Origin: Pleurocapsa sp. FMAR1
GTDB taxonomy: Bacteria; Cyanobacteriota; Cyanobacteriia; Cyanobacteriales; Xenococcaceae
Assembly: GCF_963665995.1 (NCBI RefSeq)
Contig: NZ_OY762512.1
Span: 3,968,001 to 4,032,000, forward strand
Length of the DNA: 64,000 nt
Reading direction: 5' to 3'
The notes below the pieces were generated by a model. That model was not told the origin of the DNA. It saw nothing but the letters and a program-made list of their open reading frames with translations, and did not search any database. Below, in pieces: positions 1 through 64,000 of this stretch (position 1 is its first letter; every line of letters begins with the position of its first letter). Position numbers and translations under genes: made by a program.

Positions 1-213
1 GCTGGTTTTCCTGATTCAGAAATAGTATCACGGGTTCATGCTGACATTCGGATTGAAGGAGACACTCTTTATATCGAAGACGTGGGCAGTTCTAATGGAA
101 CTTATATAAATCATTCTTCTTTGGTAAGAGGTAATCGCCATCGCCTACGACCAGGCGATCGCATTTCACTAGGAAAAGGAGATTTAGTAACCTTTATCTT
201 TCAACGTAGCTAA
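1..213 (+). CDS. FHA domain protein, C-terminal end (5' truncated by window)
   Basis: The last 70 codons of a gene that begins before the window. The reading shows the core of a forkhead-associated domain: a VSRVHADI segment (the phosphothreonine-contacting S-R-x-H signature), then VGSSNGTYIN and an RLRPGDRISLG strand pair, ending with a phenylalanine-rich last strand and a TAA stop. FHA domains bind phosphothreonine peptides and usually sit at one end of signalling or secretion-linked proteins. Nothing can be said about the missing N-terminus. The domain assignment is strong; the role of the whole protein is unknown. Confidence 0.85.
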   Translation, partial: AGFPDSEIVSRVHADIRIEGDTLYIEDVGSSNGTYINHSSLVRGNRHRLRPGDRISLGKGDLVTFIFQRS

Positions 214-331
214 AATGTCTGGTGAAAAAACAGTATTAATACCATACAAATGAACTAACGGTGCAACATCGATAGAAAGTAAAAGGTAGGGAGTTTCAAC
301 CTATATGAAGCACCTTGAAAACTAAATATTA

Positions 332-514
332 ATGATTACAGCAAAACAAGCACTGAAAGCTTGTATTTTGTCCGAATTTCTAACCTCAAAAGGCTTACCA
401 ATACGGGTATTTCGATATCTAGAAGCTGAAAAGTTAATTCGGATAGAAGCAGGCTTTAGAGACAAACAAATTAGAATTGTTATTAACGAGAATGGAAAAG
501 CAAAATATATCTAA
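332..514 (+). CDS. small DUF6888-like protein
   Basis: A 60-residue soluble protein with no membrane segment or signal. It resembles the small cyanobacterial family I know as DUF6888 (conserved pattern: LPI-x-VFRY in the middle and a C-terminal I-x-x-NG stretch). It overlaps the next ORF by about 23 bases, so the two are likely translated together; DUF6888 and DUF6887 genes are commonly found side by side in cyanobacteria. The function is not known. The family name is from memory and was not checked by search. Confidence 0.55.
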   Translation: MITAKQALKACILSEFLTSKGLPIRVFRYLEAEKLIRIEAGFRDKQIRIVINENGKAKYI

Positions 515-704
515 AACACTAGAAAACATGACGGTTGAGCAACTCAGCCAATACATGAAAGACAACAAAGACAATCATGAAGAGTGGCAAAAAGCTTATG
601 ACCTATTTGCTCAAAAATCTGATTGGCAAGATGCGCCAGAAGGCGCATCCTGGGAGGAACAAAAGCAATTTGTTGAAAATTTTGTTTCTCAAGTAACAGG
701 CTAG
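492..704 (+). CDS. small DUF6887-like protein
   Basis: A 70-residue acidic protein. The open frame extends upstream to a TTG at 477, but the ATG at 492 is the more natural start, and it still overlaps the preceding gene's end (514). The middle reads MTVEQLSQYMKDN followed by a tryptophan-containing helix, the pattern of the DUF6887 family. Overlap with the DUF6888-like gene suggests a two-gene unit whose products act together. No catalytic residues or DNA-binding motif are apparent. Role unknown. Confidence 0.55.
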   Translation: MEKQNISKTLENMTVEQLSQYMKDNKDNHEEWQKAYDLFAQKSDWQDAPEGASWEEQKQFVENFVSQVTG

Positions 705-790
705 TATCATAGTCAAATCCTTATTTCACAAAGAAAATTAAACTATGAATATTTAAAAATCTTGCCAGACAATTAAAATTTGCTTAAGTT

Positions 791-1570
791 TTAGCGGACT
801 GTAAAATCTCTCTGCACAGTTAGGTCTAAGTCGTTGTTGGGATCGATAGAAATTAGCTCTGCTTTGTTTCCTCCCAACAACAGCCCAGCGAGCGCTCCAG
901 CCCCAGCACCTCCAAGGACTTTTAATGCTCCAATATCGCCAAAGATTTCTGATAATACGGCAGCAGCACCACCACCAATAGCAGCACCTTTAAGGATATC
1001 GCCCGCATTTGCGCCTTTTTTGACAGTTTCTGTGCGGGTTATAACATTAGAAATTGCCTCAATGGGTAGGCTTGTACCGTCAGGAAAAATAACCTCATCG
1101 GCAACAAACAATGAGCCAGTTTCATCATTACTAGGTTGAATATTTCCTGAAATCTCGCTACCGTAAGGGATTAAGGTATTTTTTCGACTATCTCGCACAT
1201 TAGCTGCTACCAACAAAGTTACAGGTGTAGTTTCTTTAGGAGTTACTAGAATTTTGTCTTTGTCGTATTCTATGGGAATAACAAAGCCTTCAGGGACGGT
1301 ATTAGACGCACTAGCAGGAAAACGATCGCGTTGTTGGTCATTGTCTCTAGATGGGTTATATTCTCTGTCTCTAGTTGGATAATATTCCCTATTTCTAGGT
1401 GGGTTATATTCCCTGTCTCTAGGTGGGTTATATTCTCTGTCCCTAGTTGGTGTTTGTTCGGGAAAAAGCTGTGCTTGGGCTATATTGGCAAAATTAGCGA
1501 CCGTAGTTAGCGAAATAGCAAGAGTAGTAAAAATAGAGGTGGTTATCTTAGAGTATTTTGCGTTAAACAT
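791..1570 (-). CDS. secreted/envelope protein with octapeptide repeats and a glycine-zipper segment
   Basis: 259 residues. Residues 1-33 form a Sec signal peptide ending in an AQA cleavage site. A run of about five imperfect octapeptides (type DREYNPPR) follows at residues 41-77. The middle has strands around IPYGSEISG and FPDGTSLPI. Near residues 188-235 there is a strongly glycine/alanine-rich hydrophobic stretch typical of glycine-zipper membrane segments. The middle superficially recalls the TrbI/VirB10 C-terminal fold (LIP-x-GS and PDGTS), but no conjugation genes are nearby. Most likely an envelope protein; exact function unknown. Confidence 0.6.
   Translation of the reverse strand: MFNAKYSKITTSIFTTLAISLTTVANFANIAQAQLFPEQTPTRDREYNPPRDREYNPPRNREYYPTRDREYNPSRDNDQQRDRFPASASNTVPEGFVIPIEYDKDKILVTPKETTPVTLLVAANVRDSRKNTLIPYGSEISGNIQPSNDETGSLFVADEVIFPDGTSLPIEAISNVITRTETVKKGANAGDILKGAAIGGGAAAVLSEIFGDIGALKVLGGAGAGALAGLLLGGNKAELISIDPNNDLDLTVQRDFTVR
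1341..1450. repeat. 24-bp tandem repeat inside the coding sequence
   Basis: About five diverged copies of a 24-bp unit (consensus contains TCTCTAGGTGGGTTATATTC) lie in tandem within the minus-strand gene 791-1570. Twenty-four bases equal eight codons, so each unit encodes one octapeptide and copy-number change would not shift the frame. Confidence 0.85.
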
Positions 1571-1721
1571 GACTAGGTAAAAATATTTCTTTGAGAGATT
1601 TAGTTATGAGCAATTGACGCAGAGAGATAAACCATAGTTCCAAATAATTGATTTACAGATAGTAATAGCAGTTGGTAATCCAGTCAGAATCTAAGGTATA
1701 AGTCCAAGCAAAGTAACCTTC

Positions 1722-3932
1722 ATGTTAAAATCCCACCTGCGCTCGAAAAAACCCAAACGCAAGCCAGCAAAACATCGAGCCCATTTTTTTTTAAAGCACA
1801 AAAGACTAATTTTGTTGGTTTTGATTAGCAGTTTAGGCTGGGGGTTTTGGCAGGTTCAAAGCAGTCTGTTTTCCCAGTCGAGAAAAGAACAAGTTGGTTC
1901 AGTATCACCTATAGTTAATTTGCGATCGCTTGCTCCTACTGCTAGAGCTAACCAATTAAAACTTTTGAGTAACGCTGAAGGAAATGGCGATTCTGCTCAA
2001 CAAATAATCATTAACCGTAATCGCGCTCGCTATTTATTAGCTACGGATTTGATTCAACAGCAGCAGGGCAAACTAGCCTTAACTTACCTTCAAGGATTAG
2101 CTGAAGATTACCCGTTGTTACGTCCTCAAATATTATTTAAAACCGCCCAGGCTTATCAGCAAAATAAAGAAGAACAAGCTGCCCAAAGAACTTTAGAAGA
2201 TCTAATCGAAAACTATCCTCGATCGCCGATTACTGCTAATGCTATATCTTTATTAGATGGCGATCGCTCCCAACATCAAGCCCGATTAATTCGGGAATTT
2301 CCCTATCATCCCCTAGCTCAAAAGCTGGCTCGTCAGGGTTTGCAGCAAAATCCTGACCAGTTTAAACTGTTGCTGCTGTTGGCAAAATACAGTCGAGATG
2401 CCGACTTAAATAAAATTCGCGAGCGCCTTGTCTTAGAATACTCAGGAAAATTAACTCCTGAAGACTGGGAAGCGATCGCCAATGGCTACTGGCGAGAGGA
2501 TGAATATCGCAGAGCAGCAGACGCTTACGCTTTTGCTCCTGACACACCCCGCAATCTTTATCGTGTAGCTAGAGGATTTCATCGTAACGGTAATCTGGAT
2601 GCTGCTAGGCTTGGCTATCAAATACTAATTAGTGAATACCATGATGCTAGAGAAGCGGGACAGGCTTTATTATATTTAGCCAGCATTTCTAGTGGTGATG
2701 AAGCGGTAGTTTACTTAGAAAAAGCGATCGCCAAATTTCCTGATGTTGCTCCTGAAGCTTATCGTTCTAAGGCAATTATTCATGAACGTTTCGGCAAGTA
2801 TAAAGCAGCAGCTCAAGCTCGCGATCGGCTATTAAATAAATACGGCGATTCGTCAGCAGCAGTAGAGTATCGCTGCAAAATAGCCCAAGAATTAGCCAAT
2901 AAAGGCAACAAAAAAGATGCTTGGCAGTGGATGCAGCCTGTTGTTAAATCTAACTTAGAACTAGATTTTGCTCCTCAAGCACTTTATCAAACTGGAATTT
3001 GGGCAACCGATCTGGGTAAACCTGCTGCTGCTGAGACAGTCTTTAAAAAGATTATAGGACTATATCCTCAATCCTACTGGGCGTGGCGTTCGGCAATTAA
3101 GCTAAATTGGCAGGTGGGAGACTTTGAGCAAGTACGTTCTCTTAATCCTGCCTTAGATTTGGCTAAAACTTACAGCCCTTTGCCAACGGGTTCTAAAGCC
3201 ATGCAGGAACTGTATTTGTTGGGACAATATCATGATGCTTGGTTACTTTTGCAGTCAGAAATTGAGCAGCATCAACAGCTAACCGTCAATGAGCAGTTTA
3301 GCGAAGGGATATTAAAGCTAGAGCTAGGTCAGTATAGCGCAGGAATGCAGGAAATTTGGGATTTAACCAAGCGCGACGATCCCCAAGAATTAGAACAGTG
3401 GAAAGCTTTGCGTAAAACAACCGCCTACTGGCAGGGTTTATTTCCTTTTCCCTATGAGTCAAAAATTCGCGAGTATGCTCAACAAGAACAAATTAATCCT
3501 TTACTAGTTATTTCAGTAATGCGCAAAGAATCTACTTTTGATCCCAAAATTGATTCGGCAGTCGGGGCAATAGGCTTGATGCAAATCGTGCCACCCACTG
3601 CTAATTGGATAGCAAAACAAATACAGTTGCCCAACTATTCTTTAACTAACCCCGATGACAATATTAAGATTGGTACTTGGTATCTCAAACACAATCACGA
3701 TCGCTATCAAGATAATTCTTTATTAGCAGTAGCTAGCTATAACGCTGGTACTAGTAACGTTAATGATTGGTTGACTAAATACGATCTTAATGATCGCGAT
3801 CGCTTTATAGAGCAAATCCCCTTCCCCGAAACCAAAGATTATGTAGAAGGAGTATTCGGCAACTACTGGAACTATCTACGCTTGTACAATCCCGAAATAC
3901 GCCAAAAAGTTGATAGTTTGGGCAAAAATTAA
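1722..3932 (+). CDS. soluble lytic murein transglycosylase (Slt70-like) with TPR array
   Basis: 736 residues. A basic N-terminus leads into a single hydrophobic segment (about residues 26-46), giving a signal anchor to the periplasm. Residues 95-560 are helical TPR-like repeats forming the superhelical part of Slt70-type enzymes. The C-terminal SLT domain (about 585-715) shows MRKESTFDP with the catalytic glutamate at about residue 603, then GAIGLMQIVP and the ASYNAG motif, all hallmarks of goose-type lysozyme-like transglycosylases. It cleaves the MurNAc-GlcNAc bond of peptidoglycan, leaving 1,6-anhydroMurNAc. It appears monocistronic. All key motifs are present. Confidence 0.93.
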   Translation: MLKSHLRSKKPKRKPAKHRAHFFLKHKRLILLVLISSLGWGFWQVQSSLFSQSRKEQVGSVSPIVNLRSLAPTARANQLKLLSNAEGNGDSAQQIIINRNRARYLLATDLIQQQQGKLALTYLQGLAEDYPLLRPQILFKTAQAYQQNKEEQAAQRTLEDLIENYPRSPITANAISLLDGDRSQHQARLIREFPYHPLAQKLARQGLQQNPDQFKLLLLLAKYSRDADLNKIRERLVLEYSGKLTPEDWEAIANGYWREDEYRRAADAYAFAPDTPRNLYRVARGFHRNGNLDAARLGYQILISEYHDAREAGQALLYLASISSGDEAVVYLEKAIAKFPDVAPEAYRSKAIIHERFGKYKAAAQARDRLLNKYGDSSAAVEYRCKIAQELANKGNKKDAWQWMQPVVKSNLELDFAPQALYQTGIWATDLGKPAAAETVFKKIIGLYPQSYWAWRSAIKLNWQVGDFEQVRSLNPALDLAKTYSPLPTGSKAMQELYLLGQYHDAWLLLQSEIEQHQQLTVNEQFSEGILKLELGQYSAGMQEIWDLTKRDDPQELEQWKALRKTTAYWQGLFPFPYESKIREYAQQEQINPLLVISVMRKESTFDPKIDSAVGAIGLMQIVPPTANWIAKQIQLPNYSLTNPDDNIKIGTWYLKHNHDRYQDNSLLAVASYNAGTSNVNDWLTKYDLNDRDRFIEQIPFPETKDYVEGVFGNYWNYLRLYNPEIRQKVDSLGKN

Positions 3933-3974
3933 CAGTGCGCTCCAGAATGATTGGCTTTGCATCTGGTGGGCAAT

Positions 3975-4445
3975 TTATTTCGATTCGGAATTAATATATT
4001 TCAATATATCGGGATTGCTTTTGTCTATAACATAGACATATCCGAGATCGATCGCTATTCTTCTTCTCAGACCAAGAGTAGGATACAGTGGAGCTCCTAA
4101 TCCCTTAGTAGCGTGTAAATCAGCCGATTTAACCAACTGTAAAGCGACATCTTTCGATAAATTGTTACCGAAGGTATTCAAAACATTAGTGGCACAATCA
4201 TTTTTATACACTTTTTTTAGTTCAGCATTGCGTTTTTCATACGCCAATAAAATTACGTCCAAACAAGCAGCATAATCATAGCTATTATTAAAATCAAAGA
4301 CAAATTTTTTAGCTTGGCTATTTTGGGGTTGAGACTGGGCAAGATTTGCCTGAGCTTTGATTTCAGCGTCAGATGAAATTGATAGAGCTAATGGAATAGC
4401 GAAAGCAATTCCTATTGTTAGTGATACTTGTAAAAGCTTTTTCAT
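3975..4445 (-). CDS. secreted protein of unknown function
   Basis: 156 residues with a clear Sec signal peptide (MKK plus a hydrophobic stretch to about residue 22). The mature part has two cysteines, near residues 62 and 85, which could form a disulfide in the periplasm. The C-terminal half is mixed helix/strand without a motif I recognise. It converges with the lytic transglycosylase gene, leaving a 42-bp gap. Family and function are not recognised. Confidence 0.6.
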   Translation of the reverse strand: MKKLLQVSLTIGIAFAIPLALSISSDAEIKAQANLAQSQPQNSQAKKFVFDFNNSYDYAACLDVILLAYEKRNAELKKVYKNDCATNVLNTFGNNLSKDVALQLVKSADLHATKGLGAPLYPTLGLRRRIAIDLGYVYVIDKSNPDILKYINSESK

Positions 4446-4505
4446 TTTTTGCAGCTAAATAACTATAAATTTAGATTGATTTTGTTACTGGTTTTTCCTA
4501 ATCTC

Positions 4506-4800
4506 TTAATGCGAAAGAAAGCTGGCAACTATTCTATCCGAACTCAGATCGTAATTGAAAAAAAAAGCGAGCGATCGCTCCCACAGTTTAAACGCTTCAC
4601 GAGCCAAGTCTTTAACACAGTCTAAAGACACGATTGCTAGCTGTTGCCGAACAGATTGGCATAGCTAATTCTGCTTTAAGCTGGGTAGGTTCTAAAGCAT
4701 CTATTTGAACTGCAAAACTGGCTAAGCAATCCTTTACTCCACTTTGAAAAATAAGAGCAGAAACATCAACTTCCTCTTCAGCTAACAAGGTATCTTCGTC
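4506..4800 (-). pseudogene. decayed gene fragment, frameshifted and lacking its 5' end
   Basis: Read from 4800 downward, the minus strand gives a protein-like sequence (starting DEDTLLAEEEVDVS, later DALEPTQLKAELAM). Near 4655 the sense reading moves by +1 frame into QSVRQQLAIVSLDCVKD and ends with a TAA at 4506-4508. An in-frame stop lies directly upstream (4801-4803) and there is no start codon. The two halves read smoothly as one helical protein, so this is a gene remnant with a frameshift and a lost 5' end. The family is not recognised. Confidence 0.55.
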
Positions 4801-4823
4801 TTAGCTTAAGTCCCCTAGTTTGT

Positions 4824-5072
4824 TGTATTAATCAAAAAATTCTGCCTACAAAATGCGATCGCGCTATTTAACAAAATCATAATTAGATAGATATTTATCG
4901 TTGACGTGAGGGAACTCTAAATTAAGTACTACAGCTTATTTAGTCTTATGAGTTTTCTGACTCCCCAATGTTCTGAACTAGTCCATAACGTCAACAGCAT
5001 CTTAGATTTAGTAGCAGAATTAAATAAAAATCAGCAAGTTCGAGTTGCCGAAGCCTCTTTGAGCAAGGCGAT
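4824..5072 (+). repeat. source copy of a 250-bp duplicated segment (dynamin promoter and 5' end)
   Basis: This block runs from about 124 bp upstream of the dynamin start to codon 42. It matches the reverse complement of 48895-49146 with scattered substitutions and one 3-bp difference inside the coding part. Both the upstream non-coding DNA and the coding start are conserved between the copies. Confidence 0.9.
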
Positions 5073-7374
5073 CGCGCCTAAGTTTGAAATTGTTTTTGCG
5101 GGGGCATTTAGTGCAGGCAAATCGATGTTGATTAATGCACTCTTGGAACGGGAATTGCTTTATAGTGCCGAAGGACACGCCACAGGCACAGAATGCTACA
5201 TAGAATACGCTGAACCCGAAGCCGAAAGAGTGGTTCTAACTTTTTTGAGTGAAGCAGAAATTAAACAGCAAGCCCTTAGTTTATGCCAGCATTTGGGATT
5301 ATCAGCAAAAGATAATATTAATGAACCAGAAATAATCAATTTACTGCATCAGACTTGTGCTGTAATTATTGAACAAGAAGGCGGTGTAAGTAAGTCAGAA
5401 AGGGCAAAAAAGGCTAATGCTTTAGTTTTACTGCTAAAAGGATTTGCAGCAAATCGCGATCGCATTGATGCTAAGAAAAATAATACTTATTCGATGGAGG
5501 AATTTAATTTCTCTAATTTATCCCAAGCAGCTACTTATGCCAGACGGGGTAGTAATAGCGCAGTATTGACTAAGGTTGAATATTACTGTCATCATCCCCT
5601 TTTAGAAGACGGTAATGTTTTGGTAGATATGCCAGGTATTGACGCGCCTGTAAAAAAAGATGCCGAACTTACCTACAGCAAAATCGAACATCCCGACACC
5701 TCGGCAGTAATTTGTGTGCTTAAACCCGCTTCGGCTGGAGAAATGACTTCAGAAGAAACCGAGTTGATGGAAAAGATGAAATCTAATCTAGGAATACGCG
5801 ATCGCGTTTTTTATGTCTTTAATCGCATCGATCAAACTTGGTATAACGGACAATTAAGACAGCGTTTGGATAGCTTGATTCAAAGTGAGTTTAGAGGTAA
5901 CAAGCGGGTATATAAAACCAGTGGCTTATTAGGATTCTACGGTAGTCAAGTCAAATCTACCAACATCAGCGATCGCTTTGGTTTAAATTCTCTATTTGTC
6001 GAAAGTGTTAAAGGGATTGGGGGAGAGGAAGAAACGCCCCAGTTTGTGAGTGAATTTAATAATTACTGTGCCAACTCAGGTAAACTTACTCGCACGAACT
6101 TTAGAGTATCCGTCAATAGTTACGAAACACAGAATGAAAACTATACTCGCATCCTCAGCGAATTTGGTACGCCCTTAATTGAACAACTGATTGCCGATAG
6201 TGGCATTGAAGAATTTCGTAGTGCGATTAGTCGCTACCTAACCGAAGAAAAACGCCCTCAGCTATTTGCTAACCTAGCTGAAGATCTCAAGCCTATCTGT
6301 AACAACCTTAAACAGCATTACCTCAAGCAACTACAAGAGTTAGATAATCAACCCCATGAGATTGAGGCGATGAAGACTCAGGAGTTGACGCTACTTAACC
6401 AAAGGCTACAGGTAATTGGTAAAGAATTCTCGCAACATTTAGAAAATGAAGTAAATTCCATCGTTACCAATCAAAATTCTGAATTTGAATCAGACTTTCA
6501 AAAACTTAAAGCGCAAATGGTAAGTCGTCTTGATGAACTCCTGCAAACCTTTTCCGTACAGGGTGCTTATAGTCGCGCTACTTTATCCCATCCCCGTAAT
6601 GCAACCGCGCCTCTTATTGCTGTGTTGGTAGAAGCTTTGTACTACTTGGCTAACGAACTTGAGGTTATTTTAGTTGCAGCATCACAGGTGTTAGTTCAAA
6701 ACTTTTGTCAGCGTTTGAGCGATCGCTTTAAACAACAAGAATATTACCGTCAACTGGATCGTTTACTGGGTGAAGATACTGGTATTCAAACAGAATTAAA
6801 AGAATTAGAAGCTAAATTAATTCATGCCCTAGTTAGTGAAGCCAAAACAGAATGCGATTGCTATGTTCGGGAAAGCCCACGCTTTTATGATGAAGGAACG
6901 TTTTCTATCTATCAGTTTCGTCAGACATTACAGCAGACTTCTCAAGGTTATGACTGCGCCAGCATGGTTGAAGCCGAACCTGCTATCCGTCAGCTATTAA
7001 AGTTAGATTTTGAACCAAAAGTTTCCACCACAATTCGTCGCAATTTCCGTCAAACAATCAACCAAACTATCAAAACCCAATTGTTACCAATGGCGCAACA
7101 ACAAGCAGAGAAAATCTTACAATATTATCCCCAAGCAAGAGCATTTCTAGAACAAACTTTGGAACAGGAAGCTATTGCTAAAATTGCTCTCAATCAGAAT
7201 TTACAGTTAGAAGTAAAAGAGAAAATAAAACAGTATAACCAGTCAGTAAATGGCTTGAACGAATGCTTGCGATCGCTCCAATTATTTGACCATCAATTAC
7301 CAGTTATTGATCGACAAGAAATAGGTGTAAATATTGACTCAGTTAATACACAGCCCAATCATGCAAATGAATAG
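4948..7374 (+). CDS. bacterial dynamin-like GTPase
   Basis: 808 residues. All GTPase motifs are visible: P-loop GAFSAGKS (residues 52-59), switch I threonine in GHATGT (about 76-81), G3 DMPGID (227-232) and G4 NRID (292-295). Long helical stalk regions follow, and a hydrophobic stretch at about 549-580 could be the membrane-inserting paddle. Bacterial dynamin-like proteins remodel or fuse membranes on GTP hydrolysis; cyanobacterial ones have been linked to thylakoid and plasma membrane upkeep. KGK-domain genes follow downstream. The promoter and first 125 bp of this gene are duplicated at 48895-49146. Confidence 0.88.
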   Translation: MSFLTPQCSELVHNVNSILDLVAELNKNQQVRVAEASLSKAIAPKFEIVFAGAFSAGKSMLINALLERELLYSAEGHATGTECYIEYAEPEAERVVLTFLSEAEIKQQALSLCQHLGLSAKDNINEPEIINLLHQTCAVIIEQEGGVSKSERAKKANALVLLLKGFAANRDRIDAKKNNTYSMEEFNFSNLSQAATYARRGSNSAVLTKVEYYCHHPLLEDGNVLVDMPGIDAPVKKDAELTYSKIEHPDTSAVICVLKPASAGEMTSEETELMEKMKSNLGIRDRVFYVFNRIDQTWYNGQLRQRLDSLIQSEFRGNKRVYKTSGLLGFYGSQVKSTNISDRFGLNSLFVESVKGIGGEEETPQFVSEFNNYCANSGKLTRTNFRVSVNSYETQNENYTRILSEFGTPLIEQLIADSGIEEFRSAISRYLTEEKRPQLFANLAEDLKPICNNLKQHYLKQLQELDNQPHEIEAMKTQELTLLNQRLQVIGKEFSQHLENEVNSIVTNQNSEFESDFQKLKAQMVSRLDELLQTFSVQGAYSRATLSHPRNATAPLIAVLVEALYYLANELEVILVAASQVLVQNFCQRLSDRFKQQEYYRQLDRLLGEDTGIQTELKELEAKLIHALVSEAKTECDCYVRESPRFYDEGTFSIYQFRQTLQQTSQGYDCASMVEAEPAIRQLLKLDFEPKVSTTIRRNFRQTINQTIKTQLLPMAQQQAEKILQYYPQARAFLEQTLEQEAIAKIALNQNLQLEVKEKIKQYNQSVNGLNECLRSLQLFDHQLPVIDRQEIGVNIDSVNTQPNHANE

Positions 7375-7442
7375 TATAGTAACTCTTTTGAGGATATTTG
7401 CCAAATAAAAGTAGATAACACCAATCCAAATTAAACAATAAA

Positions 7443-7820
7443 ATGACAAATTCCAGTATTGATTTAAAACCAAATGAACATTTGAGTAGCTGCGATAATC
7501 GAGACGTTATTTCTTTTGATTCAAGAGATCCTATTTATATTAGTAAATTATTTGCTCTTGTTAGATCAGCATTTGAAGGTCACATTATTTATTATATAAG
7601 TAATTCTATTACCCAAAAGTTAGCAAACAAATGTGATGCAAAACTATGGTTTGAAGATGGAGAAAAGTGTGAAATTCTTAAAGCTACTTCTTCAGGATGG
7701 AAAACAGGAAAAATGAAGTTAAAAATTAATATATCTTTAGAATTTATTTCCGATCAACCTGAACAAGATAAATCACCTCTTGATGATGTTCGTCAAGAAT
7801 TTAATCAAAGTAACTCATAA
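7443..7820 (+). CDS. KGK-domain protein (first of three)
   Basis: 125 residues. The C-terminal part carries the pattern W-K-x-GK followed by alternating hydrophobic residues and an acidic D-x-PE segment, which defines the cyanobacterial KGK family; here the motif is TGK instead of KGK. The tail ends with a P-LDD-VRQE peptide shared with the two paralogues downstream. A histidine/tyrosine-rich central segment (HIIYYI) is unique to this copy. It lies 68 bp after the dynamin stop and could be in the same transcript. KGK-domain function is not known. Confidence 0.75.
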   Translation: MTNSSIDLKPNEHLSSCDNRDVISFDSRDPIYISKLFALVRSAFEGHIIYYISNSITQKLANKCDAKLWFEDGEKCEILKATSSGWKTGKMKLKINISLEFISDQPEQDKSPLDDVRQEFNQSNS

Positions 7821-7873
7821 CTTCAAGGAGAATAACCAAACTATAGATTAGGAAATCTAAAATATTTCTTAAA

Positions 7874-7901
7874 TCTCTTTGCGTCTTTGCGTCTCTGCGC
7901 G
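7874..7901. repeat. short GCGTCTTT-type dispersed repeat
   Basis: The tract has three imperfect units of about 8-9 bp around TTTGCGTC. Related tracts are common between genes in cyanobacteria. Here it lies directly before a KGK-gene remnant, in the place where the rest of that gene would be. Confidence 0.6.
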
Positions 7902-7909
7902 AAATAAAT

Positions 7910-7963
7910 AATAGTCCAAATTCTCTAGATGATATTCGTAATCAAATAGATACTGCTAACTAA
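7910..7963 (+). pseudogene. C-terminal relic of another KGK-domain gene
   Basis: The frame encodes NSPNSLDDIRNQIDTAN and a TAA stop. It matches the conserved C-terminal tail (S-LDDIRQ) of the flanking KGK proteins, especially the one ending at 8684. The body of the gene is missing and is replaced by unrelated sequence that includes the GCGTCTTT repeat. This shows that the array once had at least four members. Confidence 0.7.
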
Positions 7964-7989
7964 TAATCCAAACAAAGGAGTAATTAATA

Positions 7990-8277
7990 ATGGAAGAAGC
8001 AAATAAATTTATCAATGGCGATGAAGTAATTTCAATTAATGATAAAGAAAATAATGTTTTAATTAATCATCATACTTATAAAGCTGAAGAGTTTTTAAGT
8101 AGACTAGGCAAACACATTGACCGTAATAAGAAAGAGATATGGATTGACAAAGGAGTGCCTTGTAAAATGCTATCTCCCAATCAACAATGGCAAAAAGGTA
8201 AAATAAAGATCTGTTTACAGTTTATTCCCGATCGACCAGAATCAATGCTGGATGACATTAGACAAGAAAATCAGTAG
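7990..8277 (+). CDS. KGK-domain protein (second of three)
   Basis: 95 residues, the shortest copy. It has an ATG behind a strong ribosome binding site (AAAGGAG at 7974-7980). The motif WQKGK is followed by IKICLQFIPDRPE and the tail MLDDIRQE. The N-terminal half has alternating hydrophobic and charged residues (DEVISINDKENNVLI) aligned with the same region of the third copy. Same-strand tandem arrangement with 35 bp to the next copy supports co-expression. Function unknown. Confidence 0.8.
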   Translation: MEEANKFINGDEVISINDKENNVLINHHTYKAEEFLSRLGKHIDRNKKEIWIDKGVPCKMLSPNQQWQKGKIKICLQFIPDRPESMLDDIRQENQ

Positions 8278-8312
8278 AAGTATTATTTATATAATTTATC
8301 AGAATTATTAAG

Positions 8313-8684
8313 ATGAACTCAGAAATTAATTTCAAGCAAATGGAACATGAAGACTCTAATGCGGTTGTTTCTTTTAATAATGGAACGACATTTAAAGTCT
8401 GTAAGTTTATGGAAAATATAAACACTTTTTTTAGACAATTAATACTCAATGAGTTACAAGAAAAATTAAGACAGGCTGGTTTAGGAACTCCTCCTCGCGT
8501 TAATACTTGGAATACAGGTGTTGATGCCGAAATTTTAGAACCTAAATCTGGAGAATGGAAAAAAGGCAAGGTAAGAATGAGAGTAATTTTAGAATTTTGT
8601 CCTGATGAACCAGAAGATGCAACAATTAATAACGTTCAACAAAACAGCAATTCTTTAGATGACATCCGTCAGACCATTTCTTAA
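8313..8684 (+). CDS. KGK-domain protein (third of three)
   Basis: 123 residues with the canonical signature W-KKGK-V followed by a hydrophobic strand and CPDEPED, then a flexible asparagine-rich linker and the tail SLDDIRQT. The N-terminal strand pair (AVVSFNNGTTFKVCKF) aligns with the other copies. The HNH nuclease gene starts two bases after this stop codon, so the two are almost certainly co-translated. Confidence 0.82.
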   Translation: MNSEINFKQMEHEDSNAVVSFNNGTTFKVCKFMENINTFFRQLILNELQEKLRQAGLGTPPRVNTWNTGVDAEILEPKSGEWKKGKVRMRVILEFCPDEPEDATINNVQQNSNSLDDIRQTIS

Positions 8685-8686
8685 CA

Positions 8687-8929
8687 ATGTCTAAAATACA
8701 GAGAATTAATATTCCTCAGCCTGTTAAAAAATATGTATTGCAGCGAAATAACCATCAATGCCAAAGCTGCGGTAAAAAGAATACCGAAGCTCGACTAAAT
8801 ATAGATCATATTATTCCTCTGGCTAAGGGCGGAAGCAACGATATAAGTAACCTGCAAGTCTTATGTAGCCCATGTAATCAAAGGAAAAAGCATCATTTTG
8901 ATTCTCGTTTTCGGCGTAATTATAATTAG
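8687..8929 (+). CDS. small HNH endonuclease
   Basis: 80 residues, essentially a bare HNH domain. It shows C-x2-C at residues 25-28, the catalytic core DHIIPLAKGGSN, N-LQ-LC and a second C-x2-C (CSPC) followed by NQRK. The two cysteine pairs bind a structural zinc; the first histidine of the core is the general base for metal-dependent DNA cleavage. The start codon lies two bases after the upstream KGK gene. Stand-alone HNH proteins like this occur in phage, defence and mobile-element settings, but none of those partners is nearby. Confidence 0.85.
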   Translation: MSKIQRINIPQPVKKYVLQRNNHQCQSCGKKNTEARLNIDHIIPLAKGGSNDISNLQVLCSPCNQRKKHHFDSRFRRNYN

Positions 8930-9145
8930 CTATATTGTCTTTACTTGAGCTAAAAATAAGATAGTGACCCTGTTTTAAGCTTCGCTAAAAGTGCATAAGA
9001 ACTCCAATGTAGTCTTAAAATGCCTTTTTTACAACTCTTAAAGCGTTTCGCTACAAATATAGCTTAATCAAAAATAAAACCCTGTTTAGTAAGTGGAGAG
9101 CAGAGATACAATAAAAATATAAAGGCTATAGCTGCTATTTGACTG

Positions 9146-9754
9146 ATGATCTATACTACCGAAGAACTACTCCAAATACTAGACTGCGAGCTAAAAGAAA
9201 ACTGGAAAGGTAAACGAATTGTCTTATCATCAGCGAAAAGGCTAAACGATCCTGTCGTAGCAAAAGCCTTAGATATGAATCAGGTCAATAAAGTATTTGC
9301 TTATCGCGATTTTCGTTCTCAAATCCACAAATATCAGCGACAGCACGAAGTATCAGGAATTATTTGGCGCACCTGTACTTTTGCTGGACAAAGCATAACC
9401 TATCCAGAAATACACAATCAATTGATTCCTGTCCCAGGAGATAAAGATATTTTAATTGCCGCCCGAACCAAAATTCTGGATTTTTGGTATTCAATGACGG
9501 ACAAAATGAATTTCTGGCTAGTTAACAATCGTCTTGATAACAACGGTAGTCATCATCAAAAAATCACCTTTGGCTATCTGCAAAAGCTAGTTCAACAAAC
9601 AGAATGGGCAGAAATAGACGCAGCCCGCACAGAAATTTATCTCGGTTTGTGTTGGGGAAAGCCCCAAGAACATATCTATCAGTGGGCAAAACCAAAGTCG
9701 GGTTGCGATCGCATTATTGCTACTATATCCGAACCGAGCGCAATCAAGATATAG
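9146..9754 (+). CDS. conserved cyanobacterial protein upstream of ccmK3
   Basis: 202 residues, soluble, no signal peptide. Features include WKGKRIVLSS near residue 19 and a tryptophan-rich central part (SGIIWRTCTFAG). No domain is recognised with confidence. It ends 51 bp before ccmK3 in the same direction and may be transcribed with it, but a carboxysome role is only inferred from position. Confidence 0.6.
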   Translation: MIYTTEELLQILDCELKENWKGKRIVLSSAKRLNDPVVAKALDMNQVNKVFAYRDFRSQIHKYQRQHEVSGIIWRTCTFAGQSITYPEIHNQLIPVPGDKDILIAARTKILDFWYSMTDKMNFWLVNNRLDNNGSHHQKITFGYLQKLVQQTEWAEIDAARTEIYLGLCWGKPQEHIYQWAKPKSGCDRIIATISEPSAIKI

Positions 9755-9805
9755 TAGTTTAAACAATCATCTTACTATAATTTCATTTTTAAGTTAGAAA
9801 AACTT

Positions 9806-10120
9806 ATGTCTCAACAACACGCAGTAGGAGTAATCCAAGCCCTTGGTTTTCCTGCTGTCTTAGCTGCTTCTGATGCGATGTTAAAAGCTGGTCGCGTTAC
9901 CTTAGTTTATTTTGATAAAGGAGAAAGCGGCACTTTTGTAATTGCTATTCGTGGTCCAATTGCCGAAGTTAGACCTTCTATGGAAGCAGGATTACTGGCA
10001 GCAGAAAATACTTTTGGTGGTGAGGTGACTACTCACTATACTGTACCCAACCCACCAGATAATGTAGTTGCTGTTTTGCCTATCGCCTATACCGAAGAAG
10101 TAGAGCAATATCGCTTTTAA
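9806..10120 (+). CDS. ccmK3: carboxysome shell protein CcmK3
   Basis: 104 residues, a single bacterial microcompartment (BMC) domain. It begins AVGVIQALGFPAVLAASDAM and has AGRVTLVYFDKGESG in place of the usual KIGSG pore loop. The ending TEEVEQYRF lacks the C-terminal extension of CcmK4. These differences are those of CcmK3, which does not form pores alone but joins CcmK4 in mixed hexamers of the beta-carboxysome shell. Separate ccmK3-ccmK4 loci away from the main ccm operon are the rule in beta-cyanobacteria. Confidence 0.9.
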   Translation: MSQQHAVGVIQALGFPAVLAASDAMLKAGRVTLVYFDKGESGTFVIAIRGPIAEVRPSMEAGLLAAENTFGGEVTTHYTVPNPPDNVVAVLPIAYTEEVEQYRF

Positions 10121-10314
10121 TTTACTCTACAGCGAAAACTAAATTTATAAAAATCACCGTCAGTCAGCTAAAATTAGTACTCGTTACCGATTACTTCGCT
10201 ATTTTTATCAAGTGAATCAAAATAAGACAACGAAGTCTGCTGTAACCGCCAGTAAATGTAATTAAGCATTACTTTTATTCGTATTTATAATTAATAATTT
10301 CAAGGAGCAAATTT

Positions 10315-10683
10315 ATGCCGTCTCAATCTGCGGTAGGATCGATTGAAACCAAAGGATTCCCAGGTATTTTAGCAGCAGCCGATGCTATGGTAAAAGCAGG
10401 TCGAGTGACCTTAGTTGGTTATATTCGTGTAGGTAGTGCGCGCTTTAACGTTAATATTCGCGGTGACGTATCTGAAGTAAAAACGGCTATGGCTGCGGGA
10501 ATCGAGGCAGTAAAAAAAGCAGAAGGAGCAACGTTAGAGTCTTGGGTAATTATTCCTCGCCCCCATGAAAACGTCTGTGCTGTCTTGCCTATTGACTACA
10601 CTGAAGAGGTAATGCCTTACTTCGATCAGGTAGAAGGAAGAACATTACCTATCGCTCCTAGTCCTAATTCTCTACTGAGTTAA
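10315..10683 (+). CDS. ccmK4: carboxysome shell protein CcmK4
   Basis: 122 residues, one BMC domain. SAVGSIETKGFPGILAAADA, the pore-loop region with RVGSARF, and VIIPRPHENVCAVLPIDYTEEV are diagnostic of CcmK4. A flexible tail of about 25 residues (pro- and ser-rich) extends beyond the domain. The start follows a CAAGGAG ribosome binding site. CcmK4 forms hexameric tiles of the beta-carboxysome shell and mixed hexamers with CcmK3; the pair adjusts shell permeability. A 194-bp AT-rich gap separates the two genes, enough for an extra promoter. Confidence 0.93.
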   Translation: MPSQSAVGSIETKGFPGILAAADAMVKAGRVTLVGYIRVGSARFNVNIRGDVSEVKTAMAAGIEAVKKAEGATLESWVIIPRPHENVCAVLPIDYTEEVMPYFDQVEGRTLPIAPSPNSLLS

Positions 10684-10880
10684 TTTATTAAAGATTACTC
10701 GATAGCAAGATGAGAAATGGTTAAGGGAAGAACAGACAAAGAAAGACAATTTTGCTCTGATACATAAAATATAAGCTGTATTAGCATCAATCTTTATTCT
10801 TTCTTCCCTTACTCTTTCACCAAAAATTTGGCTAAATTAGCTTATCAATTCACTCACAATTTTCCTATAACCAAAAGCAG

Positions 10881-11426
10881 CTAGTTACCTAGTAAGAATA
10901 GTTTTCTTCTCAAAGCTCTAAAGTAAAGAAAAACAGGAAATTGATAATATTCAATTATTAGCCAAACAACACAAAGTAGATGGGCGCAAAAAGTAAGAAT
11001 TGTCCAGGTTAAGGGAAGCCAGGACAGTAGACTATCCTCTGTTGGTGGAAATAAATACATTCCAGAAGCAATAATTGACGTAGGAATACAGACAAAACCA
11101 AAGGCAAATAACAAATAAACCCAGCCTATCTCTGCACCTTCCCTATGAATTCCCTTCCAGGTTTTACCATTCCAGTACCAGGTTAAGGGCAATTGACTGT
11201 CTGCCATCTTCAACAATTGTTTGTCAAAATTTGTCGTAAAAATATGTTGACAAAAGCCACAGGCAAAGGTTTCCATCATCGGCATCTCTCTTACTCTACC
11301 GTGACGGCAAACAGGACAAGGATATTCTCCTTCAAGATGAAAGCGATTGAATTCCTTCCATTCTTTTTGTAATAAATCTACTCCAGAATTAGCTGAGGAA
11401 CTACTCAAGTTATAAATGTTAGACAT
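10881..11426 (-). CDS. zinc-ribbon membrane protein of unknown function
   Basis: 181 residues from the ATG at 11426, which has a GAGG ribosome binding site; the frame continues to a TTG at 11435. A zinc ribbon is formed by CPVC and CGFC (about residues 37-40 and 55-58). Two hydrophobic segments follow (about 101-122 and 135-157), ending in a basic tail, so the N-terminal ribbon probably faces the cytoplasm. It converges with ccmK4. The family is conserved in cyanobacteria as far as I recall, without known function. Confidence 0.65.
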   Translation of the reverse strand: MSNIYNLSSSSANSGVDLLQKEWKEFNRFHLEGEYPCPVCRHGRVREMPMMETFACGFCQHIFTTNFDKQLLKMADSQLPLTWYWNGKTWKGIHREGAEIGWVYLLFAFGFVCIPTSIIASGMYLFPPTEDSLLSWLPLTWTILTFCAHLLCVVWLIIEYYQFPVFLYFRALRRKLFLLGN

Positions 11427-11893
11427 ACACCTCAAACATCGTGATACTTTCCAAGTACTATATTTTTAGGCTTAAAATGCAACCAGTTTTATATTAACGC
11501 TACTTTCGAGTCAAGAATAGGTTTTGCCAAGGATAGCTATAAGCTATATGCCTTGAGAACTTTTTGCTCAAGCCAGTTAGAAATTAAACGAGAACAAAAA
11601 AGCATTCTTCAACTGACTGTGTAGTAAAAGTTTTAGCTTCCTTAAGTTAATTATGAGATAAAGGTTAGCTTGAGTTTATTTATGCCAAATTGTAATTATA
11701 ACGAGCCTAATATAGTTAGTTTGGTTGTCGCTCTACATAAAGATATAAATATCAATATTAATTAGTAGTAAAACAAACTTTTTTTGCAGAGAATATACAT
11801 TCTCAATAAAAACAACATTGTCTTAAATCTCAACAGCCCCTTGAAATCCTTAATTATTAACTTCTAGCTTTTAACTTCCTCCTAGCACTTAAA
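11427..11893. other. gene-free stretch
   Basis: About 470 bp of AT-rich DNA between the zinc-ribbon gene and the ABC transporter 3' end. I see no ORF, RNA gene or strong hairpin. It holds the promoter of the zinc-ribbon gene at its left edge and otherwise looks like spacer. Confidence 0.5.
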
Positions 11894-13729
11894 TCAATTT
11901 CCTAGCATTTGTAATTTGTATAAGCTGGCATATAATCCTTCGGTAGCTAATAATTCATCATGACTACCAAATTCTACTAACTCGCCACGCTTTAATACCA
12001 AAATTTTATCTACGTTACGGATAGTAGAAAGACGATGAGCAATAATAATTGCCGAACGATCGATCAGTAGCTGATCTAAAGCTGATTGAACCAAAGCTTC
12101 GGTGGATACATCTAAGCTAGAAGTAGCCTCATCTAAAATCAAAACATGAGGATTACGGATGGCAACCCGCGCAAAAGCCAAAAGCTGTTTTTGTCCCCCC
12201 GAAAGGTTTGTACCTCTCTCCCGTAAGGTTGTGTCATAGCCATCAGGCAAATCTTCAATAAAGCTATCAATATTAACTAATTTAGCAGCCTGTTTAACTT
12301 CTTCAAGGGAATAGTCGTCACCCAAGGTAATATTGCGTTTGACATCTCCCGCAAATAAAAAGCTTTCTTGTAAAATCACACCAATGTAGCGACGTAAATC
12401 TGCTTGAGGAATATCTCTAATATCAATGCCGTCTACCAATATTCTGCCCTTACTTGGTTCATAAAGACGACACAGCAAGCGAATTATAGAGCTTTTTCCC
12501 GCACCTGTAGGACCGACTAAGGCTACTTTTTCTCCAGGTTTAATAGTGAAGTCTAAATTTTTGATTACATATTCATCGCTTTTGTAGCCAAACCAAACGT
12601 TCTCAAAGCGAATTTCGCCTGTTTGAGAGTTACTAGCATCATTTAACAACAAAGTACGGTGTCCCTCGGCAACAGAGATGACTTTATCTCTAATTTCAAT
12701 GGGTTCTCTTAACAATTCCGTAATCCTTTCGATCGCGGTAAACCCAGACTGAAACATGGTAAACTTATCAGCAAACTGACGTATGGGATTAAATAACCGT
12801 TGGGCATAGAGAATAAACGCCGTTAGTTCTCCATACTGCATGGTGTCCCGAAGCACAAAGATCCCTCCTGCCCAAAGAACCGCTGCGATCGCAACTAAAG
12901 CAATCCATTCCAGCGTCGCCGATACAGCCGAATCATGAAAGATAGTTTTATCAACTTCTGAGCGATAGCGTTCGTTAATTGAGCGATACATTTCGCTGTT
13001 GTATTTTTCCCGCCGAAATAGCTGCACAATATTAATTCCTGTAATATTTTCTTGCAGCATGGAGTTGAGCCTAGATAGTTCCTCTCTGGCTTTATAGTTG
13101 GCTTTACGATATTGCTGCTGGAAATAAATAATTAGTGCCGTCACGGGAATCAGCATAAAAACCAGAATTGATGCCAGCTTCCAGTTAGTGAGATAAATCA
13201 TCACTATAATCGCCAGAATAGAAACAAAATCACTAACTACGCCAATTGCACCGCTAGCAAAAACATTTCCTAAAGCTTCTACATCACTAGCAATACGAGT
13301 AATTAGTTTGCCCACAGGAGTGCGATCAAAAAAGCTAGAGGCTAAAGAAGTAACGTGAGTGAACAGATCTTGTCTGACTTCGGCAGTAATCTCCTGTCCA
13401 ATTTTTTGTACCAGATAACCCTGCACTGACGAGAACATCAGCTTGATTAATACCGTGATTAACAACAACCCTGATAAAAGATTAATTCCCTCTTTGATAG
13501 ATACCCCATGCAAAAAACTCCAGGTTGATTCTTCTTTAAGCAAGGAAATAGCTTGACCAACAATCAAAGGCTGAATTGCACCAGCCACAGCCAAAGGAAT
13601 GAGTAAAACCAAAGAAACAATTAGTATTCCTCTGCTTTGGCGAGCGTAAGGAACTAGCTTCAGAAATAACCGCCAATCATTTTCTGGCTTTTTAGTTTTA
13701 ATTTCTGGCTGGGGAGAAGCGATGGTCAT
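11894..13729 (-). CDS. ABC exporter, fused permease-ATPase (MsbA/multidrug type)
   Basis: 611 residues. An N-terminal six-helix membrane domain (about 35-330) is fused to one nucleotide-binding domain: Walker A GPTGAGKS (406-413), Q-loop at VILQES, signature LSGGQ (509-513), Walker B LILDEA (530-535) and H-loop IIAHRLST. This is a half-transporter that works as a homodimer or heterodimer and exports lipids, peptides or drugs. No second half-transporter is adjacent, so a homodimer is more likely. Substrate cannot be inferred. Confidence 0.93.
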   Translation of the reverse strand: MTIASPQPEIKTKKPENDWRLFLKLVPYARQSRGILIVSLVLLIPLAVAGAIQPLIVGQAISLLKEESTWSFLHGVSIKEGINLLSGLLLITVLIKLMFSSVQGYLVQKIGQEITAEVRQDLFTHVTSLASSFFDRTPVGKLITRIASDVEALGNVFASGAIGVVSDFVSILAIIVMIYLTNWKLASILVFMLIPVTALIIYFQQQYRKANYKAREELSRLNSMLQENITGINIVQLFRREKYNSEMYRSINERYRSEVDKTIFHDSAVSATLEWIALVAIAAVLWAGGIFVLRDTMQYGELTAFILYAQRLFNPIRQFADKFTMFQSGFTAIERITELLREPIEIRDKVISVAEGHRTLLLNDASNSQTGEIRFENVWFGYKSDEYVIKNLDFTIKPGEKVALVGPTGAGKSSIIRLLCRLYEPSKGRILVDGIDIRDIPQADLRRYIGVILQESFLFAGDVKRNITLGDDYSLEEVKQAAKLVNIDSFIEDLPDGYDTTLRERGTNLSGGQKQLLAFARVAIRNPHVLILDEATSSLDVSTEALVQSALDQLLIDRSAIIIAHRLSTIRNVDKILVLKRGELVEFGSHDELLATEGLYASLYKLQMLGN

Positions 13730-13855
13730 AATTTTTAGTTGTAGCTGGAAACAGAGTATATCTGTCTTGTTAACTCTTAGCTGTTAGCTTTCATTAATTA
13801 TTAAACAGTTCTAATTCAAATTATGACAGTAAAATAGTCTAAAGCGACTTTGAAA

Positions 13856-13963
13856 ACGGCTTATAGCTGCACGCTGCGGATGCAGCGAAGTCGTACCTGC
13901 GGGGGGTACCCCTTGGTCTTGGGGCGACGATATGGGCGTTAGCCCTGCGCTTAGAGCCTATAG
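13856..13963. repeat. GC-rich palindromic repeat at the hisG 3' end
   Basis: A block much richer in GC than its surroundings, bounded by CTTATAGC at the left and CCTATAGC at the right. It contains self-complementary pieces such as GGTACC. It resembles in style the GC-rich mini-elements at 21511-21606 and 56290-57040 (for example a run of G followed by TACCCC and TTGGTCTTGGGG). It ends exactly at the hisG stop codon. Confidence 0.6.
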
Positions 13964-14599
13964 CTAATCGTCCCGCGATTTTAGTTTAGCTACCAAATCA
14001 TTAATGTTGTCGCGATTTAGTCGATAACTAAGAGGATGAGCAATCAATCTAGCACTACTTTCATAAAGAATATCGGTTTCAATTAAGCCATTTTCCTTGA
14101 GTGTTTTACCTGTAGAAACCAAATCTACAATTGCCTCAGACATTCCTGTAATTGGTCCTAATTCTACTGAACCAGACAAAGGAACAATCTCTACAGGTAA
14201 ATCAATACTGTCAAAATGTTCTTTGGCACAGTTAACAAATTTAGATGCCACCCTGCCGTGAGGCGGCAGTTCAACCGAACGTTTATAGGGACTGCTGCTA
14301 GGAACTGCTACCGATAGACGACAATAACCAAATTCCAAGTCAATCAAGTTAGCAACTTCTGGCTGTTTCTCCCGCAATACATCATAGCCAACAATTCCCA
14401 GTTGCGCTTGCCCATATTCTACATATACAGGAACATCTTGCGCTCTAACCAATAAAGCTTTGGCGGTATTTGTAGGATCGCTAATTTGTAGCTGACGATT
14501 AGTTTTATCTAGAAAGGCACTAAAATCTAAGCCTAGATTGCGAAACAATTCGATACTGTCTTTTAATAATGCGCCTTTGGGTAAGGCAATAGTGATCAT
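13964..14599 (-). CDS. hisG: ATP phosphoribosyltransferase, short form (HisG)
   Basis: 211 residues from the ATG at 14599 ([15 protein letters not shown]); the frame continues upstream to 14623 without family similarity. HisG joins ATP and PRPP in the first step of histidine synthesis. The length, [21 protein letters not shown] and the [18 protein letters not shown] motif (PRPP-binding loop) define the short form, which lacks the C-terminal regulatory domain and needs HisZ as partner. hisZ is not in the window. A GC-rich repeat abuts the stop codon. Confidence 0.93.
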
Positions 14600-14697
14600 A
14601 TAAATTATCCATTGGTTGAGCAAAAATAATGTTAACAGAATTAAATCACCTTACTTTATCAGTTTCTTGTTGAGAAACATCCTTTGATTGTTTCTTC

Positions 14698-15564
14698 TCA
14701 TGCCTTGCGATTGACAAGAGAAGTAGCCGAATAAACTGCTAATGCAGTCCAAATCAAGCCAAAGACGATCGCATTATTTCTGGTAAAGGATTCATGATAT
14801 AACCAAACTCCGATTATTAGTTGCAGACTGGGTGCAATGTATTGCAAAAACCCGATAGTCGAAAGTCGTAGCAGTTGTACAGCACTATTAAAGCAAAACA
14901 AGGGAACAGATGTTACAACCCCACAACCAATCAAGAGTAGGGTAATCAACCCATTTTGTCCAAAGTGGTTGTCATTGTGCCATGTAAGATAAGCGATCGC
15001 TACAGGAGCTAATAAGCAGGTTTCTACTGCCAACCCCAGTAATGGTTTAACAACAATTATCTTTCTTAAAAATCCATATATCCCAAAGGAAAAAGCTAAA
15101 CCCAAAGCAATCCAAGGAACTTGCCCCGCTGCAAAAATTGAGTAGCCAACACCGAAAGTTGCTAAACTAAACGCAAGCCACTGTAACCATTGAAGTCGCT
15201 CGCGCAATATAATTACACCCAACAGCACGCTAACCAGAGGATTAATAAAATATCCTAAACTAGTTTCAATAATGCGATCGCTGTTGACTCCATAGATATA
15301 CAATCCCCAATTAAAAGCCAAAATGCTGCCTGAAGCGAGTAAAGGTAATAATTGCCTTGGTTTTAAAATCAGCTTGCCTAACTCTTGCCAACGCCTGTAG
15401 CTAAACAAAACCCCCAACAGTAATACGCTAGACCAAATGACACGATGACTTAAAATTTCGAGAGCAGGAATTGAGCCTAAAAGTTTCCAATACAGCGGAA
15501 ACAATCCCCAGATGCCATAAGCTAAAACTGCATACAATATTCCCAAACGTTGAGAATTCATCAA
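14698..15564 (-). CDS. rarD: RarD-type EamA/DMT family transporter
   Basis: 288 residues with ten predicted membrane segments. The N-terminus LGILYAVLAYGIWGLFPLYW and the motif ILSHRVIWS are typical of RarD. It belongs to the drug/metabolite transporter superfamily; RarD was named for a link to chloramphenicol sensitivity but its substrate is not established. Located 98 bp upstream of hisG on the same strand, though a functional link is not apparent. Confidence 0.88.
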   Translation of the reverse strand: MMNSQRLGILYAVLAYGIWGLFPLYWKLLGSIPALEILSHRVIWSSVLLLGVLFSYRRWQELGKLILKPRQLLPLLASGSILAFNWGLYIYGVNSDRIIETSLGYFINPLVSVLLGVIILRERLQWLQWLAFSLATFGVGYSIFAAGQVPWIALGLAFSFGIYGFLRKIIVVKPLLGLAVETCLLAPVAIAYLTWHNDNHFGQNGLITLLLIGCGVVTSVPLFCFNSAVQLLRLSTIGFLQYIAPSLQLIIGVWLYHESFTRNNAIVFGLIWTALAVYSATSLVNRKA

Positions 15565-15640
15565 TAATCGTTCAGCATAATTAAATATTCTTCCTTAATC
15601 TAGCTATCAATCTTAATTACCACCTCAATCCATCATCCAC

Positions 15641-16543
15641 CTAATCTTTTGAAGACAAGCCAGAAAAATATTCTGCTAGAAAATCTACAAAAGTCCTTAT
15701 TTTAGGTGATAGGTATTTTCTACTTGTGTAGACAGTATAAAGGAATGAGGTTGGCAAGGTACAGTCTAGCTTCAGAACCTCCAGTCGTCGGCTGGTAATA
15801 TCGCCTTCAATCAACCACTCTGGCAATATCGCTAATCCCATGCCTGCTAGAGCAGCCTGATACAGCATATTAGTGCTGTTGGAGCGGACTGAAAATGGTA
15901 GTTTTATTTTCTCCCGCTCGCTAGGATTATCAAAAAATATTTTATCGGCAAACTGCAAGTATTGATAGGTAACAGCTATATGTTTCGATAGTTCGTTGAG
16001 GTTTTTTGGGTGTCCATTTCTTCGTAAATAGTCAGGTGAAGCAACCAACATGAATTGAATCGGGCAAATGCGTCGTGTAAGCAATGAAGGATTGGGATTT
16101 TTATAGGTTACACGTAACGCTAGGTCAAATCCTTCTTCCACTAGGTCAACTATCCGATCGTTTAAATTTAGCTCCAAGAAAACATCTGGATAGCAAGAGC
16201 GGTATTCCGTTAAGGCTCTAGTAAATAATGGGTTGGCAAACCAAATCGGAGCAGTAATCTTAAGTACGCCACGTGCAGTGACTGCCGTTTTTTTTACTGC
16301 TGCCTCCAGCACTTCCAAATTGTCGATAATTTCTCGGCATTGCTCGTAATACACTATACCTGCCTCGGTTAAGCTCAAATGTCGGCTGCTTCGATTCAAC
16401 AAACGTGCGCCTAAGTGTCGCTCCAAGTTCATGATATGTTTGCTAGTCATAGCTGTAGACAAATCTAGCCGCTCGGCAGCAGCTACAAAACTTCCCAATT
16501 CGACTACCTGACACAAAACTTTCATGCTACTTAAAGTGTCCAT
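15641..16543 (-). CDS. LysR-family transcriptional regulator
   Basis: 300 residues from the ATG at 16543; the frame extends to 16582 but the family start is MDTLSSMKVLCQVVELGSF. The N-terminal winged helix (residues 1-60, containing AAAERLDLSTAMTSKHIMNLE) is followed by a substrate-binding domain (about 90-295). Divergent from the NmrA-like reductase with 185 bp between them, the classic LysR layout, so it probably controls that gene together with its own. The DsdA/PecT/CrgA-like subgroup fits best. Effector unknown. Confidence 0.92.
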   Translation of the reverse strand: MDTLSSMKVLCQVVELGSFVAAAERLDLSTAMTSKHIMNLERHLGARLLNRSSRHLSLTEAGIVYYEQCREIIDNLEVLEAAVKKTAVTARGVLKITAPIWFANPLFTRALTEYRSCYPDVFLELNLNDRIVDLVEEGFDLALRVTYKNPNPSLLTRRICPIQFMLVASPDYLRRNGHPKNLNELSKHIAVTYQYLQFADKIFFDNPSEREKIKLPFSVRSNSTNMLYQAALAGMGLAILPEWLIEGDITSRRLEVLKLDCTLPTSFLYTVYTSRKYLSPKIRTFVDFLAEYFSGLSSKD

Positions 16544-16728
16544 AGTGATTTCAAAGTTTACTAATAAGAAACATAGTATCAATAAAACAATACTCGATCT
16601 TCAATTAAAAAATCGCTACGATGGAAAGATGGTGATTGAAGGCACGTATTTAACTTCAAGGCGATCGCATAGCTTGTGCTTTATCGAGCAAAAAATCTCA
16701 CATTAAAATATAAACTAAGGAGCAATTG

Positions 16729-17646
16729 ATGAATAACACTCCCATTCTTGTCTTGGGTGCAGGTGAACTCGGCATGGCTATTCTTCGCAATTTAGCCAAG
16801 CGCGCAGCTTTATTTCCTGGCACTACTCTCACAGTCCTCCTCCGCCCTTCAACAATTAATTCTCACGATCCCAGCAAACTACGAAAGCTCGACGAACTTC
16901 AATCCCTTGGTGTCAGATTCTTACCCAGCGACCTCGCTACCGACTCCATTTGCGACCTCTCCCGTCTTTTCAAGGACTTCCATACCGTAATCGGCTGCAC
17001 TGGCTTCGTGGCTGGGCGTGATATCCAACTCAAGCTTGCTCGCGCAGTTCTTGATGCTAGCGTAAAGCGTTATTTTCCCTGGCAATTCGGCGTTGACTAC
17101 GACATTATCGGCAAAGGCAACTCCCAGGATCTATTTGACGTGCAGTTGGACGTACGCAACCTCTTGCGATCGCAAGAGCGCCTGGAATGGGTCATAGTTT
17201 CGACGGGTATGTTCGTTAGTTTTTTGTTCGAGCCTTCGTTCGGCGTAGTCGACTTAACGCAAAATATGATACACGCACTGGGAAGTTGGGATAACGCTGT
17301 CACTGTCACCACGTCCGAGGACATCGGTGCTTTAACGGCGGAAATTATTTTTGCCGAACCACGGATTGTTAACCGCATTGTGTACACGGCTGGAGATACA
17401 GTCACATACGCGCAATTAGCGGACATCGTTGACTCCGTTTTGGGTCGGAAGATGCAGCGAGTGGAATGGAGTGTGCCTATGTTGAAAGACGAACTAGCGA
17501 AAGATCCCGGCAACCTGATTAAAAAATATAGGGTTGTGTTCGCGGAGGGCAAAGGGGTCTCATGGGAAATAGACAAGACGTTTAATGCCCAGCATGGAAT
17601 CGAGGTTTGCAGTGTCAAACGGTGGGCGCAGAAGAATTTGAAATGA
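16729..17646 (+). CDS. NmrA-like NAD(P)-dependent reductase (isoflavone reductase-type)
   Basis: 305 residues. Start chosen at the ATG 16729, preceded by AAGGAG; a TTG lies in frame just before. The Rossmann motif is VLGAGELGMAIL near the N-terminus, followed by an atypical SDR pattern including GC-TGFVAGRD and YFPWQFGVDYD. Such proteins reduce small aromatic or phenylpropanoid-like substrates, or sense NADP. The base composition is richer in GC than neighbours and codon use differs (many C-ending codons), which suggests acquisition, perhaps with its divergent LysR regulator. Substrate unknown. Confidence 0.85.
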   Translation: MNNTPILVLGAGELGMAILRNLAKRAALFPGTTLTVLLRPSTINSHDPSKLRKLDELQSLGVRFLPSDLATDSICDLSRLFKDFHTVIGCTGFVAGRDIQLKLARAVLDASVKRYFPWQFGVDYDIIGKGNSQDLFDVQLDVRNLLRSQERLEWVIVSTGMFVSFLFEPSFGVVDLTQNMIHALGSWDNAVTVTTSEDIGALTAEIIFAEPRIVNRIVYTAGDTVTYAQLADIVDSVLGRKMQRVEWSVPMLKDELAKDPGNLIKKYRVVFAEGKGVSWEIDKTFNAQHGIEVCSVKRWAQKNLK

Positions 17647-17999
17647 GTAATATGCTTTGATTCATAAAGTTTTCTAAGAAGCCAATTTGAAATAAAATTC
17701 GTCGAAATGTTGTGTGTAAATCTAAAAAACGCCTAACAAGAATAATTTGATCCAAGTTAGCTTCTTCCTTTAACTTACTCAAAAAAGTTGACTAATACTA
17801 AACATTTTCAATGTCAGGAAATAAGGACACATATCCTGGATATTTAGCCAAAAAGTTGCATATATATCTGTAAAATGGAAAAAATCAACAACCAATAAAT
17901 TGATGTTTTAAATCACACTTGAACCAGAACAAATCAAGCTAGATTTATACGTAAATATCCAAAGATTTTTGGTAATTTTTTTAAGAGGTATCAACCGTA
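17647..17999. other. gene-free stretch
   Basis: About 350 bp of AT-rich DNA between the NmrA-like gene and the acetyltransferase. No ORF, RNA gene or clear repeat is visible. It must contain the promoter of the downstream acetyltransferase. Confidence 0.5.
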
Positions 18000-18479
18000 A
18001 TGAATTGTAGTCATGTTCAATTTTGTGCCGATAAATCAAAAGTAGATTTCGTACAGCTACAACGCCTGTTCGCAAAAACAGCTTTTTGGGCGCAAGAACG
18101 AAATATAAATGACTTACAAATTGCGATCGCCAACAGCAATCCTGTAGTTACAGTCCGGGACGCAGAACGTCTTATAGGCTTTGCTAGAGCAACTTCCGAT
18201 GGTGTATACCGTGCAGGAATTTGGGATGTAATAGTTGACCCCGATTATCAAGGCATAGGCTTGGGCAGAAAGCTAGTAGAAACCGTCATATCTCATCCTT
18301 TAGTTAGCAAAGTAGAAAGAGTTTATTTAACTACCACTCATCAGCAAAGCTTTTACGAGCGTATCGGCTTTAAACAAAACGAAAGTACTACTATGGTGTT
18401 GTACAACAACTCAAAACCTTCGGAGGACTTAGCCCGACGAATCCAAGAACTACCAGTAGGATTGATAATTGATAATTGA
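18000..18479 (+). CDS. GNAT-family N-acetyltransferase
   Basis: 159 residues. The core motif for acetyl-CoA binding is VDPDYQGIGLGRKLVE (motif A, Q-G-x-G-x-G/R) with a preceding IGFARATSDG strand, and FYERIGFK as motif B. The sequence resembles cyanobacterial and plastid GNAT proteins (serotonin/lysine acetyltransferase-like, NSI/SNAT group). The final residues (LIIDN) and stop codon are encoded by the heptamer repeat at 18461-18494, so the true original C-terminus may have been different. Substrate not determined. Confidence 0.87.
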   Translation: MNCSHVQFCADKSKVDFVQLQRLFAKTAFWAQERNINDLQIAIANSNPVVTVRDAERLIGFARATSDGVYRAGIWDVIVDPDYQGIGLGRKLVETVISHPLVSKVERVYLTTTHQQSFYERIGFKQNESTTMVLYNNSKPSEDLARRIQELPVGLIIDN

Positions 18480-18494
18480 TAATTGATAATTGAT
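18461..18494. repeat. heptamer tandem repeat (STRR), unit ATTGATA
   Basis: Nearly five perfect head-to-tail copies of the 7-bp unit fill the gap between the convergent acetyltransferase and fabG genes and overlap the stop codon of the former. It has the form of cyanobacterial short tandemly repeated repetitive sequences. Confidence 0.9.
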
Positions 18495-19319
<825 letters not shown>

Positions 19320-19392
19320 TTAGCTATCATATAGGCTTATTAGTCCCTTAGACTAGTTCGCGACTCAATTACTTGTATATAAGGCGATCGCT

Positions 19393-19710
19393 ATGGCAGT
19401 TAAAAAACAATTCTCCAGTTTTGAAGATCTATTGAAAGGTTCAGAGCTTCCTGTTTTAGTAGATTTTTACGCAACTTGGTGTGGTCCTTGTCAGATGATG
19501 ACCCCAATTTTAGAACAGGTAGGGGCTAATTTACGCGATCGCCTTCAGGTAGTCAAAATTGATACCGATAAGTATCCTAATCTGGCTACTAAGTATCAAA
19601 TAGAAGCTTTACCTACTTTAGTTTTATTCAAAGATGGTCAACCCGCAGAGAGAATAGAAGGCGTGTTGCAAGCGCAACAGTTGATTCAGCATTTAGATAC
19701 TTTGGTTTAA
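19393..19710 (+). CDS. trxA: thioredoxin
   Basis: 105 residues with the redox motif WCGPC at residues 29-33, a conserved cis-proline in ALPTLVLFKDG and a thioredoxin-fold length. It reduces protein disulfides in the cytoplasm using ferredoxin- or NADPH-thioredoxin reductase. The HIP1 octamer lies just before the start codon. The gene stands alone. Confidence 0.95.
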   Translation: MAVKKQFSSFEDLLKGSELPVLVDFYATWCGPCQMMTPILEQVGANLRDRLQVVKIDTDKYPNLATKYQIEALPTLVLFKDGQPAERIEGVLQAQQLIQHLDTLV

Positions 19711-19759
19711 CTATGCAAACATGGTTTTCTTCAGCGATAAATATTGAATATTAGGTGAA

Positions 19760-20335
19760 ATGACACAGGCACTTGAGAAGAAAACTTACACCTCTGAAGA
19801 GTATTTAAACTGGGAAATACTCTCAGAAGAACGTCATGAATATGACGATGGAGAAATTAGATTAATGACAGGAGGTACGCCCAACCACAATAGAATTTGC
19901 CGTAATTTACTGATTGCTCTTGAACTCGCTTTCAAAGAACAACCTTATGAAACTTTTTTTACAGATCAGCGTCTTTGGATTTCCAATCGCAATCTCTATA
20001 CTTATCCCGATATTATGGTTCTGGAAAAACCAATTCAGCTTCAGGAAAGTCGAACTGATACGGTGATGAATCCCTGTTTAATAGCGGAAGTACTATCAAA
20101 ATCAACTAAAGATTATGATCGCAGTGAAAAGTTTGTGGCATACCGCACGATTGAGACTTTTCAAGAATATCTTTTGATCGATCAATATAAAATTCAGGTC
20201 GAACATTACGTTAAAACGAATGCTCATCAATGGTTATTATCGGAATATACCGACTCCGAAATGACTTTAACCTTGAGTTCAGTGGACGTACAGTTCAAAA
20301 TTGCCGATCTGTATGAAAATATTGAATTTAAATAG
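19760..20335 (+). CDS. Uma2-family protein (putative restriction-like nuclease fold)
   Basis: 191 residues. The Uma2/DUF820 pattern is clear: YTSEEYLNWE, ERHEYDDGEIRLMTGGTPNHN (the E-x-DGE-IRL-M signature), YPDIMVLEKP and LIAEVLSKSTKDYDRSEKFVAYRTIETFQEYLLID, which carries the D-ExK-type catalytic residues. This family is hugely expanded in cyanobacteria; its true role is not settled. All conserved residues are present, so this copy appears intact. Confidence 0.88.
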   Translation: MTQALEKKTYTSEEYLNWEILSEERHEYDDGEIRLMTGGTPNHNRICRNLLIALELAFKEQPYETFFTDQRLWISNRNLYTYPDIMVLEKPIQLQESRTDTVMNPCLIAEVLSKSTKDYDRSEKFVAYRTIETFQEYLLIDQYKIQVEHYVKTNAHQWLLSEYTDSEMTLTLSSVDVQFKIADLYENIEFK

Positions 20336-20395
20336 GTTTAACTCATTGACCAAGGACAAATCGTTTATTAAGCGGACTAAACATTTTATCAATTT

Positions 20396-20935
20396 TCATT
20401 GAGTAATTGGAATAGTATATTCTTCCATTCCTAACGAGTCTCTGTAATTTAATGTCACTCCTTGAGCATCTTCGAGAACATCATAAGCTAATAGATCTCT
20501 ATTGGTCATTCCAGGCAAAATTAAACCTTCGTCAAACTTATTTTTATTATTCCAAATCAAATCACTTTCAACTGAAAAATCTTGTTGATAAGTTCTTCCT
20601 TGGTTATCTTTAAGCTTTAAACTATGGTCTTCTATTGAATCTGTTTTTTTACTAGTGTTAGTAACATCTACCTCTAAAACTAAATATTTTCCTTTCGCAG
20701 TGCGAACTTCGTTTGTCAAACCTGCTACAAATGATTTGGTTATGTAAACTCGGCTTACTTTAATTTCTTGTTCTTTGGTTTTGATGATATTGTTCTCAGT
20801 TGGATATTGTTCAAAAGAATAAGCAGGTTCTTGATTCTGAGCCTTCCAACCCAACCATAGAGATAATAAGATTAAAACAATCCAAAAAATAGTAGTTTTA
20901 CTTTGAGCAATCTCTTTTTTCGATTTGTAGTTCAT
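20396..20935 (-). CDS. membrane-anchored DUF4352-like protein
   Basis: 179 residues: a short cytoplasmic N-terminus, one membrane segment (about residues 13-27), and an extracytoplasmic beta-rich domain. The pattern KGKYLVLEVDVTNTSK, then LKLKDNQGRTYQ and LILPGMTNRDLLAYDV is that of DUF4352, an immunoglobulin-like fold found on exported lipoproteins and anchors. There is no lipobox cysteine; anchoring is by the helix. Function unknown. Confidence 0.7.
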   Translation of the reverse strand: MNYKSKKEIAQSKTTIFWIVLILLSLWLGWKAQNQEPAYSFEQYPTENNIIKTKEQEIKVSRVYITKSFVAGLTNEVRTAKGKYLVLEVDVTNTSKKTDSIEDHSLKLKDNQGRTYQQDFSVESDLIWNNKNKFDEGLILPGMTNRDLLAYDVLEDAQGVTLNYRDSLGMEEYTIPITQ

Positions 20936-21510
20936 TAGTTGTCATCTAATATTCATGCTTTACCTAACTCTTCTTACTTTTCCCCAATTAAGTGCAATAA
21001 TCTCCATTCAGACTCATCTTTATCGATATTCACATTACAATTGTCCGAAAAACCTATAAAATGTCGTGGTAGAAGCTATCAAAATTATGGAGAAAGTTAG
21101 AGATAGATCTCAAATCCTTAAAATATCGATCGAGCATAAACAATAATATGACTATAACTACTTATAAATGGTCAATTGAAGAATGGCACGATCTAGTTGA
21201 TTCAGGAGTTTTGGCTGGTAAAAAAGTCGAATTTTTAGAGGGAGAAATAACTGCCATGAGTCACGAAGGAGTCCCTCACCGCAATACCAATCATAGGGCT
21301 GTTAAATACTTGAGAAAGCTTTTAGATGGATTAGCGGAAGTCTATGAATCCCACCCGATTACTTTAGACAACTCCCCCTATTCGAGAGCAAGCGAACCAG
21401 AACCAGATATCGCCATTGTTCAGTTACCAGAGAGTATTTATGATGCCCATCATCCCTATCCAGAGAATATCTATTGGCTAATAGAAGTTTCTAAGGAAAC
21501 CTTGAGGAAG

Positions 21511-21606
21511 CGAAACAACGCGGTCTTGGGGGTTTCCCCGCAGGGCTATGCGCCCAGAGCGTCGCTAGACGCGACTCAACGCTTCGCGTTGTGCAGCGAT
21601 TGTTTC
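21511..21606. mobile_element. GC-rich in-frame mini-insertion 1
   Basis: A 96-bp block with short inverted ends: GAAACAAC near the left end and GATTGTTTC at the right. It is much richer in GC than the host gene and contains internal palindromes (CGTCGCTAGACGCGAC, CAACGCTTCGCGTTG). It falls between codons corresponding to T-L and K-K-D of the Uma2 protein. Length divisible by three and no stop codons in frame, so translation passes through. Confidence 0.75.
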
Positions 21607-21675
21607 AAGAAGGACTTGGAACAGAAAACAATTATTTATGCTTGCAATAGCATTCCTGAATATTGGGTAATTGAC

Positions 21676-21774
21676 CAACGGTCACAGCAGCGGACAGACC
21701 CCGCGTCGCCGTCAGGCGCAAGGGAACGCTGTCCAAGACAGGCTCCGTCCGTTTAGGGCGGAGTAATCTGTGAC
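21676..21774. mobile_element. GC-rich in-frame mini-insertion 2
   Basis: A 99-bp block with GTCACAG at 21681-21687 and the inverted CTGTGAC at 21768-21774, flanked by GAC on both sides (possible 3-bp target duplication). It contains AGACCCCGCGTCGCC, also found in the histidine kinase gene near 35030, and GGCGGAGTAATCT, also found inverted at 50499-50520. It introduces one TAG but keeps the overall frame. Confidence 0.75.
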
Positions 21775-21967
21775 TTAGTTAATCAAAAACTAATAGTTCA
21801 TACTCAACCTCAAGCTGACGGTTATATGCAAATTGCCGAATACAAAACAGGTGCGATTTCGCCTCTAGCTTTTCCGAAGATTGCGATCGCTTTAAATCAA
21901 CTTTTGCCTGATTAATTTTAATCTTTTAAATAGGTTATAGTTACATCTTGCTTTTTCATTTGTTCTA

Positions 21968-22516
21968 TCAAAACTGACTTGCTCCTTTTGTCATTTTATT
22001 ATTCCAAAGATCAAAAGGATAATAAAAAGCTGGACTCCAGAGACTATTTATAATTGCCGAGATGATAGCTATCTGCTGATACTTGTCGATAATTTCTGAG
22101 ATACTAAAAAAGTGATATCTTGCATATTGCAATCCATAGACTGTTTCAGCAATAATTGTCATGAAAAAGACAATAAAAGCTACAGAGATAAAGTCTTCTC
22201 CAATATATTTTTGTTTTTGCAGACTGGAAGTTAGCACCCCAATCAAAACAAAACTAAATATATAAGAAGGGGTGCTAGTAACTATACCGTCATAGATACA
22301 GCCCATAATCAAGCCTGCGATCGCACCTTGCCAAATATTACGCTTTATACTCCAAGCAACTACCCAAATTAACAGCCAATTAGGATTTGTACCTAACAGT
22401 TCCATTCCAGGAATATGCAACAGCATTAAAAAAGAACATATAACTACAGAAGCAAAAATAAACAGGACATTTAAAATTTTCAAGCTGTCAAAAGATGTCT
22501 GTTTTTTATTTCCCAT
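21968..22516 (-). CDS. mreD: rod shape-determining protein MreD
   Basis: 182 residues with about five membrane segments, starting after a short hydrophilic N-terminus. GTNPNWLLIWVVAWSIKRNIWQGAIAGLIMGCIYD matches the MreD pattern. MreD is the integral membrane part of the elongasome that links MreB filaments to cell-wall synthesis. It is the last gene of mreBCD, 15 bp after mreC. Assignment rests on sequence pattern plus operon position. Confidence 0.88.
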   Translation of the reverse strand: MGNKKQTSFDSLKILNVLFIFASVVICSFLMLLHIPGMELLGTNPNWLLIWVVAWSIKRNIWQGAIAGLIMGCIYDGIVTSTPSYIFSFVLIGVLTSSLQKQKYIGEDFISVAFIVFFMTIIAETVYGLQYARYHFFSISEIIDKYQQIAIISAIINSLWSPAFYYPFDLWNNKMTKGASQF

Positions 22517-22531
22517 TCTTTAAATTATCTA

Positions 22532-23278
22532 TTACTTAATCTTTGGTTCAAAAGGTTGAACAATAACCCATTCTAAAACATCAATAGGTGCAGTTAATTC
22601 TATTTCTATTTCGGAAACGGCATCTTCTTTTTGTTTTTGCGGTTTTACTTTGCCAATAGGTAAACCAGGCGGATATAGCTTACTCAGATTTGAGGTGACT
22701 ATTTGATCTCCAGGTTTAATGTCTATAACCTCTTCAAAAAAGTGCATTACCACACTAGATGCTTTTTCCCCTTGAACATAGCCCAATTGACGACTACGGC
22801 TGATAACTGCGCCAACTCGACTAGTATCATCGCTAATTAGCAGTACTTTACTAGTGTGGGGGGTAACGCTGGTAACTCTGCCTACCAAACCGCCAATTCC
22901 CGATACGACAAAACCTGGTTTAATATTATCTTGGCTACCTTTACCTAGGGTAACTTGCTCCCACCAGCGATCGCGACTACGGCTAATTACTGGTGCGGAT
23001 ATAGTTTTGGTTGTTTGAGTCGAACTGTAATTTAGCAACTGTTTTAGCTGCTTATTTTGCTGTTCTAATTCTGTTTCCCGCTGTTCCAACTCTAAAATAC
23101 GAGCGTTGGTTAGTCTGTCCTCTAGAGTTAGCTGCTTTTGGGACTGAAAAGGACTGACCATAAAATAATATATCTCTGATACAATTGCAGCCTGAGTTTG
23201 TCTAATTAAGAGGGCAATTATTAAAGCCACTATAACTATTGTTGTGCGAAAACCAAATTTATCCCACCAGCGATCCAT
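22532..23278 (-). CDS. mreC: rod shape-determining protein MreC
   Basis: 248 residues. One membrane segment (about residues 12-30), a coiled coil (about 58-85, LEQRETELEQQNKQLKQLL), then the beta-rich periplasmic domain with GSQDNIKPGFVVSGIGGLVGRV, VLLISDDTSRVGAVI and PPGLPIGKV, all typical of MreC. It bridges MreB and the penicillin-binding proteins. It sits 25 bp after mreB. Confidence 0.93.
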   Translation of the reverse strand: MDRWWDKFGFRTTIVIVALIIALLIRQTQAAIVSEIYYFMVSPFQSQKQLTLEDRLTNARILELEQRETELEQQNKQLKQLLNYSSTQTTKTISAPVISRSRDRWWEQVTLGKGSQDNIKPGFVVSGIGGLVGRVTSVTPHTSKVLLISDDTSRVGAVISRSRQLGYVQGEKASSVVMHFFEEVIDIKPGDQIVTSNLSKLYPPGLPIGKVKPQKQKEDAVSEIEIELTAPIDVLEWVIVQPFEPKIK

Positions 23279-23303
23279 ATTTCATCCAATTGGTAATGAC
23301 AAT

Positions 23304-24344
23304 TTAAATAAGTATGGAGCGATCGCTAAATACTCGATCTAAGGTTTTATCTTCCAATACTCTACCTGTCCCTAAAACGACACATTTTAAAGGTTCAGCA
23401 GCAATATGAGTGACAATTCCTGTCTCATGACTAATTAAAACGTCTAGCCCCCTTAACAATGCTCCTCCGCCAGCCAACATAATGCCACGGTCAATAATAT
23501 CCGCAGCCAAATCTGGGGGAGTTTGCTCAAGGGTAAGTTTAATCGTTTCAATAATACTTTTGACTGGTTCTTGTAAACATTGGCGAATTTCTGATTCACT
23601 AACTTCAATGGTGCGAGGTAAGCCTGACAATAAGTGCAAACCTCTTACTTCTACGGTGCGATTGTTGGCTTCATCCACAGGATAAGCTGAACCTAGCTTG
23701 AATTTGATCGCTTCGGCTGTATTTTCGCCAATAGCTAGCTTATGCTCTCTTTTTATATGATTAGCAATTACTTCGCTTAATTCATCTCCAGCGATGCGGA
23801 TCGATTCGCTAATTACTTTGCCCTGAGAACTAATTACCGCTACCTCCGTTGTGCCACCACCAATATCGACAATCATGTTACCTGTAGGTTCACTAATAGG
23901 TAATCCTGCGCCAATAGCTGCTGCCAGAGGTTCTTCAATCAAATCTACTTCTCTTGCCCCTGCATTAGAAGCTGCTTCAATTACGGCACGACGCTCTAAT
24001 TTGGTAACTCCGCTGGGAATACCAATAACCATGCGGGGATGAACTAAGGGGTTACCTTCAAAAGCTCGTTTGACAAACTCATGAATCATGGCTTCTGTCG
24101 CCTCAAAATCAGCAATTACACCATCTTTGAGCGGACGCAAAGCCTGTATATGTTCAGGAGAGCGACCCAACAATAATTTTGCTTCTTTACCAAATGCCTG
24201 TGGGATTTCCGTTTTGCGATCTATTGCCACCACAGAAGGTTCTTCTAAGACGATTCCCTTACCGGATACGTAAATTAATGTATTAGCAGTACCTAGATCG
24301 ATACCCATGTCCCGCGAAAGCTTAAAACGATTAAGAAAACCCAC
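23304..24344 (-). CDS. mreB: rod shape-determining actin homologue MreB
   Basis: 346 residues, started at a GTG (24344). Actin-fold nucleotide-binding motifs: MGIDLGTANTLIYV (phosphate 1), MIVDIGGGTTEVAVIS (phosphate 2) and IMLAGGGALLRGLD (adenosine). MreB forms membrane-associated filaments that guide cell-wall insertion. First gene of the mreBCD operon; its promoter lies in the 24345-24588 gap shared with the divergent multicopper oxidase. Confidence 0.96.
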   Translation of the reverse strand: MGFLNRFKLSRDMGIDLGTANTLIYVSGKGIVLEEPSVVAIDRKTEIPQAFGKEAKLLLGRSPEHIQALRPLKDGVIADFEATEAMIHEFVKRAFEGNPLVHPRMVIGIPSGVTKLERRAVIEAASNAGAREVDLIEEPLAAAIGAGLPISEPTGNMIVDIGGGTTEVAVISSQGKVISESIRIAGDELSEVIANHIKREHKLAIGENTAEAIKFKLGSAYPVDEANNRTVEVRGLHLLSGLPRTIEVSESEIRQCLQEPVKSIIETIKLTLEQTPPDLAADIIDRGIMLAGGGALLRGLDVLISHETGIVTHIAAEPLKCVVLGTGRVLEDKTLDRVFSDRSILI

Positions 24345-24588
24345 TTTGATTTATTTCTCCGAATAAATTTGGCGTAGCTTTATTTGAGTCGGATCTAATT
24401 TACTCCTGATATATCGATTAGTCTAATCGAAAATATACTTAATTCGATCATAGTCAAGGTAAATTAATTTCTGTTTACGTATTTATAGTGAGGTCGGTAA
24501 ACTAATTTTCTTTATTAGGAAAAATATGCAATTATTTAATTAGCACTTTTCTATAGGACTGATTTGTTCAAGTATAAAATTATTTTTT

Positions 24589-25593
24589 ATGTCCGATATA
24601 TTCCCATTAGACCGTCAACTGAGAAGTCGCCGACAAATTATTCGCTGGGGTTTATTGGCAGCAGGCATTTCTGCTACGGCATTAAAGCTTAATAGCAGTG
24701 AGGTTAAGGCTGCTGAACCAGTTAAAATTCCTCCCCTTCCCCAAATCAATAATTCATTAGCTCAAAGTTTTGAGCCGATGGCAGTTTTGCGAGATTTTAA
24801 CTATGGCATAGTCAAAGAAGAAGCTGGGCGCACCATCCGAGAATTTGAACTTGCTGCCCACAGCACGACTTTACAGCTTAATAGTGCCATTACTTTTGTT
24901 AGCTGGAATTTAAACAATCGCGTTCCCGCCCCTACCTTGAGAGCCACGGAGGGCGATCGCGTTCGCGTTATTTTTCATAACGAAGATGGGCATTCTCACA
25001 GCCTGCATTTTCATGGCACTCACCCAGTTGAAATGGATGGAGTCACATCTGTACGTAGAGGCAAAACAATGATCTATGAATTTGATGCCGAACTCTATGG
25101 CGTTTATCCCTACCATTGTCATGTTGCTCCCGTTACTCGTCATGTAAGCAAAGGACTGTATGGTCTATTTATTGTCGATCCCCCAGAAGGTCGTCCCCCT
25201 GCCGATGAAATGGTGATGGTAATGGGTGCTTACGATCTCGATACTGATGGCAAAAACGAACTATATGCTTTTAATGGTATTCCCAACTATTATCGCGATT
25301 ACCCAATTCCCATTTATCAAAATCAGTTGATTCGTCTCTATGTACTCAACATGATTGAGTTCGATCCAGCAGTCACGTTTCATATTCATGCCAATATGTT
25401 TCAGGTTTATCGGACAGGAAGAAGTCTAGAACCCAATGAAGAAAGTGACGTAATTACGATGGGAACAGCCGAACGACATATTTTAGAATTTGCTTATAAG
25501 TATCCTGGCAAATATATGTTTCATCCCCATCAAGACTATATTGCTGAATATGGCTGTATGGGTTATTTTGACGTAATCTCTGAGAATACATAA
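24589..25593 (+). CDS. two-domain multicopper oxidase
   Basis: 334 residues. RSRRQIIRWG near the N-terminus followed by a hydrophobic stretch is a twin-arginine signal, fitting export of a folded copper protein. Domain 1 has HFHGTH (140-145) and YHCH (175-178) with H185, giving the type 1 copper ligands C177 and H185 and half of the type 2/3 cluster; the usual axial methionine is a leucine (GLYG). Domain 2 has HIH (265-267) and HPH (312-314). The pattern is that of small two-domain laccases, which act as trimers. Substrate could be ferrous or cuprous ion or phenolics. Confidence 0.85.
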   Translation: MSDIFPLDRQLRSRRQIIRWGLLAAGISATALKLNSSEVKAAEPVKIPPLPQINNSLAQSFEPMAVLRDFNYGIVKEEAGRTIREFELAAHSTTLQLNSAITFVSWNLNNRVPAPTLRATEGDRVRVIFHNEDGHSHSLHFHGTHPVEMDGVTSVRRGKTMIYEFDAELYGVYPYHCHVAPVTRHVSKGLYGLFIVDPPEGRPPADEMVMVMGAYDLDTDGKNELYAFNGIPNYYRDYPIPIYQNQLIRLYVLNMIEFDPAVTFHIHANMFQVYRTGRSLEPNEESDVITMGTAERHILEFAYKYPGKYMFHPHQDYIAEYGCMGYFDVISENT

Positions 25594-25706
25594 TTTGGCG
25601 CAACCTAAAAATAAATTTACTATTTTCAAAATTATTGACTTAAATTCGCAATAATAGTAAATTACTAATTCAGCACAATTACGTAGTAAATGCCAAATAA
25701 AATTTT

Positions 25707-26543
25707 ATGTCTACTCGAATTAAAACTATAGAATTATTTTTAGCCTGTGGTTTTGCAACAGCAGTGGGGACTCAAGCTGTACCTACAAATGCCCATGAAA
25801 CCGATAATATCCTAGAGGCATCTACTTCCCAAACTTATTTATTGGCACAAAGTGCAGAAGGCGGTGAAGGCGGTGAGGGTGCAGAAGGCGGTGGTGAAGG
25901 TGGAACTGCTACTGGAGATCCCAATGTAGACTATATGACTTCTCTAGGTTTGATGAAAGGTCATTTGCTTGTAGCCAAAGAATTGATGGCTCAAAAAAAC
26001 TATGAAGAAGCCGAACCGCATATTGGTCATCCTGTAGAAGAACTTTATAGCGATATCGAAACTGTACTACCAGAAAAGGGAGTGAGCGACTTTAAGCCAA
26101 CCTTAAATCAGCTTCACGATTTAGCAATATCTGCTCCTGATTCTCCTGAAATGAAAACATTGTTCGCTAAGTCGGAGGCTTCTATTGATGAAGCGATCGC
26201 TGCTGTACCCCAAGAACAACGTAACTCCCCAGAATTTGTGCTAAATGTAATGGTGGAGATGCTAAAAAATGCTGAGGCTGAATACAAAGCTGCGATCGCC
26301 AACAATCAGTTTGTAGAAGTGGTAGAGTATCAAGATTCCAGAGGATTTGTTTTTTATGCCGATCAGCTATATCAAACCGTAGCTGACCAAAAAAGCCAGG
26401 CAGATCCAGAAGGACATAAGGTGATTACCGATAGTTTGGCAGAATTAAAAACAGCTTGGCCCTCTATTGAGCCACCCGCAAAACCCATCAAACAGCCTGG
26501 TGAAATTTCTGCTCTAGTAACTCAAATCGAATTTAACAAATAA
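25707..26543 (+). CDS. secreted helical protein downstream of the multicopper oxidase
   Basis: 278 residues. A signal peptide (about 1-30) is followed by a low-complexity linker rich in glycine and glutamate (about 50-70), then a helical domain with MTSLGLMKGHLLVAKELM and conserved histidines (KGH, EPHIGHP). The organisation recalls periplasmic helical iron-binding proteins of the imelysin/EfeO group, but no HxxE signature is firmly seen. Same strand, 113 bp after the oxidase, so probably co-regulated. A joint role in metal handling is inferred from position only. Confidence 0.65.
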   Translation: MSTRIKTIELFLACGFATAVGTQAVPTNAHETDNILEASTSQTYLLAQSAEGGEGGEGAEGGGEGGTATGDPNVDYMTSLGLMKGHLLVAKELMAQKNYEEAEPHIGHPVEELYSDIETVLPEKGVSDFKPTLNQLHDLAISAPDSPEMKTLFAKSEASIDEAIAAVPQEQRNSPEFVLNVMVEMLKNAEAEYKAAIANNQFVEVVEYQDSRGFVFYADQLYQTVADQKSQADPEGHKVITDSLAELKTAWPSIEPPAKPIKQPGEISALVTQIEFNK

Positions 26544-26571
26544 GTTCGATGTGCAGGAGAATGTTATTAAC

Positions 26572-26748
26572 TAACGTGAGTTCGGGTTAACAAGATTAGT
26601 CTGTTGAGGTAGCTATCAGCTATTAGCTATTAGCTATTAGCTTTTGAAAGATTTCTCAATCCCCTAAATATAAAATTTTATTTAGAAAAACTGTTTTTCA
26701 ATTACCCGTTGTCCGCAAAGGTTTGGGCTTTTATGCGAACTCACGTTA
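26572..26748. mobile_element. MITE-like element with 13-bp terminal inverted repeats
   Basis: TAACGTGAGTTCG at 26572-26584 is repeated in perfect inverted form as CGAACTCACGTTA at 26736-26748. The 177-bp segment codes for nothing obvious, lies wholly between two genes and contains a heptamer repeat. It has the form of a non-autonomous inverted-repeat element; no clear target duplication is seen. Confidence 0.6.
26611..26645. repeat. heptamer tandem repeat (STRR), unit AGCTATT
   Basis: Five head-to-tail units, the first and last with one or two changes. It lies inside the inverted-repeat element described above. Confidence 0.85.
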
Positions 26749-26788
26749 ACTACAAAGCATCAATTCAAGAGTTAAAAAGTCAAAAGTT

Positions 26789-27460
26789 ATGATTTTCTCA
26801 ATTGAGCAAATTCTTTCTCCTGATGAGTTAGCCGAAATTAAACAAGTTTTAGAACAAGCAGAATTTGTTGATGGTAAGCTTACGGCAGGTTGGCACGCTA
26901 AATTGGTTAAAAACAATCAGCAACTAAAAACAGGAACGTTTCAAAAAGAACTTCAAAGAAAGATTGGTGTTGCTTTAGCCGATAATGTTCTATTCCAATC
27001 AACCGTTCGTCCCAAAGCAGTTCATTCACTGCTCTTCAGTCGCTATAGCGAGGGAATGTCTTACGACACCCATGTAGATAATGCGCTGATGAAAGGTAGC
27101 TCTAGCCTATCTCGCTCTGATGTTTCCTTTACCTTATTTTTGAATTCGCCCCAAGATTATGAGGGAGGAGAGCTAGTCATTGAAGGAGTGCAAGAGGAAC
27201 AAAGCTATAAGCTGGAAGCTGGTTCGGCTATAGTTTATCCTTCTACTACCCTGCACCGTGTTAATTCTGTGACTCAAGGAATAAGGTTAGTTGCTGTTGG
27301 TTGGGTACAGAGTACAATTCGCGATGCGGGCGATCGCGAAATTCTCTTTGATTTAGATACGGCTCGTCGCGCTATCTTTGTTAAATCTGGCAAAACCCCA
27401 GAGTTTGACTTGGTTTCTAAGAGTATTGCTAATCTTCTCCGCAAATGGGCAGATGTATGA
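26789..27460 (+). CDS. PiuC/YbiX-like Fe(II)/2-oxoglutarate dioxygenase (PKHD-type hydroxylase)
   Basis: 223 residues. The iron site is H-x-D in YDTHVDNALM with the distal histidine in STTLHRVNSV; the 2-oxoglutarate-binding arginine follows in GIRLVAVGW. SLLFSRYSEGMSYD and DYEGGELVIEG are family hallmarks. In proteobacteria PiuC is co-located with TonB-dependent siderophore receptors and iron-regulated; here the neighbours are a multicopper oxidase unit and leuB. Substrate unknown. Confidence 0.92.
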   Translation: MIFSIEQILSPDELAEIKQVLEQAEFVDGKLTAGWHAKLVKNNQQLKTGTFQKELQRKIGVALADNVLFQSTVRPKAVHSLLFSRYSEGMSYDTHVDNALMKGSSSLSRSDVSFTLFLNSPQDYEGGELVIEGVQEEQSYKLEAGSAIVYPSTTLHRVNSVTQGIRLVAVGWVQSTIRDAGDREILFDLDTARRAIFVKSGKTPEFDLVSKSIANLLRKWADV

Positions 27461-27561
27461 CAACTTAAAAAATAATTAACTCTACCTCTTTGAATCACTA
27501 GTAAATGGTAAATTAATAGCTATTGCCAAATTGCATTTCTCAGAAAAGTTCAACAGCTATT

Positions 27562-28653
27562 ATGACTAAAAACTACCACATTACTTTACTTCCTGGGGAT
27601 GGTATTGGCCCTGAAATTATGGCTGTGGCGGTAGAAGTATTAAAGGCGATCGCATCTAAACATAATTTAACGTTTACCTTTACTGAGGCTTTGATTGGCG
27701 GTGCTGCGATCGAGGAAACAGGAGAACCTTTACCCGAAAAAACATTAACAGCCTGTCGTCAAAGTGATGCAGTCTTGTTAGCGGCAATTGGTGGTTACAA
27801 ATGGGATAGCTTACCCCGCAATCAACGTCCTGAAACTGGCTTGTTGGCAATGCGTGCTGGACTAGGATTGTTTGCTAATCTTCGACCAGCAACTATTTTA
27901 CCTCAGCTAATTGACGCTTCTTCTCTGAAGCGAGAAATAGTAGAAGGAGTAGATATTATGGTGGTGAGGGAGTTGACTGGCGGTATATATTTTGGAAAGC
28001 CTAAAGGAGTGTTTGAAACCGAAACGGGAGAACAAAGGGGTGTAAATACGATGGCGTATAGCGTCAGCGAAATTGATCGCATTGCCAAAGTCGGTTTTGA
28101 AACTGCTCAAAAACGCAGCGGTAAATTATGTTCAGTCGATAAAGCTAATGTACTAGACGTTTCTCAACTATGGCGCGATCGCGTTACGGCAATGGCAAAG
28201 GATTATAGTGATGTAGAGTTAAGCCATTTATACGTAGATAATGCAGCAATGCAGCTAGTACGCGCCCCCAAACAGTTTGATACCATCGTTACGGGTAATT
28301 TATTTGGTGATATTCTTTCTGATGCTGCGGCGATGCTAACGGGCAGTATCGGGATGTTACCCTCTGCTAGCTTAGGCAGTGCGGGTACACCTGGAGTATT
28401 TGAGCCTGTCCACGGTTCAGCACCCGATATTGCTGGACAAGATAAAGCAAATCCTCTGGCACAGGTACTCAGTGCAGCGATGATGTTGCGTTACGGTTTA
28501 AATGCCCCCGATGCTGCAACCGAAATTGAGAACGTAGTTAACCGAGTTTTGGATCGCGACTACCGTACAGGAGATATTATGTCACCAGGGATGAAGGCTG
28601 TAGGCTGTAAAGAGATGGGAGAAGTATTAATTAACTTGATAATTGATAAATGA
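27562..28653 (+). CDS. leuB: 3-isopropylmalate dehydrogenase
   Basis: 363 residues from the ATG at 27562 ([19 protein letters not shown]); an upstream in-frame start at 27523 adds residues not found in the family. The NAD+ and Mg2+ sites are seen in [28 protein letters not shown] and [14 protein letters not shown], and GSAPDIAG. It catalyses the third step of leucine synthesis. The last residues (LIIDK) and stop come from a short TGATAAT-type repeat like that at 18461. Confidence 0.96.
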
Positions 28654-28735
28654 GTCTAATACATCTTCAATGGCGCGATCGCCAAGCTAATAAAAGGCAT
28701 AGCCATTAGCTAAATCGTCTTCGGATTAGGGGTTA

Positions 28736-29158
28736 TTAATAATCAACTAAAGAGAGTGCTTGGCTTTTAATTTTTTTGGGATCGATTAACTTCAAAAGTT
28801 CTTCTTGGCTGTAGTCACCATCAAACGCTTCTATAGCTGCCCCCTTTAAAGCAATGTCAAAAGCATCGTTGATTATTTCTTCTAAATCTTGTTGTTGGGC
28901 ATAATATCCACCAGCTTTACGTCTTTGATTTGTTCTATTAATTTGCTTAACTGAATTAGCAATCGAAAGCTCCCACGATCTTGTTAGCTTATTCTCAGCA
29001 GATTGCTTGATAAGGTGTAGAAGTACAACAATCATGTAGCTATATATCTTATTAAGCTTGTCTTCTACCGACATTTCCTCTAGCTCATCGACAATTTGCA
29101 GGGCTTTTAAATAGTTTTTATTTTCGATACTTCTTCGTAGCTTGATTAATTCTTCCAT
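28736..29158 (-). CDS. DUF29-family protein
   Basis: 140 residues, almost wholly helical and charged. SWELSIANSVKQINRTNQRR and GGYYAQQQDLEEIINDAFDIA follow the pattern of DUF29, a protein family expanded in cyanobacteria, often beside mobile elements. No membrane segment or catalytic motif. It converges with leuB. Confidence 0.65.
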   Translation of the reverse strand: MEELIKLRRSIENKNYLKALQIVDELEEMSVEDKLNKIYSYMIVVLLHLIKQSAENKLTRSWELSIANSVKQINRTNQRRKAGGYYAQQQDLEEIINDAFDIALKGAAIEAFDGDYSQEELLKLIDPKKIKSQALSLVDY

Positions 29159-29196
29159 GCTGTATCTATAATTGCTTATCCCTTATTTTAAATTAA

Positions 29197-29310
29197 ATGT
29201 TGGAAACCATATTTAAACCCTTGCAATACGGCTTTACGCAGCGATCGCAACTACAAGCGATCGCTGTTGGCGTAATTTGTGCCGTGGTAGGTAGTTACTA
29301 TAAATATTAA
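29197..29310 (+). pseudogene. N-terminal relic of a zinc/metal ABC transporter permease (ZnuB-like)
   Basis: The 37-residue frame (MLETIFKPLQYGFTQRSQLQ, then AIAVGVICAVVGSYY) matches the conserved N-terminus of ZnuB/MntB-type permeases, where a PLQY-F-QRAL-A sequence precedes the first membrane helix. The reading stops directly after the first helix and nothing of the remaining permease follows. No ZnuA or ZnuC gene is nearby. Best read as a truncated gene. Confidence 0.65.
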
Positions 29311-29455
29311 AAAAGTCGCGTTTTCCTCTATGATCACTATAATTTAGAATTAATTAAAAAATTAAGCAGATGTTAACACTATTAATTCTGATTGATGCTT
29401 ATAGCTGATAGCTCTTAAAAGTAGTAGTCCAATCAACGATAAATGGCGATCGCAA

Positions 29456-30481
29456 ATGGCAAAGAAAATTTGGTTTTTAGCTATCTCTCTATTGTTGAGC
29501 TTCGTAATCACAACCAACTGGCACAGAATACCCTCAAAGGCTTCTGGCACTGCTCCTCAAAATACAAAACCAGCAGTGGTAATTGGTTATAGCAGTTGGG
29601 CTGGTTGGTGGCCCTGGGCGATCGCCGAATCTGAGGATCTATTCACCAAGAATGGAGCTAATGTCGAGCTTAAATGGTACGACAATTATACTAAATCGAT
29701 GGAAGATTTGGCTTCTGGCTATATAGACGGCAACTGTCAAACCCTCAACGATACAATTAGCTTTGCCGTAGATGCAGTAAAAGGGGAAGTCGCAGTTTTG
29801 GTCAACGACAACTCAGCCGGTAATGACAAAATTGTTGCTGCTGCGGAAATTAATGGAGTCAGAGGCTTGAAAAATAAGCGTGTAGCGGTTGAAGCGGGAG
29901 TTGTGGATGATTTTCTTTTAACTTTAGCACTAGAAAAAGAGGGAATGTCCAGAGATGACGTACAAATCATCGATATTGAAACTGGTGCAGCAGCAGAAGC
30001 CTTTGTTGCTGGGCAAGCTGATGCAGTGGGCGCGTTTCCTCCTTTCTGGTTAAATGCGCTGCAAAGAAAAGGAGCGAAGGAAATAGCCTCATCCAAAGAA
30101 TTTCCAGGAGCAATTCCCGATCTTTTAGTCGTAAGCCAAAAGTTAATCAAAGAACAGCCCGAACAAGTACAGGCTTTAATTGATACCTGGTTTGACATTT
30201 TGCAGTTTATGTCCGATTATCCTGCCCAAGCCGATAAAATTTTGGCAGATAGGGCTGGAGTAAACAATGAAGAATTTCAATTATTTAAAGAGGGAACGAA
30301 AATATTCACCCTTGAGGAGAACTTGGAAGCCTTTAGTGAAGGAGATAATATGAAACATTTACCCTATGCTGCCTTCAAAATTACCGATTTTTTGGTCAAT
30401 AAATTAAAGTCTATCGATAATAAACCCAGTTTAACCAAAATCTTTAATCAAAATTTTATCAAAGCTTATGCAGTCAAATAA
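29456..30481 (+). CDS. NitT/TauT-type ABC transporter substrate-binding protein
   Basis: 341 residues with a signal peptide (about 1-28). VVIGYSSWAGWWPWAIAESEDLF, a GNCQTLNDTI segment and AVEAGVVDDFLLTLALEKEGM are typical of the SsuA/ThiY-like periplasmic binding fold used for nitrate, sulfonate, taurine or pyrimidine precursors. No permease or ATPase gene is nearby, so it either works with transporter subunits elsewhere or acts as a sensor. Its last 14 bases overlap the next gene, indicating translational coupling. Confidence 0.83.
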   Translation: MAKKIWFLAISLLLSFVITTNWHRIPSKASGTAPQNTKPAVVIGYSSWAGWWPWAIAESEDLFTKNGANVELKWYDNYTKSMEDLASGYIDGNCQTLNDTISFAVDAVKGEVAVLVNDNSAGNDKIVAAAEINGVRGLKNKRVAVEAGVVDDFLLTLALEKEGMSRDDVQIIDIETGAAAEAFVAGQADAVGAFPPFWLNALQRKGAKEIASSKEFPGAIPDLLVVSQKLIKEQPEQVQALIDTWFDILQFMSDYPAQADKILADRAGVNNEEFQLFKEGTKIFTLEENLEAFSEGDNMKHLPYAAFKITDFLVNKLKSIDNKPSLTKIFNQNFIKAYAVK

Positions 30482-31667
30482 TCAGCAAAGAAAAGCTTTT
30501 ACACTTAAGAATCAAAAGCATATTTGTCCTAAATGCGGTTTTGAAAACCATAATTCTGCCGTTTATTGTGAAATTTGTTTTTATCCCTTAAGCATTGATG
30601 AACCTAATACTAATAAATCATTAGCCACAAAACCGCTCGTAGTTAAGCCTCAGCGTGCAAACGCACTTAAGTTGTCGGCAAATGGTTTTAGGCAAGAGCT
30701 TCACAAGCCAAGCGTGCTGAGTGGTTTAGCGGTTTTAGCAATTGCGATCGCTCTTTGGGTTAATTATTTTATTTCTCGTCAACCTAGCTACATTACTTCT
30801 TCTCAAGGAGATAGTCTGGCTCTTTACGACTCTATGAGTCAAGTGCCAGAAGTACCTGACGGCTTATTTAGCTATGGAGGCGCACTGTATTTTGCTTCTT
30901 TAGTTGCTCATGGTATGAATGATGCCATGCTCTGGGAACACCCTAACTTTGACTTGAGATATACTAAACCTTTAAACAACGATCAAAGCTATAGCAATGG
31001 CATTAAAATGCTTCTCGATGGCGAACTCAGCTTTGCTTTCAATGGTCGCCCTTTAGTTGACCGAGAATATTCTCAAGCACGCTTACGGGACATGAAACTG
31101 CAACAAGTTCCCATTGCTATTGACGGTATTGTCATTTTTGGAAATAATCAGATTCTTACTAAAGGTTTAAGTTTAGATCAGGTTAGGGATATTTTCACTG
31201 GCAAAATTACTAATTGGAAACAGTTAGGAGACCAGGATCTGCCTATAACTCCAGTTTTACTTAGCCCAGAAGATATTGAGCTATTGAACTTAGATAATAC
31301 ATCTGCCATCCCATCAACAACTAAATATGTTTCTAACTATACTCTTGCTTTGCGCAAAGTAATCGCCACGCCAGGGACAATATCTTTTGCCTCTTCATCT
31401 TTAGTTCAAAATCAGCAATTAATTAAAGTATTTGGTTTAGCTGAGGAAAATTCCCGTAATTATATGAATCCCTTGATAGCAGGAAAGCCTAATTTAAAAA
31501 TATTTAAAAGCGGTAACTATCCCCTGACGCGAAGATTGTTTTTAGTTATTCGCCAAGATGGAACTCCCGATCAGTTGGCAGGAAAAGCCTATGCCCAGAT
31601 GTTACTGTCTCGTGAAGGTCAAGCAATAGTTAGAAAAGCAGGGCTTGTTCCTCTGTATGGAGAATAA
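30468..31667 (+). CDS. membrane-anchored zinc-ribbon protein with PstS-like binding domain
   Basis: 399 residues in an unusual order. An N-terminal zinc ribbon (CPKCGF and CEICFYPL, about residues 19-41) is followed by a membrane helix (about 79-97) and then a periplasmic phosphate-binding-like domain (about 120-395). Phrases such as LSLDQVRDIFTGKITNWKQLG and PLTRRLFLVI are typical of PstS-type domains. The ribbon would be in the cytoplasm and the binding domain outside, which suggests signalling of ligand binding rather than transport. It starts 14 bp inside the upstream binding-protein gene. Confidence 0.8.
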   Translation: MQSNNQQRKAFTLKNQKHICPKCGFENHNSAVYCEICFYPLSIDEPNTNKSLATKPLVVKPQRANALKLSANGFRQELHKPSVLSGLAVLAIAIALWVNYFISRQPSYITSSQGDSLALYDSMSQVPEVPDGLFSYGGALYFASLVAHGMNDAMLWEHPNFDLRYTKPLNNDQSYSNGIKMLLDGELSFAFNGRPLVDREYSQARLRDMKLQQVPIAIDGIVIFGNNQILTKGLSLDQVRDIFTGKITNWKQLGDQDLPITPVLLSPEDIELLNLDNTSAIPSTTKYVSNYTLALRKVIATPGTISFASSSLVQNQQLIKVFGLAEENSRNYMNPLIAGKPNLKIFKSGNYPLTRRLFLVIRQDGTPDQLAGKAYAQMLLSREGQAIVRKAGLVPLYGE

Positions 31668-31683
31668 TAGGGTAAATATAATT

Positions 31684-33549
31684 TCAGTTAAAATTAGGGT
31701 AATTTTCATTAAACGATTTTGGATAGTGAGCTAGCATTGATTCAACTCCAATAGAGGGTAAAGGCTTAGAAAATAAAAATCCCTGACCAAATTCGCATCC
31801 AAGAGCTTTTAGCTGCTGGAGTTGCTGAGGTGTTTCTACTCCCTCAGAAATAGCATCCATGCCTAAAGTTTTGGCTAAAGTAATGATTACTCTAACAATC
31901 TCCAAATTTTCTAAATCATAGTTCATTTGTTCGATAAAAGAGCGATCTATTTTTAAATTATCAATGGGAAATCGGCGTAAATAGCTCAAAGAAGAATAGC
32001 CAGTTCCAAAGTCATCAATACTAAGTTTAATATTTCGCTCTCTAATCTGCTTAAGGGTATTTTGTATACATCCTTCTGGATCGATCAAGACGCTTTCTGT
32101 AATCTCTAAACGTAAACAATTACCGTTTAAACCAGTTTCTTGTAGTATACGATCTAGCTTTTGGATAAACTCTGGTTGTTGTAGCTGCTGACTGGCTATA
32201 TTAACATTCATTTTGAGAGAAGCGACTTGAGGAATCTGGGCAAACTTTTGTTGCCACTGCTTTAATTGCTGACAAGCTTCTTTTAGTAACCACTCGCCAA
32301 TTTCTAAAATTAAGCCTGTGTCTTCGGCAAGGGGAATAAACTCGACGGGAGGAATAGAACCCTTAGTAGGATGTTGCCAACGAATTAAAGCTTCAAAACC
32401 AACTAATTTACTATGGTTTAAAGAAATAATTGGCTGGTAGTGAAGCACAAATTCATTACGTTTGACAGCCTGACGCAGATGATTTTCTAACTCCAATAGC
32501 TTTAGAGTCTCTTGGTACATAGCCATGTCAAAAATTTCATAACGCGATTTTCCTTTAGCTTTGGCACGATACATGGCAATATCAGCGTCTCTCAGCAATT
32601 CCGCAGCGTTGGTGTAGTCAGGAGAACCAAAGACAATGCCGATACTGGCACTAGTAAAAATATTTTGACCTTTCAGTTCAAAAGGCGATCGCAATTTTCC
32701 TTGAATGCGATCGCCGATCATAGTTGCATCTTCAATACTGCTAATGCCGTCTAGTAAAATAACAAATTCATCTCCTCCCAAACGTGCTACTAGGTCATTT
32801 TCTCGTAGACATTTTTGTAGTGAGTTTGCCACCGCAATTAATAATCGATCGCCAGTTGAATGACCTAAACTATCGTTAATTACTTTAAAGCGATCGAGAT
32901 CGATAAATAACAAAGCATACATATAATCTGGATGACGTTGGGCGTGTTTAATAGTCCACTCAACTCTTTCCATTAATAAGCTACGATTACCTAACCCCGT
33001 CAAGCCATCGTGGAGAGAATCGTAAACCAACTTTTGCTGAATTCTCTGACGCTCATTAATTTCTCTGAGGAGGCTTTGATTAACGGTTTTTAGCTCAATT
33101 GTCCGCTGCTGAACTCTTATTTCTAACTCTTGGTTTAACTGACTTATTTTAGCGTGAGCCAACTGGAGGGCAATTTGATTTTTAACCCGCACCAATACTT
33201 CTTTGACCTGAATTGGTTTGCTGATAAAGTCTACTCCCCCAACTTCAAATGCTCTAACCTTGTCCAATACGTCATCTAAGGCACTTAAAAAAATTACGGG
33301 TATATTGCAGGTTAAAATATTTGCCTTAAGTCTTTGACAAACTTCGTAGCCATCTAGATCGGGCATTTTTATGTCTAGCAAAATTAGATCGGGCAAAATT
33401 GCACTTGCACCTCGTAATGCTGTCGAACCATTTTTAGCACAGCGTACTTGATAGCCTTGCGCACTCAGAGTATTGGCGAGAACTTTCAAATTATCAGCCA
33501 TGTCATCCACAATTAGAATATTGATGTCTTGAGTGGAAAAAGAAATCAT
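31684..33549 (-). CDS. response regulator with GGDEF and EAL domains (cyclic-di-GMP enzyme)
   Basis: 621 residues: receiver domain (about 8-125, phosphoacceptor D59, K at about 111 in ISKPIQ), coiled coil, GGDEF domain with intact GGDEF (258-262) and an RxxD inhibitory site (249-252), then EAL domain with EAL (386-388) and the DFGTGYSSL and EGVET motifs. Both catalytic signatures are complete, so it can in principle make and break cyclic-di-GMP, with phosphorylation setting the balance. It lies 46 bp downstream of the hybrid sensor gene on the same strand, its likely partner. Confidence 0.93.
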   Translation of the reverse strand: MISFSTQDINILIVDDMADNLKVLANTLSAQGYQVRCAKNGSTALRGASAILPDLILLDIKMPDLDGYEVCQRLKANILTCNIPVIFLSALDDVLDKVRAFEVGGVDFISKPIQVKEVLVRVKNQIALQLAHAKISQLNQELEIRVQQRTIELKTVNQSLLREINERQRIQQKLVYDSLHDGLTGLGNRSLLMERVEWTIKHAQRHPDYMYALLFIDLDRFKVINDSLGHSTGDRLLIAVANSLQKCLRENDLVARLGGDEFVILLDGISSIEDATMIGDRIQGKLRSPFELKGQNIFTSASIGIVFGSPDYTNAAELLRDADIAMYRAKAKGKSRYEIFDMAMYQETLKLLELENHLRQAVKRNEFVLHYQPIISLNHSKLVGFEALIRWQHPTKGSIPPVEFIPLAEDTGLILEIGEWLLKEACQQLKQWQQKFAQIPQVASLKMNVNIASQQLQQPEFIQKLDRILQETGLNGNCLRLEITESVLIDPEGCIQNTLKQIRERNIKLSIDDFGTGYSSLSYLRRFPIDNLKIDRSFIEQMNYDLENLEIVRVIITLAKTLGMDAISEGVETPQQLQQLKALGCEFGQGFLFSKPLPSIGVESMLAHYPKSFNENYPNFN

Positions 33550-33595
33550 CGTTTTTTTTTGCGTGTAAAAGATGAAAGTGTGTAAGATTGATTGT

Positions 33596-35869
33596 TTACG
33601 GGCTTTTTGCTTGAGCTAAATCAAGAATTTGATCAAAATCAAAATTGTCGATCTGTTTTTGCAGTGCATCTTGCAGATCGCAATGTTTTGGGGGAATTTC
33701 TTGTATTAGCTGAGTTAATAACTTGTCGTCTAATGCTGCTGCTGCTTGTTCTAATTGATTTATCCAGCTATCGGGCATAACTCTCAAAGCATTTGCAGTT
33801 AATCTAAAGCTGCTGGGTGAAGGTGTTATCGATTGATAAATATAACGTACTCCTAGGTGTTGAGCAATCTTCTCAAAGATAATATTTTCCGAGAAAGGCT
33901 TCTCTACAAAGTCATCACATCCTGAAGCTTGATATAGCGATCGCTCTTCTTCTAAGCTGCTAGCGGAAAATGCCACAATCGGCAGACTTTTAGACTGAGG
34001 ATAAGATTTGATCTGCTCTGTTGCTTCATAACCATTCATCACGGGCATTTGAATATCCATCCAAATCATATGAGGTTGCCAGTGCAGCCAAATATCAACT
34101 GCTTCTTTGCCGTTAGCTGCTTCTTGGATTTCAAAGCCTACTTTTTCTAATATCTGTGCCAAAATTTTACGGTTGGTTTTAGAATCATCCACAATTAGAA
34201 CACGATAATTAGGCTGCTCTACCTCTAGACTAATGACTTTTTTAGGAGAAGATTCAGCTTTAATCTCTACTTCTTGACTAGCAACTACTTCAATTGCCAG
34301 ATCCAAGCGCAAGATCATTCTTCCTTGTCGATGGTTATCATGCTCAACGGTTATGTCCCCTTTCATTAGTTTTGCTAGCTGACCACTAATAGGCAAACTT
34401 AAAGGACTATGATCGTAAAACTTGCCTTTTTGGCGAACGCTAAGGGCAGGATCGAATAAGTCTACAAGCTCTAGTAAGGCGAGAGAGAAATTAAGATTTT
34501 CGATGACAAAATGAAGATTTTGCAGCTTAGATTCAATTGAGTCTAAATTAACGGCAGAAGAACTTATCTGAACAATTATTGATTCGCTCTGATTGTGTTG
34601 TAAGCAATAGCTGACTAAATTAGTCAAGATCTGACGTAATCTCCTTTCGTCGGCGCAAATATATTGTGGTAGCTGAGAATCTTTAATTAGAGAAATATCT
34701 AAACCTCGATTATCTGCTTTATGTCTGAGGCTGCATTCAAAACTATCAAGCCAAAGATAAAAATCAAAGCTATCTTTGGCTAAAACTAGACGATTAACTT
34801 CAATTTTAGACAAGTCTACCAACTCATTAATCGTTGACAACATCCGCTTGCCACTGTGATTAATGATTGCCATATTTTCTTGTTGCGATCGCGTCAGGGA
34901 TGATTCTTGCTGCATAATCTGCGCGAATCCTAAAATGGCATTTAAAGGCGATCGCAACTCATGGCTCATATCTATCAAAAGGGAGTTTGTCATAGATTGA
35001 GATCTTGCTTTATGAGTCAAGACCCCGCGTCGCCGAGAGGCGCACTGGTTAGCTTTCCGATGTTGAGCAGCAGTTTGTTTTAAAGAATTACCAACGGTCA
35101 CAGCAGATTCTGTCTGAAAAAAGTCGTCGTCAGATTCAGCATCTTCTCCTAAAGCTACTGAAATCTCTTGCTGTAAACGATTGAACCTGTGGCTAATCCA
35201 AAGATAGGCTATTATTCCTAATAAAATTGTCGGTAATAAGTAAGCTAAATATTGCTTTGTTTGTTCTTCAGGCTTTGTGGCAACATAGCTAGCTAATTCA
35301 GATTGAGGTATTACAATTATTAGCTTGTCTTGGCTACCTTGATGCTGCCAAGGATATATCTGTCCCCAAAAATTCTGCTGTTTAGCTGTAAAACCGAAAG
35401 GCTTACCCTCAATATCTTCTATTTTAGACAACGATTGTTTCAGTGCCGTTATGATTGCCTGATTGCTCTTAATCTGCTGCTGAAAATTAGTAGCTACAAC
35501 CGTATTTTCTCGAACAATTAAGATTTTTGCCGCCAAGGGAACGTCTACCTGCTGCAAAATCTTGGGCAAATTTGACTTGCTTAGATCCGAACTTGAGGTA
35601 ATCTCTGAGCGTCGATCCCTATTATTACTTAGGTATTTATGCGGACGTGAAGATAAGCGATCGCTAATTTGATTTTGTGCTTGTTTAGCTATATTTTCTA
35701 TAGTTTGTCTATCTCTATCAAAAGAAAAATATTTTATTAAGCTGCAGGTAATGCCGATATCAATAACAATTGGTGCTGTTATTACTAAGCACAGTGGCAC
35801 GTTACGTATAATCTGAATCAGCTTTTGTTTAGGCGATTTTAAACCTGAAATTTGATTCTTGGACTTCAT
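33596..35869 (-). CDS. hybrid sensor histidine kinase with degenerate ATP-binding domain
   Basis: 757 residues. Two membrane helices (about 23-46 and 207-226) bracket an extracytoplasmic sensor domain. The dimerisation domain keeps the phospho-histidine (H303 in MSHELRSPLN). The ATPase domain is eroded: the N-box reads NLVSYCLQHN without the usual NAxKFT, and no DxGxG (G1) box is found around 455-475, though a G2-like SGQLAKLMKGDI survives. A receiver domain (555-665, acceptor D605) and a helical tail end the protein. A GC-rich insertion encodes about residues 275-286. It may act as a phosphatase or a scaffold rather than a kinase. Confidence 0.85.
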   Translation of the reverse strand: MKSKNQISGLKSPKQKLIQIIRNVPLCLVITAPIVIDIGITCSLIKYFSFDRDRQTIENIAKQAQNQISDRLSSRPHKYLSNNRDRRSEITSSSDLSKSNLPKILQQVDVPLAAKILIVRENTVVATNFQQQIKSNQAIITALKQSLSKIEDIEGKPFGFTAKQQNFWGQIYPWQHQGSQDKLIIVIPQSELASYVATKPEEQTKQYLAYLLPTILLGIIAYLWISHRFNRLQQEISVALGEDAESDDDFFQTESAVTVGNSLKQTAAQHRKANQCASRRRGVLTHKARSQSMTNSLLIDMSHELRSPLNAILGFAQIMQQESSLTRSQQENMAIINHSGKRMLSTINELVDLSKIEVNRLVLAKDSFDFYLWLDSFECSLRHKADNRGLDISLIKDSQLPQYICADERRLRQILTNLVSYCLQHNQSESIIVQISSSAVNLDSIESKLQNLHFVIENLNFSLALLELVDLFDPALSVRQKGKFYDHSPLSLPISGQLAKLMKGDITVEHDNHRQGRMILRLDLAIEVVASQEVEIKAESSPKKVISLEVEQPNYRVLIVDDSKTNRKILAQILEKVGFEIQEAANGKEAVDIWLHWQPHMIWMDIQMPVMNGYEATEQIKSYPQSKSLPIVAFSASSLEEERSLYQASGCDDFVEKPFSENIIFEKIAQHLGVRYIYQSITPSPSSFRLTANALRVMPDSWINQLEQAAAALDDKLLTQLIQEIPPKHCDLQDALQKQIDNFDFDQILDLAQAKSP
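35025..35100. repeat. GC-rich repeat fragments inside the hybrid kinase gene
   Basis: AGACCCCGCGTCGCC followed by AGGCGCA (35032-35057 region) and CCAACGGTCACAGCAG (35080-35100 region) both match parts of the mini-insertion at 21676-21774. They lie just before the H-box coding region, in frame, and add an arginine-rich peptide to the linker. Confidence 0.65.
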
Positions 35870-36789
35870 GATTATTTTTTCACTTTGGCGATTAAAGACA
35901 ATTCCCTAAATTAGAGCGATTAGGCAATTTTTGATTTAAAAAATGCTTTAATTCTTATCAGCAACAAGTACCTTATTATTTACAATTAGTCTTCATCAAA
36001 AAATTCAAGTGCATTTAGATTAGTTACCAGGAAAATCAAGACTCAAAAGGGCAAACAATATTTATTTAATGCTATTTGTAAATGCAGATTAATAGCAGAT
36101 ACTGACTGACAATAGCATTTTTATAATAATAGGTATAGATTTGGCTTTTTATGAACAATCAAAAGAAAACTTAACTTAATCAATAGCTAAAATGTGTCAA
36201 AATACATTTTAGTGCATAATTTGTTTTTTAGTGTACTAATAATGTTGTATAAATGAGTAAGCTATCATTGTACTCGGCTTCTATTGTTATCTGAAGCTTG
36301 AACTAATTTTTGCTCTAGATACTTTATGGACATATGGAAATCGATCTCGATTTTGCTATTTAGATGTTAATTATTAAACAAGTCGATTATCAAACAAGAA
36401 GTTTGATTCTTGTAAATTACAGTTGTCGTCTTTGAGCAAATATTCCTGAACAATACCTAAAAACAGTAAAAATACGGATGAGTAAAATTGCTGAGATGAA
36501 TACAATGTGCGTAAGAACATCCATTCACCTAGGATTTACACTTAGAGAATTCTTGAATATGTGATGAGCAGTAACTGATAAATTTTTTTGTAAACTTTAG
36601 CAAATCAGCAAATCGTTTTCTTCTCCAAGTGTCATAAATCTTTTTAATAAGCGCCTATATTAGGCGGTTTAAAAGAAAGCGAAGTTGATGTTGAATTTAT
36701 CAGGTACTATTCAATCATCATCAATTTCACGCTTAAGAATATTTGGCGTAAACATTCTCTCAATCAGTAGTGACAAAAACAAGTTAACT
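35870..36789. other. long AT-rich gene-free stretch
   Basis: About 920 bp without a convincing gene on either strand. Visible items are an inverted repeat AAAATGT...ACATTTT near 36190, a hairpin near 36390 (CAAGAA...TTCTTG), and a compact hairpin CGCCTA-TAT-TAGGCG at 36652-36666 close to the next gene. Otherwise it is low-complexity AT-rich DNA, at the left border of an accessory region. Confidence 0.5.
36652..36666. promoter_or_regulatory. small hairpin before 36790 gene
   Basis: A 6-bp stem CGCCTA/TAGGCG with a TAT loop, 124 bp before the chosen start codon. It could be an operator half-site pair, an IS end or a terminator remnant; the sequence alone does not decide. Confidence 0.35.
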
Positions 36790-37269
36790 ATGAAAAAGAT
36801 TACCTATCAAGCTACCCTCAAAGAACTTGCACTTCTAGTTCCCACAGAAAGCTATACCGATCCCGAATTAGCTCAAAGTCTTTTGCAATCAGGTGTTACT
36901 ACTCCTATTATTTTTACTGCTGATGGTGCTACAAGCCGATTTGGGATGAAGAAGCTAACTGTAAAAGATGGTATGAAAAGATTAAATTTGGCTGCTTCCA
37001 ACTCAGAAATTGGTAAGCTAACTGCTCCTGTAATTTTAATTGAAAACTCAGTTACCGAGCTAATTTCGACCGTTGAAGTAAATACTGCCAAACAGTCAGA
37101 TATACCCTTAGATCAAAATACCTACAGTTGGAAAAACGAAAAGAGAAATATATCTGAACATTGCACAGCCAAAGAATTAGGCAAGAAGTACGGTATTAGA
37201 CTGCAATACCTTAATACTGTGATTCAGGGCAAAGTAAAATGTACCAGAGGTTGGAGTTTGGCGCAATAG
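36790..37269 (+). CDS. protein of unknown function with C-terminal NUMOD/HTH-like segment
   Basis: 159 residues from the ATG at 36790; the frame extends upstream to a TTG at 36685. The first half has beta/alpha character (TPIIFTADGATSRFGMKKLTVKDGMKRLNL). The end, TAKELGKKYGIRLQYLNTVIQGK, resembles the small helix-turn-helix units found beside homing endonucleases (NUMOD type). The IS1182-type fragment overlaps its 3' end, so the true C-terminus may have been lost. Function unknown. Confidence 0.5.
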   Translation: MKKITYQATLKELALLVPTESYTDPELAQSLLQSGVTTPIIFTADGATSRFGMKKLTVKDGMKRLNLAASNSEIGKLTAPVILIENSVTELISTVEVNTAKQSDIPLDQNTYSWKNEKRNISEHCTAKELGKKYGIRLQYLNTVIQGKVKCTRGWSLAQ

Positions 37270-37271
37270 CT

Positions 37272-37643
37272 AAAACTTGTGAGAACAACAAAGTTCATTT
37301 GATTACTAAAAAATGGACTTTTCTCCTCGATCAATGGGGAAGCAAAGTAATCAGAGTAAAATTTCCCCGTAAGGCTTGTCGAGAGTGTCAATTTCGCCAC
37401 CTGTGTACTCGTTCAAACAAGGAAGCACGAGAACTTACTCTACGCCATAAAGAAGAACACCTTGCCATAGATAGAAGGAGAAAGCGACAAGAGACAAAAA
37501 CATGGTTAAATACTTACAATCAACGCGCTGGAGTTGAAGAGACAATTTCTCAAGCTGTTCGCGGTTTTGATATGCGTTCTGCTCGCTATATGGGTTTGGA
37601 TAAAGTTCATTTACAACACATACTTACTGCGACTGCTTGGTAG
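37272..37643 (+). pseudogene. IS1182-type transposase, C-terminal fragment
   Basis: The frame (open from 37239) encodes the end of a DDE transposase: C-x2-C-x4-HLCTRS zinc-like motif, ELTLRHKEEH, then the typical end YNQRAGVEETISQAVRGFDMRSARYMGLDKVHLQHIL. The catalytic N-terminal two thirds are missing. The stop codon arises at the junction with the integrase relic that follows, so the fragment's true end has also been lost. Confidence 0.8.
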
Positions 37644-38135
37644 GCACAAGCTACGGGATTCAACTCTGATTTTAATAGCTTACCGTCATGGGTTGAGAAT
37701 ATCTGAGTTAGTCGCTTTGCGCTGGTCACAGATTGATTTTACTAGTGGCACGATTTATATCAATCGGCTCAAGCATGATGTAAGTTCCACTCATCCTCTG
37801 CGTGGTATTGAACTCAGAGAAGGCAATTGCAGAGAGATTATCCAGACTCAAATTATCTGTTTGTTTTAGAGAGAGGTACAGTCATGGCTGCTGCTACTGC
37901 AGTCGTGAATTATTAAGCGCGCTAGAATTAGGGCAAAATTATCTTTGAGCGTTCATCCTCATATGTTAAGGCACGCCTGCGGATTTTACCTTGCGAGTAG
38001 ATAGAGGACATGACACGAGAGCTATCCAAGCATATCTTGGTCATCGCAATATTCAGCGACGAACTCTGTTCGTCCCATGCTTTCAGCATGGACAAATCAA
38101 AGATTTGTGTTCGCTATACATACAGAGTTTTCTCC
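37644..38135 (+). pseudogene. wrecked tyrosine recombinase (phage-type integrase)
   Basis: Spread over three frames are the conserved blocks of a cyanobacterial tyrosine recombinase: RHKLRDSTLILIAYRHGLR, SELVALRWSQIDFTSGTIYI, STHPLRGIELRE, the box HPHMLRHACGFYLAS (catalytic H and R), DTRAIQAYLGHRNIQ and, after a palindromic insertion, VRYT with the active-site tyrosine. Frameshifts, an in-frame TAG and the insertion prevent function. The gene lacks its 5' part, which ends at the transposase fragment. Confidence 0.85.
38058..38114. repeat. triple-palindrome element inserted in the integrase relic
   Basis: Three adjacent perfect or near-perfect hairpins: GAACTCTGTTC, CCATGCT-TTC-AGCATGG (38075-38091) and ACAAATC-AAA-GATTTGT (38092-38108). 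It separates GHRNIQ from VRYT in the recombinase reading, two segments normally joined by two residues. It looks like a small mobile palindromic unit. Confidence 0.7.
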
Positions 38136-38288
38136 AAAGCGGTTTCAGGAGTTTTGGATGAATTGAAAGGAAGGTCGAAGTTTACATTACTTTACATCAT
38201 GTTTTGTTTTGCACGTATGTCGGCTCGTACGCCGTGCAGAACAGCTTTTGCATCTATAAGCCGAGCGCTGACCATCTGGTCGAAGAGT

Positions 38289-39311
38289 TTACTTAAAGTC
38301 TTCGTAGATAGTCGCTCCCGCACTGCGGAGTTCATCCAGGAACCATTTGGTATCCGAGAGTAGTTCGGGTAGGTAAAGCCCAGGGCGGGCAGAAGAACGG
38401 TCGTTGAGTCCCAACACCGACGCGAGAGAAAGAACGACGCAGAGACCCGTGAGTGAGGCTGTGCCATACTTGAACTCCAGCATTGATCGCGAACGCTTCG
38501 TTCGACCATCGGCCTCGCCCTCGATTTCGACGACGATCTCGGTCGCCGCTTCACCGCCTCGGCGGCGGCTGGACGATTCACCATTCATCAGGTCGAAGCG
38601 TACATCTGATGCCCCAGTGGCGGCATGGAGACTCGCGGTATCGAACGTGGAAAATGCGGTGGCATCAAGGAATCGACCGTCAACTGATTCGAACTTGCCC
38701 TTGTCGTCGTCGCCGGACAGCCATACGCGCCGCCCACCCTCGAATACCAGAGCGGCGGGAGCAGCCCCGTGCACCCGCTCCATGTCTTCGAGTGCTGCTG
38801 GACCGACTGGATCATTTTCGTCGACGATTGCGCCGAGCCTGATAGATTGGACAATCTCGAAGCCTTTGGCGCTGTTGAGTGCCAAAAACGTGGCCGCACC
38901 TGCCATCCAGTGACTGGCAAGCACGATGGGTGCTGCGGTCGCATGATGCGCGAACATCGCCAACTCGGGGCCGATTTCAGTGAGGGCAGCGTTGATGTTC
39001 AGGTAAGGGATGCCCAAGTCCTGCGCGTAGCTTAGTCCTTTGAGTCCAGCTTCAGGAGCTAACATGACCACAGCAGCTACGGCGACGTCTTCACCGAGAC
39101 CCAATCGAGGCTTATCAAGATCTATGGCAACGGCCTCGGCAGCGCCCACCTCCTGAGCGACTTCGCCTGCGGCTTGCAGGTTCCGTCCTCCAATGAGCAC
39201 TGGAACGCTGGGGTGCATCTCACGGAACCACTTGACGGCAGCGCGCCCCACGAAGCCCGATCCTCCGGCGAAAAGTACCTGTCCTAAAGCCACCTTATTT
39301 TCAATTATCAT
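38289..39311 (-). CDS. saccharopine dehydrogenase-like NAD(P) oxidoreductase, GC-rich
   Basis: 340 residues. The N-terminal Rossmann motif VLFAGGSGFVGRAAVKWF and the layout VLIGGRNLQAAGEVAQEVG with AIDLDKP are those of the saccharopine dehydrogenase N-terminal family. The gene is far richer in GC than the rest of the window, lacks HIP1 sites and uses GC-ending codons, so it is a recent acquisition, probably from a high-GC bacterium. An AraC-type regulator gene lies directly upstream on the same strand. Substrate unknown. Confidence 0.82.
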   Translation of the reverse strand: MIIENKVALGQVLFAGGSGFVGRAAVKWFREMHPSVPVLIGGRNLQAAGEVAQEVGAAEAVAIDLDKPRLGLGEDVAVAAVVMLAPEAGLKGLSYAQDLGIPYLNINAALTEIGPELAMFAHHATAAPIVLASHWMAGAATFLALNSAKGFEIVQSIRLGAIVDENDPVGPAALEDMERVHGAAPAALVFEGGRRVWLSGDDDKGKFESVDGRFLDATAFSTFDTASLHAATGASDVRFDLMNGESSSRRRGGEAATEIVVEIEGEADGRTKRSRSMLEFKYGTASLTGLCVVLSLASVLGLNDRSSARPGLYLPELLSDTKWFLDELRSAGATIYEDFK

Positions 39312-39410
39312 GATTTTTACCTCTTGTTATGAAACCAGTTGTATTTAATTGAGTGTAATGACTTCCAACACTCAATTTCTTTCAGATTCTTACGATGATT
39401 TGTCAGATTC

Positions 39411-40340
39411 TTATGGTGAAGAGCGAACTTGCTTTGGTGTTACTCCTGTGAATCGCTTGAACTGTTGAGTCAGATGACTTTGACTGGAGAAGCCTACTTG
39501 TAAGGCAATGTCTGCGATCGCCAAATCCGTTTTTGACAACATCAATTTTGCCCGTTCCACTCGCTGTCCAATTACATATTGGTGAGGAGAAATACCTGTG
39601 GTGCGTTTGAATAAGCTGGCAAAGTAAGTAGGGCTGATATTGATGAGTGAGGCAATTTGAGAGAGTGATAAATCTTGATCGAGGTGAGTGTGAATATAGT
39701 CAATTGCTTGCTGTAACTGAATACGAGTTAAGCTTCTGTTCTTTGATGTAACAATCTGTACAATCTCAGCCTCAGCATAGTGTCGCAGCAAATGAATGAC
39801 TAACGTTTGAGTTAAAGATTCGACATATAATCGTCCCATTATGCCACCCGATCGCAACTCAGCTAAAAGCAACATGGCGATATGTTGAAGCTGCAAGTCA
39901 TGCTTACGAAAATGATTCGCGAGGTCGATCCGCTCTGTATCTATTTCAGATGCTTTAGCAACTTGTTCAATCAACTTCGGCTGTAAGTGAATATGTAGTT
40001 CTGTCTGGAATAACTGACTTCCCAGACAGCGCCAGTAGGTTGGTTTTTTAGCAGGAACCAAAAGGCTGTCTCCCTTTTGAAAAAGGGACTCATGCAAGCG
40101 ATTGTCAGACTTCTGGCTCAAATGACTGGGATGTCCTAGAGGTAAGATCAGCCAATGATCTGACAGGGCAGGAATTTCTTTTTCTTCTGTTTTGCCTGGA
40201 ATTGAATAATATTGATATTGCTCGACCAAGATTCCATTCCAGCCTATCTGCTGACTTGATAACACTGGAGTTATACTCAACAGTTGGCTGAGTTGGCTTG
40301 GTTTAAGAAGGTTCCCCGTGACAGATTTGATTTTCAGCAT
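39411..40340 (-). CDS. AraC-family transcriptional regulator
   Basis: 309 residues. The C-terminal 100 residues form the double helix-turn-helix: LSLSQIASLINISPTYFASLFKRTTGISPHQYV and IADIALQVGFSSQSHLTQQFKRFTGVTPKQVR. The N-terminal part is a cupin-like effector domain (HWLILPLGHPSHL). Base composition matches the cyanobacterial background, unlike the GC-rich gene 99 bp downstream, so the two may have different histories. It may control that gene; effector unknown. Confidence 0.92.
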   Translation of the reverse strand: MLKIKSVTGNLLKPSQLSQLLSITPVLSSQQIGWNGILVEQYQYYSIPGKTEEKEIPALSDHWLILPLGHPSHLSQKSDNRLHESLFQKGDSLLVPAKKPTYWRCLGSQLFQTELHIHLQPKLIEQVAKASEIDTERIDLANHFRKHDLQLQHIAMLLLAELRSGGIMGRLYVESLTQTLVIHLLRHYAEAEIVQIVTSKNRSLTRIQLQQAIDYIHTHLDQDLSLSQIASLINISPTYFASLFKRTTGISPHQYVIGQRVERAKLMLSKTDLAIADIALQVGFSSQSHLTQQFKRFTGVTPKQVRSSP

Positions 40341-40788
40341 TTGGCTTATCTATTTGACCTGATGTCACTTTTAAATTGGTTGTGTTGCAAAAAATGTACT
40401 CAGTATCAATTGTAGATAGCTGACGAAAACCCTGCTCTTTCGGATAGGTAGTTCCTAGTCCTAAAAGTAAGGCGACCGCTATGCTTAGGGCTAGTGCAAA
40501 GACTTCTCCCAGGGAATGCGACAAAAGAGGGGTAATTTCCGTATCTTGAGAATAGATTTAAGAGTAATTGCCTGATTTTCCTGAAGCACAACCTAAAAGC
40601 AAGCAGATGAAAGGCAAATAAGCAATTACCTACTATTCAACTACCAAAAATAAGGAGTACTAAAGCGACTCTCAAGGGATAAGGGATGAAAATTGAGGGC
40701 AAGGAATAAAATTTCTTTTTATTTCTTGCCCTTGTTTCACCTACATAAGCTAATCTGGTTGTATCACTTAACTTGTGATGGCTAAAAT
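40341..40788. other. gene-free stretch between divergent genes
   Basis: About 450 bp between the AraC gene and the fusion gene. A minus-strand frame (40303-40524) with one hydrophobic segment exists but overlaps the AraC start and has no recognised similarity; I do not call it. Both promoters must lie here. Confidence 0.45.
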
Positions 40789-43314
40789 ATGAATTCTGAC
40801 TTAGTTTCTTTTTTACAGCAGAAAACTTGTCTGGGTAATTTATCATTAGAAGTTCTAAAGGCGATCGCATCTTTACTAGATGAGCGAACAATTGCCACAG
40901 ATGAGATCGTTGTTACTGAAAATACCCAGCCTGATGGCTTGTATATTATTCATACAGGAAAAGTATTAAGCGATAGTCAATCAGAGTCCCATCCCAGCAG
41001 CTTATTATCAGGGACGGTACTAAATTTATATGCTCTGTTATTAAATCAGCCGACGCAATATACGATCAAGACCGTTAGTGAAACTAAAGTCTGGTTTCTT
41101 GAGGGGACAGAGTTTCAAAAATTAGTCGAGCAATACCCCGCAATTGCTCAGACTTTTTCCCAGCAGTTAGCTACAGAGGTTAGGGAATTATCAGACAAGC
41201 TACAGTTTGAACAAGAGCGTCAGATAACTTTAAGACCCTATCTAGTTAGTAAAGCTAAACGGGGAATAATTGGTAAAAGCCGTTATGCAACTAGATTGCG
41301 ATCGCAAATTAAAGAGGCTGCTCAAACCAGAGACTCGGTACTAATTTTTGGTGAACCAGGATTAGAAAAGGATAATACAGCAGCTTTAATTCATTTTGGT
41401 TCAGCCGCTCGCCGACAACCAATTATTAAAGTTGATTGTGCCAAATTACAAACTAGTGGTGCAGAGTTGTTTGGTCGTAGCGGTGGGAAACCTGGACTAA
41501 TTGCCAGCTTAGATAGAGGAACTTTGGTTTTAAATAATATACATTTATTACCCACTGAATTAATAGATGCGATCGCCGCTTTAATTAAAGATAATCAGTA
41601 TACCCCTGTAATGCGTCCTGGGGGAAATGTCCCGCAAGTACAATCTTCTCAAGCCAGAATAATTCTTATTTCTGAACAAACTGTACAGGCGATCGACTCT
41701 GTAGTCGCCAATTTGATTAAAGTTCCCCCCCTAAGAGTGCGAAAAGCTGATTTAGATGAACAAATCAATTATTATCTAAATTTGATTGGACGCAACAAAT
41801 GTCTGCGAAAAACCAAGATAACCCCCGAAGCAATCAGAAACCTTCAGGCTTATGATTTTCCCAACAATCTCAGGGAACTAGAAAGTCTCATCGAGCGAGC
41901 TTTAACTCAGCTACAGGGTTGTGATGACATTACCGAAGAAGTTGTTTGGCACTCCCAAAGTAAAAAGAAACAGTATCGCCTAAATCTCCTCAATAAATAT
42001 CCCAAACTACGTTACTTCCTGCGTAGCGACTGGTATCCTGACAAAATCAATTATGGCTTTACCGCCAGCTTTTTTGCCTTTATTGTTTTAGTCCTTTTTC
42101 TTGCCCCTCAAAACCGTCAGCATAACTTTGCTTTAAACTTATTTTGGGCTTGGTGGTGGCCTCTAATTTTAGTTACTTTTCCCTTGATTGGCAGGTTATG
42201 GTGCGCCGTCTGTCCTTTTATGATTTATGGCGAAATCACCCAAAAGCTATCGCTAATTCTATTTCCGCGACAGCTTAAAAGATGGCCGAGAAATACTGCG
42301 GAGAAATGGGGTGGCTGGTTTTTGTTTGGTTTGTTTGCCCTAATTTTGCTATGGGAAGAATTATGGGATTTGGAAAACACCGCCTATCTTTCCGCTTGCT
42401 TGCTGCTACTCATTACCGCAGGAGCAATGATCTTTTCTGCCATTTTTGAACGTCGTTTTTGGTGTCGCTATCTTTGTCCCATCGGCGGGATGAATGGCTT
42501 GTTTGCCAAACTTTCCATGACGGAATTGCGAGCGCAACAGGGTACTTGCTCGGCAGAATGCACTACCTATCAATGCTACAAAGGAGGCCCAGCCAAAGGA
42601 GAGGGACAAGAAACCAATGGCTGTCCTTTGTATTCCCATCCTGCACAGCTAACGGACAATAAAGACTGCGTATTGTGTATGACTTGTTTAAAAGCCTGTC
42701 CCCATCGCTCGGTCGAAGTTAACCTGCGTCCCCCTGGAATTGAACTATGGACAACCCACACTCCTCACAGTTATGAAGTAGCTTTGCTGTTTCTGTTGTT
42801 AAACGTAATTTTTTTACACCGTTTACCAGAAATATCAGCTCGATTGAGTTTAAATCTGCACCTTGAACAATTTAGCAACCATGCTTTAGTATCCGTTATC
42901 GCTTTGAGTTTACCGCTGGCTGTACCTCTGCTGGCGCAAATCGCAACCGAACTTGTGGGTAAATTAAATAATAAATATAAACCCCGCAAGTTTGTTGAAC
43001 TGGCTTATGGCTATTTACCTTTGGTCTTAGCAGGGAACTTGGCTCACTATCTTCGCTTGGGTTTAGCAGAAGGGGGAAAAATATTACCCGTAACTATGGC
43101 AACCTTCGGCTTAGATGGTGCAGGTCTACCTATCTTAGTTGCTCACCCCGCAGTAATTGCTTTTTTACAGGGATGCTGTTTAATATTTGGCGTGCTGTTT
43201 TCTATTTTGCTAACTCAAAAAATTGCTCGTCAGCAACTTAAGTATCTCTTACCCCAGCATTTAGCCTCCGTAGTTTTGGCTGTAGCTATGTGGCAGGTAA
43301 TTATTGGGTTTTAA
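40789..43314 (+). CDS. fusion of cNMP-binding, degenerate sigma54-activator AAA and membrane polyferredoxin domains
   Basis: 841 residues. Residues 1-140: cyclic-nucleotide-binding (Crp-like) fold. Residues 158-380: AAA domain of sigma54 activators, ending FPNNLRELESLIERAL, but Walker A is GEPGLEKD (188-195), Walker B is LVLNNI instead of LDEI (246-251) and the GAFTGA loop is missing. Residues 420-560 and 660-841: membrane helices around NapH/NosR-like iron-sulfur segments with C-x2-C (472/475), C-x3-C (559/563), three cysteines (587-596) and CVLCMTCLKACP (627-638). Electron transfer across or along the membrane is likely; ATP hydrolysis is not. Confidence 0.87.
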   Translation: MNSDLVSFLQQKTCLGNLSLEVLKAIASLLDERTIATDEIVVTENTQPDGLYIIHTGKVLSDSQSESHPSSLLSGTVLNLYALLLNQPTQYTIKTVSETKVWFLEGTEFQKLVEQYPAIAQTFSQQLATEVRELSDKLQFEQERQITLRPYLVSKAKRGIIGKSRYATRLRSQIKEAAQTRDSVLIFGEPGLEKDNTAALIHFGSAARRQPIIKVDCAKLQTSGAELFGRSGGKPGLIASLDRGTLVLNNIHLLPTELIDAIAALIKDNQYTPVMRPGGNVPQVQSSQARIILISEQTVQAIDSVVANLIKVPPLRVRKADLDEQINYYLNLIGRNKCLRKTKITPEAIRNLQAYDFPNNLRELESLIERALTQLQGCDDITEEVVWHSQSKKKQYRLNLLNKYPKLRYFLRSDWYPDKINYGFTASFFAFIVLVLFLAPQNRQHNFALNLFWAWWWPLILVTFPLIGRLWCAVCPFMIYGEITQKLSLILFPRQLKRWPRNTAEKWGGWFLFGLFALILLWEELWDLENTAYLSACLLLLITAGAMIFSAIFERRFWCRYLCPIGGMNGLFAKLSMTELRAQQGTCSAECTTYQCYKGGPAKGEGQETNGCPLYSHPAQLTDNKDCVLCMTCLKACPHRSVEVNLRPPGIELWTTHTPHSYEVALLFLLLNVIFLHRLPEISARLSLNLHLEQFSNHALVSVIALSLPLAVPLLAQIATELVGKLNNKYKPRKFVELAYGYLPLVLAGNLAHYLRLGLAEGGKILPVTMATFGLDGAGLPILVAHPAVIAFLQGCCLIFGVLFSILLTQKIARQQLKYLLPQHLASVVLAVAMWQVIIGF

Positions 43315-43557
43315 TTTCTTCTAAAATGCAGATTAGGTCAGAATTTTCCATGATGCCTAGATTCCTAACACATTGTACGTACTTGCCGATGGATGTTTAC
43401 AGCATCTTGATCGGCGTTTAACTATTTTACACTGATGATCGCCAAAATTAGATCGGTTGGGTTTTTGGATCGGTTATCTAATGCCCTAATAATCATCAAT
43501 ACCTGGACTTTTTAGATAATTTTTTTTGTACATTTGATATGCGACCGCTAAGAATAT

Positions 43558-44046
43558 TCAAAGCTTGTTCTCTGTTTCGATGTTTGACTCTGAAGACTCG
43601 TAGTCAATATACATTTCAGGATTGCCCGTCTCAAATCTATTATCAACTAAGGTAATCAGACTAGTATCAGAACGCCATTCATAAAAAATCAATCTAATTT
43701 CCTTTAGATTAGTATTTATTTTTGGTTGTCCATATTTAGCTACTAAAGCATCGTAAAAAGAATCCCTTTCGGAATAATCTTTCAAGTGTAGTTGAATTTT
43801 ATTGAGCGAGTCATTGGCAGGATCGAATCCGTAGCACGCAATAAATTTTAATTTACCTGCTTGCCAATCTGACTCGTAATAAGAGTGTGCGCATTTTGTA
43901 AGCGTTGAATCTTTTCTCATAGCAATTGGACTTGATTTCCATAAATCGTCTCTGCTCATTCCCCATTCAGTAAATTGCCAGTTAGCATAAGCAGGAGCAA
44001 CCATGGATGCAGTTATAGCACAAGATAATAGTAGTTTTTTCAACAT
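43558..44046 (-). CDS. secreted protein of unknown function
   Basis: 162 residues, signal peptide with AYA cleavage site (about residue 21). The mature part begins NWQFTEWGMSRDDLWKSS, a phrase seen in small periplasmic proteins that start with a W-x-WGMS motif. Two cysteines (about 52 and 70) may pair. Single gene, convergent to the fusion gene. Function unknown. Confidence 0.6.
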   Translation of the reverse strand: MLKKLLLSCAITASMVAPAYANWQFTEWGMSRDDLWKSSPIAMRKDSTLTKCAHSYYESDWQAGKLKFIACYGFDPANDSLNKIQLHLKDYSERDSFYDALVAKYGQPKINTNLKEIRLIFYEWRSDTSLITLVDNRFETGNPEMYIDYESSESNIETENKL

Positions 44047-44175
44047 GGGATAACCTGGGATAAGATGTATCCTTTCAGATTATCTACATTTTAGTTACAA
44101 GTATGTGACCCAGATCGCTATATGGTAAAAATAAAGTTTTAAAGTTAATCTAGTAAAACTATATTAGCAGTAGCC

Positions 44176-44694
44176 ATGACAAAAAAAGCGAAATTAGACG
44201 ACTCAACTAATAAAACCTTTATCTACTATCAGATGTATAAAGAAGGATTAACTCTAACTGAAATAGCAAGGCATTTTAACAAATCGATTAATACGATCAA
44301 AACCTACATTAGAAAACATCCTAAGTATAAAAATCCTGGATCTGGCAATAGACTTAGTAAACTAGATCGCAATACTGTAAAAAAAGATAAGTCTATTAAT
44401 GATAGTACTAAGCAGCTATCTTTTTATTGTCCTGAAAGCCTACTTGATCGGATTAAGTTGACTCCTGGTATAAAACTTAAGGACAGATATATTAATGCTT
44501 TTGAGCAATATTTAAAACTTAAGGTCAAAGATCGACCTGCATCAAAACTAAAAGCAACCGCTAGTGATAAAAAAGTTAACTTTCTATGTCCTAGTTATTT
44601 AGTAGACAAGTTAGACAATACGAACAAAAAATTAACTAGATCTCAAAAGATAATTGCAGCATTAGAACTAATATGCGAAAGCAATAATATTTAA
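44176..44694 (+). CDS. helix-turn-helix DNA-binding protein
   Basis: 172 residues, very basic. The N-terminal helix-turn-helix (YKEGLTLTEIARHFNKSINTIKTYIRKH) is of the resolvase/transposase HTH kind. Two similar segments follow (LSFYCPESLLDRIK and VNFLCPSYLVDKLD), which look like an internal duplication, perhaps ribbon-helix-helix units. Small, basic and single-copy near decayed genes, it may derive from a plasmid or phage. Function unknown. Confidence 0.6.
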   Translation: MTKKAKLDDSTNKTFIYYQMYKEGLTLTEIARHFNKSINTIKTYIRKHPKYKNPGSGNRLSKLDRNTVKKDKSINDSTKQLSFYCPESLLDRIKLTPGIKLKDRYINAFEQYLKLKVKDRPASKLKATASDKKVNFLCPSYLVDKLDNTNKKLTRSQKIIAALELICESNNI

Positions 44695-44813
44695 AACGAT
44701 TGATATACATGATGTAAAGATTATTTTAAATAAATTACTCGACAGTATAGTTTAACTATATACATAATAAGAGACAAGAAAACAAACATTATTAAATCAA
44801 AGGAATTAAGACA

Positions 44814-44885
44814 ATGACTACTAAGCAAGCAAGCTACATTCAAGACGGCTCTATTTATTTGTTGGTACTAAAGACTATGGATTAA
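44814..44885 (+). CDS. 23-residue ORF with good ribosome binding site (uncertain)
   Basis: An ATG preceded by AAAGGAATT opens a frame of 23 codons (MTTKQASYIQDGSIYLLVLK...). The fine ribosome binding site suggests that this was the start of a real gene, but the frame stops quickly. It is probably the 5' stub of a lost gene. Confidence 0.3.
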   Translation: MTTKQASYIQDGSIYLLVLKTMD

Positions 44886-45040
44886 ATATTTCGTTTTTCA
44901 CTTCCTGTCGGTGACATGACAATTAATTCTCTTTGGCTAGTCATCTCAAATTTTGTATCTCGATTCTGAGCGCACAATTGCTCGAATTGTTGCTCTGTAA
45001 TGGGATTAGCTAAGGCTCTAATGTCTATGGTCTCAATCAT
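44882..45040 (-). pseudogene. N-terminal stub of a Uma2-family gene
   Basis: The minus strand from 45040 reads MIETIDIRALANPITEQQFE, then FEMTSQRELIVMSPTGS, the standard Uma2 N-terminus, and stops after 52 residues. The rest of the family domain, including the catalytic residues, is missing. Confidence 0.75.
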
Positions 45041-45096
45041 TAGTCATTCTTCTAAATTGAGAATTTGAGATCGATAAGTCTGATTATATTTATAGG

Positions 45097-45330
45097 TTAC
45101 TTGAAAAAAGCAGACAAAATATCTTCTGGTAACGGATCGTTAAAATCGTCAGGGACTACAAATAAACCTTCATCTTGATCCAAAACTCTGTCTTTAAGAG
45201 GTTCTTTAATCGGAACTAGACGAACAATAGGCTTTCCTGCTTTGGCAATGACTATCTCTTCGCCTAGAACAGCTTGAGACAGCAACTAAGATAAATGAGT
45301 TTTGGCTTCGTGGATGTTAACTTGCTTCAT
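45097..45330 (-). pseudogene. Phd/YefM-type antitoxin gene with a nonsense codon
   Basis: From the ATG at 45330 the frame reads MKQVNIHEAKTHLS, then a TAG at 45286-45288, then LLSQAVLGEEIVIAKAGKPIVRLVPI, the normal Phd/YefM antitoxin core. The TAG stands where a glutamine or arginine codon is expected. Internal start at TTG 45285 would give a protein without the first DNA-binding strand. No toxin gene (PIN or RelE) follows on this strand. The remnant of a former toxin-antitoxin pair. Confidence 0.75.
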
Positions 45331-45370
45331 ATTATAATAAAGTTAGCTAATCGCTTAGTCTATTATAAAG

Positions 45371-46279
45371 TTAACCAACATCAATCTGAGATAAAAACTC
45401 TGCTTTACCCGTGACTCCAGGATTGAGATAAAAAATAGAGCCAGCTAAGTTATCTTCAGTTGAGCGATTTTGCCCTCCTGCGGTGGTAACATACAGTCTG
45501 CTGTAATCAGCACCACCAAAAGTTAAGCTACTAACTAGAGCCGTGGGAAAGGGAATCCGCAGCACTTCTTCTCCTTCTGGACTGTAGCGAAAAATATGTC
45601 CCCCATCCCAACGCGCAGACCAAATATATCCTTCACTGTCTATCGTTAATCCATCGGGAACGCCATCGATTTCGGTAGTTAAAATATGAACTTGAGGATC
45701 GCTTAATTCCCCCGTTGCCAAATAATATTCAAAACGATAAACAGTACGAGTATCTGAATCTGTAACATAAAAATACTTGAGGTCTGGAGAGAATCCCATG
45801 CCGTTGGGAACGGTTAATCCCTCCATGATGACCTGTAATGAACCATCCAAATCCAAACGATATAGCCTCCCAGAACATTCGGAAGTGGCTACAGTACCAC
45901 TATAAACTCTTCCTAAAGGATCGGCGATCGCATCATTGAAGCGGGTTAATCTCTCAGCAGGAATCTCAGCCACAATAGTTTTGATTTGTCCTTCTTGCCA
46001 ATGTTCAATTGTGCCTTTGGTTTTGAACAGCAGCAAAGAACCATCTTTTTGGATAGTAAAACCACCTACAGGTTCACCAGCATAGATTTGCTCAGGTTTT
46101 CCTTGAGGATGATAGCGATACATTTTTCCTTGAGGAATATCTGTCCAGTAAAGACATTGCAGTTGAGGATGCCAGGTAGGGACTTCGGCATTGTGATGAG
46201 GATGATCGAGTAAAATACTTGGCTGTTTGGTTTTTATATTCACGATCTTAACTTGATGATTTTTAGCTGTACAAACCAT
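45371..46279 (-). CDS. SMP-30/gluconolactonase-family protein
   Basis: 302 residues from the ATG at 46279; a TTG lies upstream at 46312. The six-bladed propeller pattern of SMP-30/LRE proteins is clear: AEVPTWHPQLQCLYWTDI (metal-binding glutamate), RFNDAIADPLGRVYSGT, GLTVPNGMGFSPDLKYFYVTDS and DGVPDGLTIDSEGYIWSARWDGG. These enzymes hydrolyse sugar lactones with a divalent metal. All metal ligands (E, N, D) are present. Confidence 0.92.
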   Translation of the reverse strand: MVCTAKNHQVKIVNIKTKQPSILLDHPHHNAEVPTWHPQLQCLYWTDIPQGKMYRYHPQGKPEQIYAGEPVGGFTIQKDGSLLLFKTKGTIEHWQEGQIKTIVAEIPAERLTRFNDAIADPLGRVYSGTVATSECSGRLYRLDLDGSLQVIMEGLTVPNGMGFSPDLKYFYVTDSDTRTVYRFEYYLATGELSDPQVHILTTEIDGVPDGLTIDSEGYIWSARWDGGHIFRYSPEGEEVLRIPFPTALVSSLTFGGADYSRLYVTTAGGQNRSTEDNLAGSIFYLNPGVTGKAEFLSQIDVG

Positions 46280-46373
46280 CAAAACCCGTCCTGATTTATT
46301 TTGAAATAGCAATTTAATATAGATTAATATACGTTTTGTGTTTGATTAAATGACATTAGCGCGATCGCCAGTT

Positions 46374-47243
46374 TTATGACTCTTTAGTTACTAGCAAAAC
46401 AGATTTAATCGGTCTTTGAATCCTATTCCCTTCTTTGTCTACTCTGCCATAGACAGCTTGACCATCGTAATACAGAGAAGCGGAACTTCCTCCATCCAGA
46501 TTCATTGCTTTGACTGCGCCGAGACTAGACAAGAAATTGGCAAATTCTGGTAAAGATATGCCTGAATCAAGAGGTTGTGGCTGCTGCGCCACCATAGCTA
46601 GAATTACGTCGCCACTGTCCGTAATCCCGACTGCGCTTCTGGCATTTAAACTATCACTACCGATCGCATCACGGATTTTTTCGCCATCTTGATAAGCAGT
46701 AAATCCCTCGGCGACAGAAGTATCTTTGGGTAATAAACCAGGGCCAGCTGCTAAAGACGCTTTTAATGTACAATTAGAAAGTATGGGTGCGAAGTGTGGC
46801 TGAATATCGTATTGTGTCTGTTTTCCACAACTATAACGACGAAACTCAGCACGATTAAATATTTTCCCCAAATACGGTTTTAAATCAGGATTGTCTACCA
46901 GCCTTTCATTGAAACGCGGATCGGCGACAATCTTTGATTCTTGAGTAATAAAGGAAGTAGTCTTTTGATTTACAGGATCGAAGTAACCGCCATTGATAGC
47001 TGCAACAACGTTATCTTTTTCTTCTACAAACTCTTGGATAGATTTGAGTTCGCCTGAAATTTTAGGAGCAACAAGATAATTACTGTTGTGAGGAATAGTA
47101 ATAGTATGGATCGTATGTTGCGATCGCTTTATTACATCGTAACTAATTTGATTATCTTTAGCTAGAGATAAATTATTGACGCTAAAAGACAAAATCAAGC
47201 CCAGAACACTCAATCCTAAAAATATCCATCCCGTTCTTTTCAT
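46374..47243 (-). CDS. phosphodiester glycosidase family (NAGPA/DUF2233) protein
   Basis: 289 residues with an N-terminal membrane or signal segment (about 7-28). VVAAINGGYFDP and the C-terminal AMNLDGGSSASLYYDGQ are the conserved active-site motifs of the NAGPA fold, shared with the enzyme that uncovers mannose-6-phosphate in animals and with bacterial exopolysaccharide proteins. Probably acts on a phosphodiester-linked sugar in the periplasm. Confidence 0.88.
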   Translation of the reverse strand: MKRTGWIFLGLSVLGLILSFSVNNLSLAKDNQISYDVIKRSQHTIHTITIPHNSNYLVAPKISGELKSIQEFVEEKDNVVAAINGGYFDPVNQKTTSFITQESKIVADPRFNERLVDNPDLKPYLGKIFNRAEFRRYSCGKQTQYDIQPHFAPILSNCTLKASLAAGPGLLPKDTSVAEGFTAYQDGEKIRDAIGSDSLNARSAVGITDSGDVILAMVAQQPQPLDSGISLPEFANFLSSLGAVKAMNLDGGSSASLYYDGQAVYGRVDKEGNRIQRPIKSVLLVTKES

Positions 47244-47283
47244 TACTTGTTACTCATTACTTATTATTCAACTAGGGTAACTA

Positions 47284-47514
47284 CTAAAATTTCGGATAGT
47301 AAATCAACCCCACACCCACTTTATTCTTACGGATAAAAATAGCTTCAGAAGAAATCAAGTCTTTGAGACAAACTTGAATCATAGAAACAGGACGATTAAC
47401 AATTTTGCTAATTTCTTTAATAGTTATACCAGTGTTTCTCGCCTGAATTATCTGTAAAATTTGTGCATGAGTGCTAATGCCAGGAGTTGAACTGATAATA
47501 TTAATTTCTATCAC
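47284..47514 (-). CDS. small winged helix-turn-helix protein
   Basis: 76 residues from a GTG at 47514, preceded by AAGGAG. Two helices with ITIKEISKIVNRPVSMIQVCLKDLISSEAIFIRK form a MarR/ArsR-like winged helix, and the hydrophilic end VGVGLIYYPKF would be the wing. No effector domain. It is 40 bp upstream of the glycosidase gene on the same strand. Confidence 0.6.
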   Translation of the reverse strand: MIEINIISSTPGISTHAQILQIIQARNTGITIKEISKIVNRPVSMIQVCLKDLISSEAIFIRKNKVGVGLIYYPKF

Positions 47515-47745
47515 TGACTAATAGCTCCTTGGTCATTAATTAAGTTGATTGCCAGAAACTTAATTAATTAAAAAAAAATAATGGACATAACCTATAGTTA
47601 TCCCCGCAGTTATATCCGCTATTTTTATTAACGACTACAGTAAATTTACGTAGAATAAAAAAATTAAAATTTTGCAAAAATCACGAAAGTATGACCAAAT
47701 TGCGATCGCAATTTGGTCATCAAGCAAGTGCTAGTCTTAATAACT

Positions 47746-48858
47746 ATGAAAGATGAACAAAAAATATCTGCTTTTGATGCTGAAATGATGCAGAGATGTA
47801 TACAGTTGGCACAGCGCGCAGCAGGAAAAACGACACCCAACCCTTTAGTAGGTTCAGTTATAGTTAAAGATGGCAAGATTCTTGGCGAAGGCTTTCATCC
47901 AGGTGTAGGACAACCCCACGCCGAAGTATTTGCTTTACAAGCTGCGGGAGAAGAAGCCAAAGGCGCAACAGTATATGTAAATCTTGAACCCTGCAATCAC
48001 TACGGCAGAACACCACCTTGTTCAGAAGCCTTGATTAAGGCAGAGATAGCCAAGGTAGTTACGGGAATGGTAGATCCCGATCCTCGCGTGGCTGGAGGCG
48101 GAATCAAAAAGCTAGAAGATGCGGGAATAGAAGTCATAGTCGGGGTAGAAGAAACTGCCTGTCGTCAGCTAAATGAAGCCTTTATTCACCGTATTAATTA
48201 TCAACAGCCTTTTGGCATACTTAAATATGCCATGACCTTAGATGGCAAAATCGCAGCCACCACAGGACATAGTGCTTGGGTAACAGGAAAAGCATCCCGT
48301 CATCTAGTACATCAGGTAAGAAGCACCTGCGATGCGGTAATTATCGGCGGCAATACGGTACGTAAAGATAACCCGAACTTAACTACTCATGGTGTAACAA
48401 AACATAATCCCCTGCGAGTCGTCATGAGTCGTAGCCTAGATTTACCTACTGAATGCAACCTTTGGCAGACCGATATTGCTCCAACTCTAATCTTTACGCA
48501 AATAAATAGTAACCCCGTGCTTCAGAAAAAACTAACCAACAAGGGAGTAGAAATTATCGAGGTTACTCAACTCACCCCCAAAATAGCCATGGAACATCTA
48601 TACCAAAAAGAACTATCTAAAATATTATGGGAATGTGGTGGGACATTAGCAGCTAGTGCGATCGCCGATGGTACAATTCAAAAAGTAATGGCATTTATCG
48701 CCCCTAAAATCATCGGTGGAACATCTGCACCATCCCCCGTCGGTGATTTAGGCTTTAGCAAAATGACAGAAGCACTGCAATTAAAACAAATAACTACTCA
48801 GGTTATTAATTCAGATATTTTAATTGAAGGATATTTATCAATAAACAATCAATCGTGA
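47746..48858 (+). CDS. ribD: riboflavin biosynthesis bifunctional deaminase/reductase RibD
   Basis: 370 residues from the ATG at 47746 (MKDEQKISAFDAEMMQRCI); an in-frame start at 47713 adds unrelated residues. The N-terminal zinc deaminase has HAEVFALQ and PCNHYGRTPPC; the C-terminal reductase domain has KYAMTLDGKIA, TRSTCDAVIIGGNTV and IWECGGTLAASAI. It performs two consecutive steps of riboflavin synthesis. Its last ten bases overlap the convergent 57-codon ORF on the other strand. Confidence 0.95.
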   Translation: MKDEQKISAFDAEMMQRCIQLAQRAAGKTTPNPLVGSVIVKDGKILGEGFHPGVGQPHAEVFALQAAGEEAKGATVYVNLEPCNHYGRTPPCSEALIKAEIAKVVTGMVDPDPRVAGGGIKKLEDAGIEVIVGVEETACRQLNEAFIHRINYQQPFGILKYAMTLDGKIAATTGHSAWVTGKASRHLVHQVRSTCDAVIIGGNTVRKDNPNLTTHGVTKHNPLRVVMSRSLDLPTECNLWQTDIAPTLIFTQINSNPVLQKKLTNKGVEIIEVTQLTPKIAMEHLYQKELSKILWECGGTLAASAIADGTIQKVMAFIAPKIIGGTSAPSPVGDLGFSKMTEALQLKQITTQVINSDILIEGYLSINNQS

Positions 48859-49022
48859 CAAGTTAAGAGACTACGCTGTTTGTCAACGCGCTGCATCGCA
48901 TTTTTCAAATAGGCTTCAGCAACTCGAACATCTTGCCGATTTGTATTTAATTCTGCTACTAAATCTAAGATGCTGTTGACGTTATGGGCTAGTTCAGAAC
49001 ATTGAGGAGTCAGAAAACTCAT
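48849..49022 (-). CDS. 57-codon ORF made from a duplicated dynamin 5' end
   Basis: Minus-strand ATG at 49022. The first 29 residues (MSFLTPQCSELAHNVNSILD, then LVAELNTNR) match the start of the dynamin-like GTPase at 4948 almost perfectly, with one added codon, and similarity continues to about residue 43. After that the sequence differs and ends in a TGA at 48849-48851. The GTPase P-loop is not reached, so no GTPase activity is possible. It is either a truncated duplicate or a small protein able to bind the dynamin N-terminal partner. Overlaps the ribD 3' end by 10 bp. Confidence 0.6.
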   Translation of the reverse strand: MSFLTPQCSELAHNVNSILDLVAELNTNRQDVRVAEAYLKNAMQRVDKQRSLLTCHD

Positions 49023-49146
49023 AAGACCAAATAGGTTGTACTACTTAATCTAGAGTTCCCGCACATCAATGATAAATATCTATTTGATTATGATTTTGTT
49101 GAATAGCGCGATCGCGTTTTGTAGGCAAAATTTTTTGATTAATACA
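48895..49146 (-). repeat. second copy of the dynamin promoter/5' segment
   Basis: The reverse complement of this block matches 4824-5072 with few substitutions over the whole length, including 124 bp upstream of the start codon. The duplicated upstream region suggests that this copy is still transcribed. Confidence 0.9.
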
Positions 49147-49218
49147 TTTGTATCGTATTGATTTTGCAACACTGACAGATTTATTATATAAACATTTGAA
49201 GTAGTTTAGAAATACATA

Positions 49219-49737
49219 ATGCTAGGAAAAAACCATTGTTTTGATAGGGGAGAAATATATTTTCATGATCCTAATGAGTTAGCAATACTTACTTGGCAAA
49301 CTAAAGATTATGTGATTGTTCGCAATAGCAAAATCATCAGGTTTTCAGTGTATCCTCACTCTATTTCCAATAAAAAAGTTATTGAATGGCTCAGAGGCTT
49401 AATTAGTTACAAAGATAAAATAGTTACACCTGGTGGTAGAACGCTATCTTCAGATGGAAAAACTATCAGAAATAATACTGAATTTATCTACTTTATTTTT
49501 AATGCTGATAGCAATGCCATCAAAATTGGCAAAGCAAAAGATGTTTATAAAAGAATGAAGTCTCTACAAACTGGCACACCTGTTTATCTAAAGCTACTCA
49601 AAATCATAGATAAAAAAGCTGGCAAAGAGGCAAGAGATACAGAACAATCATTGCACAGACAATTCAAACATCTAAAATTGTTAGGTGAGTGGTTCAAATT
49701 TAATGATGAATTACAAGAATTTATCAGACAACTTTAA
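49219..49737 (+). CDS. GIY-YIG-type (T5orf172/MUG113-like) protein, copy 1
   Basis: 172 residues. The N-terminal half is a new beta-rich domain (RGEIYFHDP, TKDYVIVRNSKIIRFSVYP, SNKKVIEWL). The C-terminal half has the GIY-YIG-like pattern IYFIFNADSNAIKIGKAKDVYKRMKSLQTG, followed by EQSLHRQFKHLKLLGEWFKF, the signature of the T5orf172/MUG113 branch. The enzyme may cut DNA. The next gene is a paralogue 12 bp downstream. Confidence 0.75.
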   Translation: MLGKNHCFDRGEIYFHDPNELAILTWQTKDYVIVRNSKIIRFSVYPHSISNKKVIEWLRGLISYKDKIVTPGGRTLSSDGKTIRNNTEFIYFIFNADSNAIKIGKAKDVYKRMKSLQTGTPVYLKLLKIIDKKAGKEARDTEQSLHRQFKHLKLLGEWFKFNDELQEFIRQL

Positions 49738-49749
49738 AGACAGATTAAT

Positions 49750-50337
49750 ATGAAAACGATAGGAATTTCATATGCAAGAGCCTGGAAATATAGTAAGCCT
49801 AGTTTAATGAATAAAATTGAGCTTGGAAAGATATATTTTTTCATTGGCGGAAGCGCATATTTTCATAATCCTCAAATACCAGTTAGATTGAGCTACAAAC
49901 ATAAAGAGTTCTTCTTGATTAGAAAAAATATCAAAATTAAAATTTCTATTTATCCTCGTTCACTTTCTAATCAGAAAATTATCGAATGGTTCAAAACTTG
50001 GATTAGCCGAGAAAATATTTTAATTACTCCAGGTGGCGTAAAAATATTATTAAACGAAAAGGCTATATTAAATACACAAGAATATATTTATTTCATATTA
50101 AATATTGATAGTAACGCAGTCAAGATTGGCAGAGCAAAAGACGTTTTAAAGAGGCAAAGATCGCTTCAAGTTGCAAATCCTATTGAATTAATTCTGTTAA
50201 AGACTGTTCAAGTCAATTCTAATAACGAGGCAAAAGAAAAAGAAAAAGCATTTCACGATCAGTTTTATGATCTAAGGTTAATAGGTGAATGGTTTAAGTA
50301 TGATGAGAAATTACGTGAATTTATTGAGACTGTTTAA
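49750..50337 (+). CDS. GIY-YIG-type (T5orf172/MUG113-like) protein, copy 2
   Basis: 195 residues. It matches copy 1 in both halves: KIYFFIGGSAYFHNP and KIKISIYPRSLSNQKIIEWF in the N-terminal domain, and YIYFILNIDSNAVKIGRAKDVLKRQRSLQVANP then FHDQFYDLRLIGEWFKYDEKLREFI in the nuclease-like domain. Start could also be the ATG at about residue 20. The two genes arose by tandem duplication and then diverged. Operon with copy 1. Confidence 0.75.
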   Translation: MKTIGISYARAWKYSKPSLMNKIELGKIYFFIGGSAYFHNPQIPVRLSYKHKEFFLIRKNIKIKISIYPRSLSNQKIIEWFKTWISRENILITPGGVKILLNEKAILNTQEYIYFILNIDSNAVKIGRAKDVLKRQRSLQVANPIELILLKTVQVNSNNEAKEKEKAFHDQFYDLRLIGEWFKYDEKLREFIETV

Positions 50338-50676
50338 AGCTTATTAGTATGTATAGTATTACGTGTAAACGTGTTTTACATTTTGTAAATTACTACTCTC
50401 TACTTATTACTTCCTAATTCTTACTAAAGATTTCAACTCAATGTATATTTTGAGAAGCTACGAGTAGTAGTCAAAAAGTTTCCTCAGTGTTGAGTCATAG
50501 ATTACTCCGCCCGTTGGTCATAATGGTTTTTTCAGATAAATCTCAAATAGAATCGATAGAATAAACCTTTTTAATCTACATCAGACGTATGATATATTTG
50601 CGAATTGATATCCATGCTGAATCAAAACCAGGAAATTGTCACTTATACTAACTGATAAAGATTAATACATAAATAT
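50338..50676. other. gene-free stretch with a GC-rich repeat remnant
   Basis: About 340 bp. At 50499-50520 it carries AGATTACTCCGCCCGTTGGTC, which inverted joins the two outer parts of the mini-insertion at 21676-21774 (TGACCAACG and GGCGGAGTAATCT), as if the inside had been lost. The sequence ATCAGACGTATGAT near 50580 recurs near 60025. No gene seen. Confidence 0.6.
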
Positions 50677-51654
50677 ATGACTGTTCAAGCCTTTTGGAAA
50701 GCCACTAAAGTCGAAAATGCTCAACCACCATACGATACAATACAACTCAAAGTATTTTATCCAGCATCAGCTCCAGATACTCAGCAAACGTTCTCTTCTT
50801 ATCCTGCCGATCAAGCTAAAGCTCCTTTTCCAGTAGTAATTTTATTCAGTGGTGTCAACTGTAATTTAGCAATGTACGAATGGTTGGCTTTAAAGTTAAC
50901 CGCTCGCGGATTAGTAGTAATTTTATTCAACTGGCTGGCAGAAAATATTCCAGGTAACATTTCACTTACTCCTGGTGTCGATCTCGCTGCGCTCTCACCT
51001 GATGTCTACGGTACTGTACCTACTGCTTCGGCTTTACCTTCACTTTTAGCTGAATTAGAGCAATTAAACACATTCGGTATATTAGCAGGTCTATTAGATC
51101 TTCAAAAGATTATTTTAGGCGGGCATTCTGGTGGTGGAAGGGTAGCTTTAGAAAGCGCTAACACTAAGTTTTTTAGCCAAGTAGCTGCTGCGTTTAGTTA
51201 CGGAGCGCACACTGCTGCTCCAATACAAATAGGATACGAGTCTAGTACTATTTTATCTTTGCCAAATTCTGTACCAATGTTGCTAATTGGAGGTACTCAT
51301 GATGGAGTAATTGCTAGGAACAGCAGTATCTATGGTATTGATGAATGGGCAACCGCAGCAACTCCAGTTGTACGTACATTCAGAGAAGCTATTTCTAGAG
51401 AACAAGGTGATTCTTATTTAGTCGTAATAGAAGGAGCAAATCACTTTTCTATTGTCGATCGCCTTGATTCTACTTTGCCAGCTGCTGCTTTAGATTTTCC
51501 TTCTTCTCAACCACAAACTCAAATTCGCTCAATCATAGCGGAGACAGTTGGTTTGTTTATCGATCTTCATGTCCGCCAACAATTAAAAGCATCTGAACAA
51601 CTTGAACTATTACTGGAAGATAATTCTCTAATTGCATCTTTTGAATGCAAGTAA
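50677..51654 (+). CDS. alpha/beta hydrolase (chlorophyllase/dienelactone hydrolase-like)
   Basis: 325 residues, no signal peptide. The nucleophile elbow is ILGGHSGGGR (serine in GHSGG) and the later acid and base are in IGGTHDGVIA and EGANHFSIVD, giving a full catalytic triad. FPVVILFSGVNCNLAMYEWLALKLTARGLVV is the typical oxyanion-side strand and helix. The layout resembles the chlorophyllase and platelet-activating-factor-acetylhydrolase-like group. Substrate unknown. It stands alone. Confidence 0.85.
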   Translation: MTVQAFWKATKVENAQPPYDTIQLKVFYPASAPDTQQTFSSYPADQAKAPFPVVILFSGVNCNLAMYEWLALKLTARGLVVILFNWLAENIPGNISLTPGVDLAALSPDVYGTVPTASALPSLLAELEQLNTFGILAGLLDLQKIILGGHSGGGRVALESANTKFFSQVAAAFSYGAHTAAPIQIGYESSTILSLPNSVPMLLIGGTHDGVIARNSSIYGIDEWATAATPVVRTFREAISREQGDSYLVVIEGANHFSIVDRLDSTLPAAALDFPSSQPQTQIRSIIAETVGLFIDLHVRQQLKASEQLELLLEDNSLIASFECK

Positions 51655-51804
51655 ATTATCAATTGATCTAGGGTTTTATATTTAGAACTATAGAGTCGAA
51701 TTCGCTTTATCTGTACATTTGACTCGATCCTAATCTGTACAGTTAAACCGCAGGCTTAAAGCTGTCTTAGCCGTTTGATTGTTGTAACTCCAACTGATGT
51801 TAAA

Positions 51805-52926
51805 TTACTGAACATCATTGATAACTAAATTATTACGATGCACCACCGTATCTGCACCGTCATAACCTAAAATTTCAGCAATTTCAGTAGAATGATGTCC
51901 TTTTATTTGTTGAATCTCGTTACTGCTGTAGTTAACTAAGCCTCTGCCTAATTCCATACCTTCGTTGTTGCATAGCTGTACTGCATCAGCAGCAAAAAAA
52001 TCTCCTTCAAGGGCGATAATACCCGCAGGCAATAGAGATGTTTTTTTGTTGGTAACTGCCTTGACTGCACCAGTATCTAAATATAGTTTGCCCATAGGAA
52101 TTAAACCATAGGTGATCCAGCGTTTGCGGGCATTGTCTGTCTGAGGCTGTGGTTCAAACTGCGTTCCTAAATCTTCTCCCTGTAATATTTTGAGGATATT
52201 TTGCGGTTGCTTTCCTTGAGTAATCACGGTTCTAACCCCCGTACTGGTAGCAATTCTGGCTGCGGACAGTTTGGTTGCCATTCCTCCTGTTCCCCACTGA
52301 GAACTACTAGAACCTGCATTTACCTGTAGCTGATGAAACTCGTTGCTGCTGACTAACTTAATAGGTTGAGCATCGGGGACGGTTTTGGGATCGGCAGAAT
52401 ACATTCTATCTACGTCAGTCAAGAGAAACAACCAATCTGCTTTAACTAAGCTAGCAACTAAGGCAGATAAAGTATCATTGTCGCCAAATTTTAATTCATC
52501 AACGGCAATAGTATCATTTTCATTGACTATAGGAATTACTCCTAAACCCAATAATTCTCTAAAAGTATTAGAAGCATTAACATAAGTATTACGTTCCATT
52601 AATTCACGGCGAGTTAAAAGAACTTGAGCGATCGCCTGCTGTAAAGTACTAAATAAATCATCATAAATCCGCATTAGTCTTCCCTGTCCTACCGCAGCCA
52701 CAGCCTGCTTTAACGCCATCTTGCGCGGTCTTTCGGCTAAATTGAGTCTGGCACAGCCTACCCCCACCGCACCAGAAGAAACTAAGACAATATGATGTCC
52801 CTGAGAACGTAAGTAGCTTAAAGTCTCAACTAAAGAAGCAATAGTGGCGATCGCAATTTCTCCTGTAGGCTGAGTCAAGCTAGAAGTACCTATTTTGATT
52901 ACTATTGTCTGAGGCTTACTGCTCAT
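51805..52926 (-). CDS. proB: glutamate 5-kinase
   Basis: 373 residues. [52 protein letters not shown] and [20 protein letters not shown] are the amino-acid-kinase motifs; a PUA domain occupies about residues 280-365 ([13 protein letters not shown] and LPAGI). It makes glutamyl-5-phosphate in proline synthesis, with feedback inhibition by proline acting on the kinase domain. Monocistronic in this window. Confidence 0.95.
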
Positions 52927-53114
52927 TAATTTGAGTGACTAGTTGCGGACAAAATGATCTAAACGCATTGATTTGATTCTTTAAATACATGAACAACTAA
53001 TTGTTAGTGGTCTATGCTACTAAATAACGATTAGAAATAACATAACAATAAAAGTAAGGTTCAATTTTTACGTTTAATTGTCCCCAAAATAATTATAAGT
53101 GTGATGGCGATCGC

Positions 53115-54380
53115 GTGACCTATTTTAAATCAGAAGCAGTCAATAAATCAAAATCTCAATCACTGTCGGCGATCGGAAAAATTCTCGACTCAGCCCAAAA
53201 AGCAGCACAAAAACAAGATTGGCTAGAAGTTAGCAACTGTCTAAAAGAATTACCTCAAAGCGAAGCTAAACTGCTGCTTTTAGAGTCGGCACAATGGCAA
53301 ACAGCATTTGATTTGGCATTAGAAATGTTGCTCAAAGCCGATTTTCAACATAAGTGGGAGATCACCAAGCTATTACCCAGTTTTGGAGAAGATTTAATTC
53401 CTCCCCTAGCTTCTTTGGTGCAAGATGAAACTACAGAAGCCGAGGTACGCTGGTTTATTTGCCAGATTTTAGGCAATTTCCCCAATCAAAAAGTAGTCTT
53501 GACTTTAGTAGAACTACTCCAGCAAACCACCGATGAAGAGTTAATCGCGATCGCTGGGAAAACTTTAACTAAAATTGGTAATAATGCCATTGATGCTTTA
53601 GTAGAGCTTTACGCCCAACCTGAATATCGTCGGTTGGCAGTGCAGTCTTTATATTACATCCGCACTGCCGAAACCATTGAACCTTTACTTAAAATTATTC
53701 AAGATACCCAGCCAGAATTACGCACCATCGCCATTAAAGCCTTAAGTAGCTTCCACGATCCCCGTATTCCTGCCGTTTTGATTACGGCGTTAGAGGATAG
53801 TGCCAGTAGCGTTAGAAAAGAAGCAGCGATCGCTTTAGGGTTTCGCTCAGATCTCTGTCAAGAATTTGGCTTAATAAATCATTTACGACCTCTTCTATTT
53901 GATTTAAATTTGGAGGTATGCCGTCAAGCAGCAGTATCCTTGGGCAGAATGAAGACTAAAGAGGCAAATGCTGTCTTATTCTCAGTCTTGCAAGCAGAAA
54001 CTACCCCAGTTAGTTTAAAGCTAGACTTAATTAAAGCCTTGGGCTGGAGTGAAATAAGCTCGGCAATAGATTATCTAAACCAGGCATTGACTAATAAGAG
54101 TGAATTAGTTCGACAAGAAATTATAATTACTCTGGGTAGAATCACTGCTCAACAATTGCAGCAACAAGCTGCTCAAGTATTAGTAAACTTTTGGCAAGAT
54201 AATCAAGCATTTTGTGACTCCCAGATTAAACAGGCTTTAGCTACATCTTTAGGAGAATTACGCTGTAGTTGCGCTCAAATAACTTTAGAACAGCTTGCCA
54301 CAGATAGCGATCGCAAAGTTAAGCTGCACGCACTTTCTGCTTTGAAAAAGCTCTCTTTAACAATGAACAATGAACAATGA
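53115..54380 (+). CDS. HEAT-repeat protein (phycobilin lyase-like PBS_HEAT type)
   Basis: 421 residues, started at a GTG. After a coiled helical N-terminus (about 1-90) come at least seven HEAT/PBS-lyase-like repeats (for example RWFICQILGNFPNQKVVLTLVELL and RKEAAIALGFRS). Such proteins are scaffolds; in cyanobacteria many act in phycobilisome assembly or degradation, but no CpcE/F-type signature is evident. The last residues (TMNNEQ) and the stop are encoded by the heptamer repeat 54359-54400. Confidence 0.82.
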   Translation: MTYFKSEAVNKSKSQSLSAIGKILDSAQKAAQKQDWLEVSNCLKELPQSEAKLLLLESAQWQTAFDLALEMLLKADFQHKWEITKLLPSFGEDLIPPLASLVQDETTEAEVRWFICQILGNFPNQKVVLTLVELLQQTTDEELIAIAGKTLTKIGNNAIDALVELYAQPEYRRLAVQSLYYIRTAETIEPLLKIIQDTQPELRTIAIKALSSFHDPRIPAVLITALEDSASSVRKEAAIALGFRSDLCQEFGLINHLRPLLFDLNLEVCRQAAVSLGRMKTKEANAVLFSVLQAETTPVSLKLDLIKALGWSEISSAIDYLNQALTNKSELVRQEIIITLGRITAQQLQQQAAQVLVNFWQDNQAFCDSQIKQALATSLGELRCSCAQITLEQLATDSDRKVKLHALSALKKLSLTMNNEQ

Positions 54381-54400
54381 ACAATAAACAATGAACAATA
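54359..54400. repeat. heptamer tandem repeat (STRR), unit AACAATG
   Basis: Six head-to-tail 7-bp units, two with an A instead of the final G. The repeat overlaps the stop codon of the HEAT-repeat gene and fixes its C-terminal residues. Confidence 0.9.
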
Positions 54401-54429
54401 TTTATACTTAACAACCTTAATTATAAGAC

Positions 54430-55785
54430 TTATAAATCTACAGGAAAGGCATAGTAAGCAATTCCTTCAGATTGATAGTTAGGTAAGTTATCTTCGACAA
54501 AATCTTTTTCTGAAGCTGAAGGTGTGTAAAAATGCGATCCAGTTTCAGGAAGTGAAAAACGATAGATGGGAATTGTTCCTGGCTGTTGTGTAGTGTAGGC
54601 GAAAAAGGACTCACTTTCTAAACTAAAGTTGTCTAAATTATTAGCAATAAAATCTTTTTCCGTTGCCGAAATAGTATACAACTGTGTGCCTGTATTCTGA
54701 TTCAAAAAACGATAAACTTGTTGTGGTTCAGGGCTACCCGTCAAAGAATCGACGCTGACATAGGAAGCACCTTCAGAAACGTAGTTCGGCAAGTTTTTGA
54801 TAATAAAGTCCCGTTCATTTTCAGACGTGGTATACAAATGTGTTGATGTATTTTGATTTAAAAAGCGATATACGCTTGAACCTAGAACATCAGGATCGAA
54901 TTCTCGATCTGCTACTTTGACTGTAAAAGTGTCTTCCACCGAATCGCCAAGTAAGTCTGTAGCCTTGATGCTAATATCTGCTGTACCGCTTTGATTATCT
55001 GCATAATCAAGTGTCAGTTCGCCTTCGTTAATCGATACATTGACCAGATCAGGATTAGAATTACTCACAACTTCAAACTCAAGCTCATTCTGTTGAGATA
55101 TGGAGATATTGCTGTAACCGACTAAATTAGCATCACTCTCTACTACAGGATTATTAGGATCTTCAGCAATTACGGGTAAATCAGTAAAGGCAGGATTTGC
55201 CCCACTAGCATCAATGATTGGCAAAGCAGCGATCGCATCTACAGGTTCTAAATCAGCATTGGTAAGCACCTCGCCAAAAACAGTAAATCCGCCATTTTGG
55301 TTATCTAGATTAGCAGAATTATCAGCTAAATTGAAAAACCATTGATTAGTAGCACTGTTAGGATCGTCACCTAACTTTGCCATCGCCATCGTACCTCGAA
55401 GGTTAGATCTATCTGCACTAAATTCATTAACTACAGGCGGAGCGGCAGGAACTTGTTCTATCCCTAAGTCCTTGACTGTAAACCCTCCTCCTTGCACGAT
55501 AAAGTTTGGTACAGAACGATGGATAATCGAATTTACATAATCACCATTTTGCACATAGTTACTAAAGTTGTCTACAGTTTTTGGCGCGCCTGCCTCAGCC
55601 TGATCGAATAAGAGGACATTAGTTACCCCGCCTCCCAAAGAATTATCAGCTAGTTCAAAACTAGCTACCTCTCCAGTGGTAAAAGGATCGTCAAAGTGTT
55701 GTGATAAATTGACGTTAGTATCTGTTTCGTTTTTAAAAACGACCAGATCATAAAGGGGTTGAGTAACAATGGGATTAGTAGTCAT
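54430..55785 (-). CDS. cyclophilin-type peptidylprolyl isomerase with cadherin-like and DUF5648 repeats
   Basis: 451 residues, no signal peptide. Residues 35-205 are a cyclophilin domain (TVDNFSNYVQNGDYVNSIIHRSVPNFIVQGGGF, NQWFFNLADNSANLD, GGFTVFGEVL). Residues about 225-290 form a cadherin-like strand unit. Three repeats follow to the end, each starting with YRFLNQNTGTQLYT or similar and ending ASEKDF-NLPNY, the DUF5648 pattern found in secreted proteins. Export without a Sec signal, by a type I system, is plausible given the acidic repeats, but no such transporter is adjacent. Confidence 0.85.
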   Translation of the reverse strand: MTTNPIVTQPLYDLVVFKNETDTNVNLSQHFDDPFTTGEVASFELADNSLGGGVTNVLLFDQAEAGAPKTVDNFSNYVQNGDYVNSIIHRSVPNFIVQGGGFTVKDLGIEQVPAAPPVVNEFSADRSNLRGTMAMAKLGDDPNSATNQWFFNLADNSANLDNQNGGFTVFGEVLTNADLEPVDAIAALPIIDASGANPAFTDLPVIAEDPNNPVVESDANLVGYSNISISQQNELEFEVVSNSNPDLVNVSINEGELTLDYADNQSGTADISIKATDLLGDSVEDTFTVKVADREFDPDVLGSSVYRFLNQNTSTHLYTTSENERDFIIKNLPNYVSEGASYVSVDSLTGSPEPQQVYRFLNQNTGTQLYTISATEKDFIANNLDNFSLESESFFAYTTQQPGTIPIYRFSLPETGSHFYTPSASEKDFVEDNLPNYQSEGIAYYAFPVDL

Positions 55786-55924
55786 AAAGGATTTTCCTCA
55801 GCGAAAATAATCATTGTGCCGCTACTAATCTAGACGAGCAAAAAGATAAACGCTAGACTATTTGTACAAAAGTGATTTCAATTTTATATATCTCTTAGAT
55901 ACTGGATAGAGGAGCAAAATAATT

Positions 55925-56062
55925 ATGTCTGACTTAAATCGTGGAATTATGAAATTTGATGGTGCAGATAAACCTATCTTGGTTGCTGTATCCGCAGTTA
56001 TTATTTTTGGTAGCATTATTGCTTTGATTTCTTGGGCGTTAAAGTCTGCCTACGTAGTCTAG
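55925..56062 (+). CDS. 45-residue single-helix membrane protein
   Basis: A short frame with a GGAG-like ribosome binding site (AGAGGAGC at about 55909). A polar N-terminus (MSDLNRGIMKFDGADKP) leads into one membrane helix (residues 18-38) and a short tail. It has the look of the small thylakoid subunits of cyanobacterial photosynthetic complexes, but I cannot match it to a named one. It is 111 bp upstream of tRNA-Tyr. Confidence 0.65.
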   Translation: MSDLNRGIMKFDGADKPILVAVSAVIIFGSIIALISWALKSAYVV

Positions 56063-56173
56063 CTTTAGAGCGATCGCAATCAATTGGAAATAGGGAAATG
56101 AGCTATATTTTGATTCTCGGCAAAAAAGATCACAATCCTATGTTATGATTCTAAATTGTATTGTGGTGCATAA

Positions 56174-56255
56174 GGGTCGGTGCCCGAGCGGTTAATGGGG
56201 GCGGACTGTAAATCCGCTGGCTATGCCTACGTTGGTTCAAATCCAACTCGGCCCA
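56174..56255 (+). tRNA. tRNA-Tyr (anticodon GTA)
   Basis: An 82-base class II tRNA. The acceptor stem GGGTCGG pairs with TCGGCCC plus discriminator A; the D-arm is GCCCGAGCGGTTAATGGGG, the anticodon stem GCGGA-CTGTAAA-TCCGC has loop GTA, a long variable arm follows, and the T-arm is GTTGG-TTCAAAT-CCAAC. The 3' CCA is not encoded (CTA follows). The tract after it is rich in repeats and holds an integrase fragment. Confidence 0.95.
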
Positions 56256-56332
56256 CTACATATAGAGGAGAGAGCTTTAAAAGTTCTCTGCGCGGGTGTG
56301 GAACAGCGAGACAGTGTGGTCTTGCGAAGCAG

Positions 56333-56363
56333 CGCTTCACTTGGGCAAAGCCCAAGTGAAGCG
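56333..56363. repeat. 14-bp perfect palindrome
   Basis: CGCTTCACTTGGGC at 56333-56346, a 3-base loop AAA, and its exact complement at 56350-56363. A strong hairpin of the kind found in mobile palindromic units. Confidence 0.9.
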
Positions 56364-56418
56364 ACTGCTGAGGGCGGGGGTTTCCCCCATGAACAACTGT
56401 CTCAAGACAGCTCCCTAA

Positions 56419-56539
56419 ACGGGACGGGCGACACAAGGGCATTCCTAAACGGAACGCCCTTCGGGTTCGACAGTTTGCTTATGCCAGGGAACCTGTCCAC
56501 CGCAACTGTCTCACCTCGCGCCCTTGCCTTTCCACCCGC
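56419..56539. repeat. 121-bp direct repeat, left copy
   Basis: From ACGGGACGGGCGACACAAGG to the CACCCGC end, base for base the same as 56847-56967, which lies 428 bp away. It includes the small hairpin AGGGCATTCCTAAACGGAACGCCCT. Confidence 0.92.
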
Positions 56540-56555
56540 CTTCATTGCTTCTGAA

Positions 56556-56590
56556 TATGTTTAGCTATGTTCAAGAGATAGCTAAACATA
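56556..56590. repeat. 13-bp perfect hairpin
   Basis: TATGTTTAGCTAT (56556-56568), loop of nine bases, then ATAGCTAAACATA (56578-56590). AT-rich, unlike the palindromes around it. It could act as a terminator stem but is not followed by a T-run. Confidence 0.85.
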
Positions 56591-56605
56591 GTCAAAGATA
56601 GCTAA

Positions 56606-56785
56606 AGATGGCTCAAAATTAGGTCACTTTTAGATCGGGTTAAGCTCATCTTGGACAAGATAGATAAGTTATTAGATGCAGCTAACAACAGGTTGAAGCA
56701 ATCAAACGCTGGCATCAAAATATTTAGGCGCGGACAAAAGTTATCACTACTCTGCCCGAAGAGTAAATCATCACCAGTCAAATAA
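56606..56785 (+). pseudogene. N-terminal relic of a tyrosine integrase
   Basis: The plus-strand frame reads LLDRVKLILDKIDKLLDAAN, then NRLKQSNAGIKIFRRGQKLSLL and CPKSKSSPVK before a TAA at 56783-56785. This is the pattern of the N-terminus of cyanobacterial tyrosine recombinases (A-NxRLK...GI-I-RRG-KL-LR). The catalytic domain is absent. Position near tRNA-Tyr fits a decayed integrative element. Confidence 0.6.
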
Positions 56786-56846
56786 TTGCGATCGCTTTTC
56801 TTTTGACCGCGAGGGGTGGCAAGCGGGTGTGGAACAAGCCCCCTGG

Positions 56847-56967
56847 ACGGGACGGGCGACACAAGGGCATTCCTAAACGGAACGCCCTTCGGGTTCGACA
56901 GTTTGCTTATGCCAGGGAACCTGTCCACCGCAACTGTCTCACCTCGCGCCCTTGCCTTTCCACCCGC
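56847..56967. repeat. 121-bp direct repeat, right copy
   Basis: Same sequence as 56419-56539. The 428-bp period and the presence of an integrase relic between the copies look like a duplicated mobile unit, not a simple tandem repeat. Confidence 0.92.
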
Positions 56968-57059
56968 TCTGTTTAAGAGCCATACCCAACGGGGGAGTGG
57001 AACATGCGCCTTGCAAAGGCGCGTTTCCTCCCCCCAATCGCGGTGTTGGTGCTGGCTCT

Positions 57060-57298
57060 TGATACGGCCTATCTGAATTTTGTTGCTGATAAATTAAGAT
57101 AGCCTGACCCTTCTGTATCTTCTGAAGGATTTCAGTATACATCTCTTCGTTTCTTGCATTGCCCTAGGTCAGAGAAACTTTTAATTCTTTTGGAGTTTGA
57201 CAAGGCAAATCTAGAAGCTTTTGGCGATCGCTAGTAGAAAATTGATTCCACTGAGGTAGCTTTAATTTTATGCTACACAGGTCTAACTTATAGCCTAC
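57060..57298 (-). pseudogene. decayed minus-strand gene fragment
   Basis: From 57298 downward the minus strand reads coherently (YKLDLCSIKLKLPQWNQFST, then DRQKLLDLPCQTPKELKVSL), a TAG at about 57165, then NARNEEMYTEILQKIQKGQA with good coding character. The single stop in an otherwise protein-like frame and the repeat that replaces its end mark a broken gene. Family not recognised. Confidence 0.45.
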
Positions 57299-57429
57299 CT
57301 ACATGGGAATACATCTTAAAGAACTAGCAAAATCCATCTCGAATTGAAAAAAATTGCTCATACTTTATAATTTTCACTACATACACAACATTCTTTACTC
57401 AAAAGCTACCTGACTAATTCTTCAGTGGG

Positions 57430-59565
57430 TTAGCTATTTACAAGCTCAACTTCCACCAGAGAATCACCGACTGCTGCTGCGTGTCCCATATCTGTATATG
57501 TTGCAGCAGTTGCAGCATTTATCGTATTGTTGGCATGACTGACTTTTCGCCAATAACCCATTGGCGCAACCACAACTCCTTGGCGAGTTATATCACTGAG
57601 CATCGCTGGCGCTTGGAAAGCTCCCCTATTGTTATATACCTTCACCATTTGCCCCTTAGAGATACCGCGCTTAAGAGCATCATCGGGATGAATAATTATC
57701 TGTGATTCTCCCTCAAGCTTGGCGTGTTTGGGCAGATTGGCAAAGCAAGAGTTAATAAACTGATGTGACTTGATCGACATCAAACTAAGCGGATAGCAAC
57801 TAGCTAGTTCGGGATTGCTTGGCACAGATTCCCTTTGTGGAGTATAAGTTGGCAAAGGATCGATTGGCTCACCTGGTTCGTACTCTTCAAATCCCTGACG
57901 AAAAGCAGGCAGCACGAAACTACTATCTAACTCCAGGCTAGATAAAAATTCACATTTCCCCGAAGGTGTAGGAAAATTGCCCTCTGCATGGGGAACTGCC
58001 TCAATTTTCAGTTTGGCAAAGCCTTTTGATTTTAAAACTTCTAGATCGATACCTTCTAAGACTGGTGCAAACCAATCAAGTACCTCCATCACCAACTGCT
58101 CGTCAGTCAATTGAAAACACTCATCTTTAAAACCCATGCGCTCTGCCAAACGTCGAAACAGTTCCGTATTAGGGATAGCTTCTGCTATTGGTTGAATAGC
58201 TGCATTATTTAGAGTTACATAAGTATGTCCCCAAGAGAACATCAAGTCTAGATTTTCTACCTGGGTGGTAGCGGGTAGAACAATATCGGCGTAATCTGCT
58301 GTATCGGTAAAGAAATGCTCGCTGACTACCGTAAATAAATCGTCGCGACTAAGCCCCTCAATAATTTTGTTTTGTTCAGCAGCTTGAGTTACAGGATTGC
58401 AGTTATAGACAAACAGCGCTTTTACAGGTGGATCGAGAGGCACTTCTCCCGTCAAAATGCGCCCCAGTTGCCACTGATTGAGAACTCTTGTTCCTGGTTT
58501 GATGAAATGAGGACGGTGAACTACGTCCCAGCGAATCGGAAAAGGCCACATAGGGGCTTGTAACATTCCACCTCCTAAGTGTCGCCATGACCCTACTAAA
58601 GCTGGTAAACAACTTATAGCACGGATTCCTTGACCGCCTCCAGCCTGTTTTTCTAAAGCAACACCAATACGTACTACTGAAGGTTGAGTTGTGGCGAACT
58701 CTCTAGCAAAAGTAACAATATCTTCTACTGAAATTCCTGTAATACTGGCAACTTTTTCTGGAGGGTAATCTTGTACGCGCTGCTTTAATTCAGCAAAACC
58801 AGCAGTGTACTTCTCGATATAATCGTCATCGGTAAGATTTTCGTTAATAATAACGTGCATCATTCCTAATGCTAAAGCACCATCTGTTCCTGGACGGATG
58901 GGAAGATGCCAATCGGATTGTTTGGCTGTTCGAGTTCGTACTGGATCGATAGAAACCAGCTTTGCTCCATTTTTACGAGCTTCTTGAATAAAAGGCCACA
59001 GATGAACATTGGTACTTAGGGCATTACAGCCCCAAAGAACAATATATTGAGAATGAGAAAATGTATCGGGGTCAGTTCCATGAGTTAGACCGTAGGTCAT
59101 CATAAAAGCTGTACTACTACACGAAGCGCACATTGTACGTTCGGTGACAGTTGCTCCCAGACGATTGAAGAAGGGATCTCCAACTGTTAATCCGTTAAGT
59201 AAGCCTTCATGACCCAGGTAACTACAGGGCATAATTGCTTCAGCCCCATGTTCGGCGATTATTTGCTGAAAACGAGTGGTTATCTCATCTAAAGCTTCAT
59301 CCCAGCTAATGCGCTCAAACTTACCACTGCCTTTTGCTCCGACTCGGCGCATCGGATACAATACACGCTTTTCGCTGTAAACGCGGTCTAGATAGTCACT
59401 TACTTTCCCGCACAAAGTCCCCCGTGTAAATGGATGGTCTGGGTTTCCTTCTACTTTAATAGCTTGACCATCTTGAACTGTTACTAGCATTGAGCAAGTA
59501 TCTGGACAATCATGAGGACAAGCGCCATAAACTACTTTGGGTTGATTACTAACTGTACCGACCAT
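57430..59565 (-). CDS. molybdopterin-dependent oxidoreductase (DMSO reductase family)
   Basis: 711 residues. A 4Fe-4S site near the N-terminus is CPHDCPDTC with C at GTLCGK. The molybdopterin domain is visible through ISWDEALDEI, PCSYLGHEGLLNGL, HGTDPDTFSHSQYIVLWGCN, VSIDPVRTRTAKQSDWHLPIRPGTDGALALGM and the C-terminal dinucleotide-binding segment (IHPDDALKRGI...MVKVYNNRG). The residue binding molybdenum, at the ERTMCASCSS segment, may be a cysteine or serine. Such enzymes reduce nitrate, sulfoxides or polysulfides, or oxidise formate. No electron-transfer subunit lies nearby. Substrate not inferred. Confidence 0.88.
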   Translation of the reverse strand: MVGTVSNQPKVVYGACPHDCPDTCSMLVTVQDGQAIKVEGNPDHPFTRGTLCGKVSDYLDRVYSEKRVLYPMRRVGAKGSGKFERISWDEALDEITTRFQQIIAEHGAEAIMPCSYLGHEGLLNGLTVGDPFFNRLGATVTERTMCASCSSTAFMMTYGLTHGTDPDTFSHSQYIVLWGCNALSTNVHLWPFIQEARKNGAKLVSIDPVRTRTAKQSDWHLPIRPGTDGALALGMMHVIINENLTDDDYIEKYTAGFAELKQRVQDYPPEKVASITGISVEDIVTFAREFATTQPSVVRIGVALEKQAGGGQGIRAISCLPALVGSWRHLGGGMLQAPMWPFPIRWDVVHRPHFIKPGTRVLNQWQLGRILTGEVPLDPPVKALFVYNCNPVTQAAEQNKIIEGLSRDDLFTVVSEHFFTDTADYADIVLPATTQVENLDLMFSWGHTYVTLNNAAIQPIAEAIPNTELFRRLAERMGFKDECFQLTDEQLVMEVLDWFAPVLEGIDLEVLKSKGFAKLKIEAVPHAEGNFPTPSGKCEFLSSLELDSSFVLPAFRQGFEEYEPGEPIDPLPTYTPQRESVPSNPELASCYPLSLMSIKSHQFINSCFANLPKHAKLEGESQIIIHPDDALKRGISKGQMVKVYNNRGAFQAPAMLSDITRQGVVVAPMGYWRKVSHANNTINAATAATYTDMGHAAAVGDSLVEVELVNS

Positions 59566-60085
59566 AATATTTACTCCTAAATTTTATTGACAAATTTTTA
59601 TATAAGGGATGTGTAAAATACAAACAGATAAGCGAATATCTGTTCTTAAAAAGCAAACTTAATTTTGTTAGAGTATTGACCAACAGTAATCTATTACCGT
59701 GTTCCTACACTTTGAATAAGCTCAGGACATTTAATATCTAAAATGAATCTTTGCAACTATGTTAAGTATCAATAAATAAAAAAATTGTTAATTAGAATAC
59801 CTTTCGATTTAAATATTAAAAAGCAGTGACAAAAAGGTTTTGGCTATTTATTTAGATATTTGTTGGTAAAGACAGTTGAGATAATTGATTACAATAATTG
59901 CTTAGGCGAGGTTAGGTAGCCTATTCAAAAAAAGCTAAAATCTATATGTGAAGCGGTATCCTTTAAGAAAAGCTGAACCCTATTTGTCCCTATTCGAGGT
60001 TAAAAGAGGAATAGCTAATTCCCATCAGACGTATGATTAAGAATAAGATAAATATTTAAAAACAAGCAATAAAATAATTTTCAGA
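59566..60085. other. gene-free stretch
   Basis: About 520 bp between divergent genes, AT-rich. The sequence ATCAGACGTATGAT near 60025 also occurs near 50580. Nothing else recognised; both promoters (molybdopterin enzyme and ycf46) must lie here. Confidence 0.5.
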
Positions 60086-61600
60086 ATGAACTTTCAACAA
60101 GAGTTTAGCCTTCTATTACGTGCCTGTTATCCCTTGATTTATCTGCCTACCAACGAGGAAGAAAGGGCAGAAAAAGCGATCGCTGCTGTCACCGAGAAAG
60201 TAGGCAAGCGCAATGTTTTTATTTGGGATTTTGTCAACGGCTATCAAGAAAACCCTAATAATGCAGGTTTTGGTAAGCGTAACCCTCTACAGGCATTAGA
60301 ATTTATTACTAATATGCCCAAAAAGGCAGGAGGAGTATTTATACTGCGAGATTTTCAGCGTTTTTTAGAAGATATTGCTATTTCTCGCGAATTACGCAAC
60401 CTAGCGCGGATCTTAAAGTCACAACCAAAAAATATCGTGATTATTGCTCCTCAAGTTAACATACCCGAAGAATTAGCCGAAGTCATTACGATAGTTGATT
60501 TCCCTTTGCCCACTACCCCAGAAATCAAAACCGAAATTACTCGTTTAATTTCGGCAACGGGACAAACTCTGTCTGATAAACTTTTAACTGAATTTGTCAG
60601 AGCGGCTAAAGGACTTTCTACAGAAAGGATTAGAAGAGTATTAACTAAAGCGATCGCCAGTACAGGTCAGCTTGAACAAGAAGATGTAGAGCTAATCCTG
60701 GAAGAAAAACGCCAGTCAATTCGGCAAACGCAAATATTAGACTTCTATCCCGCCACCGAACAAATTTCCGATATAGGCGGTCTAGACAACCTTAAAAGCT
60801 GGCTACTGCGTCGGGGAGGAGCATTTAGCGAGCAAGCTAGAGCTTATGGCTTGCCTAATCCCAGAGGACTATTATTAGTGGGGATACAGGGAACAGGAAA
60901 ATCTTTGACGGCAAAAGCGATCGCTCATCACTGGCATTTACCTTTGTTGCGGTTGGACGTAGGACGTTTGTTTGCTGGTTTGGTAGGAGAATCAGAATCT
61001 CGTACTCGCCAAACTATCGAATTAGCCGAAGCTCTCTCTCCGTGTATATTATGGATTGATGAAATTGATAAAGGTTTTGCAGGAGTAGACGGAAAAGGAG
61101 ATTCAGGCACTACTAGCCGTGTTTTTGGTACGTTTATCACCTGGTTGGCAGAAAAAAAATCGCCTGTATTTGTCGTGGCTACAGCCAATAATATTCGCTC
61201 TCTCCCTCCAGAAATGTTGCGAAAAGGCAGGTTTGATGAGATATTTTTTGTGGGATTACCTAATCAAGAAGAACGACAGGCTATTTTTAAAGTACATTTA
61301 GTTAAATTACGTCCCCATAACCCAGGCAATTATGATGTCAAGCGGTTAGCATATGAAACACCAGAATTTTCTGGGGCAGAAATTGAACAGACGATCATCG
61401 AAGCAATGCACATTGGCTTTAGCCAAAATCGTGATTTTACTACAGATGATATCCTAGAGGCTGCAAGCCAAATTGTTCCCCTGGCAAAAACAGCCCAAGA
61501 ACAAATTGAATTTCTGCAAAAATGGGTGGCAGCGGGAAAAGCTCGTCTGGCATCTAAAAATAATGGTTTAAGCGATCGCATTCAAAGTCAACTTAATTAA
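60086..61600 (+). CDS. ycf46: Ycf46-type AAA ATPase
   Basis: 504 residues. An N-terminal helical domain (about 1-225, including FSLLLRACYPLIYLPTNEEERAE) precedes the AAA domain: Walker A GIQGTGKS (266-273), Walker B ILWIDEID (321-328), sensor VVATANN and the arginine finger in EMLRKGRFDEIFFVGLP. This is the plastid- and cyanobacteria-conserved Ycf46 family, related to FtsH-type ATPases but without the protease domain. Ycf46 has been linked to inorganic carbon use in cyanobacteria. Followed after three bases by the SH3-domain gene, an operon. Confidence 0.93.
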   Translation: MNFQQEFSLLLRACYPLIYLPTNEEERAEKAIAAVTEKVGKRNVFIWDFVNGYQENPNNAGFGKRNPLQALEFITNMPKKAGGVFILRDFQRFLEDIAISRELRNLARILKSQPKNIVIIAPQVNIPEELAEVITIVDFPLPTTPEIKTEITRLISATGQTLSDKLLTEFVRAAKGLSTERIRRVLTKAIASTGQLEQEDVELILEEKRQSIRQTQILDFYPATEQISDIGGLDNLKSWLLRRGGAFSEQARAYGLPNPRGLLLVGIQGTGKSLTAKAIAHHWHLPLLRLDVGRLFAGLVGESESRTRQTIELAEALSPCILWIDEIDKGFAGVDGKGDSGTTSRVFGTFITWLAEKKSPVFVVATANNIRSLPPEMLRKGRFDEIFFVGLPNQEERQAIFKVHLVKLRPHNPGNYDVKRLAYETPEFSGAEIEQTIIEAMHIGFSQNRDFTTDDILEAASQIVPLAKTAQEQIEFLQKWVAAGKARLASKNNGLSDRIQSQLN

Positions 61601-61603
61601 TAG

Positions 61604-62128
61604 ATGACTAAATCTACCTTTGTTCAACGTTTATCATCCACTGTCCAATTTATCTTGGGCTTTATTCTCGGCATTAGTTTAATTGCGGGATTATCAGGCA
61701 CAGTAATATTTGCTTACTATAAGAAAATGTCTACCTTGCCAAAAAAACCAGTTTTTCCTGAAGTCCCAGCACAACCATCAGCATCCAAAGACACTCAACC
61801 ATCCACAAGTATTGAACCTTTAGAGCCTAAGTCTAATATGGTTGAAGAATCAGAGAAGTTAGCTCAGGAGAAGGAGACTAAACCAGAATCCCAACCTGAA
61901 TCTGAGCTACCGCCCAATGCCTATCGCGCAGAGGTTACTTGGCCTCAAGGTCTAAGTTTAAGAGCCGAACCCGACGTAAATGCTGACAGGATTGGCGGAG
62001 TAGGTTTTGAGAAAAATATTATCATTCTCGAAGAGTCTGCTGATGGCAAGTGGCAAAGAGTTAGAATTCCTGGGAGTGAGCAGGAAGGTTGGGTAAAGGG
62101 GGGAAATATCAAGCGTACTTCTGAGTGA
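61604..62128 (+). CDS. membrane-anchored SH3-domain protein
   Basis: 174 residues: one membrane helix (about 13-37), a proline/glutamate-rich linker (45-105) and a bacterial SH3 domain (112-172; LSLRAEPDVNADRIGGVGFEKNIIIL and WQRVRIPGSEQEGWVKGGNI). The SH3 domain would lie in the periplasm and could bind peptidoglycan. Start codon three bases after the ycf46 stop, so translationally linked to it. Confidence 0.83.
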   Translation: MTKSTFVQRLSSTVQFILGFILGISLIAGLSGTVIFAYYKKMSTLPKKPVFPEVPAQPSASKDTQPSTSIEPLEPKSNMVEESEKLAQEKETKPESQPESELPPNAYRAEVTWPQGLSLRAEPDVNADRIGGVGFEKNIIILEESADGKWQRVRIPGSEQEGWVKGGNIKRTSE

Positions 62129-62253
62129 ACGTGAGTAGGAAGTAGTAATTTAACCAAAAGTACCAATGTCCACACGTAATGCTATATAAGTAATACCAAA
62201 TTCGATTATTAAAATATACTTTAAATATGAGTTGGCAAACAGACTAAACCTAC

Positions 62254-62288
62254 TGACTTCTGACCTCTGACCTCTGACCTCTGCCTTC
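62254..62288. repeat. heptamer tandem repeat (STRR), unit TGACCTC
   Basis: Five head-to-tail 7-bp units (the first and last changed) between the SH3-domain gene and the YkvA-type gene. The last unit lies nine bases before the YkvA start codon. Confidence 0.88.
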
Positions 62289-62296
62289 TTTTGACA

Positions 62297-62680
62297 ATGA
62301 AACAATGGCGACAAAAAGCAAGAGAACTTAAAAAAGAAATCTATGCTCTTTACTATGCTTGCCAAGATGGGAGAATTCCCTGGTACGTAAAATTTTTAGC
62401 TAGTTGCGCGATCGCTTATGCTCTCAGTCCCATCGATCTAATTCCCGATTTTATCCCAGTCTTAGGACTGCTTGACGATCTGATCTTACTGCCGTTGGCA
62501 ATCACTCTGATTCTGAAACTAATTCCAACCGATATTATGGATGATTGTCGTCGTCAAGCAGAAACGGCGTTGCGATCGCCTAAGAATAAATTCTATCGTC
62601 ACGCAACTGTAATTATTATTTGTATTTGGTTTTTAACAGGTGCTTTATTAGTTTTCTGGTTAAAAAATTTAAGTCGCTAA
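62297..62680 (+). CDS. YkvA-family (DUF1232) membrane protein
   Basis: 127 residues from the ATG at 62297. YVKFLASCAIAYALSPIDLIPDFIPVLGLLDDLILLPLAITLILKLIP is the defining YkvA segment (SPIDLIPDFIP). Membrane helices at about 30-46, 55-74 and 101-121. Function unknown; widespread. The strong SPIDLIPDFIP block makes the family call secure. Confidence 0.9.
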   Translation: MKQWRQKARELKKEIYALYYACQDGRIPWYVKFLASCAIAYALSPIDLIPDFIPVLGLLDDLILLPLAITLILKLIPTDIMDDCRRQAETALRSPKNKFYRHATVIIICIWFLTGALLVFWLKNLSR

Positions 62681-62710
62681 AATGAATCGCCACAAATAAG
62701 AAATAAGATT

Positions 62711-63397
62711 ATGCGAATTCTATTGGTAGAAGACGATGATCGCATTGCTAAACCACTAGTAGAAGGTTTAAAAAACGAACGTCATGTAGTGGAAGTAGCC
62801 AGGGATGGTTTGGAGGGTTGGGAATATGCTCAGGGGGCTGAGTTTGACCTAATTTTGCTAGATCTGATGTTGCCAAAACTTGATGGAATTGAGCTTTGTA
62901 AGCGTTTACGAACAGCTAAATCTACGGCATTAATTTTGATGCTTACTGCTAAAGATACTATCGATGACAAGGTGATTGGGCTAGATGCGGGAGCAGATGA
63001 CTATTTGGTTAAACCATTTAAACTCAAAGAACTAGCAGCCAGAGTCAGAGCTTTATCTCGCAGAAGCTACGAACTTAAACCACAAATTTTTAGCTACGAA
63101 GAATTACAGCTTAATCCTAGTACGGGAGCAGTAACTTATCAAGATAATTCACTCTCATTAACCCCAAAAGAATATTTGATTCTAGAATACTTTTTACGTC
63201 ATCCCCAGCAAATTTTAACCCGTTCGGCTATTCTCGATCAGCTTTGGGAATTTGACAACTCATCGGGTGAAGGAACGATCAAAACTCATATCACTAACTT
63301 GCGCCAGAAACTTAAAGCAGCAGGAAGTAAGGATAATTTAATCGAAACAGTTTATGGCATTGGCTATCGTTTGGGGTCACTAGGAAGTAGGAAGTAA
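62711..63397 (+). CDS. OmpR-family response regulator
   Basis: 228 residues: receiver domain (1-115; phosphoacceptor D51 in LILLDLMLPK, K101 in YLVKPFKL) and C-terminal winged helix (about 130-222; SLTPKEYLILEYFLRHPQQILTRSAILDQLW and GTIKTHITNLRQKL). The final residues (GSRK) come from the heptamer repeat 63381-63408. The kinase gene that should follow is cut down to a C-terminal stub, so this regulator has lost its cognate sensor. Confidence 0.93.
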   Translation: MRILLVEDDDRIAKPLVEGLKNERHVVEVARDGLEGWEYAQGAEFDLILLDLMLPKLDGIELCKRLRTAKSTALILMLTAKDTIDDKVIGLDAGADDYLVKPFKLKELAARVRALSRRSYELKPQIFSYEELQLNPSTGAVTYQDNSLSLTPKEYLILEYFLRHPQQILTRSAILDQLWEFDNSSGEGTIKTHITNLRQKLKAAGSKDNLIETVYGIGYRLGSLGSRK

Positions 63398-63408
63398 GAA
63401 GTAAGAAG
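63381..63408. repeat. heptamer tandem repeat (STRR), unit TAGGAAG/TAAGAAG
   Basis: Four 7-bp units covering the response regulator stop codon. The kinase relic starts on the very next bases, so the repeat marks the deletion junction. Confidence 0.9.
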
Positions 63409-63626
63409 ATACGGGAATTGGCATTAAAAGGGAACATCTCGATCTAATCTTTGAACGTCTGTGGCGAGCAGATCGTTCTCGCTCTTATTACCAAGGAGGA
63501 TCGGGCTTAGGATTAGCAATTACCCAAGCGATCGTTCGCAACCATAAAGGGACAATTACCGTTACCAACCAGGTAGATATCGGTAGCTGTTTTACAGTGT
63601 GTTTACCCATTATTTCTAATTCGTAA
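63408..63626 (+). pseudogene. C-terminal stub of a sensor histidine kinase
   Basis: The frame begins exactly at a G1 box (DTGIGIKREHLDLIFERLWR), continues through ADRSRSYYQGGSGLGLAITQ (G2 box) and ends with the last strand VCLPIISNS and TAA. All of the sensor, membrane helices, H-box and N-box are gone and there is no start codon. The kinase once paired with the OmpR regulator upstream, as in a typical two-gene unit. Confidence 0.85.
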
Positions 63627-63863
63627 TTAGCTGATATAGCTGTGGCGCGATCGCCAAATTCTCAAGCAGTAGTTAGAAATTTTCAGATATTTCAATCGAA
63701 TTTTACCTTCAGCCTTTATTACTTCAAAAGCTTCAGCAGTACCTTCTTAGTCACTCTAAAATTTTATTATTTAAAAATGCTATGAATTCACAGTGGTTAT
63801 ATATTGATAATCGAGTTAACCTATTGCCTAAAAAAGATATATATCAAAACTCTGCTTTGTTTT

Positions 63864-64000
63864 ATGCCTACTTCTAATCGTGGCACTTTGATTATTGGGA
63901 TATTTAGTGTTTTGCTGATCGGCATACTCGATTATTTGATTACTGTCGATATTTACCTGTCAATTTGTTATCTGATTCCAGTCTTGATTGTTACTAAGTA
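63864..64000 (+). CDS. membrane sensor or cyclase, N-terminal part (3' truncated by window)
   Basis: 45 residues are visible. After MPTSNRG come two hydrophobic runs (LIIGIFSVLLIGILDYLI and YLSICYLIPVLIVT) in the pattern DY-TG-E-S-SIFYLLPV seen in membrane regions of diguanylate cyclases and sensor kinases. The catalytic domain lies outside the window. Confidence 0.5.
   Translation, partial: MPTSNRGTLIIGIFSVLLIGILDYLITVDIYLSICYLIPVLIVTK

Follow-up and report, generated by a model that had tools for sequence, protein, structure and literature searches.

A cyanobacterial fusion of a CRP-type domain, a sigma54-activator-type AAA+ domain and a NapH-like membrane polyferredoxin

What is a AAA+ domain of the sigma54-activator type doing in a cyanobacterium, and why is it joined to a membrane iron-sulfur protein? 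The question is raised by a gene of Pleurocapsa sp. FMAR1 that lies in the window analysed here, a stretch of 64,000 nucleotides of contig NZ_OY762512.1. An initial annotation, made from the sequence alone, read the gene as one 841-residue frame combining a Crp-like sensor, a AAA domain and a polyferredoxin, and proposed that the AAA module had been repurposed as a switch that lets cyclic nucleotides control membrane electron flow. We rate the protein as a NapH-like polyferredoxin that has acquired a regulatory head, and we consider cyclic nucleotides an unlikely signal for it.

The fusion and its three classes

An ATG opens the 841-codon frame, and the opposite strand carries many stop codons. 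The CRP-type domain comes first, followed by the sigma54-activator AAA+ domain with its lid and then by the NapH-like membrane polyferredoxin (Table 1). Over the residues given in the table, Pfam recognizes cNMP_binding (9.3e-11; 42 bits against a cut-off of 27.5), Sigma54_activat (7.2e-14; 52.2 bits) and AAA_lid_14 (2.4e-10; 40.5 bits), the latter two also above their cut-offs, and it places Fer4_5 in two stretches (9.7e-9). The NCBIfam NapH/MauN model matches residues 466–644 at 49.6–50.2 bits, against a cut-off of 213.05. These Pfam matches and the conservation of the frame in relatives confirm the three-domain reading. The Pleurocapsa genome, one contig of 5.43 Mb, holds a single full copy of the gene.

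Could the frame be a chimera, with two genes joined by an assembly error? The recurrence of the same frame in many assemblies rules this out. A matching frame of at least 600 bits is present in 110 of the 111 loci first fetched; this set counts the window's own locus and contains one assembly more than once. Among genome contigs, 415 relatives were confirmed, and the 80 that were kept are all cyanobacterial by title. In a sample of the phylum, a match of any class at 1e-40 was found in 104 of 386 genomes and 61 of 142 genera, counts in which related genomes share descent and are not independent. The remaining 282 cyanobacterial genomes have no match at this threshold; therefore, the gene is not universal. 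The fusion is real, widespread and patchy across cyanobacteria. Some copies are decaying: one is in two pieces with an internal loss (L122), one is a C-terminal remnant (L185), and in one the CRP-type and membrane parts are encoded in separate frames (L229).

The relatives fall into three classes. Class A contains the window gene, and its members are 51%–86% identical to it, split pieces left out. Class B has the same three modules at ~40% identity over the whole protein; examples are Aulosira laxa BAZ78296.1, which is labelled “nitrogen assimilation regulatory protein,” and Pseudanabaena galeata WP_281009908.1. Class C, from a family of small-genome cyanobacteria, has no CRP-type domain and is ~44%–48% identical over the shared part, with one truncated frame pair at 41%–50%. 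When a tree built from the membrane part is rooted with far-removed stand-alone polyferredoxins, whose branches are long, classes A and C group together (support 0.945) with class B outside. Support for class A itself is 0.397 in this tree and 0.817 when the AAA part is included. The query proteins had been taken from the first sample of loci, and a fresh sample was therefore drawn. For class B it comprises 26 genomes outside the first sample (12 dropped) plus two more, giving 28 loci; for class C it comprises 32 loci from a longer match list. The fresh and first samples share genera, so Fisher p values calculated for the comparisons are only approximate.

The components of this protein are known. 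What appears to be new is their combination, the pattern of degeneration described below and the pairing of class B with cysK, none of which was found in full-text searches of open-licence papers; nor was a publication on the protein recognized in those searches. The excerpts seen of PMC4500134, PMC5061849 and PMC5295598 contain no mention of it. Databases currently annotate family members as “nitrogen assimilation regulatory protein” or “cyclic nucleotide-binding domain-containing protein,” and both labels look misleading.

Table 1. Features of the gene, in window positions, with protein residues
Feature	Residues	Position	Strand	Remark
Whole gene, three-module fusion	841 aa	40789..43314	+	single frame, conserved in relatives
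CRP/cNMP-type domain	33-116	40885..41136	+	pocket Glu and Arg positions (80, 89) lost
Long connecting helix	118-151	41140..41241	+	kept, at least partly, in class A members without CRP-type domain
AAA+ alpha/beta domain, sigma54-activator type	160-299	41266..41685	+	without GAFTGA loop and arginine-finger segment
Altered P-loop, GEPGLEKDN	188-196	41350..41376	+	Lys-Asp in all readable class A and C rows
Walker B Asn-Asn, replacing Asp-Glu	249-250	41533..41538	+	from alignment
AAA lid	316-377	41734..41919	+	Pfam AAA_lid_14
Membrane-face Cys motif 1, CAVCP	472-476	42202..42216	+	conserved
Membrane-face Cys motif 2, CRYLCP	559-564	42463..42480	+	conserved
Ferredoxin-like loop, eight invariant Cys		42547..42702	+	Cys 587, 591, 596, 612, 627, 630, 633, 637; probably two 4Fe-4S clusters
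C-terminal extension, five predicted helices (TM5-9)	661-840	42769..43308	+	beyond NapH-model stretch

The AAA+ head and the CRP-type domain

There are several lines of evidence that the AAA part descends from sigma54 activators, as the initial annotation had it. In addition to the Pfam domain and lid, the sequence matches in the PDB include VpsR (the best, by phmmer), NifA and NtrX, and the fold matches FlrC (TMt 0.73). The window protein shares the AAA+ fold and lid with sigma54 activators such as PspF, NtrC1, FlrC and NtrX, which are among its best PDB matches. Unlike them, it has no GAFTGA loop, no catalytic Glu, no arginine-finger segment and no helix-turn-helix that we could find; it is fused to a membrane iron-sulfur module and occurs without sigma54. 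VpsR, an atypical activator that is a soluble DNA-binding regulator, also departs at Walker B (LLLND) and shows no GAFTGA in the aligned stretch, but it has no iron-sulfur or membrane part.

How far has the head degenerated? First, Walker B has lost both acidic residues in the window protein (LVLNN). The catalytic Glu is absent from all 217 readable rows across the three classes (127 A, 14 B and 20 C in the first sample; 25 B and 31 C in the fresh one). Asn-Asn stands at this site in 125 of 127 class A rows, class C varies freely (DN, DQ, DK, SG and others), and class B keeps the Asp in 11 of 14 first-sample and 15 of 25 fresh rows. Second, six family members were aligned to a genuine-looking activator, L121 (GESGTGKE, GSFTGA, FLDE, RQDLYYR), and every one of them shows a deletion of both the GAFTGA loop and the arginine-finger segment. 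For example, P0001 has an 11-residue gap across the L121 segment EGTFRQDLYYR, which carries the arginine fingers. Third, the P-loop is altered rather than simply decaying. Its Lys is present in all readable rows, and Lys-Asp is found in 126/126 class A, 20/20 class C and 31/31 fresh class C rows. GEPGLEKDN is the commonest form (96/126 class A; 18/20 class C), and a Gly precedes the Lys in 14/126 class A rows, 2/20 class C rows and every class B row. Class B has GK-Thr in 14/14 first-sample and 24/24 readable fresh rows, with G, A or S as the first residue. The earlier reading of the window P-loop as GEPGLEKD was correct, but calling it “weakened” overstated the case: the altered loop is conserved, its Lys-Asp is invariant in classes A and C, and the term is softened because the control L121 also has an acidic residue after the Lys. 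No homologue with intact Walker A, Walker B and GAFTGA was found. Class B comes nearest, with GKT and often the Walker B Asp; it has no catalytic Glu and, in the two members aligned, no GAFTGA.

As judged from the alignments, the residues for hydrolysis have been lost family-wide while the P-loop remains under selection, because Lys-Asp is kept although Walker B varies freely in class C. This bears on the idea that the AAA and CRP-type domains are a mere scaffold that oligomerizes the membrane protein and binds no ligand. Such a scaffold would accommodate the loss of Walker B in all classes and its drift in class C, the deletion of the arginine-finger segment and the low model confidence at the P-loop. 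However, it predicts neither the Lys-Asp of every readable class A and C row nor the GK-Thr of class B, and we regard it as improbable.

Is there any sigma54 for such a head to contact? The generalization that cyanobacteria lack sigma54 stands in the genomes sampled: PF04552 scores above its cut-off in none of 60 (the Pleurocapsa genome and 59 relatives), whereas the control search found a match in 4 of 14 control genomes. The Pleurocapsa genome has no PF04552 match at all; a single sub-threshold match was seen in one relative (G043). At 56.4 bits, the window gene stands well above every other Sigma54_activat match in its genome. The six others reach at most 31.5 bits and are probably other AAA+ proteins, since the model matches all 14 control genomes, archaea included. 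Upstream of the gene, GTAN8TAC occurs in only 2 of 60 regions and a CRP-type palindrome in 0 of 60. Pfam lists no DNA-binding helix-turn-helix in the window protein up to E 1. The AAA domain is thus of activator descent, has lost what an activator requires and is kept with a membrane iron-sulfur part, which is why the proposal that it has been repurposed is borne out at that level.

The same facts weigh on a different arrangement, in which the polyferredoxin is the sensor and the head the output, making the protein a membrane-tethered redox regulator that relays the state of its clusters to a cytoplasmic partner, by a logic like that of NosR. Both head domains derive from transcription regulators, and the NCBIfam model for NosR, itself named a transcriptional regulator, weakly matches the polyferredoxin (19.6 bits). 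Set against this are the loss of GAFTGA, the lack of sigma54 and of any helix-turn-helix found, and the dispensability of the CRP-type domain. In addition, the iron-sulfur module is the best conserved part of the protein: its mean column identity in class A is 0.88, whereas the AAA alpha/beta domain reaches 0.73 and the CRP-type domain 0.59. We consider a redox regulator of this kind unlikely.

The CRP-type domain is recognized by sequence as akin to CRP and PKA domains, and its best PDB matches are PKA regulatory subunits. It differs from them at the phosphate cassette and in having no DNA-binding part that we found. The PKA alignment, read by eye, puts Leu80 at the place of the cassette Glu and Thr89 at that of the Arg. 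Among 121 readable class A rows, none has the Glu (Leu in 116) and none the Arg (T 53, A 37, V 20, S 8, I 2, P 1). In class B, the Glu site is Tyr, His or Cys in 12/12 and 21/21 readable rows, and an Arg occupies the Arg site in 1 of 22 fresh rows, in a poorly aligned stretch.

The domain has also been lost repeatedly. A locus was scored as lacking it when no tblastn match to the CRP-type core was found at E 0.2 or better; seven positive-control loci match at 1e-27 or better. By this measure, five loci of class A lack it (L120; L178/L179; L180/L181), as do L117, L176, L218, L227 and L228 in class B. In class C, none of the 51 loci tested has it (19 from the first sample and 32 from the fresh one). 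This is most simply explained if the ancestor had all three modules and the CRP-type domain was lost on several later occasions. Wherever the AAA and polyferredoxin modules were observed separately, the copy was split, broken or at a contig end, or the protein was a distant stand-alone relative. Because these two stay together while the CRP-type domain is repeatedly lost, we take the functional unit to be the pseudo-AAA plus the polyferredoxin. We rate this co-retention as the most telling fact about the family.

What becomes of the proposal that cyclic nucleotides bound to the N-terminal domain switch electron flow? The domain does match cNMP_binding and PKA regulatory subunits, and the genome has one adenylate/guanylate cyclase-type match. 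Classical cAMP binding nevertheless seems unlikely because the cassette Glu and Arg are absent from all 121 class A rows, and control by cyclic nucleotides is made unlikely by the repeated loss of the domain from lineages in which the AAA and polyferredoxin parts stay together. On these grounds, we think it very improbable.

The membrane part and the gene neighbourhoods

The initial annotation counted at least twelve cysteines in the membrane part. Twelve are indeed conserved in classes A, B and C (472, 475, 559, 563, 587, 591, 596, 612, 627, 630, 633 and 637), no column having more than one exception in any class. The Fer4_5 region contains two Cys-Pro motifs and an eight-Cys loop that probably holds two 4Fe-4S clusters. 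The window protein shares this membrane core, its Cys-Pro motifs and its ferredoxin loop with NapH/MauN and NosR-type polyferredoxins; it differs from NapH/MauN in scoring below the curated cut-off, in its C-terminal extension and in its AAA/CRP-type head. Nine membrane helices were read from predicted models, and helices 5–9 lie outside the NapH-matched stretch. A headless plasmid protein of Deinococcus (452 aa) can be aligned with 92% of the membrane query, with an identity of 30%.

Mean K+R counts are 4.1, 4.1, 11.9, 3.4 and 2.8 in the cytoplasmic stretches and 1.3, 0.1, 1.2 and 0.0 in the outside stretches, with loop borders partly set by hand. These charges fit a topology with the N terminus inside and all twelve invariant Cys on the cytoplasmic side. 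The iron-sulfur loop is also rich in acidic residues (9.7, versus 11.9 K+R). The AF2 model, which contains no cofactors, is moderate (pLDDT 77.5, pTM 0.57) and weak at residues 191–210 and in the iron-sulfur loop. A fold search of the membrane half against the PDB returned no usable match (best E 0.73).

Do neighbouring genes point to a function? The answer differs between the classes. Class A has no neighbours common to different lineages. Candidate operon partners for it were rejected, as fixed-position neighbours are restricted to lineages (for example, 8, 7 and 7 of 124 loci, all classes). Genes of a low-oxygen/sulfide panel occur in 2 of 96 class A loci and cysK in 4 of 96, none directly downstream.

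In class B, 9 of the 16 loci of the first sample have a cysteine synthase gene a short way downstream; two of them are plasmid records. In the fresh sample, cysK is on the same strand, 4–488 nt downstream, in 16 of 28 loci, compared with none of 20 windows drawn at random from seven carrier genomes; a seventeenth case (L226) is a fragmentary match 2 kb away. First-sample neighbours, named by NCBIfam models of which some fell below their cut-offs, also included SQR, NifH, HdrA/HdrB-like proteins, a cytochrome bd subunit, BchN and PsbA. The panel count of 8 of 16 in that sample is circular, the query proteins being from those loci or from class C. In the fresh sample, Hdr, SQR, CydA or PDO genes were found in 8 of 28 loci versus 0 of 20 random windows. 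The links to NifH/ChlL, BchN, TauE and PsbA did not recur: the first three were seen in 0 of 28 fresh loci, and PsbA in 1 of 28 versus 1 of 20 control windows. The class B paralogue thus has the same modules as the window gene and differs from it in its GK-Thr P-loop and its operon-like pairing with cysK.

In two class C loci (L157, L158), the gene follows acsF, a heme oxygenase gene and hemN on the same strand; other genes lie between acsF and the heme oxygenase gene. All three of AcsF, heme oxygenase and HemN are present in 2 of the 20 class C loci first sampled and in 2 of the 32 fresh ones, and AcsF alone gives the same counts. In the two fresh loci, the three genes are downstream on the same strand. 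The chlAII-ho2-hemN genes are described in a review (PMC4500134) as the low-oxygen cluster under the control of ChlR. A tie between class C and low-oxygen tetrapyrrole genes is suggestive only, because just 2 of the 20 control windows come from a class C genome.

No nap or nos genes were noticed by eye among the recurrent neighbours of classes A–C, and genes for metal handling did not stand out there either. The latter point concerns the possibility that the protein handles iron or copper, as do the FtrD polyferredoxin of FtrABCD and CcoG. A distant Azospirillum relative does cluster with an FTR1-family protein, an iron transporter and a cupredoxin, but it is only ~30% identical over 41% of the query, and we see very little chance that this is the function.

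A proposed function and its implications

What, then, does the protein do? We favour, as an evenly balanced judgement, a membrane iron-sulfur electron-transfer protein whose head, a AAA domain that does not hydrolyse ATP, gates it in response to a signal other than cAMP. An integral-membrane protein with nine predicted helices would place its two Cys-Pro motifs and the two-cluster loop on the cytoplasmic side, a placement that sequence, loop charge and the moderate-confidence model support. By analogy with NapH, electrons would probably pass between the quinone pool and a cytoplasmic partner. The AAA+ head lacks the residues that ATP hydrolysis and contact with sigma54 require; it would most likely help to assemble and gate the protein, with its altered P-loop holding a ligand or keeping one fixed conformation. 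The CRP-type domain would be an accessory sensor that can be dropped and lacks the usual cAMP-binding residues. Because class B, with its GKT P-loop, is tied to cysteine synthase and partly to sulfide and low-oxygen genes, the family is likely to act in sulfur and redox metabolism, either by supplying it with electrons or by protecting it. A sulfur or low-oxygen role of class A would be carried over from the class B paralogue, and it may not apply, since class A has no neighbours shared across lineages.

A more specific version of the gated carrier is a non-hydrolysing ligand switch. Class B would read an ordinary nucleotide through its GKT P-loop and serve a sulfide/cysteine circuit with CysK, whereas classes A and C would read a different anionic ligand with a re-tooled P-loop (GEPGLEKDN). 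We put this forward tentatively and with some doubt. If true, it would mean direct gating of a quinone/iron-sulfur electron branch by a metabolite, without cAMP.

What does the finding mean for cyanobacteria? The sampled genomes have no sigma54, yet many keep a sigma54-activator AAA domain joined to a membrane electron carrier. The pairing of class B with cysteine synthase offers a concrete physiological entry to the function of the family. If the head gates electron transfer, this would be a new coupling of a metabolic signal to the electron-transport chain, and a transcription motor would have become a pseudo-enzyme within a redox protein.

Possible acquired DNA near the gene

GC content reaches 0.60 at window positions 38500-38999, against 0.28-0.50 across the rest of 36000-43999. 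Read by eye, the region of the 340-aa frame that lies in this peak looks like acquired DNA.

Features near the gene under study (window coordinates)
Feature	Position	Strand	Remark
340-aa frame	38289-39311	-	In GC peak
Broken transposase-like frames	36685-37643		Near 340-aa frame

Atypical copies and a sigma54 activator

Several loci fetched from relatives' genomes (L-numbers) carry decaying or unusual copies: L122 is in two pieces with an internal loss, L185 is a C-terminal remnant, L229 is a class B copy (the GKT P-loop paralogue) split between frames, and L119 is a second copy that has diverged, close to which lies a separate 60-aa fragment of the tail. The control L121 (genome and contig G041:C28) is a genuine-looking sigma54 activator within a cyanobacterial assembly; no match to sigma54 was found in that assembly, and the contig is possibly a contaminant.

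Neighborhoods of classes B and C

Class B genes are paired with a cysteine synthase gene in an operon-like arrangement, both in the fresh sample (L205, L207-L217, L222, L230-L232) and in the first (L112-L115, L171, L173, L177, L190, L191), with L190 and L191 plasmid-borne. HdrA/HdrB-like genes (heterodisulfide-reductase type) lie upstream of cyanobacterial class B genes at L174, L175, L205, L219, L224 and L225.

Among class C genes, which lack the CRP-type domain, a short subgroup (L162, L163, L165, L167, L168) has its start overlapped by a short-chain-dehydrogenase-like gene, and a Fur-family-like gene follows in L163, L165 and L168. Elsewhere (L157, L158, L242, L260), acsF, heme oxygenase and hemN genes lie close by, a set resembling a low-oxygen tetrapyrrole cluster.
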